40,101 nucleotides of DNA from contig DYNE01000020.1 in NCBI GenBank assembly GCA_020721225.1, positions 1 to 40,101 on the forward strand. The letters run 5' to 3'. A program made the position numbers and the translations under genes. Every line of letters starts with the position of its first letter. The first letter of the stretch is position 1. The notes beneath the pieces are model-generated. The model did not search any database and had not been told where the DNA came from. It worked only from the letters and a program-made list of their open reading frames with translations. The DNA comes from Pelodictyon luteolum. Lineage in GTDB: Bacteria; Bacteroidota; Chlorobiia; Chlorobiales; Chlorobiaceae. Below are positions 1 to 40,101 of this stretch, in pieces.

Positions 1-136
1 TTTCATGTAAGACTCTTTCATTCTCTACTCTTTGCCGGTTTTAATCGGCGCTTTCGGAGCGTCCCCTGTGCTGAATTTTGAGTTCAGAAAATCGACATAC
101 AGTCATATCATATTTACGAAGATAATCTCGTTGATT

Positions 137-245
137 GATCTCGGAGGTAATCAGAAGCGGGTGATAGGTCGGATTATCGGGGAAAATAGCAATCTTATGG
201 CGCCATCTTTTTTAATGCTGAGTGTTTCACGATCATACCTTTGAC
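137..245 (-). pseudogene. decayed copy of an S24 repressor C-terminus
   Basis: Read on the minus strand this stretch resembles the last part of the intact repressor gene just upstream. Around 205-235 it encodes a K-H-S-A-L-K-K-D-G-A-I-R-L-L segment that lines up with the repressor's region after its catalytic lysine. In a second frame around 137-178 it encodes N-P-T-Y-H-P-L-L-I-T-S-E-I, which matches the repressor's N-P-I-Y-H-P-I-A-I-T-P-D-M. The two pieces are in different frames because this copy carries five extra bases between the matching blocks, so it cannot encode a working domain. At DNA level the best block is GGGTGATAG-TCGG, shared with 350-363. Inferred to be a relic of a tandem duplication; no N-terminal half was seen. 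Confidence 0.5.
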
Positions 246-277
246 AAAAAAGGTCTCTCCGAAAGTGCCGATAACGG

Positions 278-1006
278 CTATCCGTAATGCCGTACTGCGG
301 CGAGGACGGTGCCGAGAATGCGAAAATCCATGTCTGGCGTGATGGCTATCGGGTGATAGATCGGGTTCTCAGGAACAAGCGAAACCGCTCCGCCGACGCT
401 GATGGAGAGTGTTTTGACGGTCACTTCGCCGTTGATGCTTGCTATGACCACCTGACCGTGTTTGGCTTTTTCTGTTGCTTCGACAAGCAGCGTATCGCCG
501 TGTATGATGCCGATATCGATCATGCTGTCGCCGTTGACCTTGAGCGCATAGATGTTCTTTTTACCCCGAATCCAGGATGACGGCATATCGAGATACTCTT
601 CTACCTCGCCACCTGCTATATCGGGCGTACCCGCTGGAACTGCGGCGATATAGAGGGGGACTCTCGCAAGCTGCTCTCCTGTATCACGCTCAGCCCCACC
701 ATGCAGAACATGACGCATCTGACGTTCAAGCAGATTGAGGCGGATTCCGAAATCAACTTCGGGCAACGAGGTTTCTGCCTCGCTTTTGAGCATTTTGCCC
801 CTGCCGGAGAGCATCCATTCCGGATTGACGGGAAATTCCCTGCACAGAGACATCAGAACGGATGCGGTCGTTCCGCCCTTATCGTTTTCGATTTCGGAAA
901 CCCGGTTGCCGGAAATACCTATTTTTATCCCGAACTCATCCTGACGAAGAGCAAAATGATCGCGAAGTGCTTTGACGCGCCGGCCGAGAGAAAGAACTGT
1001 TTCCAT
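278..1006 (-). CDS. XRE-family repressor with S24 (LexA/CI-type) self-cleavage domain
   Basis: A 242-residue two-domain repressor. Residues about 8-62 form a helix-turn-helix of the XRE/Cro type. Residues about 115-238 form an S24 peptidase domain. The self-cleavage machinery looks intact: Ala125-Gly126 is the expected cleavage site, Ser161 (in G-D-S-M) the nucleophile and Lys198 (in E-V-T-V-K) the general base. The Ser-Lys spacing of 37 residues equals that of E. coli LexA. Such proteins bind operators as dimers and are inactivated by RecA-stimulated autocleavage after DNA damage. The HTH is the phage-CI/XRE type rather than the LexA winged helix, so this is probably a phage-like or stress repressor and not LexA itself. 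Palindromes just upstream suggest autoregulation. Its targets are unknown and no phage genes lie nearby. Confidence 0.9.
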   Translation of the reverse strand: METVLSLGRRVKALRDHFALRQDEFGIKIGISGNRVSEIENDKGGTTASVLMSLCREFPVNPEWMLSGRGKMLKSEAETSLPEVDFGIRLNLLERQMRHVLHGGAERDTGEQLARVPLYIAAVPAGTPDIAGGEVEEYLDMPSSWIRGKKNIYALKVNGDSMIDIGIIHGDTLLVEATEKAKHGQVVIASINGEVTVKTLSISVGGAVSLVPENPIYHPIAITPDMDFRILGTVLAAVRHYG

Positions 1007-1036
1007 TGTTCCGCATGTTTACTGTTTACCAATAGA

Positions 1037-1088
1037 ATTATCGGATAATCGGTAATAAAGAAAACGATTTTCACTATTATCCGAATTT
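1037..1088. promoter_or_regulatory. candidate operator(s) of the S24 repressor
   Basis: A perfect 13-bp palindrome, ATTATC-G-GATAAT, lies at 1037-1049, about 31 bases upstream of the repressor start. A second copy of the ATTATC half-site, followed by CGAATT, begins at 1076, 39 bases away. The GATAAT half read on the minus strand could double as a -10 box, so a bound repressor would block its own promoter. Inferred from position and symmetry only. Confidence 0.45.
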
Positions 1089-1366
1089 ACGAAAAAATCA
1101 GGACAATATGCAAGTGTTCATGCAGACGAGGCCTGTGGCGGTAATAGATAAAATAGAGAATTCGCTCGCCCATGCCTCAAATTTCGGTACTGATGCATAT
1201 CATTCGACCCGAGCAGGTATTCCGGGCGTTATCCGAAAGCACTCCACGGCATTTCCATTTCGTCACGATATTTGTACCTTGACAGATAGATCCACATACA
1301 AAAAACGGGTGGGCGCCATGCTGGCCGATGATTCCTGAAGCGCCTGAATGTTGTTAATCACATGTT
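1089..1366. other. intergenic region, no convincing gene
   Basis: About 280 bases between the repressor operator region and the amidohydrolase start. A 76-codon open frame (1108-1338, plus) is present, but its product resembles no family I know and has no clear ribosome binding site. A TTGACA hexamer at 1279-1284 has no good -10 partner at normal spacing. No RNA gene or strong hairpin was seen. Confidence 0.4.
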
Positions 1367-2581
1367 ATGAATACAGATATTTCAGCCGTACTTGCTAAAC
1401 GGATCCGGGAGCGTGCATCGGAGATTTTTCCTGAAACGGTTTCGCTGCGCAGAGAGATCCATCTGCACCCGGAACTATCTTATGAAGAGGTAAGAACGAC
1501 CGCGCTGATAATCGATTATCTGCGAAAACTCGATATCGAACCGGAGTCGCCTTTTCTTGAAACCGGAGTCGTTGCCCTTATCCGCGGTGAAGGGATTGAT
1601 TGCGGCGAACGCAGTCTGATAGCCCTGAGAGCCGATATCGATGCGTTACCGATCACTGAAGAAAACAGCCACGGTTTCTGTTCGTCCGAAGCAGGAAAAA
1701 TGCACGCATGCGGGCATGATATGCATACGGCTATGCTGCTGGGAGCAGCCAAATTGATTATGGAGTTCCGTTCCGAACTTCGAGGCGACGTGCTGCTGAT
1801 TTTTCAACCTGCCGAGGAAAAAGCTCCCGGCGGCGCCAGGCCGTTGATTGAAGCCGGTCTATTCAAGCGATTCAAACCGGATGCGATTCTCGGACAACAC
1901 TGCTTTCCAAGCGTGAAAACCGGCAAAGTCGCGCTTTCAAAAGGCAGTTTTATGGCGGCTACCGACGAGTTGTATTTTACGGTTCACGGACGGGGTGGGC
2001 ATGCGTCGGCTCCGCATAAGGCAGCGGATCCGGTGCTTGGCGCAGCGCATATCATTACCGCAGTTCAGCATCTTGTGAGCCGCGTTGCCCCTCCGCATGA
2101 ACCGGCCGTTGTTTCCATTGCCTCGATTCACGGCGGTAACGCTCCGAATGTGATTCCCTCGACCGTAACGATGGCGGGCACCATGCGCACCATGAACGAG
2201 TCGCTGCGAGCAAAGCTCAAGGAGCGACTTAAGGAAACGGTGACCTGTACCGCCAGAGCGCTGGGAGTGGAGGCGGAACTTGAAATAAGAACCGGGTATC
2301 CCGTACTGGTCAATGATCCGGAGGTAACCGAAGAGGCGGAAACCTTCTGCCGGGAGTTTCTTGGCGAACGGAATGTGCTGCAGAGCGAATCGCTGATGAC
2401 CGCGGAGGATTTTGCCTATTATCTGCAGGAAGTTCCCGGAACTTTCTGGCAGATCGGAACCGGTACAGGTTCGGCGGAAGGGGGCAATACCCTGCATTCG
2501 GCAACGTTCAATCCCGAAGAGCGGGCTCTGGAAACCGGAACAGGGTTGCTTGCCTATGCCGCACTCAGGTTTTTTCTTTAA
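1367..2581 (+). CDS. M20-family amidohydrolase (N-acyl amino acid / hippurate hydrolase type)
   Basis: A 404-residue cytosolic metallopeptidase of the M20D group, which removes acyl groups from N-acylated amino acids (hippurate, N-acetyl amino acids, indole-acetyl amino acids). Visible family signatures are H-P-E-L-S near residue 34, A-C-G-H-D-M-H at 114-120 with metal-binding Cys/His/Asp, Q-P-A-E-E-K-A-P-G-G at about 147-156 with the catalytic glutamate, and a C-terminal L-H-S-A-T-F-N-P. A dimerisation (lid) domain lies between about 185 and 300. Length is normal. The true substrate cannot be told from sequence. The neighbouring arginine genes use N-acetylated intermediates, but ArgJ already recycles acetyl groups, so a link to arginine synthesis is speculative. 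Confidence 0.92.
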   Translation: MNTDISAVLAKRIRERASEIFPETVSLRREIHLHPELSYEEVRTTALIIDYLRKLDIEPESPFLETGVVALIRGEGIDCGERSLIALRADIDALPITEENSHGFCSSEAGKMHACGHDMHTAMLLGAAKLIMEFRSELRGDVLLIFQPAEEKAPGGARPLIEAGLFKRFKPDAILGQHCFPSVKTGKVALSKGSFMAATDELYFTVHGRGGHASAPHKAADPVLGAAHIITAVQHLVSRVAPPHEPAVVSIASIHGGNAPNVIPSTVTMAGTMRTMNESLRAKLKERLKETVTCTARALGVEAELEIRTGYPVLVNDPEVTEEAETFCREFLGERNVLQSESLMTAEDFAYYLQEVPGTFWQIGTGTGSAEGGNTLHSATFNPEERALETGTGLLAYAALRFFL

Positions 2582-2617
2582 GCATGCTATAACGGTGTTC
2601 CCTACCTGACTACAACG

Positions 2618-2645
2618 CCAAAGCGCTCCGCAGGGAGCGCTTTGG
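2618..2645. terminator. hairpin between convergent genes
   Basis: A perfect 12-bp stem (2618-2629 with 2634-2645) and a four-base GCAG loop sit 37 bases after the amidohydrolase stop and 24 bases beyond the aldolase stop on the other strand. There is no T-run on either side, so it would be a weak or bidirectional terminator, or a 3'-end stabilising hairpin. Confidence 0.6.
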
Positions 2646-2668
2646 GCAGATAATACGACCAATCACAT

Positions 2669-3643
2669 TCAGGCTTTTCCGTTCGAGCCGAGAACGTTCA
2701 TGATTTTGTGGATATAGAGTTTCTTGAGGGAATCCCTTGCAGGTCCGAGATATTTTCGCGGATCGAACTCTTCGGGTTTTTCATCGAGCACCTTGCGGAC
2801 AGCTGCCGTCATGGCAAGTCGCCCGTCGGAATCGATATTGATTTTACAAACAGCGGACTTGGCCGCAAGACGAAGCTGATCTTCGCTGATGCCGATGGCG
2901 TCTTTGAGTTTGCCGCCGTGCGCATTGATGATCTGAACGAGCTCCTGGGGAACGGAGGATGCGCCATGCAGTACAATCGGAAAGCCCGGAATGCGCTGCT
3001 CAATTTCACTGAGAATGTCGAGACGGATTTTTGGATCTTCACCGGGTTTGAACTTGAATGCTCCGTGCGAAGTGCCGATGGAGATGGCAAGGCTGTCAAC
3101 GCCGGTTTTCGAAACGAAGTCTTCTACCTCTTCCGGCTGGGTATAGGTGTGATGGGCAGCGGAAACTTCGTCTTCGATACCTGCCAGCACGCCGAGTTCG
3201 CCTTCGACGGTAACATCATATTGATGAGCGTACTCGACAACTTTTTTCGTGAGAGCGACGTTATCTTCATAGGAAAGATGAGAGCCGTCTATCATGACTG
3301 ACGAAAAACCGGATTCGATACAATCCTTGCAGAGTTCGAAACTGTCTCCGTGATCGAGATGAAGCACGATAGGTACAGGAGTTCCGAGTTCGGCAGCATA
3401 GGCTACCGCTCCCTGGGCAAGGAATTTCAGAAGCGTTTCGTTAGCGTAGCTTCTCGCTCCTTTGGATACCTGAAGGATTACCGGTGAAGCCGTTTCGGCG
3501 CAGGCCATGATGATTGCCTGTAACTGCTCAAGATTATTGAAGTTGTAGGCCGGGATGGCATAACCGCCCTTGACGGCTTTTGCGAAAAGGTCGCGGCTGT
3601 TGACAAGTCCCAGATCTTTATAGCTTACGGACATCTTTTCCAT
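2669..3643 (-). CDS. fba: class II fructose-bisphosphate aldolase
   Basis: A 324-residue zinc-dependent aldolase that interconverts fructose 1,6-bisphosphate with dihydroxyacetone phosphate plus glyceraldehyde 3-phosphate. Family motifs are present: L-H-L-D-H-G-D (first zinc/catalytic region), V-E-G-E-L-G-V-L-A-G-I-E-D, S-I-G-T-S-H-G-A-F-K-F, and V-L-H-G-A-S-S-V-P for phosphate and zinc binding. In an autotroph using the reductive TCA cycle the enzyme would run mainly towards hexose synthesis. It is monocistronic, convergent with the amidohydrolase and divergent from the protease gene; the 137 bases upstream should carry both promoters. An ATG at codon 4 is an alternative start. Confidence 0.96.
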   Translation of the reverse strand: MEKMSVSYKDLGLVNSRDLFAKAVKGGYAIPAYNFNNLEQLQAIIMACAETASPVILQVSKGARSYANETLLKFLAQGAVAYAAELGTPVPIVLHLDHGDSFELCKDCIESGFSSVMIDGSHLSYEDNVALTKKVVEYAHQYDVTVEGELGVLAGIEDEVSAAHHTYTQPEEVEDFVSKTGVDSLAISIGTSHGAFKFKPGEDPKIRLDILSEIEQRIPGFPIVLHGASSVPQELVQIINAHGGKLKDAIGISEDQLRLAAKSAVCKINIDSDGRLAMTAAVRKVLDEKPEEFDPRKYLGPARDSLKKLYIHKIMNVLGSNGKA

Positions 3644-3780
3644 AGAAAGGTTTTGCTTAATTGTTTATTTTGCGGCGAATTTTTACTCTGCATACAGCTT
3701 ATTCTGCAGTTTAACTGTTTGCCAATATAATATATTTGTTTCGCATTAAAGAAAACTCAAGCGGTCACTAACGATAAACC

Positions 3781-5874
3781 ATGGACTACCATACCCCGGC
3801 GATCATAAAAAAAGGATTGATTGTCGTTTTTGTCTCATTAGGCTGCACAGCTTCGGCTATAGGGAAAAACACAAAGCCGTTTCTGCCGGCAGTGGCGGTC
3901 GTTCCGCTGAAACCGACCGAAACACAACAGGCGGCAGGTAAATATGTAACCCAGTATTTGCTGAAAAACCATTACCGCAAGGTTCCGGTAAATGACTCGC
4001 TCTCACAGCAGATTTTCCAGCGCTATCTTGAGCATCTTGACGGGAGCAAGAGTTATTTCCTGGCCGGGGAGGTATTGTCTTTGAAAAAGTTTTACGGAAA
4101 TCGTATCGACGACGAGTTTCTTCAGGGAAAGACGACCTCCGGATTTGCAGTTTATAACCAGTTTCTGCGCAGGGCTAAAGAGAAAATGCGATTTATGAAA
4201 GCCACAGCAGATACCGTGCGTTTCAATTTTACCAGACAGGAATCTCTCGATCTTGACCGCAAGAACGATCCCTGGCCGGCAGACAGGAAGCAGTTGCAGG
4301 CGCTCTGGAAAAAAGAACTTAAATACCAGTGGCTGAACATGAAGTACTCGGAGGGGAATGACAAATCGATTCGAACCGAGCTTTCAAAAACGTTTGCGAA
4401 CCGTCTCAAGCTGCTGAATCAGCAGAAACCCGATGATGCGCTGCAGGCATACATGTATGCGGTAACGACCTCGTTCGATCCGCATACCAGCTATTTCTCG
4501 CCCGACGAATTCGAAAACTTTCAGATTGATCTCAGCCGTTCACTCGAAGGTATAGGCGCCCGACTGCAGATGGAAAGCGAATATACCGTTGTCAATGAGG
4601 TTATTCCCGGCGGGCCTGCATTCAGAAGCAATTTATTGAAAAAATCCGACAGGATTATCGGAGTCGGTCAGGGAGCAGGAGGGGAAATTATCGATGTGCG
4701 AGGATGGAGAATCAACGATGTGGTGAAACTGATTCGCGGAAAAAAAGGGACCTCTGTCCGTCTGAAAATTTATCCTGCAAGCCAGGGAGGCAGGGGACCG
4801 GCAAAAATCGTCAGACTGCTGCGCGACAAGGTTGATCTGCAGGAGCAGGCTGCCCGGAAAAGCATCATCGAACGGGAAAAATATAAAATCGGAGTTATCA
4901 CCATCCCGTCTTTTTATCTGGACTTTGAAGGGCAGAAGCTTAACGTCAACAATTACAACAGCACGACAAGGGATGTTTCGAGAATTCTCGGCGAACTCGG
5001 TGCCGCCGGCGTCGATGCCGTGATAGTCGATCTGCGGGACAACGGAGGCGGTTCACTCGAAGAAGCCGTCAACGTGACCGGGCTTTTCATTCCAACCGGC
5101 CCGGTGGTTCAGATCAGCAACTCTTCAGGCGGAAAAATGGTGCTGCGCGATGAAGACAGGCGGGTGCTCTATAACGGGCCGATAGCCGTGCTGGTTAACC
5201 GTTACAGCGCTTCCGCATCTGAAATCTTTGCCGCTGCAATTCAGGATTATGGCCGTGGGGTTATTATAGGAGAGCGTACATTCGGTAAAGGTACGGTTCA
5301 AAGCCTTGTCAAGCTGAACCGCCCGTTCAGTTTTCTTTCGAAACAGACGGAACTCGGCCAGTTGAAGCTGACTGTTGCGAAATTTTACCGGATCTCGGGA
5401 GGCAGCACCCAGCACAAAGGCGTATCTCCGGATATTTCAATTCCCTCGCTGATCGATACAGCTACAATCGGAGAGGACACCTATACCAGCAGTCTTCCCT
5501 GGAGCACAATTTCAAAAACCTTTTACCGACCGGTTTCCGCTATTTCGCAGAATGAAATCGGCAGGCTCAGGCAGAGCTATCAGACCGGGATCATTTCAGA
5601 CAGGACAAGCAGGGAGTATGTTAGGGATCTCGGCATTCTTAACCGAATCAGAAAAAGAAAAACGGTCTCCCTGAGCGAAGCGGCATTCAAGGCTGAAAAT
5701 GAAGAGCTGAAGAGAATTGAAAAACGGTGGATGAACGAAGATGACAGCCTGAAGGAAAAAAGTTACTACGATTTCATGCTGAACCGCTCGGCTGACATCA
5801 TGAACGACCTGATCGGGATAAAAAAATCCGGGCAGGCGGGATCGCCTGCCCGAAGAATGCTGTCGCTGAATTAG
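3781..5874 (+). CDS. prc: periplasmic C-terminal processing protease (Prc/tail-specific type, S41A)
   Basis: A 697-residue exported serine protease that trims or degrades periplasmic and membrane proteins from their C-termini. The N-terminus has a hydrophobic segment at about 12-26 (signal peptide or anchor). A PDZ domain with the S-L-E-G-I-G-A substrate loop lies around 255-345. The S41 domain carries the Ser-Lys dyad: Ser478 in S-A-S-A-S-E-I and Lys503 in F-G-K-G-T-V-Q. Their 25-residue spacing equals that of E. coli Prc. The long N- and C-terminal extensions are typical of Prc rather than the shorter CtpA. The last 45 bases double as the terminator hairpin of the convergent arginine operon. 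The stop codon lies only 9 bases from the argH stop. Confidence 0.93.
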   Translation: MDYHTPAIIKKGLIVVFVSLGCTASAIGKNTKPFLPAVAVVPLKPTETQQAAGKYVTQYLLKNHYRKVPVNDSLSQQIFQRYLEHLDGSKSYFLAGEVLSLKKFYGNRIDDEFLQGKTTSGFAVYNQFLRRAKEKMRFMKATADTVRFNFTRQESLDLDRKNDPWPADRKQLQALWKKELKYQWLNMKYSEGNDKSIRTELSKTFANRLKLLNQQKPDDALQAYMYAVTTSFDPHTSYFSPDEFENFQIDLSRSLEGIGARLQMESEYTVVNEVIPGGPAFRSNLLKKSDRIIGVGQGAGGEIIDVRGWRINDVVKLIRGKKGTSVRLKIYPASQGGRGPAKIVRLLRDKVDLQEQAARKSIIEREKYKIGVITIPSFYLDFEGQKLNVNNYNSTTRDVSRILGELGAAGVDAVIVDLRDNGGGSLEEAVNVTGLFIPTGPVVQISNSSGGKMVLRDEDRRVLYNGPIAVLVNRYSASASEIFAAAIQDYGRGVIIGERTFGKGTVQSLVKLNRPFSFLSKQTELGQLKLTVAKFYRISGGSTQHKGVSPDISIPSLIDTATIGEDTYTSSLPWSTISKTFYRPVSAISQNEIGRLRQSYQTGIISDRTSREYVRDLGILNRIRKRKTVSLSEAAFKAENEELKRIEKRWMNEDDSLKEKSYYDFMLNRSADIMNDLIGIKKSGQAGSPARRMLSLN
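5820..5852 (-). terminator. intrinsic terminator of the arg operon, inside prc
   Basis: Read on the minus strand, a perfect 10-bp GC-rich stem (5843-5852 with 5829-5838, loop 5839-5842) is followed within two bases by seven Ts (the A-run 5820-5826). It starts 32 bases after the argH stop. This is a classical Rho-independent terminator. It lies entirely within the last codons of the convergent prc gene, where the codons also encode K-K-S-G-Q-A-G-S-P-A-R. Confidence 0.85.
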
Positions 5875-5883
5875 GAAACTCCA

Positions 5884-7266
5884 CTAAAGCAGCTTTTTTG
5901 CTTCTTCAAGCTGTATTGCTACAGAGTCGAAGGAGCAGCTGCCATGAGTTTTTTTTGCCTTGATGCTCGCTTCGGGTTTAAGGGCAGCGTAAATATCGCT
6001 CTCGAACAGCTCCGAAAACGTTTTGTACACGTCCAGGGTGATGCCGGGAAGCGCAGTGCCGGACATGAGGCTGTGAGAGACGATTTTGCCGGTAACCCGG
6101 TGAGCGTCCCTGAACGGGAGCTGTTTTTTTACCAGATACTCGGCAATCTCGGTAGCAAGGCTGAGATCATCGGCCGTCAGCTTTGCAAGCCGCTCCTCTT
6201 TGAGTGTGGTGTGTTCGAGCAGCTTTCCGAAAATAGAGACGCTCTCGATGGTCGTTTCGGCCGTATCGAAAAGCGGGGGTTTGTCCTCCTGCATATCCCG
6301 GTTATAGGAGAGAGGAAGCCCTTTCATGATGGTCAGCATGGTGATGAGACTGCCGTAAACCCTTCCGGTTTTTCCCCGTACCAGTTCCGCAATATCTGCA
6401 TTTTTTTTCTGCGGCATAAGCGAAGAGCCGGTGGCAAAGGCGTCGCTGATTTCAAGGTAGCCGAACTCGTAGGAGCTCCAGAGAATCAGATCTTCGGCAA
6501 ATCTTGACAGGTGCATCATCACCATCGAACAGACGGAAATAAACTCGATAACGGTGTCACGGTCACTCACGGCATCGATGCTGTTGGAGAACACTCCGTC
6601 GAAATCAAGCAACTCCGCGCTTCTTGCGGGGTTGAGCGGAAGGGTGCTTCCGGCAAACGCCGCCGCACCGAGCGGAGAGATGTTGACCCGCTTGAGAAGA
6701 TCGGTCAGCCGGTCGCGGTCGCGCCGGAACATGTTGAAATAGGCGAGGTAGTAATGGCCGGCCGATATGGGCTGTGCCCGCTGCAGATGGGTGTAACCGA
6801 AAATGATCGTCTCCCTGTAGGTTTCAGCCTTCGAAACGAGGGTTTTCTGCAGTCCCTGCAGTGCCTTACCAAGCGTGCCAATCTGCCGGCGAAGATAGAG
6901 GCGGGTATCGGTGGCAACCTGATCGTTCCGGCTTCTTCCGGAGTGTATTTTTCCTGCTGCGGCACCGATTTTTTCTTTCAGGCGATTTTCGATCACCGTA
7001 TGAATGTCCTCGTCTTCCCAGTGAGGCACGAGATCGCCAGCTTCAAGTTCCGCTCCGATTTCCTCCAGGCCGCGAATAATCTGCCCTGACTCCTCTTCGG
7101 ATATTATTCCCTCTTCGGCCAGCATGGTGACGTGGGCTGTCGAGCCCTCTATATCCTCCCTGAAAAGAGCTTTATCGACATGCACCGATGAAGAGAATCG
7201 GAGCGCGTCACGGTCGAACGGCTCGGAAAACCGGCTCTGCCAGAGAAGTTCTTTCTTGTTGCTCAT
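5884..7266 (-). CDS. argH: argininosuccinate lyase
   Basis: Last step of arginine synthesis: splits argininosuccinate into arginine and fumarate; cytosolic homotetramer of the fumarase/aspartase superfamily. The signature [12 protein letters not shown] is present (usually ...K-N-P-D), as are [12 protein letters not shown] and T-H-L-Q-R-A-Q-P. The ATG at 7266 (M-S-N-K-K-E-L-L-W) is chosen over an in-frame start 18 codons upstream because homologues begin at this point; this gives 460 residues, the usual length. It is the last gene of the arg cluster, separated from argG by 117 bases that fold into a long hairpin. No clear Shine-Dalgarno sequence is seen. Confidence 0.95.
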
Positions 7267-7316
7267 GAAAAACGTTGTGTTGTTAGCAAGAGATATCAAT
7301 GCAATACGGAGGGGTT

Positions 7317-7381
7317 GCAAACGGCTCGACGCTCCTGAGAGGTATCCGCAGGGAAATTACCGTCAGGAGCGTAACCGTTGC
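7317..7381. other. long imperfect hairpin between argG and argH
   Basis: A perfect 10-bp stem (7329-7338 with 7363-7372) is extended inward by GGTA/TACC (7341-7344 with 7358-7361) and outward by ACGG/CCGT (7321-7324 with 7375-7378). There is no T-run, so it is not a typical terminator. It may be an mRNA processing or stabilising element, or a partial terminator that lowers argH expression. Confidence 0.55.
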
Positions 7382-7383
7382 GA

Positions 7384-8586
7384 TTACAGACCGGGATTGA
7401 CTTCGCTGAAGGTTTTCATGCCAAGCCCGTACAGGTGAATAAACCCTGCCGCAGCCTTGTGGTTGAAGGTGTCCGATTCGGTGTAGGTTGCCAGTTCCTC
7501 GTTGTAGAGCGAGTTGGGCGAGTTCCTGCCGAGCAGCGAGACGCCTCCTTTGTAGAGTTTAAGGCGCACAAGACCGGTTACCGGTTTCTGGGTTTCGTCA
7601 ACGAAGGCGTCAAGGGCCTTGCGCATCGGGGAGAACCAGGTGCCGTTATAAATTATGTTGGCGTAGTCCTGGCTGATGTTCTTCTTGTACTGGAATACGG
7701 TTTTTTCAAGCGTCAGACGTTCAAGTTCCCTGTGCGCGAAGTGCAGGATGGTTGCTGCCGGTGCCTCATAAATTTCACGCGACTTGATGCCGACGACGCG
7801 GTTTTCGATCATGTCGAGACGACCGATACCGTTGGCTGCGCCGATCTCGTTGAGTTTCTGGATCATGTCGAGTCCGCTCATGCGCTCGCCGTCGAGATCT
7901 ACCGGTATGCCTTCCACAAATTCGATCTCCACCGCTGACGGAGTATCGGGCGCATTTTCCGGAGAGGTGGTGATCTGGTAGGCATCCTCGGGAGGTGTCA
8001 CCATGGGATCTTCGAGCACGCCGCATTCGATGCTGATGCCCCAGATGTTCTCGTCTATGGAGTATGGGCTTTTCTTTGTAGCCGATACCGGAATGTTATG
8101 TTCAAGAGCGTAGGCGATCTCTGCCTCGCGCGAAGTGAACTCCCATTCGCGCAACGGAGCGAGAATTTTCAGGTGAGGAGCGAGAGCGGCAAAGGTAACC
8201 TCGAAACGAACCTGATCATTGCCTTTTCCCGTACAGCCGTGGGCGAGCATGGTGCAGTCCTCTTCGATCGCCACATCGACAAGAGCTTTGGCAAGCAGCG
8301 GACGTCCGAGAGCCGTGGCAAGGGGATAGACATCCTCATACAGTGCGCCGGCCTTCAGTGCCCTCCAGATATACTCTTCAACGAAGGTTTTGCGGAGATC
8401 GACAAACCTGAAAGCCGAGGCCCCCGTCGAATATGCTTTTGATTCGAGGTTTTCGATCTCTTTCTGCTGACCGAGGTTACCGGTAACGGCAACAATTTCG
8501 GCGTCATATTTGTCTTTGAGCCATTTGATCATCACGGAGGTATCGAGGCCTCCGGAATAGGCAAGTGCAATTTTTTCCTTACTCAT
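7384..8586 (-). CDS. argG: argininosuccinate synthase
   Basis: Joins citrulline and aspartate using ATP to give argininosuccinate, the substrate of the neighbouring ArgH. The 400-residue length is standard. The N-terminal ATP pyrophosphatase loop A-Y-S-G-G-L-D-T-S is at residues 9-17, and [14 protein letters not shown] (about residues 115-128) is the aspartate/citrulline-binding signature. It starts 18 bases after argR on the minus strand, consistent with one operon. Confidence 0.97.
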
Positions 8587-8604
8587 GCGTTACGTGATTG
8601 ATTG

Positions 8605-9051
8605 TCAGTTTTTGGAAAGATTTTCTTGAATATAGGATATCACCTGTGAAATCTGCGCTACGGAAACGGGAATAACAAGCACGGTATCATCGCCTGCAAT
8701 GGTACCGAGAATCTGCGAATTTTTCAGCTGGTCGAGAAAAGAACCCACGCCGTGCGCTCTTCCCGGAAGGGTTTTAATGATGATGACGGCTTCATTGGAC
8801 TGAATGGAAAGCACCTCGACCTCTACAAGTCCCTTGATGATATTGCCTGGATTTTCTTCCGGCAGAGCAAGACGGTATCCGTTCAGACCTTTGGAACGGA
8901 TGATGCCAAGCTCCGAGCAGTCTCTCGACAGTGTGGCCTGAGCCACTCTGATACCGGCCTCTTCAAGCAGTCGAATGAGATCGTGCTGATTGCCGACCTC
9001 ATGGAGATGCAGCATCTCTCTTATTTTCGACTGCCGTACCTGTTTGTTCAT
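8605..9051 (-). CDS. argR: arginine repressor ArgR
   Basis: A 148-residue transcription factor that senses arginine and binds ARG boxes as a hexamer. The N-terminal winged helix-turn-helix (about 5-65) includes A-Q-A-T-L-S-R-D, the usual recognition helix. The C-terminal oligomerisation/arginine-binding domain carries G-T-I-A-G-D-D-T-V-L-V (about 117-127), whose Asp-Asp pair contacts arginine. It is embedded between argF and argG (gaps of 4 and 18 bases), so the repressor is made with the enzymes it controls. Its targets are very likely the ARG boxes upstream of argC. Confidence 0.95.
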   Translation of the reverse strand: MNKQVRQSKIREMLHLHEVGNQHDLIRLLEEAGIRVAQATLSRDCSELGIIRSKGLNGYRLALPEENPGNIIKGLVEVEVLSIQSNEAVIIIKTLPGRAHGVGSFLDQLKNSQILGTIAGDDTVLVIPVSVAQISQVISYIQENLSKN

Positions 9052-9055
9052 CCGA

Positions 9056-10072
9056 TCAGGCCTTTATGTTTTTAGCCGCATTGAGAAGCCGGTGAGTGAG
9101 ATGAAACTTCCGGTACTCCTCATGATTGAGCAGCTTGACAAGCAGGGCTTTCTGGACATGCAGCCGGTTTTCCGCCTCGTCGAGAATAACCGACTGCGGT
9201 CCGTCCATGACCTCTGCGGTGATTTCCTGACCGCGGTGTGCCGGCATGCAGTGCATGACAACTGCCGAGGGTTTTGCCAGACGAAGCAGGTCGCTGTTGA
9301 TCTGGAAAGGGGAAAAAATTCTCAGCCGCTCCTCGAACTCATCCTCCTGACCCATGCTTGTCCATACGTCGGTATAGAGCGCATCCGCTCCGGCAGCGGC
9401 TTCAGCGGGATCGTGAAGCACCTCGATTTTACTTACTCCTGATGCACGTGCTGCTTCGAGCAGTCCGCTGTCCGGCGTATAACCTTCAGGACAGGCAAGC
9501 ACAAAATGGAAGGGAAGTATGCCGGCAAGCTCGATCCATGAGTTGGCGACGTTGTTGCCGTCTCCGACAAAAACCACCTTGATGCCGTCGTGCCACAACC
9601 CTCTTTCGTAAAGGGTAAAGGCATCGGCCAGTACCTGACAGGGATGCGAAAGGTCGGTCAGGGCGTTGATAACCGGAATCGTGGCGTTTGCCGCAAGTCC
9701 TTCGATGATGCTGTGCTCGTGCAGACGGGCGACAATGGCGTCGTTATAGCGGGAAAGCAGACGCGCGATATCCTCAACGGACTCTCTCGATCCCACCCCT
9801 ATCGATTTGCCTTCGAGACTGATTGCGTATCCCCCGAGTTCATGAATGCCAAGTTCAAAGGAAACCCTCGTGCGCAGTGAGGGTTTGCTGAATATCATGG
9901 CAACCGTCCTGTCTTTAAGCGGCAGAAATGGCGCATCTGCCTGCGGGGCCTTCCTTTTCTGCTTGATATGCAGGGAATACTCGAAAAGTTCAATGATTTT
10001 AGCGGCATCGAGCCTGGAAAAACCAAGGAAGTCGCGTTTTCCGGAATGCGCCTGTTTCAGAGCCTGTTCCAT
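9056..10072 (-). CDS. argF: ornithine carbamoyltransferase
   Basis: Transfers the carbamoyl group from carbamoyl phosphate to ornithine, giving citrulline for ArgG. The 338-residue protein has the carbamoyl-phosphate loop S-L-R-T-R-V-S-F-E (usual form S-T-R-T-R), the H-P-C-Q-V-L-A-D motif, D-V-W-T-S-M-G-Q-E, and the ornithine-side H-C-M-P-A-H-R-G. These are ornithine transcarbamylase signatures rather than those of the acetyl- or succinyl-ornithine enzymes known in some relatives, though the alternatives would need a structural alignment to exclude. The ATG lies 6 bases after argB and the stop 4 bases before argR, so translation is probably coupled. Confidence 0.94.
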   Translation of the reverse strand: MEQALKQAHSGKRDFLGFSRLDAAKIIELFEYSLHIKQKRKAPQADAPFLPLKDRTVAMIFSKPSLRTRVSFELGIHELGGYAISLEGKSIGVGSRESVEDIARLLSRYNDAIVARLHEHSIIEGLAANATIPVINALTDLSHPCQVLADAFTLYERGLWHDGIKVVFVGDGNNVANSWIELAGILPFHFVLACPEGYTPDSGLLEAARASGVSKIEVLHDPAEAAAGADALYTDVWTSMGQEDEFEERLRIFSPFQINSDLLRLAKPSAVVMHCMPAHRGQEITAEVMDGPQSVILDEAENRLHVQKALLVKLLNHEEYRKFHLTHRLLNAAKNIKA

Positions 10073-10078
10073 AAGGGG

Positions 10079-10993
10079 TTATCTGTTTTCTTGTTGATCG
10101 TTATCCTGTTCGGCAATAAACTGGGTGCCGATACCCTCATGCGTAAAGATTTCAAGAAGAAGCGAGTGGGTGAACTTGCCGTCGATCAGATGAATTTTTC
10201 TGACGCCGCCATCCAGCGTCTTGAATGCCGAAAGCACTTTCGGAATCATGCCGCCGGAAATAATTCCCTGTTCGATAAAATCCGCAGCTTCCGCCTTGCA
10301 GATGGTTTTCAGAATCCGCTCACCAACCTGTATTCCTTCGACATCGCTGACATAGATCAGTTTTTCTGCCTTGAGAGCGATAGCAATACTGCTTGCCGCA
10401 TCGTCGGCGTTGATATTGTAGATGTTGCCGTTATGATCGTAACCGACCGGAGCGATTACAGGAATGAGCCCTGCGCGGCAGAGCAGATCGATGTAGTCGG
10501 TATTGATCGACTCGACGTCGCCGACGAGACCGAGTTTTTCGGCATTCGGACCGGGGACGGCCTTTATGGTATCGGCATCGAGCCCGGTAACGCCGACTGC
10601 CTTGCCCCCATGTTCGCTCAGAAGCCGCACAATATCCTGATTTACCTTGCCGGCAAGGGTCATCTGCACAACGGTTATCATGTCGTTATCGGTAACGCGC
10701 TTGCCATGCACAAACTGCGAGACGAGCCCAAGCTTTTCGGCCGTGCGGGTGATGGCATCGCCTCCGCCATGCACCAGCACCACATTGATGCCTACTTTTC
10801 TGAGGAGGGTGACATTCTGGGCGAAACTGTTTTTAAGTAACTCATCTTTCATGGCGGAACCGCCATACTTGATGACAAATGTTTTCCCCTCGAATTTGCG
10901 GATGTAGGGCAGGGCCTCGATGAGCACCTGGCCGATAGCCGCTTCCGGAGCCTTTCTTGAGGAAGATGTGAATTCGCTGCACAAAGGATTCAT
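10079..10993 (-). CDS. argB: acetylglutamate kinase
   Basis: Second step of arginine synthesis: phosphorylates N-acetylglutamate. A 304-residue amino-acid kinase with K-Y-G-G-S-A-M (residues about 39-45), the glycine-rich L-V-H-G-G-G-D-A-I (P at the D position in most homologues) and a C-terminal G-G-M-I-P-K. The first 20 or so residues precede the conserved fold and contain a helix-like stretch, as in the arginine-inhibited hexameric kinases, so feedback inhibition is plausible. It lies 42 bases after argJ. Confidence 0.96.
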
Positions 10994-11035
10994 TCTCGAT
11001 ATAGGATATTGCTGTTTCGGGTTTCAGGAGTACTT

Positions 11036-12322
11036 TCAGCTCCTGTAGCTTCCATTGATTTCAATATACTCTTTACTCAGATCGCAGGTCCATACTGATG
11101 CATGCCCGGATCCACCGCCAAGACGCACAGTCATGATATAGGACGGTTTTTTCAGGATGATGGCCGCATCTTCTTCGGAAAAATCAGCCAAGAATCCAGG
11201 CTTGAGCACGGGCAGATCGTCAAAAAGGATCTCTACCTCCTCCTGCCTGAAAAAAGCTCCCGATCTGCCGGCGGCAGCTATGATTCTGCCCCAGTTGGCA
11301 TCCTCGCCGTGGAGGGCGGTTTTAACGAGCGGCGAGTTGGCTATGGTTTTTGCCGCCAGTTCGGCCTCTTCGTCCGAGACGGCACCCTCGACACGAATAC
11401 CGACAAGCTTGGTCGCACCTTCACCGTCGATGACAATGAGCTTTGCGAGAAAGGTCATGAGCAGCTCCAGCGCTTCGGCAAAAATAGCGGCATCCTGACT
11501 CTGTTTCTGAATGCAGGGCCCTTTTCCGCCAGCAAGAATCGACACCATATCGTTGGTGCTTGTATCGCCATCAACGGTGATGGAGTTGAAACTGTTTCTG
11601 TTCGCTTTTCGGAGCATCTCCTGCAGCAGCGCTGGTTCGATCGACGCGTCGGTGGCAAGAAAAGAGAGCATGGTGGCCATGTTCGGGCAAATCATGCCCG
11701 ATCCTTTGGCGATACCGCTCAATCTTGCCGTGCCGCCCGAAAGTCGCACATCGAGCGCGAAAAACTTGGGAAAGGTGTCGGTGGTCATGATCGCTTCGGC
11801 CGCATCGAGGCATGATACCTGTTGCAGGGCTGAGGGCAGTTCCGGCATGGCATCGAGAATTTTCCGCATGGGCAGAAACTGGCCGATCACTCCGGTTGAC
11901 GCCACCAGCACATCTTCAGGGGCCAACCCTAACAGCCTTGCGCTCTCTTCCGCCATTGCCGAAGCATCCAGGAGCCCCTGCTGCCCGGTTGCCGCGTTGG
12001 CGTTTCCGCTGTTGCAGACGACCGCCCGCATGATGCCATTACGCTCCCTGAGATGCTTTTTCGAGAGCATTACCGGAGCGGCACAACAGAGGTTGGTGGT
12101 GAAAACGGCCGCAGCCGATGCCGGTCGCTCCGAGAGCAGGAGCATGAGATCTTTTTTATTGTATTTGATAGCCGCTGAAATTCCGGCGGATTGAAATCCA
12201 TCCGGCCAGAATCCGGCATCCTCCGTTCCGGATGAAAGCAGGGGAGTCACCGTTTGAGGCCAGATGGTCGAAGCGGCCAGTTCCCTTGTTGTATCGAGCG
12301 CTTTCTGAAGATTAATGATCAC
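11036..12322 (-). CDS. argJ: bifunctional ornithine acetyltransferase / N-acetylglutamate synthase
   Basis: Moves the acetyl group from acetylornithine to glutamate, closing the acetyl cycle; many homologues also make acetylglutamate from acetyl-CoA. A 428-residue precursor that self-cleaves into alpha and beta chains before the Thr of K-G-S-G-M-I-C-P-N-M-A-T-M-L. P-A-S-A-A-A-V-F-T-T-N near residue 65 is another family signature. The start is GTG at 12322, 23 bases after argC. The conserved fold begins only around residue 38, so the N-terminus is about 30 residues longer than usual and the true start could be further in. Because ArgJ is present, no separate argE is needed. Confidence 0.95.
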   Translation of the reverse strand: MIINLQKALDTTRELAASTIWPQTVTPLLSSGTEDAGFWPDGFQSAGISAAIKYNKKDLMLLLSERPASAAAVFTTNLCCAAPVMLSKKHLRERNGIMRAVVCNSGNANAATGQQGLLDASAMAEESARLLGLAPEDVLVASTGVIGQFLPMRKILDAMPELPSALQQVSCLDAAEAIMTTDTFPKFFALDVRLSGGTARLSGIAKGSGMICPNMATMLSFLATDASIEPALLQEMLRKANRNSFNSITVDGDTSTNDMVSILAGGKGPCIQKQSQDAAIFAEALELLMTFLAKLIVIDGEGATKLVGIRVEGAVSDEEAELAAKTIANSPLVKTALHGEDANWGRIIAAAGRSGAFFRQEEVEILFDDLPVLKPGFLADFSEEDAAIILKKPSYIMTVRLGGGSGHASVWTCDLSKEYIEINGSYRS

Positions 12323-12345
12323 GATATGATTGCGGTTGTTAAATA

Positions 12346-13383
12346 TCAGAGTAATCCAAGCGTTTCATCCATTCCGAGCATGATGTTCATGTTCTGCACA
12401 GCCTGGCCCGCAGCTCCTTTCAGGAGATTGTCGATAGCGCTGACGATGACCAGACGGCCGTTTTCCGGGCCATAAGCGATATGAATATCACAGAAATTGG
12501 TCATGGCTACATGACGAACCTCCGTCATACTGCTGCGTACGCGCACAAAGGGAGCTGCTGCATAAAAGCTCCGGTAGAGTTCCTGTATGGCATTCGTTTC
12601 AACCGGGCCCTGAAGCGAAACGGTGAGCATGGAATAAATCCCTCTGGTAAAGGGGCCTATCACCGGAGTAAAGGTAAAATCAAATGATGGTAGGGATGCT
12701 GACGAACCGAGAGCCTGCATGATTTCAGGCGTATGCTGATGCTGACAGACCTTGTATGCCCGCATATTTTCACTCATTTCGGAAAATGAGAGTTCGGTTT
12801 TGCTTGTGCGTCCGGCGCCTGAAATGCCTGAAACCGAGGTACAGCTGACAGTTCTGACGCTGAAAGAGTTATCCGGTCCGAGAAAGAGCGGAGCGAGGGC
12901 AAGAATGATACTCGTCGCGTAACACCCCGGATTGCTCACTGCCCGCGAACGGGCGATTTCATCCCTGAACAGTTCAGGCATGGCATAGGTCATACAGGCA
13001 TCGACCGGTTTTGACTGCCTGTAATAGGTTTCGTGCTCATCGATATTTTTCAGCCTGAAATCTCCCGAAAGATCGATGACGGTTCTGCCCGACCGCACAA
13101 GCCCAGGCACAATATTCAGGGCTTCGCCATGCGGAAGCGCAAGAAAACAGATATCGCTTGTGCTCTCGCCTTCATACCGCCGCAACTCCATATCGCAGGA
13201 GATCGAAGGGTAGAGATCGGAAAACCGCTTTCCGGCCTGTGAAAAAGCGTAAAGCGTTTCAAGCCTGACGGATGGATGGCGGAGCAGCAGCCGCACAAGC
13301 TCAGCGCCCGAATAACCGGATGCTCCGATAACGGAAGCCGAATACTGCTTCCAGGTGGCGGGTGAGATGTCTGAATGCGCCAT
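12346..13383 (-). CDS. argC: N-acetyl-gamma-glutamyl-phosphate reductase
   Basis: NADPH-dependent third step of arginine synthesis. The 345-residue protein has the Rossmann motif [10 protein letters not shown] near the N-terminus and the catalytic cysteine in [14 protein letters not shown] (about 83-88) is also a family signature. It is the first gene of the cluster: its upstream region holds the ARG boxes, about 118-170 bases before the ATG, so the operon promoter is expected there. No strong Shine-Dalgarno sequence is visible. Confidence 0.96.
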
Positions 13384-13500
13384 AAACTTCTTTTGCCAAT
13401 GAATGAATAAAGTACCTTTACTGTGCCTGAAACCTGCGATGATATTCTATTTACGCGATATAATGAAATAGTTGTAAGAAAAAAAACAGGATGCCATCCA

Positions 13501-13553
13501 TGAATATCCATTCACACGATGAATATATATTCAATAAAGTGAATATATTACAC
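13501..13553. promoter_or_regulatory. tandem ARG boxes (ArgR operators) upstream of argC
   Basis: Two exact matches to the core ARG-box palindrome TGAAT-N4-ATTCA occur at 13501-13514 (central ATCC) and 13520-13533 (central ATAT). A third, partial site starts with TGAATATAT at 13540. The centres are 19-20 bases apart, about two helical turns, as expected for a hexameric ArgR binding one face of DNA. With argR inside the downstream operon this is a closed autoregulatory loop. The argC promoter probably overlaps or lies just downstream of the boxes on the minus strand. Confidence 0.85.
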
Positions 13554-13741
13554 TTTTCGTACGAATTTTCAAGAGTCTTCCCGAGATTTTTCCCATTCCG
13601 TAACCTGATGCGGCTTTTTTGTGAATTACTTTTTCATCTGCAATTCTCGCTCCGGATTGCTATCATATAATCATGATGATACTCATCCGCGATAAACCGC
13701 TGGCCGGAAACCCCGGAAAAACAGAAGCCCGGAACAAGTTC

Positions 13742-14629
13742 ATGCCGGTAGTACGAAGAGTCTCTCTGCTGTTGCTCATTCTGGCAGGGGGGTGCGTTCG
13801 AAATACCGGAACCATCGAAGAGCACCGTTCAGCTACCTCAGGAAAGCTCCATGTGACTGTTGACAAGCCTCTTGACGCTGCGGTGAGGGCCCAGGCAGGA
13901 ATTTTCAGGGCACACTACCCGGAAGCATCCTTTACCGTGGAACCCGATATCTCGGGAAAAACTCTGCTTGCGCTCTTGAAAGGCGAAGCCGACGCTGTTC
14001 TTATAAACGGTTCTACGACACCGGTCGAAGACTCCCTGCTGGCTGATCCGAAACGTCCCGGCAGGAAAGAGGCGGTTGCCCGCGATGCCATAATCTGCAT
14101 TGTCAATCGGAACTGCCCGGCAGATTCGATCACCGTTGACAGACTTGAAACCATGCTTTCCGGACCAAACCATGGCGCATTGCCGATTGTGCCCTGGATA
14201 TCGCGAAACGATTACCGTCTGCTCGCAACACTGCGGCATATTCTCAAGACCTCCGGAAAACCGCTGCACGCCATGCAGACAGATTCTGATTCACTGCTTG
14301 CGGTCAAGGTCTCAACGGATCCACGTGCAGCAGGGATCCTTTATCTTTCCGCACTGAAAACCCTCTCCCTTCCGGAAAATATAGGGAATCGGATACGTAT
14401 CCTTCCGGCCGGAACGGGGAAGCCCGCGTCAAGAACCATCCTCCCTTCGGAACAGGCACTTTTTGACGGCTCCTATCCCCTCGCTACTGTGGTTTACTAT
14501 ATCTATCTTCCAGGCGATCCGCTGGCAGCCGGATTTGGATCATGGCTTTCAAAGGAGGGACAGAAAGGTTTTGAAAGGAGTTATCTCGCACCCTTCCGCC
14601 AGATGCCGAGAACAATTATTCTTAAATAA
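13742..14629 (+). CDS. PstS-like substrate-binding lipoprotein
   Basis: A 295-residue lipoprotein. The ATG at 13742 is preferred over one at 13673 because it starts a compact signal peptide (M-P-V-V-R-R then a leucine-rich core) ending in the lipobox L-A-G-G-C. The rest resembles the periplasmic phosphate-binding (PBP-like) fold: a lobe-1 start at L-H-V-T-V, a segment G-K-T-L-L-A-L-L-K-G-E-A-D-A-V near residue 75, and a C-terminal Y-P-L-A-T-V-V-Y-Y-I-Y typical of PstS-like proteins. No pstC/A/B genes follow. It sits 4 bases upstream of a diguanylate cyclase gene, so a sensory role feeding c-di-GMP signalling is possible (inference). The ligand is unknown. Confidence 0.75.
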   Translation: MPVVRRVSLLLLILAGGCVRNTGTIEEHRSATSGKLHVTVDKPLDAAVRAQAGIFRAHYPEASFTVEPDISGKTLLALLKGEADAVLINGSTTPVEDSLLADPKRPGRKEAVARDAIICIVNRNCPADSITVDRLETMLSGPNHGALPIVPWISRNDYRLLATLRHILKTSGKPLHAMQTDSDSLLAVKVSTDPRAAGILYLSALKTLSLPENIGNRIRILPAGTGKPASRTILPSEQALFDGSYPLATVVYYIYLPGDPLAAGFGSWLSKEGQKGFERSYLAPFRQMPRTIILK

Positions 14630-14633
14630 CCGC

Positions 14634-15893
14634 ATGAGTTGCGAGATATCGACTAATAAGCCGGTTCACCTGAAACGGATAACACTGGCCGGAGCGCTTT
14701 TTCTGCTGCTGCTGGCTGCCGTCATAAGCGCATTCATGCTTTACAGGAATGCGCTTGTCAGTGACATGCAGCGCAAACAGGCGCTCTATCTCGATCTTGT
14801 GGAGTTGAGGGGAAAGGTGGCCGGTTTCGAAAAAAGCCGTGAAATTACAAGCATGGATGAATCCGCGACAATCAAGGTTATGCAGTTCATGCTCGATGAG
14901 GTTCTTGAAAGCGCCGCCGCCGCCGGCAAACCGGATATTCCGGGAGTACTGCTCCGTAAACGGAACGATCGAGGCTACTTTTCGTCGGCCAATCGTGAAG
15001 TTTTTCTGCTTGCGCTCGACAGCAGTACCCGAAAGGCAGAAACGGAACTGCGGATAGCGCTCGATGCCTGCATCCGAATCAGCAATATTTTCGTCATGAC
15101 GGTGTCATTTTTGTTTGTTGCGCTTCTTTTCGCCTCGTGGAGGCGTTTCTACATCAATTATTCCATGACCCTGATACCGCTTTCGCGTCTTGCACAAAAA
15201 ATCGGCATGATCAACAAAAATATTCCTGAAAGCATTCATGATACAGCTGAAGAGATCAGAAACGATCTTGCTGCAGCTCAGCAATCCTGGGAAATATCGC
15301 GTATTACCGATACCATAGCGGATTTCTGCAAGGATATCGAAGCAAAAAACAAAAAGCTTGACGAACTCTATATTCGGGATGAGAAAACCAACCTGTATAA
15401 TTACCGGCATTTCAAGGAACATCTCATTATGGAAATCGAGAGATCGAAACGGCTTGACGACAAAGTCTCTATGGCTATGATCGATATCGATCACTTCAAG
15501 CGCTATAACGACGAGAACGGTCATGTCGCCGGAGATCATGTGCTCGAGCAGCTTGCCGGAATTATCGGAAACACCTGCCGGACATCCGATATGCCCTCAA
15601 GGTTCGGCGGAGAGGAGTTCGCTGTGCTCTTTCCCCGAACGGGAATCGATACCGCCATGCAGATTTCCGACCGCCTGCGCATGATAATCAGTGCCGAGCC
15701 TGTCGATCATGAAAAAAAGCAGCCGAGCGGACGTCTGACGGTCAGTATCGGCATAGCGACGTTTCCTGATGATGCCCAGGACTGGTACACCCTTGTCAAC
15801 AATGCCGACCGGGCACTCTATCACGCAAAATCCGCCGGACGAAACAGGGTTACAGCGTTTTCGACCATCAAAAGCAAAGAGGACAACCCATGA
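14634..15893 (+). CDS. membrane-bound diguanylate cyclase (GGDEF, with I-site)
   Basis: Makes the second messenger c-di-GMP from two GTP. Starting at ATG 14634 the protein has 419 residues: a first membrane helix at about 16-38, a periplasmic sensor region of about 110 residues, a second helix around 145-165, a linker with coiled-coil character, then the GGDEF domain. The active-site motif is G-G-E-E-F at 325-329, a functional variant. R-T-S-D exactly five residues before it is the inhibitory I-site, so product inhibition is expected. Other signatures are M-I-D-I-D-H-F-K-R-Y-N-D and S-I-G-I-A. It overlaps the next gene by 4 bases (ATGA), indicating translational coupling. An upstream in-frame start would overlap the lipoprotein gene and is rejected. 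Confidence 0.92.
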   Translation: MSCEISTNKPVHLKRITLAGALFLLLLAAVISAFMLYRNALVSDMQRKQALYLDLVELRGKVAGFEKSREITSMDESATIKVMQFMLDEVLESAAAAGKPDIPGVLLRKRNDRGYFSSANREVFLLALDSSTRKAETELRIALDACIRISNIFVMTVSFLFVALLFASWRRFYINYSMTLIPLSRLAQKIGMINKNIPESIHDTAEEIRNDLAAAQQSWEISRITDTIADFCKDIEAKNKKLDELYIRDEKTNLYNYRHFKEHLIMEIERSKRLDDKVSMAMIDIDHFKRYNDENGHVAGDHVLEQLAGIIGNTCRTSDMPSRFGGEEFAVLFPRTGIDTAMQISDRLRMIISAEPVDHEKKQPSGRLTVSIGIATFPDDAQDWYTLVNNADRALYHAKSAGRNRVTAFSTIKSKEDNP

Positions 15894-17158
15894 ATCCGGT
15901 GTTATATATCGCCCGACGGTTTGCATTCAGAGAGCGTACCGGTTCAAAACCAGCGTTTATCGTACTGGCCTCGGTTATCGGCATTGCCGTCGGAACAGCC
16001 GCACTCATTCTTACGCTTTCCATTGTCAAGGGATTTGCCGGAAGCGTCGAAAACAAGCTTATCAGCTTCACCTCGCACATACAGGTACGGCAATCGGACG
16101 AGGAGTATTTTTCTGAAAGCCGCTACGTTCAGCGCCGGATTTCCGGAAGCAGCGGCATTGCCTCGGCGGCACCCTTTCTTGAAAAAAGTTTTATCGTGCG
16201 CAGCCGTCCGGCAAAAAACGGAAGCCGTTCACCCGTTAAGCCTGTATTACTCAAGGGAATTTCTGCCGATGAACGGAAAATATTTCTTAAACGATATCTG
16301 GTGGATGAAAAAAAGGAGACGGATCCCCCGGTAAACACCATTTCCCTCTATCTCGGCAAAACTCTTGCGGAACAGCTGCAGGTTAAAACCGGACAAAAAA
16401 TCCTGCTTGCCGGACTTGACCGGTCGACAAAAGAGGGGATCCTCGACGGCAATCAGGATATTATCGATCTGCTCTCTTCTCTCGATCTTGAAACCGGAAC
16501 GATAAAGGGCATCTATGACACCGGATTGCAGGAAGGTTTTGACGATATGGTTATTATTGGGGACATCGATGAGATGCAGCAGCGGTTTCATCCCGGTCTC
16601 ATAAGCGGATACGATATTCAGGTTCAGGATCTGCAGCGGCTCGATGCCATTTCACGCAATCTCGCCGACAAGCTCGGGTTTCCGTTTTACACCTTCACCG
16701 TTTTTGAGCGTTATGCCAACCTGTTCGAGTGGCTGAAGCTGCAAAAAAACATCTCTCCGCTGCTGATCATCACAATTTCGGTGGTTGCGGTTTTCAATAT
16801 CATCTCAACCCTGCTGGTACTCGTTATCGAAAAAACCAGAGAGATCGGCATGCTGATCGCTCTCGGGCTTGAACCGGCAAAAGTAAGTCTGATTTTTTTA
16901 GGGCAGTCCCTGCTCATTTCACTTGCAGGCGTCGCTGCCGGATCGACCCTCGCGCTATCGCTCTCCCTGTTCGAACAGCGTTTTCATCTGATAACGCTCC
17001 CGGAGAAAAGCTACTTTATCAAGTACGTTCCGCTTCTTATCGACCCGATGGACTATCTTGCCGTATCGGTGTCAGTCATCATGCTGACCATGCTTTTCGC
17101 ATTCATTCCCGCAAAAATTGCCGCTACTCTTAAACCAGGCACAGCGCTGACTACCTGA
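15890..17158 (+). CDS. LolC/LolE-family ABC permease (first copy)
   Basis: A 422-residue inner-membrane permease of the LolCE/MacB-FtsX superfamily. One N-terminal helix (about 23-48, I-V-L-A-S-V-I-G-I-A-V-G) is followed by a large periplasmic MacB-like domain and three C-terminal helices (from about 285, 330 and 385). LolC/LolE with the ATPase LolD release lipoproteins from the inner membrane to the chaperone LolA. The N-terminal Y-I-A-R-R-F-A-F-R is typical of LolC/E. No lolD is in this window, so the ATPase must be encoded elsewhere. This gene and the next form a heterodimer-like pair; which is C and which is E cannot be assigned. Confidence 0.88.
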   Translation: MNPVLYIARRFAFRERTGSKPAFIVLASVIGIAVGTAALILTLSIVKGFAGSVENKLISFTSHIQVRQSDEEYFSESRYVQRRISGSSGIASAAPFLEKSFIVRSRPAKNGSRSPVKPVLLKGISADERKIFLKRYLVDEKKETDPPVNTISLYLGKTLAEQLQVKTGQKILLAGLDRSTKEGILDGNQDIIDLLSSLDLETGTIKGIYDTGLQEGFDDMVIIGDIDEMQQRFHPGLISGYDIQVQDLQRLDAISRNLADKLGFPFYTFTVFERYANLFEWLKLQKNISPLLIITISVVAVFNIISTLLVLVIEKTREIGMLIALGLEPAKVSLIFLGQSLLISLAGVAAGSTLALSLSLFEQRFHLITLPEKSYFIKYVPLLIDPMDYLAVSVSVIMLTMLFAFIPAKIAATLKPGTALTT

Positions 17159-17176
17159 TGATCTAACCACTCTCCT

Positions 17177-18427
17177 ATGAAAACAGCATTTTGGATTGCC
17201 CGGAGGTTCAGCTTTGCCCGCAAACGGTTCAGGATCATCAATGTGATCTCGGCCATCAGCCTTGCCGGCATCATCGTCGGGGTGAGTACCCTGCTCATTG
17301 TGATGAGTGTTCTTAACGGCTTTCAGAAACTTGCCCTCGATATGTTTACGACTCTCGAAGGACCGGTACAGCTGGTTTCGCATAACGGCGATTCGATAGA
17401 GGTTAGCGACAGCCTGCTTGCAACCATCGCTTCGGTAAGGGGAGTTGCATCGGCAGAGCCTTTTGCTGAAGGGGAGGCCATTATGTCCGGAGGAGAAAAA
17501 AGCGAACTGGTCATGATAAGAGGGTTGAGCGCAACGGCCCACCGTGAGCTGATGCGTAAAACAGGTACCGTGCAGCCCTATTTCAGCGCGGAAACGGTTT
17601 CATCGGGAATATTGCTTGCCGAACGCATGAAACTCTCGCCCTTCCACGAAATCAAACTGTTCAGTCCCGAACTTATCACCCTCGGGCTCGAAATGCTTTC
17701 GGAACCGTATATGCTTGCCGCTCTCAAAATACCGGAAACAAAGGTCGCTTCAAGGTTTAGCCTGCAGAAAATCTTTGACGACCGCTACGTTCTCGCGCCA
17801 AACGGCTTTGCACGAAACGTGCTGCTTCTGGGTGGCAGCAGCTACAGCGGCATCGATATACGGGCGGAAAATGGGGTGTCCGGCCGGGAGCTGAAGAAAC
17901 GCCTCGACCGTTGGCTTGTCGCATCGCCTCTCAGGAAAAGCTGCACTCTGAGAACTCTGGAAAGCAAGTACGGGGATATTTTTGCCGTCATGGAACTTGA
18001 AAAATGGGCAAGTTTCAGTGTACTGATGCTTGTCGTACTGGTAGCTGCACTCAGCCTGACCGGCTCGCTGGCCATGACCGCAATAGATAAACAGAAGGAA
18101 CTTTTCTATCTGCGCTGTCTTGGTCTTGAAAAACCGCAGTTCATGGAAATTTTTCTTATTCAGGGCGGAATGACCGGTATAGGCGGCACTGCTGCCGGAA
18201 CGGCTTTAGCCTGGATTGTCTGCCGGCTTCAGGAGGCTTACGGGCTTGTCGAACTTCCGTCCAAAAGCGCATTCATCATAGAGGCATATCCGGTCAGCAT
18301 GAAAACAACAGACTTTTTCGCCGTAGGAGCTACCGCCATTGCCCTGAGCTTTCTGGTCAGCCTCTACCCGGCACGGAAAGCTGCGTCGATTGCCGGAAAC
18401 CACTCGCTTGAAACGAAAACAAACTGA
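17177..18427 (+). CDS. LolC/LolE-family ABC permease (second copy)
   Basis: A 416-residue partner of the preceding permease, with the same layout: N-terminal W-I-A-R-R-F-S-F-A, a first helix about 22-47 ([18 protein letters not shown]), a periplasmic MacB-like domain, and three helices in the last 150 residues with the FtsX-type R-C-L-G-L-E-K-P-Q after the second. It starts 18 bases after the first copy. Probably the second half of a LolCE-type lipoprotein-release complex. It ends the four-gene operon; no T-rich terminator was found before the repeat cluster that follows. Confidence 0.88.
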
Positions 18428-18512
18428 GGAGATCCTATTCCATTTCCAATACAAATATCCAGTTATACAGTCCGCGACAATCCTGAAATTCCTTCCATTA
18501 ACCAGAGGAAAA

Positions 18513-18740
18513 GGAGTATCGCTTCGCGGGAGTATCGGTCGGGTACGCCAGGGAGTATCATTCGGTCCGCGAACGATACGCATCTTCCCCTTAACACGTA
18601 ATACTTGACACCAAGAACTTAGAACCAGGAACTAATTCCCCAATCTTCCCCCGCGAAGCGATACTCCAGCAATGCAAAGCAAGCTATACTCCGCGATGCG
18701 ACAGCGAGCATACTCCCGTTCGTCCCGCGAACGATACTCC
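18513..18740. repeat. cluster of GAGTATCG palindromic repeats (REP/BIME-like)
   Basis: This 228-base stretch, in a roughly 340-base gene-free gap, holds several copies of a unit like GGAGTATCGCTTCGCGGG in both orientations. A perfect 18-base inverted pair lies at 18513-18530 and 18650-18667. Further copies begin near 18528, 18551 and 18567 and around 18684-18718, and an inverted variant lies at 18724-18740. One local hairpin pairs 18555-18564 with 18570-18579 (one G-T pair). A shortened copy may lie at 29291-29305 after aclA. The mixed orientations and degeneration suggest an interspersed palindromic family. No coding potential is supported here. Confidence 0.75.
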
Positions 18741-18764
18741 TCATCTCCGCCCACCGCAAACTGC

Positions 18765-18956
18765 TCACAGCCCACAATCCACATCTTCCCATTCCCTCAT
18801 CGGGTCAAAATTGCTCCGCGGTTCGTTGCAGACCGGACAGCACCAGAGATGGGGCAGTTCGTCGAATAGCGTTCCAGGCGGTATCCTGCAATCGGGGTCG
18901 CCCTCAGCGGGATCGTACAGATAACCGCACTCCCGGCATCTCCAGCAATCGTTCAT
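18765..18956 (-). CDS. rubredoxin
   Basis: A 63-residue one-iron electron carrier. The two knuckles that bind the Fe(Cys)4 centre are complete: C-R-E-C-G-Y near the start (residues 7-11) and C-P-V-C-N near residue 40. Y-D-P-A-E-G-D between them is the family signature. In green sulfur bacteria rubredoxins carry electrons to or from pyruvate:ferredoxin oxidoreductase or oxygen-detoxifying enzymes; which partner applies here cannot be told. It starts 17 bases after the GNAT gene and may be co-transcribed with it. The short C-terminal tail beyond the domain (R-E-W-E-D) is slightly longer than in minimal rubredoxins. Confidence 0.95.
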   Translation of the reverse strand: MNDCWRCRECGYLYDPAEGDPDCRIPPGTLFDELPHLWCCPVCNEPRSNFDPMREWEDVDCGL

Positions 18957-18973
18957 GATTCAACGTTCTTTTT

Positions 18974-19435
18974 TTATAAGTCTTCGACAGGTTTTCTCAT
19001 TACTCTCATCGAAGAGAAAAGGAAACCTGCCCGTTGATAAAACTCCTGCGCGGCACTATTATCCTGATCGGTCAGGAGAGTGATCCGGCCAAATCCCTCC
19101 GTTTCGGCATACGAAACGGCATGCCGGAGAAGCAGCGTTCCGATACCTCTGGCTCTCCAGGCAGGATCGACAATCATGTCTTCGAGCAGCGCGACCTTTC
19201 TGCCAAGAAAGGTACTGACGGTAAAAAGCAGCATCACCATTCCCTCTACCTTTCCATCGATGTCGCAAACAAACACCCGACCCGTTTCCGGATGATCGAC
19301 AACGAGTTCCAGACCCCTTTTCTGGGCTTGTGGATCGGGCATAAACTCATGCTCCTGCGCAAAAAGTTCTCCAAGCAGTTCGGCACAACGGACAATATCT
19401 CCGGATCCGGCGGTTCTCAGCTCGATATTCGGCAT
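18974..19435 (-). CDS. GNAT-family N-acetyltransferase
   Basis: A 153-residue protein of the Gcn5-related acetyltransferase fold. The acetyl-CoA-binding loop is visible as R-A-R-G-I-G-T-L-L-L at about residues 92-101, following the beta-strand V-A-L-L-E-D-M-I-V-D. The C-terminal region G-F-G-R-I-T-L-L-T-D-Q-D-N-S-A-A-Q-E-F-Y-Q-R-A-G-F is the usual motif B. The substrate (small amine, amino acid or protein N-terminus) cannot be predicted. It lies directly upstream of rubredoxin on the minus strand. Confidence 0.9.
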   Translation of the reverse strand: MPNIELRTAGSGDIVRCAELLGELFAQEHEFMPDPQAQKRGLELVVDHPETGRVFVCDIDGKVEGMVMLLFTVSTFLGRKVALLEDMIVDPAWRARGIGTLLLRHAVSYAETEGFGRITLLTDQDNSAAQEFYQRAGFLFSSMRVMRKPVEDL

Positions 19436-19612
19436 AGGCGGTTATTCTGTTTTCAGAGTGGCACAAATTAACAATTCGAAACAAAGCTTCAAGCTGGAAA
19501 TCAGAAGCGGAAAAACATGAACTTATCGCTGCGGATCAGGGTTCTATGAAAAAAGGTATTGTTTTCCGCACCCTGTTTACTTGCGGCAACAGAACAGACT
19601 CATAATTCAATC

Positions 19613-20086
19613 ATGTCATTTTTCGGAAAAAAACGCGACGTTTTTTCAGTGCGAACCGTCGAACGGGTCGATGCCGCAAGGTATTGCGGTACATGGTATG
19701 AAATCGCTGCCGTTCCCCGCAAACGGCAGCGGGATTGTTCGAACACGAAAGCCGAATATACGCTGACGACAGACGGAAAGATCAGCGTAAGAAACTCCTG
19801 CGTCAGACATGGAAAAACCGTATCGGTGAAGGCTGTTGCGACTCCTGTTTCCGGGAGTGGAAACGCGTGGCTGAAAGTCCGGTTTTTTAGGCTTTTCAAT
19901 GCCGATTACAAGGTGATCGAACTCTCTGATGACTATTCATGGGCAGCCGTTTCGAACGGTTCCGGTTCTGCGCTCTGGGTGCTCAGCCGTACGCCCTATA
20001 TGAGCGGAGATGTTTATGCCCTTATAGAGGAAAAACTGCGTCTCAGACATATCGATACTGCGGGACTGGTAAAAACCGTTCAATAA
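19613..20086 (+). CDS. lipocalin (Blc-like)
   Basis: A 157-residue bacterial lipocalin. The signature G-T-W-Y-E-I-A at about residues 25-31 is the first conserved lipocalin motif, and the remainder gives the expected beta-barrel alternation through W-V-L-S-R-T-P-Y. Bacterial Blc proteins are normally outer-membrane lipoproteins that bind lysophospholipids or fatty acids. This reading frame begins at ATG 19613 with M-S-F-F-G-K-K-R, which has no signal peptide and no ribosome binding site. An ATG at 19546 followed by six As lies one frame off; losing one A would join it to the frame and add a short hydrophobic leader. The true N-terminus is therefore uncertain. Confidence 0.82.
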   Translation: MSFFGKKRDVFSVRTVERVDAARYCGTWYEIAAVPRKRQRDCSNTKAEYTLTTDGKISVRNSCVRHGKTVSVKAVATPVSGSGNAWLKVRFFRLFNADYKVIELSDDYSWAAVSNGSGSALWVLSRTPYMSGDVYALIEEKLRLRHIDTAGLVKTVQ

Positions 20087-20261
20087 CGGGTATTTCACAT
20101 TATTTGTGACATATCGGGATTCTCACGATAACAGATAGTAGAGGTGCTCTGTGCAGAAAGGGCAAAAAACCGCTTGTCCGGATTTTTAAAACCCCCTCTT
20201 TCCGCTATACTTGTCTCTCGTTTTTTTATACCTCTCAGAAATCAGGTAACCGACTGCGGTA

Positions 20262-20918
20262 ATGGATGCATTCTGGCTTTCGCTCGTCATGATTTTTCTT
20301 GCGGAACTTGGCGACAAAACGCAGCTTGTGGCTCTGACGCTGGCCACCTGCTACAATACGAAAAGCGTTCTCTGGGGTATTTTCTGGGCAACCCTTGCCG
20401 TACATATTTTTTCTGCCGCCATCGGCTGGTTTCTTGGAGCGAAACTGCCTGCCGACTGGATAGGGTTCATCGCCGGTATCGCCTTTGTCATCTTCGGGTT
20501 CTGGACACTGAGAGGAGATCATCTTGACGATGACGAAAAGAGCTGCAAAACAACTATACACCCCTTCTGGCTTGTTTTTACGACATTCTTCATGGCCGAG
20601 CTTGGCGATAAAACCATGCTCTCTACCATTACCCTGGCTACCAACAACGCTTTTCTGCCGGTCTGGATCGGTTCGACGATCGGCATGGTGCTCTCCGACG
20701 GACTGGCTATCGTAGCAGGAAAAATGCTTGGAAAAAGACTGCCTGAAAAAACCATCCAAACCGGAGCCGCAATCATATTTTTTCTTTTCGGCGCCTTCAG
20801 CATGTACCGGGGCGGGTCAGCTTTTCCCATCTCCACCTGGGGAGTCGCCCTTGTGGTGATTACGATTGTCGGCTTTATTTTTTTACGCAAACCGAAAACG
20901 AAAGAAGACTCCCGTTAA
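20262..20918 (+). CDS. TMEM165/GDT1-family cation transporter (UPF0016)
   Basis: A 218-residue inner-membrane protein of about six helices made of two homologous halves. Each half has the family's ion-binding motif E-L-G-D-K-T: residues 15-20 and 113-118. The family exchanges Mn2+ or Ca2+ for protons; bacterial members such as MneA export manganese. The central acidic loop D-D-D-E-K is typical. The upstream 170 bases were examined for a manganese yybP-ykoY riboswitch and none of its conserved blocks was seen. It is convergent with the HerA-like gene. Confidence 0.92.
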
Positions 20919-20995
20919 GGATTACTTTTTGCAGACCCATCCCCTGGCATGTAACCTTGCAACTGTAAAGGGCACCTCTGAAAAACCGTACCTGT

Positions 20996-23575
20996 TTATT
21001 TTTCTATCGTTTCCGCCAGTTCATACCCAGGAACGGATACCGTCGTGAGGCCCTCGGGAGCGGCAATGGTCAACCTCCAGAATGGAAGCCAGCCGAGCCC
21101 GACAAAATTCACCGTCACGTCGCCTCGGCGGGGCGCCAGCTCTTCGATTATCAGGTCAGCTTCAGGACGCTCCCACTTTGCTGAAATTTCGTGGACAAGT
21201 GCCTGCATTTCCGCTCCGACAGTTTCCTCTTCCTTTTTCAGTTCGGCAATAGTTTCGTGAGACTCCTCGATATCGGCTTTTGCGTTTGAGGTCATCCTTC
21301 GACGGGTGATGGCACTCCCGATACCGCGCGTGCTTTTTCTCCCGAGAAAAAAGCCAAGCACGCTTTCGCCAAGCCCGACCAGTTCGCTGGCTTTGCGGCT
21401 CTGGTGTTCAGCCTCATCCTGAGCCAGTTCACGTTCCTCGCGCCGGATCTTTTCGCGAATGCGCTCAAGCTGAGGTGCAAACTTCCTTTCAAGCGCATCG
21501 ACCTGCTGATCGCGTTTTTCCCGCACCACCTGCTGGAGGCGAATGGAAAACTCCCGTTCACTCTCTCCGCTGCGTCGGAAAAGCCCGCTGCCGGGATGCA
21601 CGGTCAGCTGAAAACGAGAATGAAAGTAGAGCCAGTCGGCAAATGGCCGGCTGAAAGCCGAAAGATTGCGGGAAGTACTGATATTTTCCGGTAGCGATGC
21701 AAATGCCGCCGCGCGGTTGTCGGGCACCCCGGAAAGATGTTCCTGCCCTGCGGCAAGCGTTTCGCTCCCTTCCCATGACGCGGTTCCGGACAAGGATGCA
21801 GAGGCGACAGCCGCCACTACAAGGCGCAGGTTTTCGTTGATTCCACGCTTTCGGTCGGAAAAAGCCACAGAAGCCGAACCGATGACCGTTGGTTCATAGA
21901 CCAGTTGCCGGGCACTTACAACAGGCATGCTGCCCGTTTGACGGGCGTAGTTTTCAAGCGCAGCCCGTGCATCGTTCGCAACCGGCACAAAGAACTGCTT
22001 TACCGATGGATCAAGACCCGGAGGGGTTGCGGTAAAACCGTATGGAAGATCACTTCCGTCTCCTCCGGCGGCGTCTTTTTTTGCGGACGCCGCTGGAGGC
22101 GGCGACACCGCATTTGCGACGGGAGCAGGGGAGTGCGGGGGCTTTCGTTCTGCCTCCGCTTTACGGGGGGCCATGAGTCTTTTGATCTGCGGTCTTGTCA
22201 TCGGTCCGGAGAGGTAACTCATCGCCCAGCGGGTCTGAAAGATAACCGGGCGGTCTTCGTGAACATTGTGGAGCAGAAAAACCCGGTTGCCGAGCTGGCT
22301 GATGATGCTGTCGTAGTCAACGGATCCGCCCGATCCTCCGGCTTCGGCTATTGCGCTCTTCAGCCCTTCGAGCACGCGCTGCTTGTCGCGTTCGGCCTGA
22401 AGCTTGCCGATAAACCAGGTTCCGGTATTGGTCAGGCCTTTATAATCGAGATCGACCGGATTCTGGGTTACCAGCACGCAGCCGAGTCCGAATGCGCGGG
22501 CCTGCTTGAGCAGCGTGAGAAGAGGACGTTTGGACGACGGCTCTGCAACAGGAGGAAGGTATCCGAAAACCTCGTCGAAGTAGAGCAGCGCCCGAAGACT
22601 CGATGTGCCCGATTGTGCACGGGTCCAGGTAAGCAGATTTTCCAGAAGCAGCGTAACGAAAAACATCCGTTCGCTCTCCGAAAGATGGGCCAGATAAAAT
22701 ATGCTGTGACGGGGCTTACCCTCTGCAGTATAGAACATCCGGTCTATATCGAGCGGATCTCCGGAGAGCCAGCTTTGAAAGGAAGGGGAGGCAATGAGGG
22801 AGTTGAACGCCATGGCGAGTTCGAAACGTTCTTTTTCGGGATAAAAGGTATTGACGTCGAAAACTCCGACCTGACGCATTGGCGGACTCTGGATGGAGGT
22901 GATAAGAGTGGTAAGGTCGAGATCCTCTCCCTTTTTCCAGAAGTGTTCGAAAATGCCGGAGAGCAGAATCGATTCGCGGCTTCTCACCGGATCGGCCTTG
23001 ATTCCGGCAAGTCCAAGCAGTGCGTTGACGGTTCCGCTGATACGTTCACGGATAGTTTCGGCATGTTCCTCAAAATCGAGTCGGGGAGCGGCAAGACTGC
23101 CGAGAATACTGACCGGAATGCCGGCATCGGAACCCGGAGTATATATGGTATAGTCGGCGGACTGGCCAAGCAGCCTTATCCTTTCGGGAGTTATCCCCCA
23201 GTCGGCAAGACCGGTTTTCCACTGTTCAGCGGTTGAAGCCGCAAGCGCGTCCGGACTCACTCCCTTGCGCCGGGCATCGTCTTCATTTATCCAGGGCTGA
23301 AAGTTTTCCGGCAGCAACTCCGGAAATTGCAAAAGAAGATTGGTCATATCCCCCTTGGGATCGATCAGAATGACCGGAACCCTGTCGAGCGCCGCCTCTT
23401 CAAGCAGGCCGATGCAAAGGCCGGTTTTGCCGCTGCCGGTCATACCGACGCAGACTGCGTGGGTTGTCAGATCCCGCGCGTCATAATGGACAGGTTTTTC
23501 AAGGCGCTTTGACGAAGCGAGATCATATTCAGCGCCGAGATAAAAGGAGCCGAGTCGTTCTTCCGGTGCCTGCAT
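20996..23575 (-). CDS. HerA/DUF853-type ATPase with coiled-coil C-terminus
   Basis: An 859-residue cytosolic protein of the HerA-FtsK superfamily. Walker A is G-M-T-G-S-G-K-T at residues 44-51; Walker B is L-L-Y-F-D-E-V-F around 330-337. The segment L-I-D-P-K-G-D-M-T-N-L after Walker A and V-T-Q-N-P-V-D-L-D-Y further on are typical of DUF87/DUF853 HerA-like ATPases. After about residue 480 come a Pro/Ala-rich linker and a region of unknown fold; residues about 690-790 are strongly charged and coiled-coil-like. HerA-like ATPases pump or translocate DNA with a nuclease partner. No nurA or other nuclease gene lies beside it, so the role is open. Confidence 0.88.
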   Translation of the reverse strand: MQAPEERLGSFYLGAEYDLASSKRLEKPVHYDARDLTTHAVCVGMTGSGKTGLCIGLLEEAALDRVPVILIDPKGDMTNLLLQFPELLPENFQPWINEDDARRKGVSPDALAASTAEQWKTGLADWGITPERIRLLGQSADYTIYTPGSDAGIPVSILGSLAAPRLDFEEHAETIRERISGTVNALLGLAGIKADPVRSRESILLSGIFEHFWKKGEDLDLTTLITSIQSPPMRQVGVFDVNTFYPEKERFELAMAFNSLIASPSFQSWLSGDPLDIDRMFYTAEGKPRHSIFYLAHLSESERMFFVTLLLENLLTWTRAQSGTSSLRALLYFDEVFGYLPPVAEPSSKRPLLTLLKQARAFGLGCVLVTQNPVDLDYKGLTNTGTWFIGKLQAERDKQRVLEGLKSAIAEAGGSGGSVDYDSIISQLGNRVFLLHNVHEDRPVIFQTRWAMSYLSGPMTRPQIKRLMAPRKAEAERKPPHSPAPVANAVSPPPAASAKKDAAGGDGSDLPYGFTATPPGLDPSVKQFFVPVANDARAALENYARQTGSMPVVSARQLVYEPTVIGSASVAFSDRKRGINENLRLVVAAVASASLSGTASWEGSETLAAGQEHLSGVPDNRAAAFASLPENISTSRNLSAFSRPFADWLYFHSRFQLTVHPGSGLFRRSGESEREFSIRLQQVVREKRDQQVDALERKFAPQLERIREKIRREERELAQDEAEHQSRKASELVGLGESVLGFFLGRKSTRGIGSAITRRRMTSNAKADIEESHETIAELKKEEETVGAEMQALVHEISAKWERPEADLIIEELAPRRGDVTVNFVGLGWLPFWRLTIAAPEGLTTVSVPGYELAETIEK

Positions 23576-23681
23576 AAGCTTTATTCTCTTTATATTTCAG
23601 GATGAATTGCCTCTTTACCTTTTTTTGAGGTTCCCTTTAATAAACGTCTATTTATCGATCTTTTCAAGATGTACGAGCCGG

Positions 23682-24359
23682 ATGAACCCACCGCTGCTTG
23701 AAATAAGAAATCTCTCCTTCACCTATGAAGGCGCATCCTTTCCCGTTTTCGAGCGGCTCGATCTCGTCGTCGGAAGCGGTGAGTTCATTCTGATAAAAGG
23801 TACGTCGGGAACCGGAAAATCCACCCTTTTGCGTCTCGTCTGCCGCCTGAACAAGCCGCAGAGCGGTACCATTCTTTTCAGGGGCCGGGATATTACCCTC
23901 ATACCGCCGGCAGAACTTCGTTCGTCGATAAGTTATGTGGCTCAGGTGCCGCAATTGGTCGATGCGCCGGTCGGAGAGAATCTTCTGCTGCCTTTCGCCT
24001 TCAGGGTCAACAGAAAAAAAGCCCTGCCGCGGCATGAAGATCTCCGGGCGATGCTCGACGAGTTCTATCTCGACGGCGTCACCCTTGAACAGTCTGCCCT
24101 GAAGCTTTCCGCCGGACAGAAACAGCGTCTGGCGATCATGCGCTCGATTCTTCAGGAACCGGAAATGATGCTGCTCGATGAACCAACATCGGCACTCGAT
24201 CCGGAAAGCGCGGCGATGGTCTTTTCTATCACGGAACGGCTCAACACATCGAGAAAAATGACCATAATGACCGTTACTCACAGCGATTACCGGCCGGAAA
24301 CCCTCAAGGGGGTGATGTACCGGCTCGAAAACCGAACCCTTAAGCTCATGCCGGAATGA
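23682..24359 (+). CDS. fetA: FetA-type ABC transporter ATP-binding protein
   Basis: A 225-residue ABC ATPase. Walker A is G-T-S-G-T-G-K-S-T at residues 40-48, the signature L-S-A-G-Q-K-Q-R near 142, and Walker B M-M-L-L-D-E-P-T-S-A-L-D shortly after. ATG 23682 is chosen because L-L-E-I-R-N-L-S-F-T-Y right after it is the normal beginning of the domain; the longer in-frame start at 23607 adds an unrelated hydrophobic stretch. The gene overlaps the permease gene by 4 bases. The pair matches E. coli FetA-FetB (YbbL-YbbM), an exporter that lowers iron stress. The iron assignment is by family and synteny only. Confidence 0.88.
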   Translation: MNPPLLEIRNLSFTYEGASFPVFERLDLVVGSGEFILIKGTSGTGKSTLLRLVCRLNKPQSGTILFRGRDITLIPPAELRSSISYVAQVPQLVDAPVGENLLLPFAFRVNRKKALPRHEDLRAMLDEFYLDGVTLEQSALKLSAGQKQRLAIMRSILQEPEMMLLDEPTSALDPESAAMVFSITERLNTSRKMTIMTVTHSDYRPETLKGVMYRLENRTLKLMPE

Positions 24360-25141
24360 ACCAGATCATCGACATTTCCACCGGAAAACTGCTGCTCGCT
24401 TTTGTATTCATCATTGCGGCGCAGGCCAGTTCGCTCTTTTACCATCTCGGGCTTCACCGGGACATTACCATCGGAGCCCTGCGAACCTTCGCGCAGCTCT
24501 TTTTGATGGGTTATGTCCTTACCTACATTCTTGGTTCCGATAATTTTCTGCTCACCGTCGCAATATTTGCCGTCATGGTGATTTCAGCTATGTCAATCAT
24601 AAAGGGCCGGGTGAAGGAAAAGCAGATTGCCTACATTCTGCCTACCTTTCTGACCATGCTCGTCACCTACTTCGCGACTGCGGTTTTTGTTTCCGGCATG
24701 ATAGTCGGTACCACGCCATGGTGGGAACCGCGATATTTCATTCCGACCGGAGGCATGGTCATCGGAAATTCCATGTCGGCAATCGCCATCGCTCTTGAAA
24801 GGCTGTTCGGAGAGTTGCGTCGGCAAAGGGAGGTGGTGGAGATGAAGCTCGCCCTGGGTGCCGACTACCGGGAAGCGAGCAGCGATGTTTTCAGAAACGC
24901 GGTCACGGCGGGTATGATTCCTTCCATCAACGCCATGATGGGGGTCGGACTTGTGTTCATTCCCGGCATGATGTCGGGCCAGATACTTTCCGGCACAGAC
25001 CCTCTTATCGCCATCCGCTACCAGATTGTCGTGATGTTCATGCTGGTGGGCTCGACCGCCGTAACATCACTTATCGTTATGCTGATTATACGCAGGCGTT
25101 GTTTCGGCGTCGGGGAGGAACTGCTACTTTCTCCCCGGTGA
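24356..25141 (+). CDS. fetB: FetB-type membrane permease (UPF0014)
   Basis: A 261-residue inner-membrane protein with about seven predicted helices and the family-defining A-L-R-T-F-A-Q-L-F-L-M-G-Y near residue 42. Further UPF0014 hallmarks are G-M-V-I-G-N-S-M-S-A-I-A-I-A-L-E-R-L and the cytosolic loop K-L-A-L-G-A-D-Y-R-E-A, followed by P-S-I-N-A-M-M-G-V-G-L-V-F-I-P-G-M-M-S-G. It pairs with the ATPase encoded just upstream (ATGA overlap). Its last 18 bases overlap the 3' end of the convergent lgt gene. Confidence 0.9.
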   Translation: MNQIIDISTGKLLLAFVFIIAAQASSLFYHLGLHRDITIGALRTFAQLFLMGYVLTYILGSDNFLLTVAIFAVMVISAMSIIKGRVKEKQIAYILPTFLTMLVTYFATAVFVSGMIVGTTPWWEPRYFIPTGGMVIGNSMSAIAIALERLFGELRRQREVVEMKLALGADYREASSDVFRNAVTAGMIPSINAMMGVGLVFIPGMMSGQILSGTDPLIAIRYQIVVMFMLVGSTAVTSLIVMLIIRRRCFGVGEELLLSPR

Positions 25142-25984
25142 ACTCCCGGCTCCATTTGCCCGCAGCAGCATGATCGCCGCGCCGGCAATCATCATCACGA
25201 AGCAGAGCACCTGGCCCATTGAAAAGTTCAGAAACACGAAACCGAGATGCGCATCGGGTTCGCGGAAATATTCGATGAAAAAGCGGACGAACCCGTAACC
25301 GAAAAGGTAGAGTCCCGAAAGAAATCCCGGAAACGGAGACTTTTTGCGCAGGGCCCAGAGGATGATAAACATGACGATACCTTCGAAAAACGCTTCGTAG
25401 AGCTGCGAAGGGTGACGCAGTTCCACCGTTGGAGCCATGGGAAAGTACATGCCGACAGCCGCGTCGGTAACCCTTCCATAAAGTTCTCCGTTGATGAAAT
25501 TGCCGAGACGCCCGAATGTATAGCCGAGGGGAAGTGAAGGAATAAAGAGATCGAATGTTTCAAAAAATCCTTTCTTCTGTGAGCGGGAAAAAAACCACAT
25601 GGCCAGAACCACGCCGATCACGCCCCCGTGATAGGACATCCCGGTAATCCCCGCAAAACTGCAGCCTCCGGATGAGGAGGTCGTCCAGGGGATGAGCGTG
25701 CCGAGCGGATCTGCAAAAAACCCGTCGAGTCCGTAGAAAAGAATATATCCCAGCCGTCCGCCGAGCACGACCCCGACCATGGCCCAGGTAAGGGCATCGC
25801 CGGCAAACTGGCGGTCGAATGGTTTTTTTTCGGTTTTCAGGCGGTAGAGAGTGAGAAGATAGACTACCGTAAAGGCAATGATATACATCGTTCCATACCA
25901 CCGAACAGCAAATCCTCCCAATGAAAAAATGACCGGGTTCATTTGGGCAGGCAGGTTCTGCCACCAGAAAAGAAAATCATTCAT
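25124..25984 (-). CDS. lgt: prolipoprotein diacylglyceryl transferase
   Basis: Transfers diacylglyceryl from phosphatidylglycerol to the lipobox cysteine of prelipoproteins, the first step of lipoprotein maturation in the inner membrane. The 286-residue protein has seven hydrophobic segments, the M-S-Y-H-G-G motif with its catalytic-region histidine near residue 120, and the signature G-R-L-G-N-F-I-N-G-E-L-Y-G-R. Its products include lipoproteins such as those encoded at 13742 and 34551 in this window. The gene is monocistronic; its 3' end overlaps fetB by 18 bases. Confidence 0.97.
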   Translation of the reverse strand: MNDFLFWWQNLPAQMNPVIFSLGGFAVRWYGTMYIIAFTVVYLLTLYRLKTEKKPFDRQFAGDALTWAMVGVVLGGRLGYILFYGLDGFFADPLGTLIPWTTSSSGGCSFAGITGMSYHGGVIGVVLAMWFFSRSQKKGFFETFDLFIPSLPLGYTFGRLGNFINGELYGRVTDAAVGMYFPMAPTVELRHPSQLYEAFFEGIVMFIILWALRKKSPFPGFLSGLYLFGYGFVRFFIEYFREPDAHLGFVFLNFSMGQVLCFVMMIAGAAIMLLRANGAGSSPGRK

Positions 25985-26120
25985 AAATGCAGATATTCTT
26001 GAAGTTTCGTAATATTAACAATTCTAAACTATTGGATTACATTGAAATATAGTTAACTTAAAATCTTGCGCTTTTCTTTGTTTATTTCATTTACCCAAAA
26101 CATATAAACAAATCTATAGT

Positions 26121-27317
26121 ATGGCTAAGATACTTGAAGGGCCGGCTATGAAGCTATTTAACAAGTGGGGCATTCCTGTGCCAAACTATGTAGTTATCAT
26201 GGACCCGAACCGGCTTGAACAACTTGGTGAAGCTAATAAATGGCTGAGAGAATCAAAACTTGTTGTCAAAGCTCATGAGGCTATCGGCGGCCGTTTCAAG
26301 CTCGGCCTTGTAAAGCTCGGCCTGAATCTTGAAGAGGCGGTAGCTGCCTCACGCGAGATGATCGGTCGCGAGATCGGCACCGCCGTCATCCGTCAGGTCA
26401 TTGTCGCAGAAATGCTCGAACACGACGAAGAGTACTACCTCTGCATCAACGGCAACCGTGACGGTGCCGAAGTGCTGCTCTCCAACAGGGGAGGTGTCGA
26501 TATCGAGGAGAACTGGGACACGGTTCGCCGTCTCTTCATTCCTATCGACGAGAACCCCTCTGTTGAACGACTCACGGAATTTGCCGGCGAAGCCGGATTC
26601 ACCGGTGAAATTGCAGAACGGGTAGGTAAAATCGTATCACGCCTTGTCCTTTGTTTCGACAATGAAGACGCGCAATCAATAGAGATCAATCCGCTCGTCA
26701 TTCGCAAAAGCGACATGCGCTTTGCCGCACTTGACGCGGTCATGAATGTGGATTACGATGCCCGCTTCCGTCATGCCGACTGGGATTTCAAGCCGGTTTC
26801 GGAAATCGGACGTCCCTTCACCGAAGCTGAACTGCAGATCATGGAAATCGACGCCCGTATCAAGGGTTCTGTCAAGTTCGTAGAGGTTCCCGGCGGCGAA
26901 ATAGCTCTTCTGACGGCAGGCGGCGGCGCCTCGGTATTCTACTCGGATGCCGTTGTGGCCAGAGGTGGCACCATTGCAAACTATGCAGAATATTCCGGAG
27001 ATCCGTCGGATTGGGCAGTCGAAGCCCTGACGGAAACCGTATGTGCCCTTCCGAACATCAAGCATATCATCGTCGGCGGCGCCATTGCAAACTTCACCGA
27101 TGTAAAGGCAACCTTCAACGGCATTATCAACGGATTCCGTGAAAGCAAATCGAAAGGCTATCTCGAAAATGTAAAAATCTGGGTCAGACGCGGTGGACCG
27201 AATGAAAATCAGGGCCTTGCCGCAATCAGAAAACTGCAGGACGAGGGCTTTGACATCCATGTGTACGACCGCAGTATGCCGATGACCGATATTGTTGACC
27301 TTGCACTGAATTCATAA
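26121..27317 (+). CDS. aclB: ATP-citrate lyase, small (beta) subunit
   Basis: Smaller subunit of ATP-citrate lyase, which cleaves citrate with ATP and CoA to acetyl-CoA, oxaloacetate and ADP: the key step that lets the TCA cycle run backwards for CO2 fixation. The 398-residue protein corresponds to the N-terminal part of animal ACLY: an ATP-grasp fold at about 1-240 (M-A-K-I-L-E-G-P-A-M-K-L-F; V-V-K-A-H), then a succinyl-CoA-ligase-like domain with L-L-T-A-G-G-G-A-S-V-F-Y-S-D, the citrate-binding region. The N-terminus and length match the two-subunit enzymes of green sulfur bacteria. AT-rich upstream DNA (25985-26120) should hold the promoter. No ribosome binding site is evident. Confidence 0.97.
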   Translation: MAKILEGPAMKLFNKWGIPVPNYVVIMDPNRLEQLGEANKWLRESKLVVKAHEAIGGRFKLGLVKLGLNLEEAVAASREMIGREIGTAVIRQVIVAEMLEHDEEYYLCINGNRDGAEVLLSNRGGVDIEENWDTVRRLFIPIDENPSVERLTEFAGEAGFTGEIAERVGKIVSRLVLCFDNEDAQSIEINPLVIRKSDMRFAALDAVMNVDYDARFRHADWDFKPVSEIGRPFTEAELQIMEIDARIKGSVKFVEVPGGEIALLTAGGGASVFYSDAVVARGGTIANYAEYSGDPSDWAVEALTETVCALPNIKHIIVGGAIANFTDVKATFNGIINGFRESKSKGYLENVKIWVRRGGPNENQGLAAIRKLQDEGFDIHVYDRSMPMTDIVDLALNS

Positions 27318-27380
27318 GGCAACGGTATCCTTAACTACCAATTATAAAGGAACTTATAACTTTTTAATCAGGAAAGAATC

Positions 27381-29213
27381 GTGAGTATATTAGCAAATAG
27401 GGATACACAGGTTGTCATCATAGGTGGCGTTGCCGGCCTGAATGCCGCAAGGAGGATGGCCCAGTTTGACTTTCTGATCAACAGGCCGCTCTCTGTAAAG
27501 GCATTTGTCTATCCCCCCGAAGAAGGCCAGCAGAAAGAGATCTACCGTGGCGGTGAGCTGAAAAACGTTCCCGTCTATTCGTCACTCGAAGATGCACTGG
27601 CTGAAAACCCGGGAATCAATACAGCCCTGATCTATATCGGGGCAAACCGTGCTTACCAGGCCGCAAAGGAAGCGCTTGAAGCAAGCAGCATCAAGCTGGT
27701 TTCAATGATTACCGAAGGCGTGCCTGAAAAGGATGCCAAAAGACTGAGAAAACTTGCCATCGAAGCCGGCAAGCTCTTCAACGGTCCCTCCTCGATCGGC
27801 ATCATGTCGGCAGGGGAGTGCCGTCTCGGCGTCATCGGCGGCGAGTTTAAAAACCTCAAGCTCTGCAACCTTTACCGTTCAGGCTCATTCGGCGTCATCA
27901 CCAAGTCGGGCGGGCTTTCGAACGAAGCCATGTGGCTCTGCGCACAGAACGGCAACGGCATTACCACGGCTGTGGCTATCGGCGGCGATGCCTATCCCGG
28001 TACTGATTTCGTCACCTACCTGGAAATGTTCGAAAAAGACCCTGAAACCAAGGCTGTCGTTATTGTCGGCGAAGTCGGCGGAACTCTCGAAGATGAAGCT
28101 GCCGAATGGCTTGCAGCGGAAAAACGCCGTATCCGTCTTGTCGCGACAATCGGCGGAACCTGCCAGGAGGTGCTGCCTCAGGGTATGAAATTCGGCCATG
28201 CCGGAGCAAAAGAGGGCAAGAAAGGCGTCGGTTCGGCTCGCGCTAAAATGAACGCACTGCGTGACGCAGGCGCTCTGGTGCCTGACACCTTCGGCGGCCT
28301 GTCGAAATGCATCAAGCAGGTTTACGAAGAGCTGCTCGCCGACGGAAGCATCAAACCGGAACCGGAGATCGACGAGGCGTTGCTGCCGGAACTGCCGCTG
28401 AAAGTTCAGGAAATCATGAAGCAGGGCGAAGTGATCGTCGAACCGCTCATCCGCACCACCATTTCCGACGACCGCGGCGAAGAGCCCCGTTATGTCGGTT
28501 ACGCCGCTTCGGAACTCTGCGAGAAGGGCTACGGCATCGAAGATGTCCTCAGCCTGCTCTGGAGCAAGAAGCTCCCTTCACGTGAAGAGTCGGAAATCAT
28601 CAAACGCATCATCATGATCTCCGCCGACCACGGGCCGGCGGTATCCGGAGCATTCGGAGCCATTATCGGCGCCTGTGCAGGCATCGATCTGCCTCAGGCG
28701 GTATCTGCCGGTATGACCATGATCGGACCACGTTTCGGTGGAGCGGTCACCAACGCCGGCAAGTACTTCAAGTATGGCGTCAAGGAGTATCCGAACGACA
28801 TCGCAGGCTTCCTCTCATGGATGAAGCAGAACGTCGGTCCCGTACCCGGAATCGGCCACCGCGTCAAAAGCGTGAAGAACCCTGACAAGCGGGTGAAATA
28901 CCTGGTCGACTATGTCAAGAACCACACCTCGCTGCACACGCCTTGTCTCGACTATGCGCTCGAAGTAGAAAAGATCACCACGTCGAAAAAGGACAACCTG
29001 ATCCTGAACGTTGACGGTACCATCGGCTGTATTCTTGTCGATCTGGACTTCCCGGAACAGTCGCTCAACGGCTTCTTCGTCCTGGCCCGTACCATCGGCA
29101 TGATCGGCCACTGGATCGATCAGACCACCCAGGGATCGAAGCTGATCAGGCTTTACGACTACCTGATCAACTACGCGGTAAAGGAAGAGCGCGAAGTACC
29201 CGTAAAGAAGTAA
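27381..29213 (+). CDS. aclA: ATP-citrate lyase, large (alpha) subunit
   Basis: Catalytic subunit of the citrate-cleaving enzyme. The 610-residue protein starts with GTG at 27381, preceded by AGGAAAG four bases upstream. Its N-terminal CoA-binding domain includes G-G-V-A-G-L-N-A-A-R-R. The active-site histidine that is phosphorylated is His273 in K-F-G-H-A-G-A. The C-terminal citrate-synthase-like domain (about 350-600) has P-G-I-G-H-R-V-K-S and E-V-E-K-I-T-T-S-K-K, as in eukaryotic ACLY. It follows aclB by 63 bases and ends at a strong terminator, so the two form a dedicated operon of the reductive TCA cycle. Confidence 0.97.
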   Translation: MSILANRDTQVVIIGGVAGLNAARRMAQFDFLINRPLSVKAFVYPPEEGQQKEIYRGGELKNVPVYSSLEDALAENPGINTALIYIGANRAYQAAKEALEASSIKLVSMITEGVPEKDAKRLRKLAIEAGKLFNGPSSIGIMSAGECRLGVIGGEFKNLKLCNLYRSGSFGVITKSGGLSNEAMWLCAQNGNGITTAVAIGGDAYPGTDFVTYLEMFEKDPETKAVVIVGEVGGTLEDEAAEWLAAEKRRIRLVATIGGTCQEVLPQGMKFGHAGAKEGKKGVGSARAKMNALRDAGALVPDTFGGLSKCIKQVYEELLADGSIKPEPEIDEALLPELPLKVQEIMKQGEVIVEPLIRTTISDDRGEEPRYVGYAASELCEKGYGIEDVLSLLWSKKLPSREESEIIKRIIMISADHGPAVSGAFGAIIGACAGIDLPQAVSAGMTMIGPRFGGAVTNAGKYFKYGVKEYPNDIAGFLSWMKQNVGPVPGIGHRVKSVKNPDKRVKYLVDYVKNHTSLHTPCLDYALEVEKITTSKKDNLILNVDGTIGCILVDLDFPEQSLNGFFVLARTIGMIGHWIDQTTQGSKLIRLYDYLINYAVKEEREVPVKK

Positions 29214-29247
29214 GGCAACTGGCGACATCTTTACGTTCTGACCATTG

Positions 29248-29288
29248 AGGCAGTCCCGGAATTTAAAACCGGGACTGCCTTTTTTTTT
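29248..29288 (+). terminator. intrinsic terminator of aclBA
   Basis: A perfect 12-bp stem (29248-29259 with 29269-29280), a nine-base A/T loop and nine Ts (29280-29288), located 35 bases after the aclA stop. A textbook Rho-independent terminator. Confidence 0.95.
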
Positions 29289-29376
29289 GCGAGAAGCGAT
29301 GCTCATCGTTCCGGGAGGTTCTCGCCGAAAAGCGCCGGAAGGAGACCAATAATGGCTGTCGGTATTCCCTGTCAAT

Positions 29377-29404
29377 TTGTTGTATAATATAAATTATGTA
29401 AAGC
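29377..29404 (+). other. dif-like XerC/XerD recombination site (candidate)
   Basis: A 28-base sequence arranged as an 11-base XerC-like arm ending in ATAA, a six-base centre TATAAA, and an 11-base XerD-like arm TTATGTAAAGC. Compared from memory with the B. subtilis dif site it matches 19 of 28 positions, including nine in a row (TTATGTAAA) in the XerD arm, and 17 of 28 with E. coli dif. It could be the chromosome-dimer resolution site or the scar of an element that integrates through XerCD. Genome-wide context is needed to decide. Confidence 0.45.
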
Positions 29405-29427
29405 TGATAATATGCAGAGCATTTATA

Positions 29428-29455
29428 GCTTTACATAATAAGTGTTATTAAACAC
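29428..29455 (-). other. second, inverted dif-like site (candidate)
   Basis: On the minus strand this 28-base segment has the same XerD arm TTATGTAAAGC, a six-base centre CACTTA, and an arm ending in ATAA (GTGTTTAATAA). The two XerD arms face each other 23 bases apart and form a perfect 13-base inverted repeat (29393-29405 with 29427-29439). The XerC arm is weaker than in the first site. The arrangement recalls the paired inverted sites of Xer-exploiting phages, but the spacing is much shorter. Confidence 0.35.
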
Positions 29456-29527
29456 CTATATTCGCGAATCATCAAGGAAGAAATCGAGCGCATAGATCGT
29501 GAGCCGGCGCAGAAATGAAAACATTTG

Positions 29528-30280
29528 TTAGCTCACGAGACGCAGAATGTCGTGCCAGGTAATGACGATAGACAGCCCGATAAAAAGCATAATGCCGGTA
29601 AAGTTGATAACCTGATACGCTCTCGATCCGAGAGGACGGTTACGCAGGGCTTCGATCAGCAACAGCATGAGCTGACCGCCATCGAGTCCGGGAAACGGCA
29701 TCATGTTCATGATTCCGAGGCTGAGACTGAGAACTCCTGTGAAAAAAAGCAGATCCGGAAGCCCCGCACTCGCCGCCTGTCCGACCATTACGGCAATCCC
29801 GAGAGGCCCGGCAAAACTTTCCATGCCTCCCTGACCGGCGAAAAGATGACCAAGCATGGAAAACGTCCCGGCTACCACCATCCAGAGAGCATTTGCGCTC
29901 GACTGCATCGCCTGCAGCAACGAACCGCCTTCTTTCCCCATAAAAGCCGGAATAAAAACCAGAAAGGCGAAAACCACGTTGAACAAAGGGCCTCCTACCA
30001 TAATCGAAGCACGAGAAAAACGTGAAGCACTGAACAGCTTGTGCGCATCTTCGTCTCCGTCAGCCGAAAAACTCACGAAACCTCCAAGCGGCAACAGGCG
30101 CAGCGTGAACTCGGTCTCCTTGTGGCGATACAGGGTCGCGATGCGCGGACTGAACGGAAAGCCGACGGAAAACTCATATACCGGGACGCCTGCCTTGCGG
30201 GCCGCGAGAAAATGACCGAACTCGTGGACAAGCACCACAAGCGACATGACGATTATAAAAGCAAGTACAGAAACAATCAT
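29528..30280 (-). CDS. site-2 protease family (M50) membrane metalloprotease without PDZ
   Basis: A 250-residue intramembrane zinc protease. H-E-F-G-H at residues 19-23 in the first helix binds zinc with the conserved aspartate of M-P-F-P-G-L-D-G-G (about 195-203). Four hydrophobic segments are visible. Classical RseP proteins have about 450 residues with one or two PDZ domains between the catalytic helices; here only a short G-G-F-V-S-F and R-A-S-I-M-V-G-G-P-L-F-N-V linker is present, so this is a minimal member and probably not the sigma-E-pathway RseP. The substrate is unknown. It appears monocistronic. Confidence 0.9.
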   Translation of the reverse strand: MIVSVLAFIIVMSLVVLVHEFGHFLAARKAGVPVYEFSVGFPFSPRIATLYRHKETEFTLRLLPLGGFVSFSADGDEDAHKLFSASRFSRASIMVGGPLFNVVFAFLVFIPAFMGKEGGSLLQAMQSSANALWMVVAGTFSMLGHLFAGQGGMESFAGPLGIAVMVGQAASAGLPDLLFFTGVLSLSLGIMNMMPFPGLDGGQLMLLLIEALRNRPLGSRAYQVINFTGIMLFIGLSIVITWHDILRLVS

Positions 30281-30410
30281 GCTTATAGAATTTTCATTAC
30301 ATCAGAAATCACTGTTATCTATAGTACAAACATAATACACTTCACCATATTCCCAAACACCTGCGACAAAAGTGTTTCGGATAACCTGACAGTGCTGTTA
30401 CGATTTCCGG

Positions 30411-32048
30411 TCATGATTTCGCTGCATCGGAAAATCCTCCGGCATGGGCTATGCCGGCAAGCGAGGCCATATCCGCCCTGCAGGTTACCAGATCCTCCCT
30501 GCTGAAATCGCCGAGCCTCCGGTAGCCGCACGCGCGGGCCATAACCTGCATCAAAGCCGTGGTGTTCAACAGGTAATTGCGGAGCCTTTCGGCAGCTTTC
30601 CCTATCGCCACCCGCTCCCTGAGAACAGGGTCCTGCGTGGCGATACCCACCGGGCAGTGGTTGTTGCCGCATACCCGCATGGAGAGGCAGCCGATTGCCT
30701 GAATGGCGGCATTGCCGATGGCGATGGCATCCGCCCCGAGAGCCAGGGCCTTGAGGTAATCCGTTTCCGTGCGCAGGCCGCCGGTGATGACGAGCGAAAC
30801 GCTCGCGGCTCCGCACCGGTCGAGATGTGCGCGGGCACGCGCGAGGGCGGGAATGGTGGGTATGCCGGTGTGGTATTTCACGAGATCGGGCGATGCTCCC
30901 GTACCTCCGCCACGTCCGTCGAGAATGATGTAATCGGCACCGGCCTCAAGCGCAAAATCGATATCCCGTTCGATATGCTGGGCAGACATTTTGAACCCTA
31001 TGGGGATGCCTCCGGTCGCCTCGCGGATCTCTTCGGAGAAATCCCTGAAATCCTCCGGGGTGGAGAGATCGGGAAAACGGGAGGGCGAAACCGCTTCCTC
31101 ATAAGGCAGAAGCCCGCGCGTTTCGGCGATCTCCGGGCTCACTTTCGCTCCAGGCAGAATGCCTCCGATTCCGGTTTTGGCGGCTTGGCCGGCCTTGAAA
31201 TGAAACGCCTGGCAGCGCTTGACTTTGTCGATATTCCAGCCGAATTTAGCGGGCGCAAGCTCATAGAAATATCGGGAGTTCTCTCTCCTCTCATCCTCCA
31301 GCATGCCGCCTTCGCCTGAAGCTATACCGGTTCCGGCCATCTCTGCGCCTTTTGCCAGCGCGATTTTAGCTTCGCGCGACAACGCTCCGAAGCTCATGTC
31401 TGTTACGAAAACCGGTATGGACAGCGTAATGGGAATCCGCGCGTTCGGCCCGATAACGACTGTGGTATCAACCGGTTCATCTTCTAAAAAAGGCTGTCTT
31501 GAGAGTTGCGCCGTGAGGATCTGGATATCTTTCCACTGCGGAAGATCGATCAGCGGAACTCCCATCGCCGAAACATTGCCATGGGCCGGAAACGTTGACG
31601 GCAACGTATCGGCAAGTTTGCGGATATACCTGTTGAAAGGCTCCTCCGGCGTATCGTTCGTATCGCCCCAGGCTTGGCCTCTACCGTTTTGCGGATGCCG
31701 GGTTGACCAGCTCGCGACTTCGTTTTCATCCACATAGACGGCATTGTCTGCCTTGTCGATCCATGCCGCGAAGCGTTCGAGCTTTTCGTCGTTGTTGTAT
31801 TCGCTTATTCCGGTATCGAACCGGTAGTCCCAGCCATGCACGCTGCACAGAAGGTTCTTTCCGTCGATAGATCCGTCGGCCATCAGGGCTCCGCGATGAT
31901 GGCACCGACCGTAAAGTACCGAGACGCTTTCTCCGTAACGGATGACGACAAGGTCAACGTTCAATACCTGCGCATAAGCAGGTTTTTTCTCTTCGAGCTC
32001 GCTCCATGTTGCGACCTTTACTTTTTTCGTCGGTAAGCTATTATTCAT
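30411..32048 (-). CDS. Rieske [2Fe-2S] - glutamate-synthase-like (GltB2) fusion
   Basis: A 545-residue fusion. Residues about 8-108 are a Rieske ferredoxin domain with C49-H-H51-R-G and C68-S-V-H71, the 2Cys/2His ligands of a [2Fe-2S] cluster. Residues about 155-530 are the FMN-binding glutamate-synthase domain, with G-E-G-G-M, I-L-D-G-R-G-G-G-T-G-A and a [3Fe-4S] motif C454-x5-C460-x4-C465 followed by P-V-G-I-A-T-Q-D-P. The glutaminase domain of true GltB is absent. In the family such proteins transfer electrons to 2-oxoglutarate plus ammonia or to related substrates. The Rieske part may bring electrons from a carrier instead of NADPH/GltD. The gene stands alone, with no glutaminase or gltD gene nearby. 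The reaction is not established. Confidence 0.9.
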   Translation of the reverse strand: MNNSLPTKKVKVATWSELEEKKPAYAQVLNVDLVVIRYGESVSVLYGRCHHRGALMADGSIDGKNLLCSVHGWDYRFDTGISEYNNDEKLERFAAWIDKADNAVYVDENEVASWSTRHPQNGRGQAWGDTNDTPEEPFNRYIRKLADTLPSTFPAHGNVSAMGVPLIDLPQWKDIQILTAQLSRQPFLEDEPVDTTVVIGPNARIPITLSIPVFVTDMSFGALSREAKIALAKGAEMAGTGIASGEGGMLEDERRENSRYFYELAPAKFGWNIDKVKRCQAFHFKAGQAAKTGIGGILPGAKVSPEIAETRGLLPYEEAVSPSRFPDLSTPEDFRDFSEEIREATGGIPIGFKMSAQHIERDIDFALEAGADYIILDGRGGGTGASPDLVKYHTGIPTIPALARARAHLDRCGAASVSLVITGGLRTETDYLKALALGADAIAIGNAAIQAIGCLSMRVCGNNHCPVGIATQDPVLRERVAIGKAAERLRNYLLNTTALMQVMARACGYRRLGDFSREDLVTCRADMASLAGIAHAGGFSDAAKS

Positions 32049-32270
32049 AGGAACCAGTAGTTATGAAACTTTTTTCAGCCACTTCAGAGCGCCTCGCCAA
32101 ACAGATACGGAACAACGATACCTTGAACCCAAACGGAATCGGTTTCTTTGCATCATCGCGACTCCCCTGCTGCATATTTCCCGAAATCCCGCAGCTCCCT
32201 GAATCTTTTTATAGCGTTATGAACGCAAACGGGCCTTATTGGATAGTTGCGCACCTCTCCCGGAAAAACA
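32049..32270. other. gene-free gap
   Basis: 222 bases between the Rieske-GltB start and the stop of the TPM gene, both on the minus strand. It must hold the Rieske-GltB promoter. No open frame resembling a known family and no terminator-like hairpin with a T-run was found. Confidence 0.4.
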
Positions 32271-33218
32271 CTACCAACTGCCGGATGCACCGCCTCCACC
32301 CGATGATCCTCCACCTCCCGAAAAACCTGACCCGCCTGAAGACCAGGATGAACCGGAAGTGCCGGAACCGATCGAAAAGCCGCCAATTGAAGTCTGCCCC
32401 TTGGTTCGCAGTTCTTTTTGAGCCTTTTTATACCAGTCGGTCTTTCGTATGAACAGTTTTGTAACCGGGAAACCTATCACATAGGCGATAAAACAATAGA
32501 ACGCAGCACCTGACCCAAGGACAACAATCGGAAAAACCGCCCAGAAGGGAATCAGAAAGAGATATAAAAACCATCCGACACCCGGCGTCAGTATCCCGAT
32601 GGCAGTAAACAGTCCGATGATTCCGAAAATAAACGCTCCCAGAAGAATACGCTCCTGAATCGAAAGCTCCGGCCCTTCCATTTCAAAGAATTCCGACTTT
32701 TCCGTCGAACCGGTTGTAACGCCGGTCTCCTGCAGTTCGCCACCCTCAAGAAGCTTGATCACGGCCCCGGCTCCATCGGCGATACCTCCGTTAAAGTCGC
32801 CGTTTTTGAATTTGGGGGTCATAACGTTTTGAACGATCCGCCCCGCCATGGCATCGGTGAGCGTTCCTTCAAGCCCGTAACCCACTTCGATGCGCATCCG
32901 CCGGTCGTCGGGAACCACCACGATCAGAACGCCATTATCCCTGCCTTTCTGACCGAGTTTCCATGACTCGAACACCCTGACTGCGTAATCTTCGATGCTC
33001 TCACCATCGAGTGTGGCAATCGTCAGAACGGCAATCTGGTTGCCGGTGCGCTTTTCATGTGCCTGCAGGCTGTCCGACAACGACCGGTTGACCTCCGGCG
33101 ACAAAAGCTGTGCATAGTCCGTAATTCTCCCGGTCAGATAGGGAACATCTGCAGCAAACAGTATCGTACTGATGAACATGATAATCGGGAGCAACAGGAA
33201 CATCGGTCTTGCCTTCAT
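32271..33218 (-). CDS. TPM-domain membrane protein with Gly/Ser tail (YgcG type)
   Basis: A 315-residue exported protein. A signal peptide (about 1-22) precedes a TPM domain (about 28-150) with I-T-D-Y-A-Q-L-L-S near its start, D-N-G-V-L-I-V-V-V-P-D-D-R-R-M-R-I-E-V-G-Y-G-L-E and L-T-D-A. Two or three membrane helices (about 185-260) and a Gly/Ser-rich tail ending G-G-A-S-G-S-W follow. Some TPM (Thylakoid/Psb32/MOLO-1) members bind Ca2+ or hydrolyse phosphate esters, and bacterial ones often sit beside lemA. No lemA is seen here. Its start overlaps the stop of the second TPM gene by 4 bases. Confidence 0.9.
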   Translation of the reverse strand: MKARPMFLLLPIIMFISTILFAADVPYLTGRITDYAQLLSPEVNRSLSDSLQAHEKRTGNQIAVLTIATLDGESIEDYAVRVFESWKLGQKGRDNGVLIVVVPDDRRMRIEVGYGLEGTLTDAMAGRIVQNVMTPKFKNGDFNGGIADGAGAVIKLLEGGELQETGVTTGSTEKSEFFEMEGPELSIQERILLGAFIFGIIGLFTAIGILTPGVGWFLYLFLIPFWAVFPIVVLGSGAAFYCFIAYVIGFPVTKLFIRKTDWYKKAQKELRTKGQTSIGGFSIGSGTSGSSWSSGGSGFSGGGGSSGGGGASGSW

Positions 33219-33862
33219 ATTCCTTTCTCCTCGATGATTTCATTTGGCAATTCGTCGTTACAAGCCTCCGGGGAGGCTGTAGTAAGTATTCGGGTGAGAC
33301 AGTCCAGACCGGCATCGAATGCCTGACCGATCTGTTTACGCTTCAGAAACGGAGTCATTGCCGCGATCATGTTTTGCACATCCGCTTCCCCGAAACGATC
33401 ATCCACTCCCCTATCAGGCAGAATAACAACCCGACGCTCAAACAGACTCAGCAGCAGCAGAATACCTCTCCTTTTTCGGGTAGCAAACAGCTCCCGGTCC
33501 AGAAAGAGCGATTTTGCATATTGCCGCACTTCCGCTTCGGCGCGATAGTCGGATAAAAAACATTTCGCGAATCGTGGTAACATCACGCTCAGGAGCGCCA
33601 GCAGAGCGCCACATGAAAGCATGCCCGACACCATGATTCGAGCGGACACATCCGGATACCAGTCGTACAACCGCCAATAGAGCAAAAGAAGGATCAGTCC
33701 GGCGCCCGATGCGCCGAGGGCAAACGCTTTCCACGGCAGTTCCGCATAGGAATCGCTTCGCTGAATGACGCTCAGGACGATCTGTGTTCCGGTGCGCCGT
33801 TCCGTTTCGGCAACGCGCTCATCCAGACGACAGCGCTCCTGATCCGATAGTATCTGTTTCAT
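33215..33862 (-). CDS. TPM-domain membrane protein, split by a helical hairpin
   Basis: A 215-residue protein without a signal peptide. The TPM-type N-terminal half R-L-D-E-R-V-A-E-T-E-R-R-T-G-T-Q-I-V-L-S is separated from the C-terminal half (G-I-L-L-L-L-S-L-F-E-R-R-V-V-I-L-P-D-R-G) by two membrane helices at about 45-95. It is translated just upstream of the longer TPM protein with a 4-base overlap, and the two probably form a membrane complex. The overall fold resembles DUF477-type small TPM proteins. Function unknown. Confidence 0.85.
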   Translation of the reverse strand: MKQILSDQERCRLDERVAETERRTGTQIVLSVIQRSDSYAELPWKAFALGASGAGLILLLLYWRLYDWYPDVSARIMVSGMLSCGALLALLSVMLPRFAKCFLSDYRAEAEVRQYAKSLFLDRELFATRKRRGILLLLSLFERRVVILPDRGVDDRFGEADVQNMIAAMTPFLKRKQIGQAFDAGLDCLTRILTTASPEACNDELPNEIIEEKGI

Positions 33863-33921
33863 TCTGAATTCCCGTATCCGAAGATTGTTATACTCGTCCG
33901 CCGATGCGTTTCAGTGCACCT

Positions 33922-34551
33922 CTATTCCGCACCGGCTCCGATAAAAATACCTGAAACCTTATTGTCTTTGATGGTGAACACGATACCTCCATAGACAGAT
34001 CCTGCGATGACCGTATCGTCACTGATTCCGACCGCACTGTCTCCGGACGATTGAGCTATCTCCTTGCGATACGCTTCGAGCACCTCCCCCCTGCTGCTCC
34101 CGATCCCTATATCCCTTGTTGTCCGGAACCGGCACGGAACCGATATGGATATCGCATCGATTTGCTGCCTGTTGTCTGCGCCTTCAGCATTCATACCCAG
34201 TACCATTCCCTGTGCAACGTAACGCCATTCCTGATGCTCCGCACCATCGGCCGCCCAGACGTTGCGTTCCGACTTTTCATCAGGTTTTCCGAGCGCCTGC
34301 AACACTTCGTCTGCAGATAATCCAAGTCCCAGAGAGCCGAGTCGTTCAGACTGCATCAGTGCAAAGCCGGCCTCTGCCGGTTCCTGGACTCCACTATCGA
34401 GAGATCCTCCATCAATCGGAGCCAGCTCCGTTACGGCATTTTCGCTTCCATGACGGGCTGCTGACTCCGGCTCATGGTTTTGAGACGAACAGGCAGTAAC
34501 CATACCACTCAACATAATCCATGAAGCAACGGTGAAAATGATTTGTCGCAT
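33922..34551 (-). CDS. uncharacterised lipoprotein
   Basis: A 209-residue predicted lipoprotein: M-R-Q-I-I-F-T, a hydrophobic core and the lipobox M-V-T-A-C at residues 17-21, then a Ser/Ala-rich linker. Two stretches in the mature part look related: L-G-L-G-L-S-A-D-E-V-L-Q-A-L-G-K-P near residue 75 and I-G-I-G-S-S-R-G-E-V-L-E-A-Y near 150. This suggests two repeats of a BamE/SmpA-like small fold, but I cannot name the family. It lies 59 bases upstream of the two TPM genes on the same strand and may belong to their operon. Confidence 0.78.
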   Translation of the reverse strand: MRQIIFTVASWIMLSGMVTACSSQNHEPESAARHGSENAVTELAPIDGGSLDSGVQEPAEAGFALMQSERLGSLGLGLSADEVLQALGKPDEKSERNVWAADGAEHQEWRYVAQGMVLGMNAEGADNRQQIDAISISVPCRFRTTRDIGIGSSRGEVLEAYRKEIAQSSGDSAVGISDDTVIAGSVYGGIVFTIKDNKVSGIFIGAGAE

Positions 34552-34763
34552 GGTTGTCGACCGTAAAATTATGAAACCTGAAAAATGCTCTGCTGTTCAA
34601 CGATTTCGATTTCAAAGGCATCTTTAAAGAAAGGATACCCATCAAACCGTCCAATACCCAACTCTCTTTTCACAACTGCCAGCAAAATATTTGCATCTCA
34701 GCATGCTATTATCCAGATTGTTCAAAGTACCCTATCCGTCAGACCGACCATATCCAGTCACCG

Positions 34764-36197
34764 ATGGGCAGTGAAATAGCAAAAACAGAGTTCAGCGAAG
34801 AGGATTTCCGGCAATTTCACCAGAATCTGAGAAAGGAAACACGGATTCTGATGGAGTGGTTTTCCTCGGATATCTTCGACAATCACCAGGAGATGTGCGG
34901 CTTCGAGCTCGAAGCCTGGCTCGTCGATCAGCATTGCGATCCGACTGCCAGAAACGAGGAGTTCCTCAAGCGGGTCAACAATCCCCTGGTTGTGCCCGAA
35001 CTGTCAAAATACAACTTCGAACTCAATATTGCACCGCATCCGCTGGATCGCCATCTCCCTGCATTTCTGAACAACGAACTGCAGAAGCTCTGGAATCTCT
35101 GCGCCATCAATGCACGCGACATGGGGTGCAATACCCTTCTGACCGGTATTCTGCCGACCTTGCAGGACAGGATGCTGACGCTTAAAAACATCTCATCGCT
35201 GAAAAGGTTCCACGCGCTGAATCGCGAGATCCTGCGCTCGATATCCCGTCATCCGCTCAAAATTCACATAGAGGGAAAAAACGATTCGCTGGAGGTCATC
35301 CATCATGACGTTATGGCAGAAGCGGCCACGACATCGCTGCAGATCCATTTTCAGGTGCCGATCAGCAGGGCTGCCACCGTCTACAACATCGCCCATGTAT
35401 TGTCGGCCCCGATGGCCGCGCTCACAGCCAACTCCCCGTTCCTCTTCGGCAGGGAGCTCTGGGATGAGACACGCATTCCCCTGTTCGAGCAGGCCGTGAA
35501 AACCCCCGCATTCGTTGATCTCTCCGGAAGAGCGGTTTCTCGCGTCACCTTCGGACGGGATTACGTCCGCAAGTCACTCAAGGAGGTATTCCTTGAAAAT
35601 CTCGACGGATTTCCGGTACTCCTGCCGGTCACTTTCGACGAAAATTTCAGCCGGCTCAACCATCTTCGGCTGCACAACGGAACCATCTGGCGCTGGAACC
35701 GTCCCCTGATAGGATTCGGTGAGGATGGTCGCCCTCATCTGCGGATCGAACATCGCGTCCCCCCTGCGGGGCCATCGATTCCGGACATCGTAGCCAATAT
35801 CCTCTTTTTTTATGGCGCGATACTGCATCTTCAGCCCGAAGTTCCGCAGGCTGCGATATCGTTCGAACAGGCCCGCACGAACTTTTACGCCGCTGCACGC
35901 ATCGGGCTTGAGGCCATGCTCACCTGGACATCAGGAAACCCCGTGCCGGTGGATACGCTTCTGCTGCAACAGCTGATCCCCGGAGCCATGCAGGCTCTCG
36001 GCGAACGGGGAATCGAGAGGCACGACCTGCAATTCTACCTTGGCGATATTCTCACAAAACGCGTAGCGACCCGCCGAAACGGTGCATGGTGGCAAAAAAC
36101 CTTTATCAGGAAGCACGGCCCCGATTTCAGCGCTATGACCCGGGCATACCTCGAAAACCAGAAAAAAAACATTCCCGTACACGAATGGAGCATCTGA
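34764..36197 (+). CDS. GCS2-family carboxylate-amine ligase (glutamate-cysteine-ligase-like)
   Basis: A 477-residue enzyme of the glutamine-synthetase fold. G-F-E-L-E-A-W-L-V near residue 47 is the first metal-binding strand; L-S-K-Y-N-F-E-L-N-I-A-P-H near 85 and R-I-E-H-R-V-P-P-A-G-P near residue 330 are further active-site strands. Members of this family form an amide between a carboxylate (often glutamate) and an amine using ATP; gamma-glutamylcysteine synthesis is only one possibility. It overlaps or nearly touches an aspartoacylase-like hydrolase gene, a pairing that family surveys link to peptide-tag or small-molecule amide chemistry rather than to glutathione. No RimK-type ATP-grasp gene is in the window. 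Confidence 0.82.
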   Translation: MGSEIAKTEFSEEDFRQFHQNLRKETRILMEWFSSDIFDNHQEMCGFELEAWLVDQHCDPTARNEEFLKRVNNPLVVPELSKYNFELNIAPHPLDRHLPAFLNNELQKLWNLCAINARDMGCNTLLTGILPTLQDRMLTLKNISSLKRFHALNREILRSISRHPLKIHIEGKNDSLEVIHHDVMAEAATTSLQIHFQVPISRAATVYNIAHVLSAPMAALTANSPFLFGRELWDETRIPLFEQAVKTPAFVDLSGRAVSRVTFGRDYVRKSLKEVFLENLDGFPVLLPVTFDENFSRLNHLRLHNGTIWRWNRPLIGFGEDGRPHLRIEHRVPPAGPSIPDIVANILFFYGAILHLQPEVPQAAISFEQARTNFYAAARIGLEAMLTWTSGNPVPVDTLLLQQLIPGAMQALGERGIERHDLQFYLGDILTKRVATRRNGAWWQKTFIRKHGPDFSAMTRAYLENQKKNIPVHEWSI

Positions 36198-36202
36198 ACC
36201 AC

Positions 36203-37237
36203 ATGCATCCGCCTGATCTGCACCTCTTCGATCGATTGCCCGACGGGTTCACCGGAATCGGTACCGAAAAACTCGACTCGATTCTCCCGGGCCCTTCGCT
36301 CATCCGTATCGAGGGCGAAAATGGGTCGCCACTCTTCGTTTCGATCCTGCTGCACGGCAACGAAACCACAGGGTTTACAGCCATGCAGCAACTCCTCGCC
36401 GAATACGGCGCTCCCCACTGCGCGCTGCCGAGACCGTTGCTGCTGTTTGTCGGCAACGTCGCCGCTGCCGTACGGGGCGTGAGGAAACTCGAAGGTCAGG
36501 CCGATTACAATCGTATCTGGCAGGGGGAACGATATCCGGAACACCTGCTGGCACGGCATGTTCTGGCAGAAATCGTCAAGGCGGCTCCGATTGCCGGTAT
36601 CGACCTGCACAACAACACCGGAAAAAATCCGCACTATGGATGCGTCAACCGGCTCGACCACAGCTCCCTCTCACTCGCCCGGCGGTTCAGCAAAACCATC
36701 GTCTGGTTTACGGAACCGCACGAAGTCCTTGCTGTCGCGCTCTCCGCGATTTGCCCGGCGGTTACACTTGAGTGCGGAGTGTCAGGCGATGCGGCAGGGA
36801 CAAAGCATGTCGAAAATTATCTCCGGCATTGCCTTGAACTGCCTGAGGAGAGCCTTTTCACTCCACCGGCCAACCACCATAACGATCTCTTTCATACCAC
36901 AGCAAGGATGCTCCTCTCTGAAGGAATCCGGCCCGGATTCGGCCGGTGCTCTGATGAAACGGATGTCTGTTTTCGTGAGGACCTCGAAACGCTCAATTTC
37001 GAAAGGGTGCCGGAAGGAACGGAACTGGGGCTTTACCGCAACGGCGTTCCCCCGATCATGGTCATCGACAACCTCAACCGCAACGTCACCGACCGCTACC
37101 TCCTTTTCAGCGAGAACCGTATTCTCACCAGGGTGCCGGTTGTACCGTCTATGTTCACCAGTGATGTGAAGGTTATTATGCAGGATTGCCTCGGCTATAT
37201 CATGGAGCCTTACGAAGCGAAATGGGAAAAAATGTGA
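36203..37237 (+). CDS. M14-type aspartoacylase / succinylglutamate desuccinylase-like hydrolase
   Basis: A 344-residue zinc hydrolase of the AstE/AspA branch of the M14 carboxypeptidases. Zinc ligands are H51-G-N-E54 in I-L-L-H-G-N-E-T and H136 in G-I-D-L-H-N-N-T-G; V-T-L-E-C-G further on is the likely position of the catalytic glutamate. Enzymes of this type cleave an acyl-amino-acid amide. The ATG at 36203 (M-H-P-P-D) is chosen; another at 36185 would overlap the ligase gene by 13 bases. Acting next to a carboxylate-amine ligase, it may undo or trim the ligase product (inference). Confidence 0.82.
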   Translation: MHPPDLHLFDRLPDGFTGIGTEKLDSILPGPSLIRIEGENGSPLFVSILLHGNETTGFTAMQQLLAEYGAPHCALPRPLLLFVGNVAAAVRGVRKLEGQADYNRIWQGERYPEHLLARHVLAEIVKAAPIAGIDLHNNTGKNPHYGCVNRLDHSSLSLARRFSKTIVWFTEPHEVLAVALSAICPAVTLECGVSGDAAGTKHVENYLRHCLELPEESLFTPPANHHNDLFHTTARMLLSEGIRPGFGRCSDETDVCFREDLETLNFERVPEGTELGLYRNGVPPIMVIDNLNRNVTDRYLLFSENRILTRVPVVPSMFTSDVKVIMQDCLGYIMEPYEAKWEKM

Positions 37238-37303
37238 TCGGAAAACAAGAATAAGCCAAAAACGGAAAATAAGAATCACCCAGGGTTAGCGTAAAAAACA
37301 CCC

Positions 37304-37350
37304 ATAGCTCGTAGTTTGAAGGTGCCAACCAAATCAAACTCCAGAGCTAT
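37304..37350. repeat. double-stem inverted repeat, possible insertion-element remnant
   Basis: ATAGCTC (37304-37310) pairs with GAGCTAT (37344-37350), and inside it AGTTTGA (37313-37319) pairs with TCAAACT (37334-37340). Just downstream AAGGAC precedes a 20-codon frame from ATG 37358 that ends without resembling anything complete. An ACACCCAT octamer occurs on both sides (about 37298 and 37447). These signs, in the gene-free gap 37238-37476, fit the decayed end of a small insertion element, but no transposase remains. Confidence 0.35.
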
Positions 37351-37476
37351 AAGGACATGTCGATAACTCCCGAATGCATCTCCTCTGGATCACGTGGGGA
37401 AACATATCAAATACAATGACAAGAGTCGCCCTCTAAAAAATAGCTGAACACCCATTTTTACTGACTAACCAGGGCG

Positions 37477-37992
37477 TCATGGAAACTCCACATGCGCGAT
37501 ACATTCGCCCGAAGGATTGAAGAGAAAAGATTCTCTCCTTGTAACATGGAAAGCAACACCTGACAATTGCCCTCTGGAATAGAGTTTATTCCCCTCCTTG
37601 CATTGCTCATCAACACAGTAAAAAGTGGCAATTCTTGGATAATCCGGAGCTGAAAACAGGCGTATTGAAAGCAAATGTCCGTCATCTCTATAAAACATAG
37701 TTTTCTCCTGATTTCCTTTATCATTGACTATTGATACGACATATGCAATAGGAGGAACCGGGTTTAAGGTGACATAACGATTACTAACCATTGCCCGGCC
37801 ATTTATTAATGCCTGCATGTTATCCTCATAATCAGGATCGACCCTGGGATACTGAGATACATCTATCGTGTAGCTGATATTTCGAAAGGCATTCTCTCTG
37901 GCAGTTTCTTCTGTCCACATTGAATCACCAAATAACAATGCCGGATACAGCAGTATCACAAGACTTTGTATAAGCATTAATCTTTTCATCAA
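37477..37992 (-). CDS. secreted protein of unknown function
   Basis: A 171-residue protein with a clear signal peptide (M-K-R-L then L-I-Q-S-L-V-I-L-L-Y-P-A-L-L-F-G). The mature part has no motif I recognise. It holds F-Y-R-D-D-G-H-L-L-S-I-R-L-F near residue 100 and F-L-F-N-P-S-G-E-C-I-A-H-V-E near the end, a spacing loosely like the beta-hairpin repeats of MORN/YwqK-type proteins, plus two cysteines (F-Y-C-V-D-E-Q-C). The gene is more AT-rich than the core genes to the left. An ATG one codon in is an equally good start. Confidence 0.7.
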   Translation of the reverse strand: MMKRLMLIQSLVILLYPALLFGDSMWTEETARENAFRNISYTIDVSQYPRVDPDYEDNMQALINGRAMVSNRYVTLNPVPPIAYVVSIVNDKGNQEKTMFYRDDGHLLSIRLFSAPDYPRIATFYCVDEQCKEGNKLYSRGQLSGVAFHVTRRESFLFNPSGECIAHVEFP

Positions 37993-38214
37993 TTGATATT
38001 CTAAAGTTTCGAAAAAAAGCGATATACATTACAGACTTTATATAAACTCAAAGCATGCCCGTCAATATGCATAATCCGGAAAAACGGATACATCAGCAGC
38101 ACTGCACCTATCGATTACCCGATCACCTTGCCCCAGCGACAAACTGTACCACAATATTTTCAGACTTACGACACTATCAATAACAGAAACTGTATCAAAC
38201 AAGAAAAATATCGA
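37993..38214. other. gene-free, AT-rich gap
   Basis: 222 bases between two minus-strand genes. It should hold the promoter of the upstream-facing secreted-protein gene. No open frame or strong hairpin was found. Confidence 0.4.
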
Positions 38215-39510
38215 TCAATTCACACGTTTAAATATCTCAAGAAATTCAGAAATCTTCTCATGTTCATCTTTTGACAATGCATTTCCGTTAGCCAAAGCAT
38301 GCTCATAAATTCTGAATACCATATGAATCATAAACTCTGCTTCAACAACCTTTCCTTGCTTCAACAATGTTGCCGAAAGATCCAGATAATCATAACCCAT
38401 ATTCAAGTTTTTTGTTCCAGACGTTTTTTTATCGATACGGAGAGCCTGCCGAAAATACTTCTCGGCCTCATTATATTGCCCTTTATTTTTATACCATTTT
38501 CCAAGATAAGCTGAATCTGCTGCGATTAAAGGATGATCAGAACCTAAGGTTTTTTGCCTGATCTCCAGTGACCTCAGGAGCATTGACATTCCCTCTTCAT
38601 ATTTTCCCTGTTTACATAATAAATCTCCACAACTGCCGATACAGGTTGCAAAATCAGGATGATCCTGGCCATTTTTCTTTTCTAAAATTGCAAGCGCTCG
38701 TTTATAAAGCAATTCCGACTCAGAAAACTTCTCTTGTTCTTCAAGCAAAATGGCCATATTGTGCAAACTTTCCGCTACATCCTGATGTTCGGGACCAAGT
38801 AACGTTTCTCTACTCGCAAGTGACTTCCGATAGAGAATTTCCGCTTCGCCCGTATTTCCTCGATTTTGCAACACCAGAGCCAGATCGTTTTGACTCAATG
38901 CCACATCCCTGTGCACCAGACCGAAAAATTTTTCCCTGATGGCAAGAGCTCTGCGTAAAAAAGATTCAGCATCGGCCATTCTGTTCTGATTATAATACAG
39001 AAGTCCAAGATTATTCAGACTCTCAGCAACATCCGGATGCTCGGAACCAAGCTGTTTTTCGCGAATCGAAAGAGCTCGGCGATGAACCGATTCAGCTTCA
39101 ATAAAGTTACCCTGTTTGCGTAATAACTCCCCTAAACCATTCAGACTCTTTGCAACATACGGATGATCATTGCCATAGATCTGCTCTCTTATCTCAAGAG
39201 CTCTCAGATACAATGGCTTAGCTTCAGCATAGTTACCTGATACCCTCAAAACATCTGCCAAATCACTCAGACTTTCAGCAACATCACCAGATGTAGATCC
39301 GGATAGGCTCTCTCTGATCTTCAGCGACTTACGGTAGAGTTGTACTGCTTTCCGATGCTCTCCCCTTTCTACATGCGATTTTGCCATGACATGCAGATTC
39401 GAAGCATTTTCCAGCTCCCTTTTTGAATCAGCCCATACCTGATTCATCATAAACATCATCGATACATAAAGCAGAACAAAACAAACTGGCAGATACGTCA
39501 ATTTTTTCAT
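38215..39510 (-). CDS. secreted tetratricopeptide (TPR) protein, kinesin-light-chain-like repeats
   Basis: A protein of 431 residues from the ATG at 39510 (M-K-K-L-T-Y-L-P-V); an in-frame ATG at 39546 would give 443. A signal peptide (about 1-26, ending M-N-Q-V-W-A) is followed by nine consecutive 42-residue repeats of the TPR_12 type. Each has the pattern L-x-x-L-G-x-L-L-x-x-Q-G-x-Y-x-E-A-E-x-L-Y-x-R-A-L-x-I-R-E-x-x-x-G-x-x-H-P-D-V-A. Repeats 2-6 are the most regular and the last ones drift. Such arrays are protein-binding scaffolds; partners are unknown. The gene is AT-richer than the core region. Confidence 0.85.
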   Translation of the reverse strand: MKKLTYLPVCFVLLYVSMMFMMNQVWADSKRELENASNLHVMAKSHVERGEHRKAVQLYRKSLKIRESLSGSTSGDVAESLSDLADVLRVSGNYAEAKPLYLRALEIREQIYGNDHPYVAKSLNGLGELLRKQGNFIEAESVHRRALSIREKQLGSEHPDVAESLNNLGLLYYNQNRMADAESFLRRALAIREKFFGLVHRDVALSQNDLALVLQNRGNTGEAEILYRKSLASRETLLGPEHQDVAESLHNMAILLEEQEKFSESELLYKRALAILEKKNGQDHPDFATCIGSCGDLLCKQGKYEEGMSMLLRSLEIRQKTLGSDHPLIAADSAYLGKWYKNKGQYNEAEKYFRQALRIDKKTSGTKNLNMGYDYLDLSATLLKQGKVVEAEFMIHMVFRIYEHALANGNALSKDEHEKISEFLEIFKRVN

Positions 39511-39550
39511 AGTCATTGTGGGGGTATCAGGAGTATTTCGAATCATATAA

Positions 39551-39693
39551 GGGCTCCTCGAAAAAGTGTCGTGAACGCCCTGACTGCAAGACGGACGGAG
39601 TCCCGATAAATCGGGATAAACTACAAAACCGGAGTTCCGACAAGTCGGGGCAACGCAGCAATCCGGGGGCTGAACAACTTTTTCAAAATGCCC
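39551..39693. mobile_element. 143-bp inverted-repeat element with two internal hairpins (MITE-like)
   Basis: The ends are imperfect inverted repeats: GGGC-n5-GAAAAAGT at the left (39551-39567) and its counterpart read inward from GCCC at 39693. Inside are two tandem copies of CGGAGTyCCGAyAArTCGGGr, each a small hairpin: 39601-39607 with 39610-39616, and 39637-39641 with 39644-39648. It has no coding capacity. It abuts the point where the downstream HNH gene stops resembling its family, which suggests insertion or recombination there. Confidence 0.55.
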
Positions 39694-39716
39694 ATAATGT
39701 GGAAATCGGCGATCAA

Positions 39717-39833
39717 GACCGCTTTGAACAATTGATTCCCTGATGGCTGCCAGAAGTTGACCTCTTCGATGAATGGCTGACTCCGGAGGAGTTGAAACCA
39801 GTCATGATCTGTGACCCCGAGAAATGCCTTCAT
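39717..39833 (-). pseudogene. truncated HNH-endonuclease-family gene (5' fragment)
   Basis: From ATG 39833 the minus strand encodes M-K-A-F-L-G-V-T-D-H-D-W-F, then L-R-S-Q-P near residue 16 and E-V-N-F-W-Q-P-S-G near residue 24. This is the characteristic N-terminus of a family of HNH endonucleases. Similarity ends after F-K-A-V at about codon 39, next to the inverted-repeat element, although the frame stays open to 39621. The remaining roughly 250 residues, including the HNH motif, are absent. I recognise the family from memory of its N-terminal motif. Confidence 0.6.
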
Positions 39834-39860
39834 ATCCGACACGATACTTTTGAACTGCAA

Positions 39861-40101
39861 GGCGAAAACAGAAAACCGTCATTATTTTTATCATGATGAA
39901 CTTGATCAGCATGGGGTGATCAAAGCTTGTAGCGTCAAGCGACACGCATAAATATTGCTATATTTACTAAACAGATACAACAAAAACAAGCAACTATTTT
40001 ATATCGGACTGTACTGTTTTCTGCACTTTGATGGCTTTATCTTAGAGTTCTTAAGGGAACCTCTATAAATTCTGATTTCCGAAAACGAGTCGACGAGAAT
40101 A
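39861..40101. other. AT-rich window edge, no gene recognised
   Basis: About 240 bases with several short inverted repeats, for example TTGATCA/TGATCAA around 39903-39924, but no convincing open frame. The final segment from about 40058 (GGGAACCTCTATAAATTC) looks like the edge of a repeated or mobile element that continues outside the window; this is only an impression. Confidence 0.25.

Follow-up and report, generated by a model that had tools for sequence, protein, structure and literature searches.

Two facing sites beyond the ATP-citrate lyase operon

The window, as the whole stretch of 40,101 nucleotides analysed here is called, contains two 28-base sites that face each other a short distance beyond the genes for ATP-citrate lyase. 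The features of this region are as follows, in window coordinates.

26121-27317, forward strand: ATP-citrate lyase subunit gene, 398 aa, on the XerC side of dif; assigned from sequence and synteny
27381-29213, forward strand: ATP-citrate lyase large subunit gene, 610 aa, on the XerC side of dif
29249-29288, forward strand: stem-loop with a T-run, the likely terminator of the lyase operon; read from the sequence and distinct from the dif hairpin
29377-29404, forward strand: site 1, assigned by comparison as the chromosomal dif; XerC arm TTGTTGTATAA, spacer tataaa, XerD arm TTATGTAAAGC
29393-29439, no strand: inverted repeat with perfect 13-base outer arms at 29393-29405 and 29427-29439
29405-29427, no strand: 23-base gap (the putative "empty D module"), whose bases pair and lengthen the XerD-arm hairpin
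29428-29455, reverse strand: site 2, a predicted mirror dif-like Xer site; XerC arm GTGTTTAATAA (8/11), spacer cactta, XerD arm TTATGTAAAGC (11/11)
29528-30280, reverse strand: short RseP-like site-2 protease gene, its 3' end toward site 2
30411-32048, reverse strand: Rieske/FMN glutamate-synthase-like gene, a neighbour in the variable region that is also present in G032, G001 and G004

A first-pass annotation, made from the letters of this DNA, had described two sites 23 bases apart with an identical XerD-like arm and a perfect 13-base inverted repeat, and this geometry was confirmed, the repeat being formed by ATTATGTAAAGCT and AGCTTTACATAAT in that order. Their placing after the ATP-citrate lyase operon was also correct, as aclBA ends at 29213. 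With up to one mismatch, TTATGTAAAGC was found in the window at just the two sites, 0.38 occurrences being expected, and TAA-N6-TTATGTAAA has four copies in the 2.62-Mb genome (144 contigs), two of which are sites 1 and 2. Site 2 matches the arms at 19 of 22 positions; the best score among 20,000 simulated flanks was 17.

The window's aclA and the RseP-like gene are convergent and the double site lies between them. This position, together with the stable hairpin, would suit a transcription terminator or regulatory hairpin. The operon, however, has its own terminator-like stem-loop at 29249-29288 (unflagged by the hairpin scan, whose loop limit was 8 bases), the stem of the dif hairpin is followed by no T-run, and the 28-bp Xer architecture is maintained in the relatives G103 and G004, so that a terminator is highly improbable here. 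The XerC arm of the mirror copy, and its spacer conserved in G103, speak against a regulatory palindrome, which the first-pass annotation had also suggested.

Clear orthologues of the RseP-like gene were found in G032 and G027 only, and homology of the window to G032 starts at 29510. A phage or transposon insertion to the right of site 2 was considered and rejected, as chromosomal-type genes alone lie there. Farther right, positions 37000-40101 have a G+C content of 0.415, against about 0.52, and carry a gene for a tetratricopeptide-like repeat protein; this may be an island.

Site 1 and the dif of the Chlorobiaceae

A dif-type pattern was found, with up to three mismatches, in 55 of 61 Chlorobiaceae genomes, and a reversed-pattern control gave counts near zero. 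In many Chlorobium the dif adjoins aclBA, downstream of aclA, and the site that recurs around aclA in relatives reads TTGTTGTATAA, a spacer of tataaa, tatata or tattag, and then TTATGTAAAG(T/C). The match of site 1 to the dif of B. subtilis at 19 of 28 positions holds.

The skew of the window's own genome was judged from the window and one complete relative, G075 (single contig, 2,364,842 bp): the latter changes from mostly positive to mostly negative around its dif at 1,225,614, and the GC skew of the window makes the same positive-to-negative turn at site 1. A profile search showed that the window's genome encodes XerD (TIGR02225, 358 bits, above the cut-off) and a XerC-like recombinase whose best match is to TIGR02224, with 309 bits, under the cut-off of 335.

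Judged by this comparison with its relatives, site 1 is the chromosomal dif of the Chlorobiaceae. The suggestion that the terminus lies here, with an unusual mirror site, is borne out by the family dif, the switch of skew sign and the Xer homologues; no better unique dif was found elsewhere, and TTATGTAAAGC is not present in many copies in the genome. Site 1 would be used by XerC/XerD in the resolution of chromosome dimers. The dif itself is not new, since dif has already been predicted in 11 of the 11 Chlorobi examined by Kono et al. 2011 (PMC3025954). Site 1 shares with known chromosomal XerCD dimer-resolution sites the 28-bp XerC-6-XerD arrangement, near-universal presence in the family, a position at the skew switch and the accompanying Xer homologues, but differs from them in having another, mirror-oriented Xer site 23 bp off on its XerD side.

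Two further occurrences of dif were recorded. One MAG, G103, has two full dif sites on separate contigs (L300:606-633 and L297:6844-6871), the second of which lies between a predicted AbiEii-like fragment and a predicted lipoyl-synthase-like gene. An intact dif of the Chlorobi type is also present on two viral contigs of IMG/VR (L255:61-87 and L256:1084-1110); in L255, some of whose genes, on inspection by eye, resemble those for terminase and portal proteins, the dif is close to one end.

The mirror site and its hairpin

Exactly mirrored XerD arms, 19-31 bp apart, were found in 4 of 86 family genomes, every time at a dif, and G032 provides a fifth case of a double site with a gap of 22. Comparison thus places the double unit at the equivalent position in at least four related genomes, and the gap between dif and mirror site is 20-24 bp across the units. 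The mirror site of G103, TTGTTGCATAA-cactta-TTATGTAAAGC, has the spacer of the window's site 2, and those of G104 (L044) and G004 have the spacer cctcaa in common. The XerC arm of the mirror site matches at 10 of 11 positions in G103 and G032, at 9 in G004 and at 8 in the window. The spacer cactta is confined to G103 and the window's genome (G000), as cctcaa is to G104 and G004; no other dif-like site with either spacer, and hence no free partner for it, was found family-wide beyond these paired genomes. On these comparative grounds site 2 is a Xer site in its own right, though partly decayed, and more than a shared half palindrome. We infer that it is still working, or that it worked once.

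XerD arms in mirror orientation occur in excess on the XerD side of dif, at near-constant offsets of 23-28, and some of them (L075 and L080) are XerD-only half sites. Both observations would be expected of an accessory element whose mirrored arm aids dif, for example in XerD loading or FtsK positioning. Most dif sites in the family have no mirrored XerD arm, however, and the XerC arm and spacer of the mirror site would have to be explained otherwise, which makes an accessory role very unlikely.

The stem of the hairpin extends beyond the 13-base repeat to the middle of the gap through paired gap bases (z = -6.2), and a comparison of five genomes shows four of its pairs with both partners altered. 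In the window the gap is a partial palindrome, and in G004 a nearly perfect one. Folded by itself, the gap does no better in most cases than shuffled sequences, which leaves selection on the fold unproven. A palindromic gap is what would be left if template switching near the terminus, where replication forks meet close to dif, had reverse-copied part of dif to give a functionless mirror copy that is now drifting. Yet the mirror spacer is unlike that of dif, while the XerC arm matches as closely as stated above in G103, G032 and G004; the mirror spacer is conserved within two genome pairs; and the mirror site of G032 has a homologue in the window's genome, a stand-alone secondary site on contig C91. 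Template switching could account for the hairpin, but a conserved spacer unlike that of dif is beyond it, and a quasi-palindrome is considered unlikely.

The XerC arms of the unit can pair as well, with the spacer left unpaired. The first-pass annotation had proposed, in addition, that a Xer-exploiting element attaches here or has left its scar, and a CTX-phi-like single-stranded DNA phage would leave such a structure if a folded attP of two inverted dif-like sites had integrated at dif and the phage had later been lost. The unit folds with both XerC and XerD arms paired around an unpaired spacer, as in the attP of CTX-phi (PMC5357621), and its orientation agrees with one of the expected junctions. 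However, no phage genes were found beside the units examined, the Zot family is absent from the 41 Chlorobium genomes searched, the gap is 20-24 nt and not 90 nt, and there is no second dif at a far end within the window. The D-D palindromes seen in viral contigs have no XerC arms and lie among tailed-phage-like genes (judged by eye), and they were set aside. We found no evidence of a phage scar and regard one as quite improbable. What stands of the proposal is that the mirror site is one of a group of secondary Xer sites that form the boundaries of exchanged genes.

Other arrangements of dif-like sites were also seen in the family. G005 and G095 have pairs in direct orientation, 21 bp apart (L165:4476-4552, L166:4731-4807 and L173:4385-4461). 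Inverted pairs with facing XerC arms lie at dif, 74 and 31 bp apart, in G095 (L169:5770-5899 and L172:170-299) and G093 (L186:1049-1135). Contig C91 of the window's genome (L182:1-1249) bears a WD40-repeat STAND-type gene, of which it has the 3' part, with a dif-like site of its own behind it, TTGTCGTATAA-taatag-TTATGTAAAGC.

Proposed gene exchange at Xer sites and known systems

The double unit is constant where its neighbours change. Homology between G004 and G104 runs over 81 bp, at 85%, from the XerC end of site 2 to the XerC end of dif, and the flanks are non-homologous. A protease gene lies directly behind site 2 in G104, and in G004 a glutamate-synthase-like gene, a sensor-like lipoprotein and a permease are inserted between site 2 and that protease gene. 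The units of G103 and the window are 85% identical over 86 bp and the flank past site 2 differs, with a predicted dynamin-like GTPase gene in G103 versus the RseP-like protease gene in the window. The mirror site of G032 ends a WD40-repeat STAND-type gene that separates this site from the RseP-like gene, and the mirror site with 40 bp upstream matches the site that ends the related gene on C91. Upstream of the WD40 STAND-type gene, TTATTATATCA-tgataa-TTATGTAATGA might be taken for a Xer site, but it is more likely an operator or promoter palindrome and was not used.

In many genomes large genes are followed at the 3' end by extra dif-like sites that have the strand sense of the gene. Among the genes preceding such secondary sites are Avs3a (3003 bits, NCBIfam), Hachiman HamB (1440 bits) and a gene for a TIR-domain protein, and also non-defence genes, one for an aconitase-family protein and one for a radical SAM protein. 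Weak PADLOC hits were discounted, as seven large G075 genes run as a control scored alike, and the "sites" of L176 and L179, which lie inside a coding gene, were dropped as orthologous coding sequence.

Among the 102 homologous alignments made over 86 sites, 51 stop no more than 10 bp from the site and 12 run across it; the pairs are non-independent and come mostly from fragmented draft MAGs with some sites close to contig ends, and a conserved dif beside fast-diverging intergenic DNA may end an alignment without exchange, especially below about 85% identity, so the weight is carried by the cases above about 90%. Two copies of the Avs3a gene, in two Chlorobium species, are among these.

L223:1860-8132 (G025:C4): Avs3a gene, ending at a dif-like site
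L224:128-6136 (G011:C22): Avs3a gene, ending at a dif-like site; cut on the 5' side, close to the contig end

The Avs3a module of G025 and G011 is 99.9% identical over 6.0 kb and the identity stops at the dif-like site; on the other side, G025 and G075 are homologous from the first base of that site. G011 and G075 share 15.9 kb at 95-99.8% identity up to the primary dif, and past it the identity is 73-79%. Comparison of the genomes shows, then, that dif and the extra dif-like sites are exact synteny breakpoints, and XerC/XerD are presumably the agents of the exchange.

Another Avs3a locus is found in G007. The HamB and Avs3a loci of this genome (L153 and L154) are each followed by a dif-like site, and the two sites have the spacer catgat in common and are alike over 53 bp on the XerD side. 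At one locus in five genomes (L161, L163, L171, L174 and L187) the XerD side is conserved, with a putative Fic-like gene, and the XerC-side genes differ, the joint being the dif-like site.

The best explanation of the locus, with a probability of about 0.6, is that it consists of dif and an "empty D module" in the sense used for the dif modules of Acinetobacter, and is part of an exchange of genes bounded by Xer sites. Site 2 would be a mirror-oriented Xer site whose spacer differs from that of dif and which is kept 20-24 bp from dif by the hairpin-forming gap, the pair acting as an empty D module with the XerD arms inward. The family would exchange DNA at dif and dif-like sites, with the joint inside the 28-bp site, and the gene on one side of the joint, often the XerC side, would be replaced. 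One end of the incoming DNA would be joined at XerCD sites with like spacers, and the other presumably fixed by homologous recombination. Site 2 would be the port behind which the neighbour has been replaced, by the RseP-like gene in the window and by dynamin-like, protease and permease genes in relatives, and its XerC arm in the window would now be decaying. The unlike spacers would stop dif from recombining with site 2. Against this explanation, no complete second module is seen in the window, and the XerC arm of site 2 matches at 8 of 11.

A wider reading is offered tentatively and is possible at best. Green sulfur bacteria might use their chromosomal Xer sites, dif included, as a standing port for gene exchange that takes in anti-phage systems (Avs3a, Hachiman HamB and TIR/WD40 STAND-type); the mirrored hairpin double site might be a dedicated dock whose different spacer lets cassettes come and go with dif undisturbed. 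If Xer acts here, it would provide a transposase-free route for the spread of defence genes, and how the cell keeps a vital site usable amid gene exchange becomes testable.

No report of dif modules or double dif sites in Chlorobi was found in the open-licence literature searched, and within that literature the double site and the traffic in defence genes appear unreported. Three known systems offer comparisons. IS1202-family elements next to pdif or dif sites (PMC10132070) also keep a fixed distance from Xer sites, but they bear a transposase and lie 5 bp from the XerC arm, whereas the window has no transposase and the relevant side is that of XerD. The folded attP of IMEX such as CTX-phi (PMC5357621) resembles the unit in having two inverted dif-like sites that can fold to a Xer site with an unpaired spacer. 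The window differs from it in its loop of 23 and not 90 nt, and has neither phage genes nor a right-hand, far-end copy of dif.

In Acinetobacter, D modules, one of them lacking reading frames, have been described, as has recombination of pdif sites whose spacers are alike (PMC13141974), and chromosomal dif modules have been reported (PMC12907356). The window's unit resembles these in its inverse Xer sites with unlike spacers and in being common to genomes with different neighbours. It is bounded by dif and site 2 with the XerD arms internal, and one unit has different neighbours, with joints at the sites, in both G004/G104 and G103/window. It differs in being chromosomal, with the primary dif as one boundary, in a different phylum, and in its gap of just 20-24 bp, which forms a hairpin; outer sites of a C module were not found. 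Nor do C and D modules alternate, as the 10.6 kb on the RseP side of site 2, to the right end of the window, holds no further Xer site, and the relation to Acinetobacter dif modules is therefore best seen as an analogy and not as membership. In the literature searched, the Xer-bounded modules described are those of Acinetobacter, and the Xer-exploiting elements are phages and islands of a few proteobacteria; in these green sulfur bacteria it is the dimer-resolution site of a phototrophic group, with its extra copies, that marks the joints of recent cross-species transfers, anti-phage genes included.
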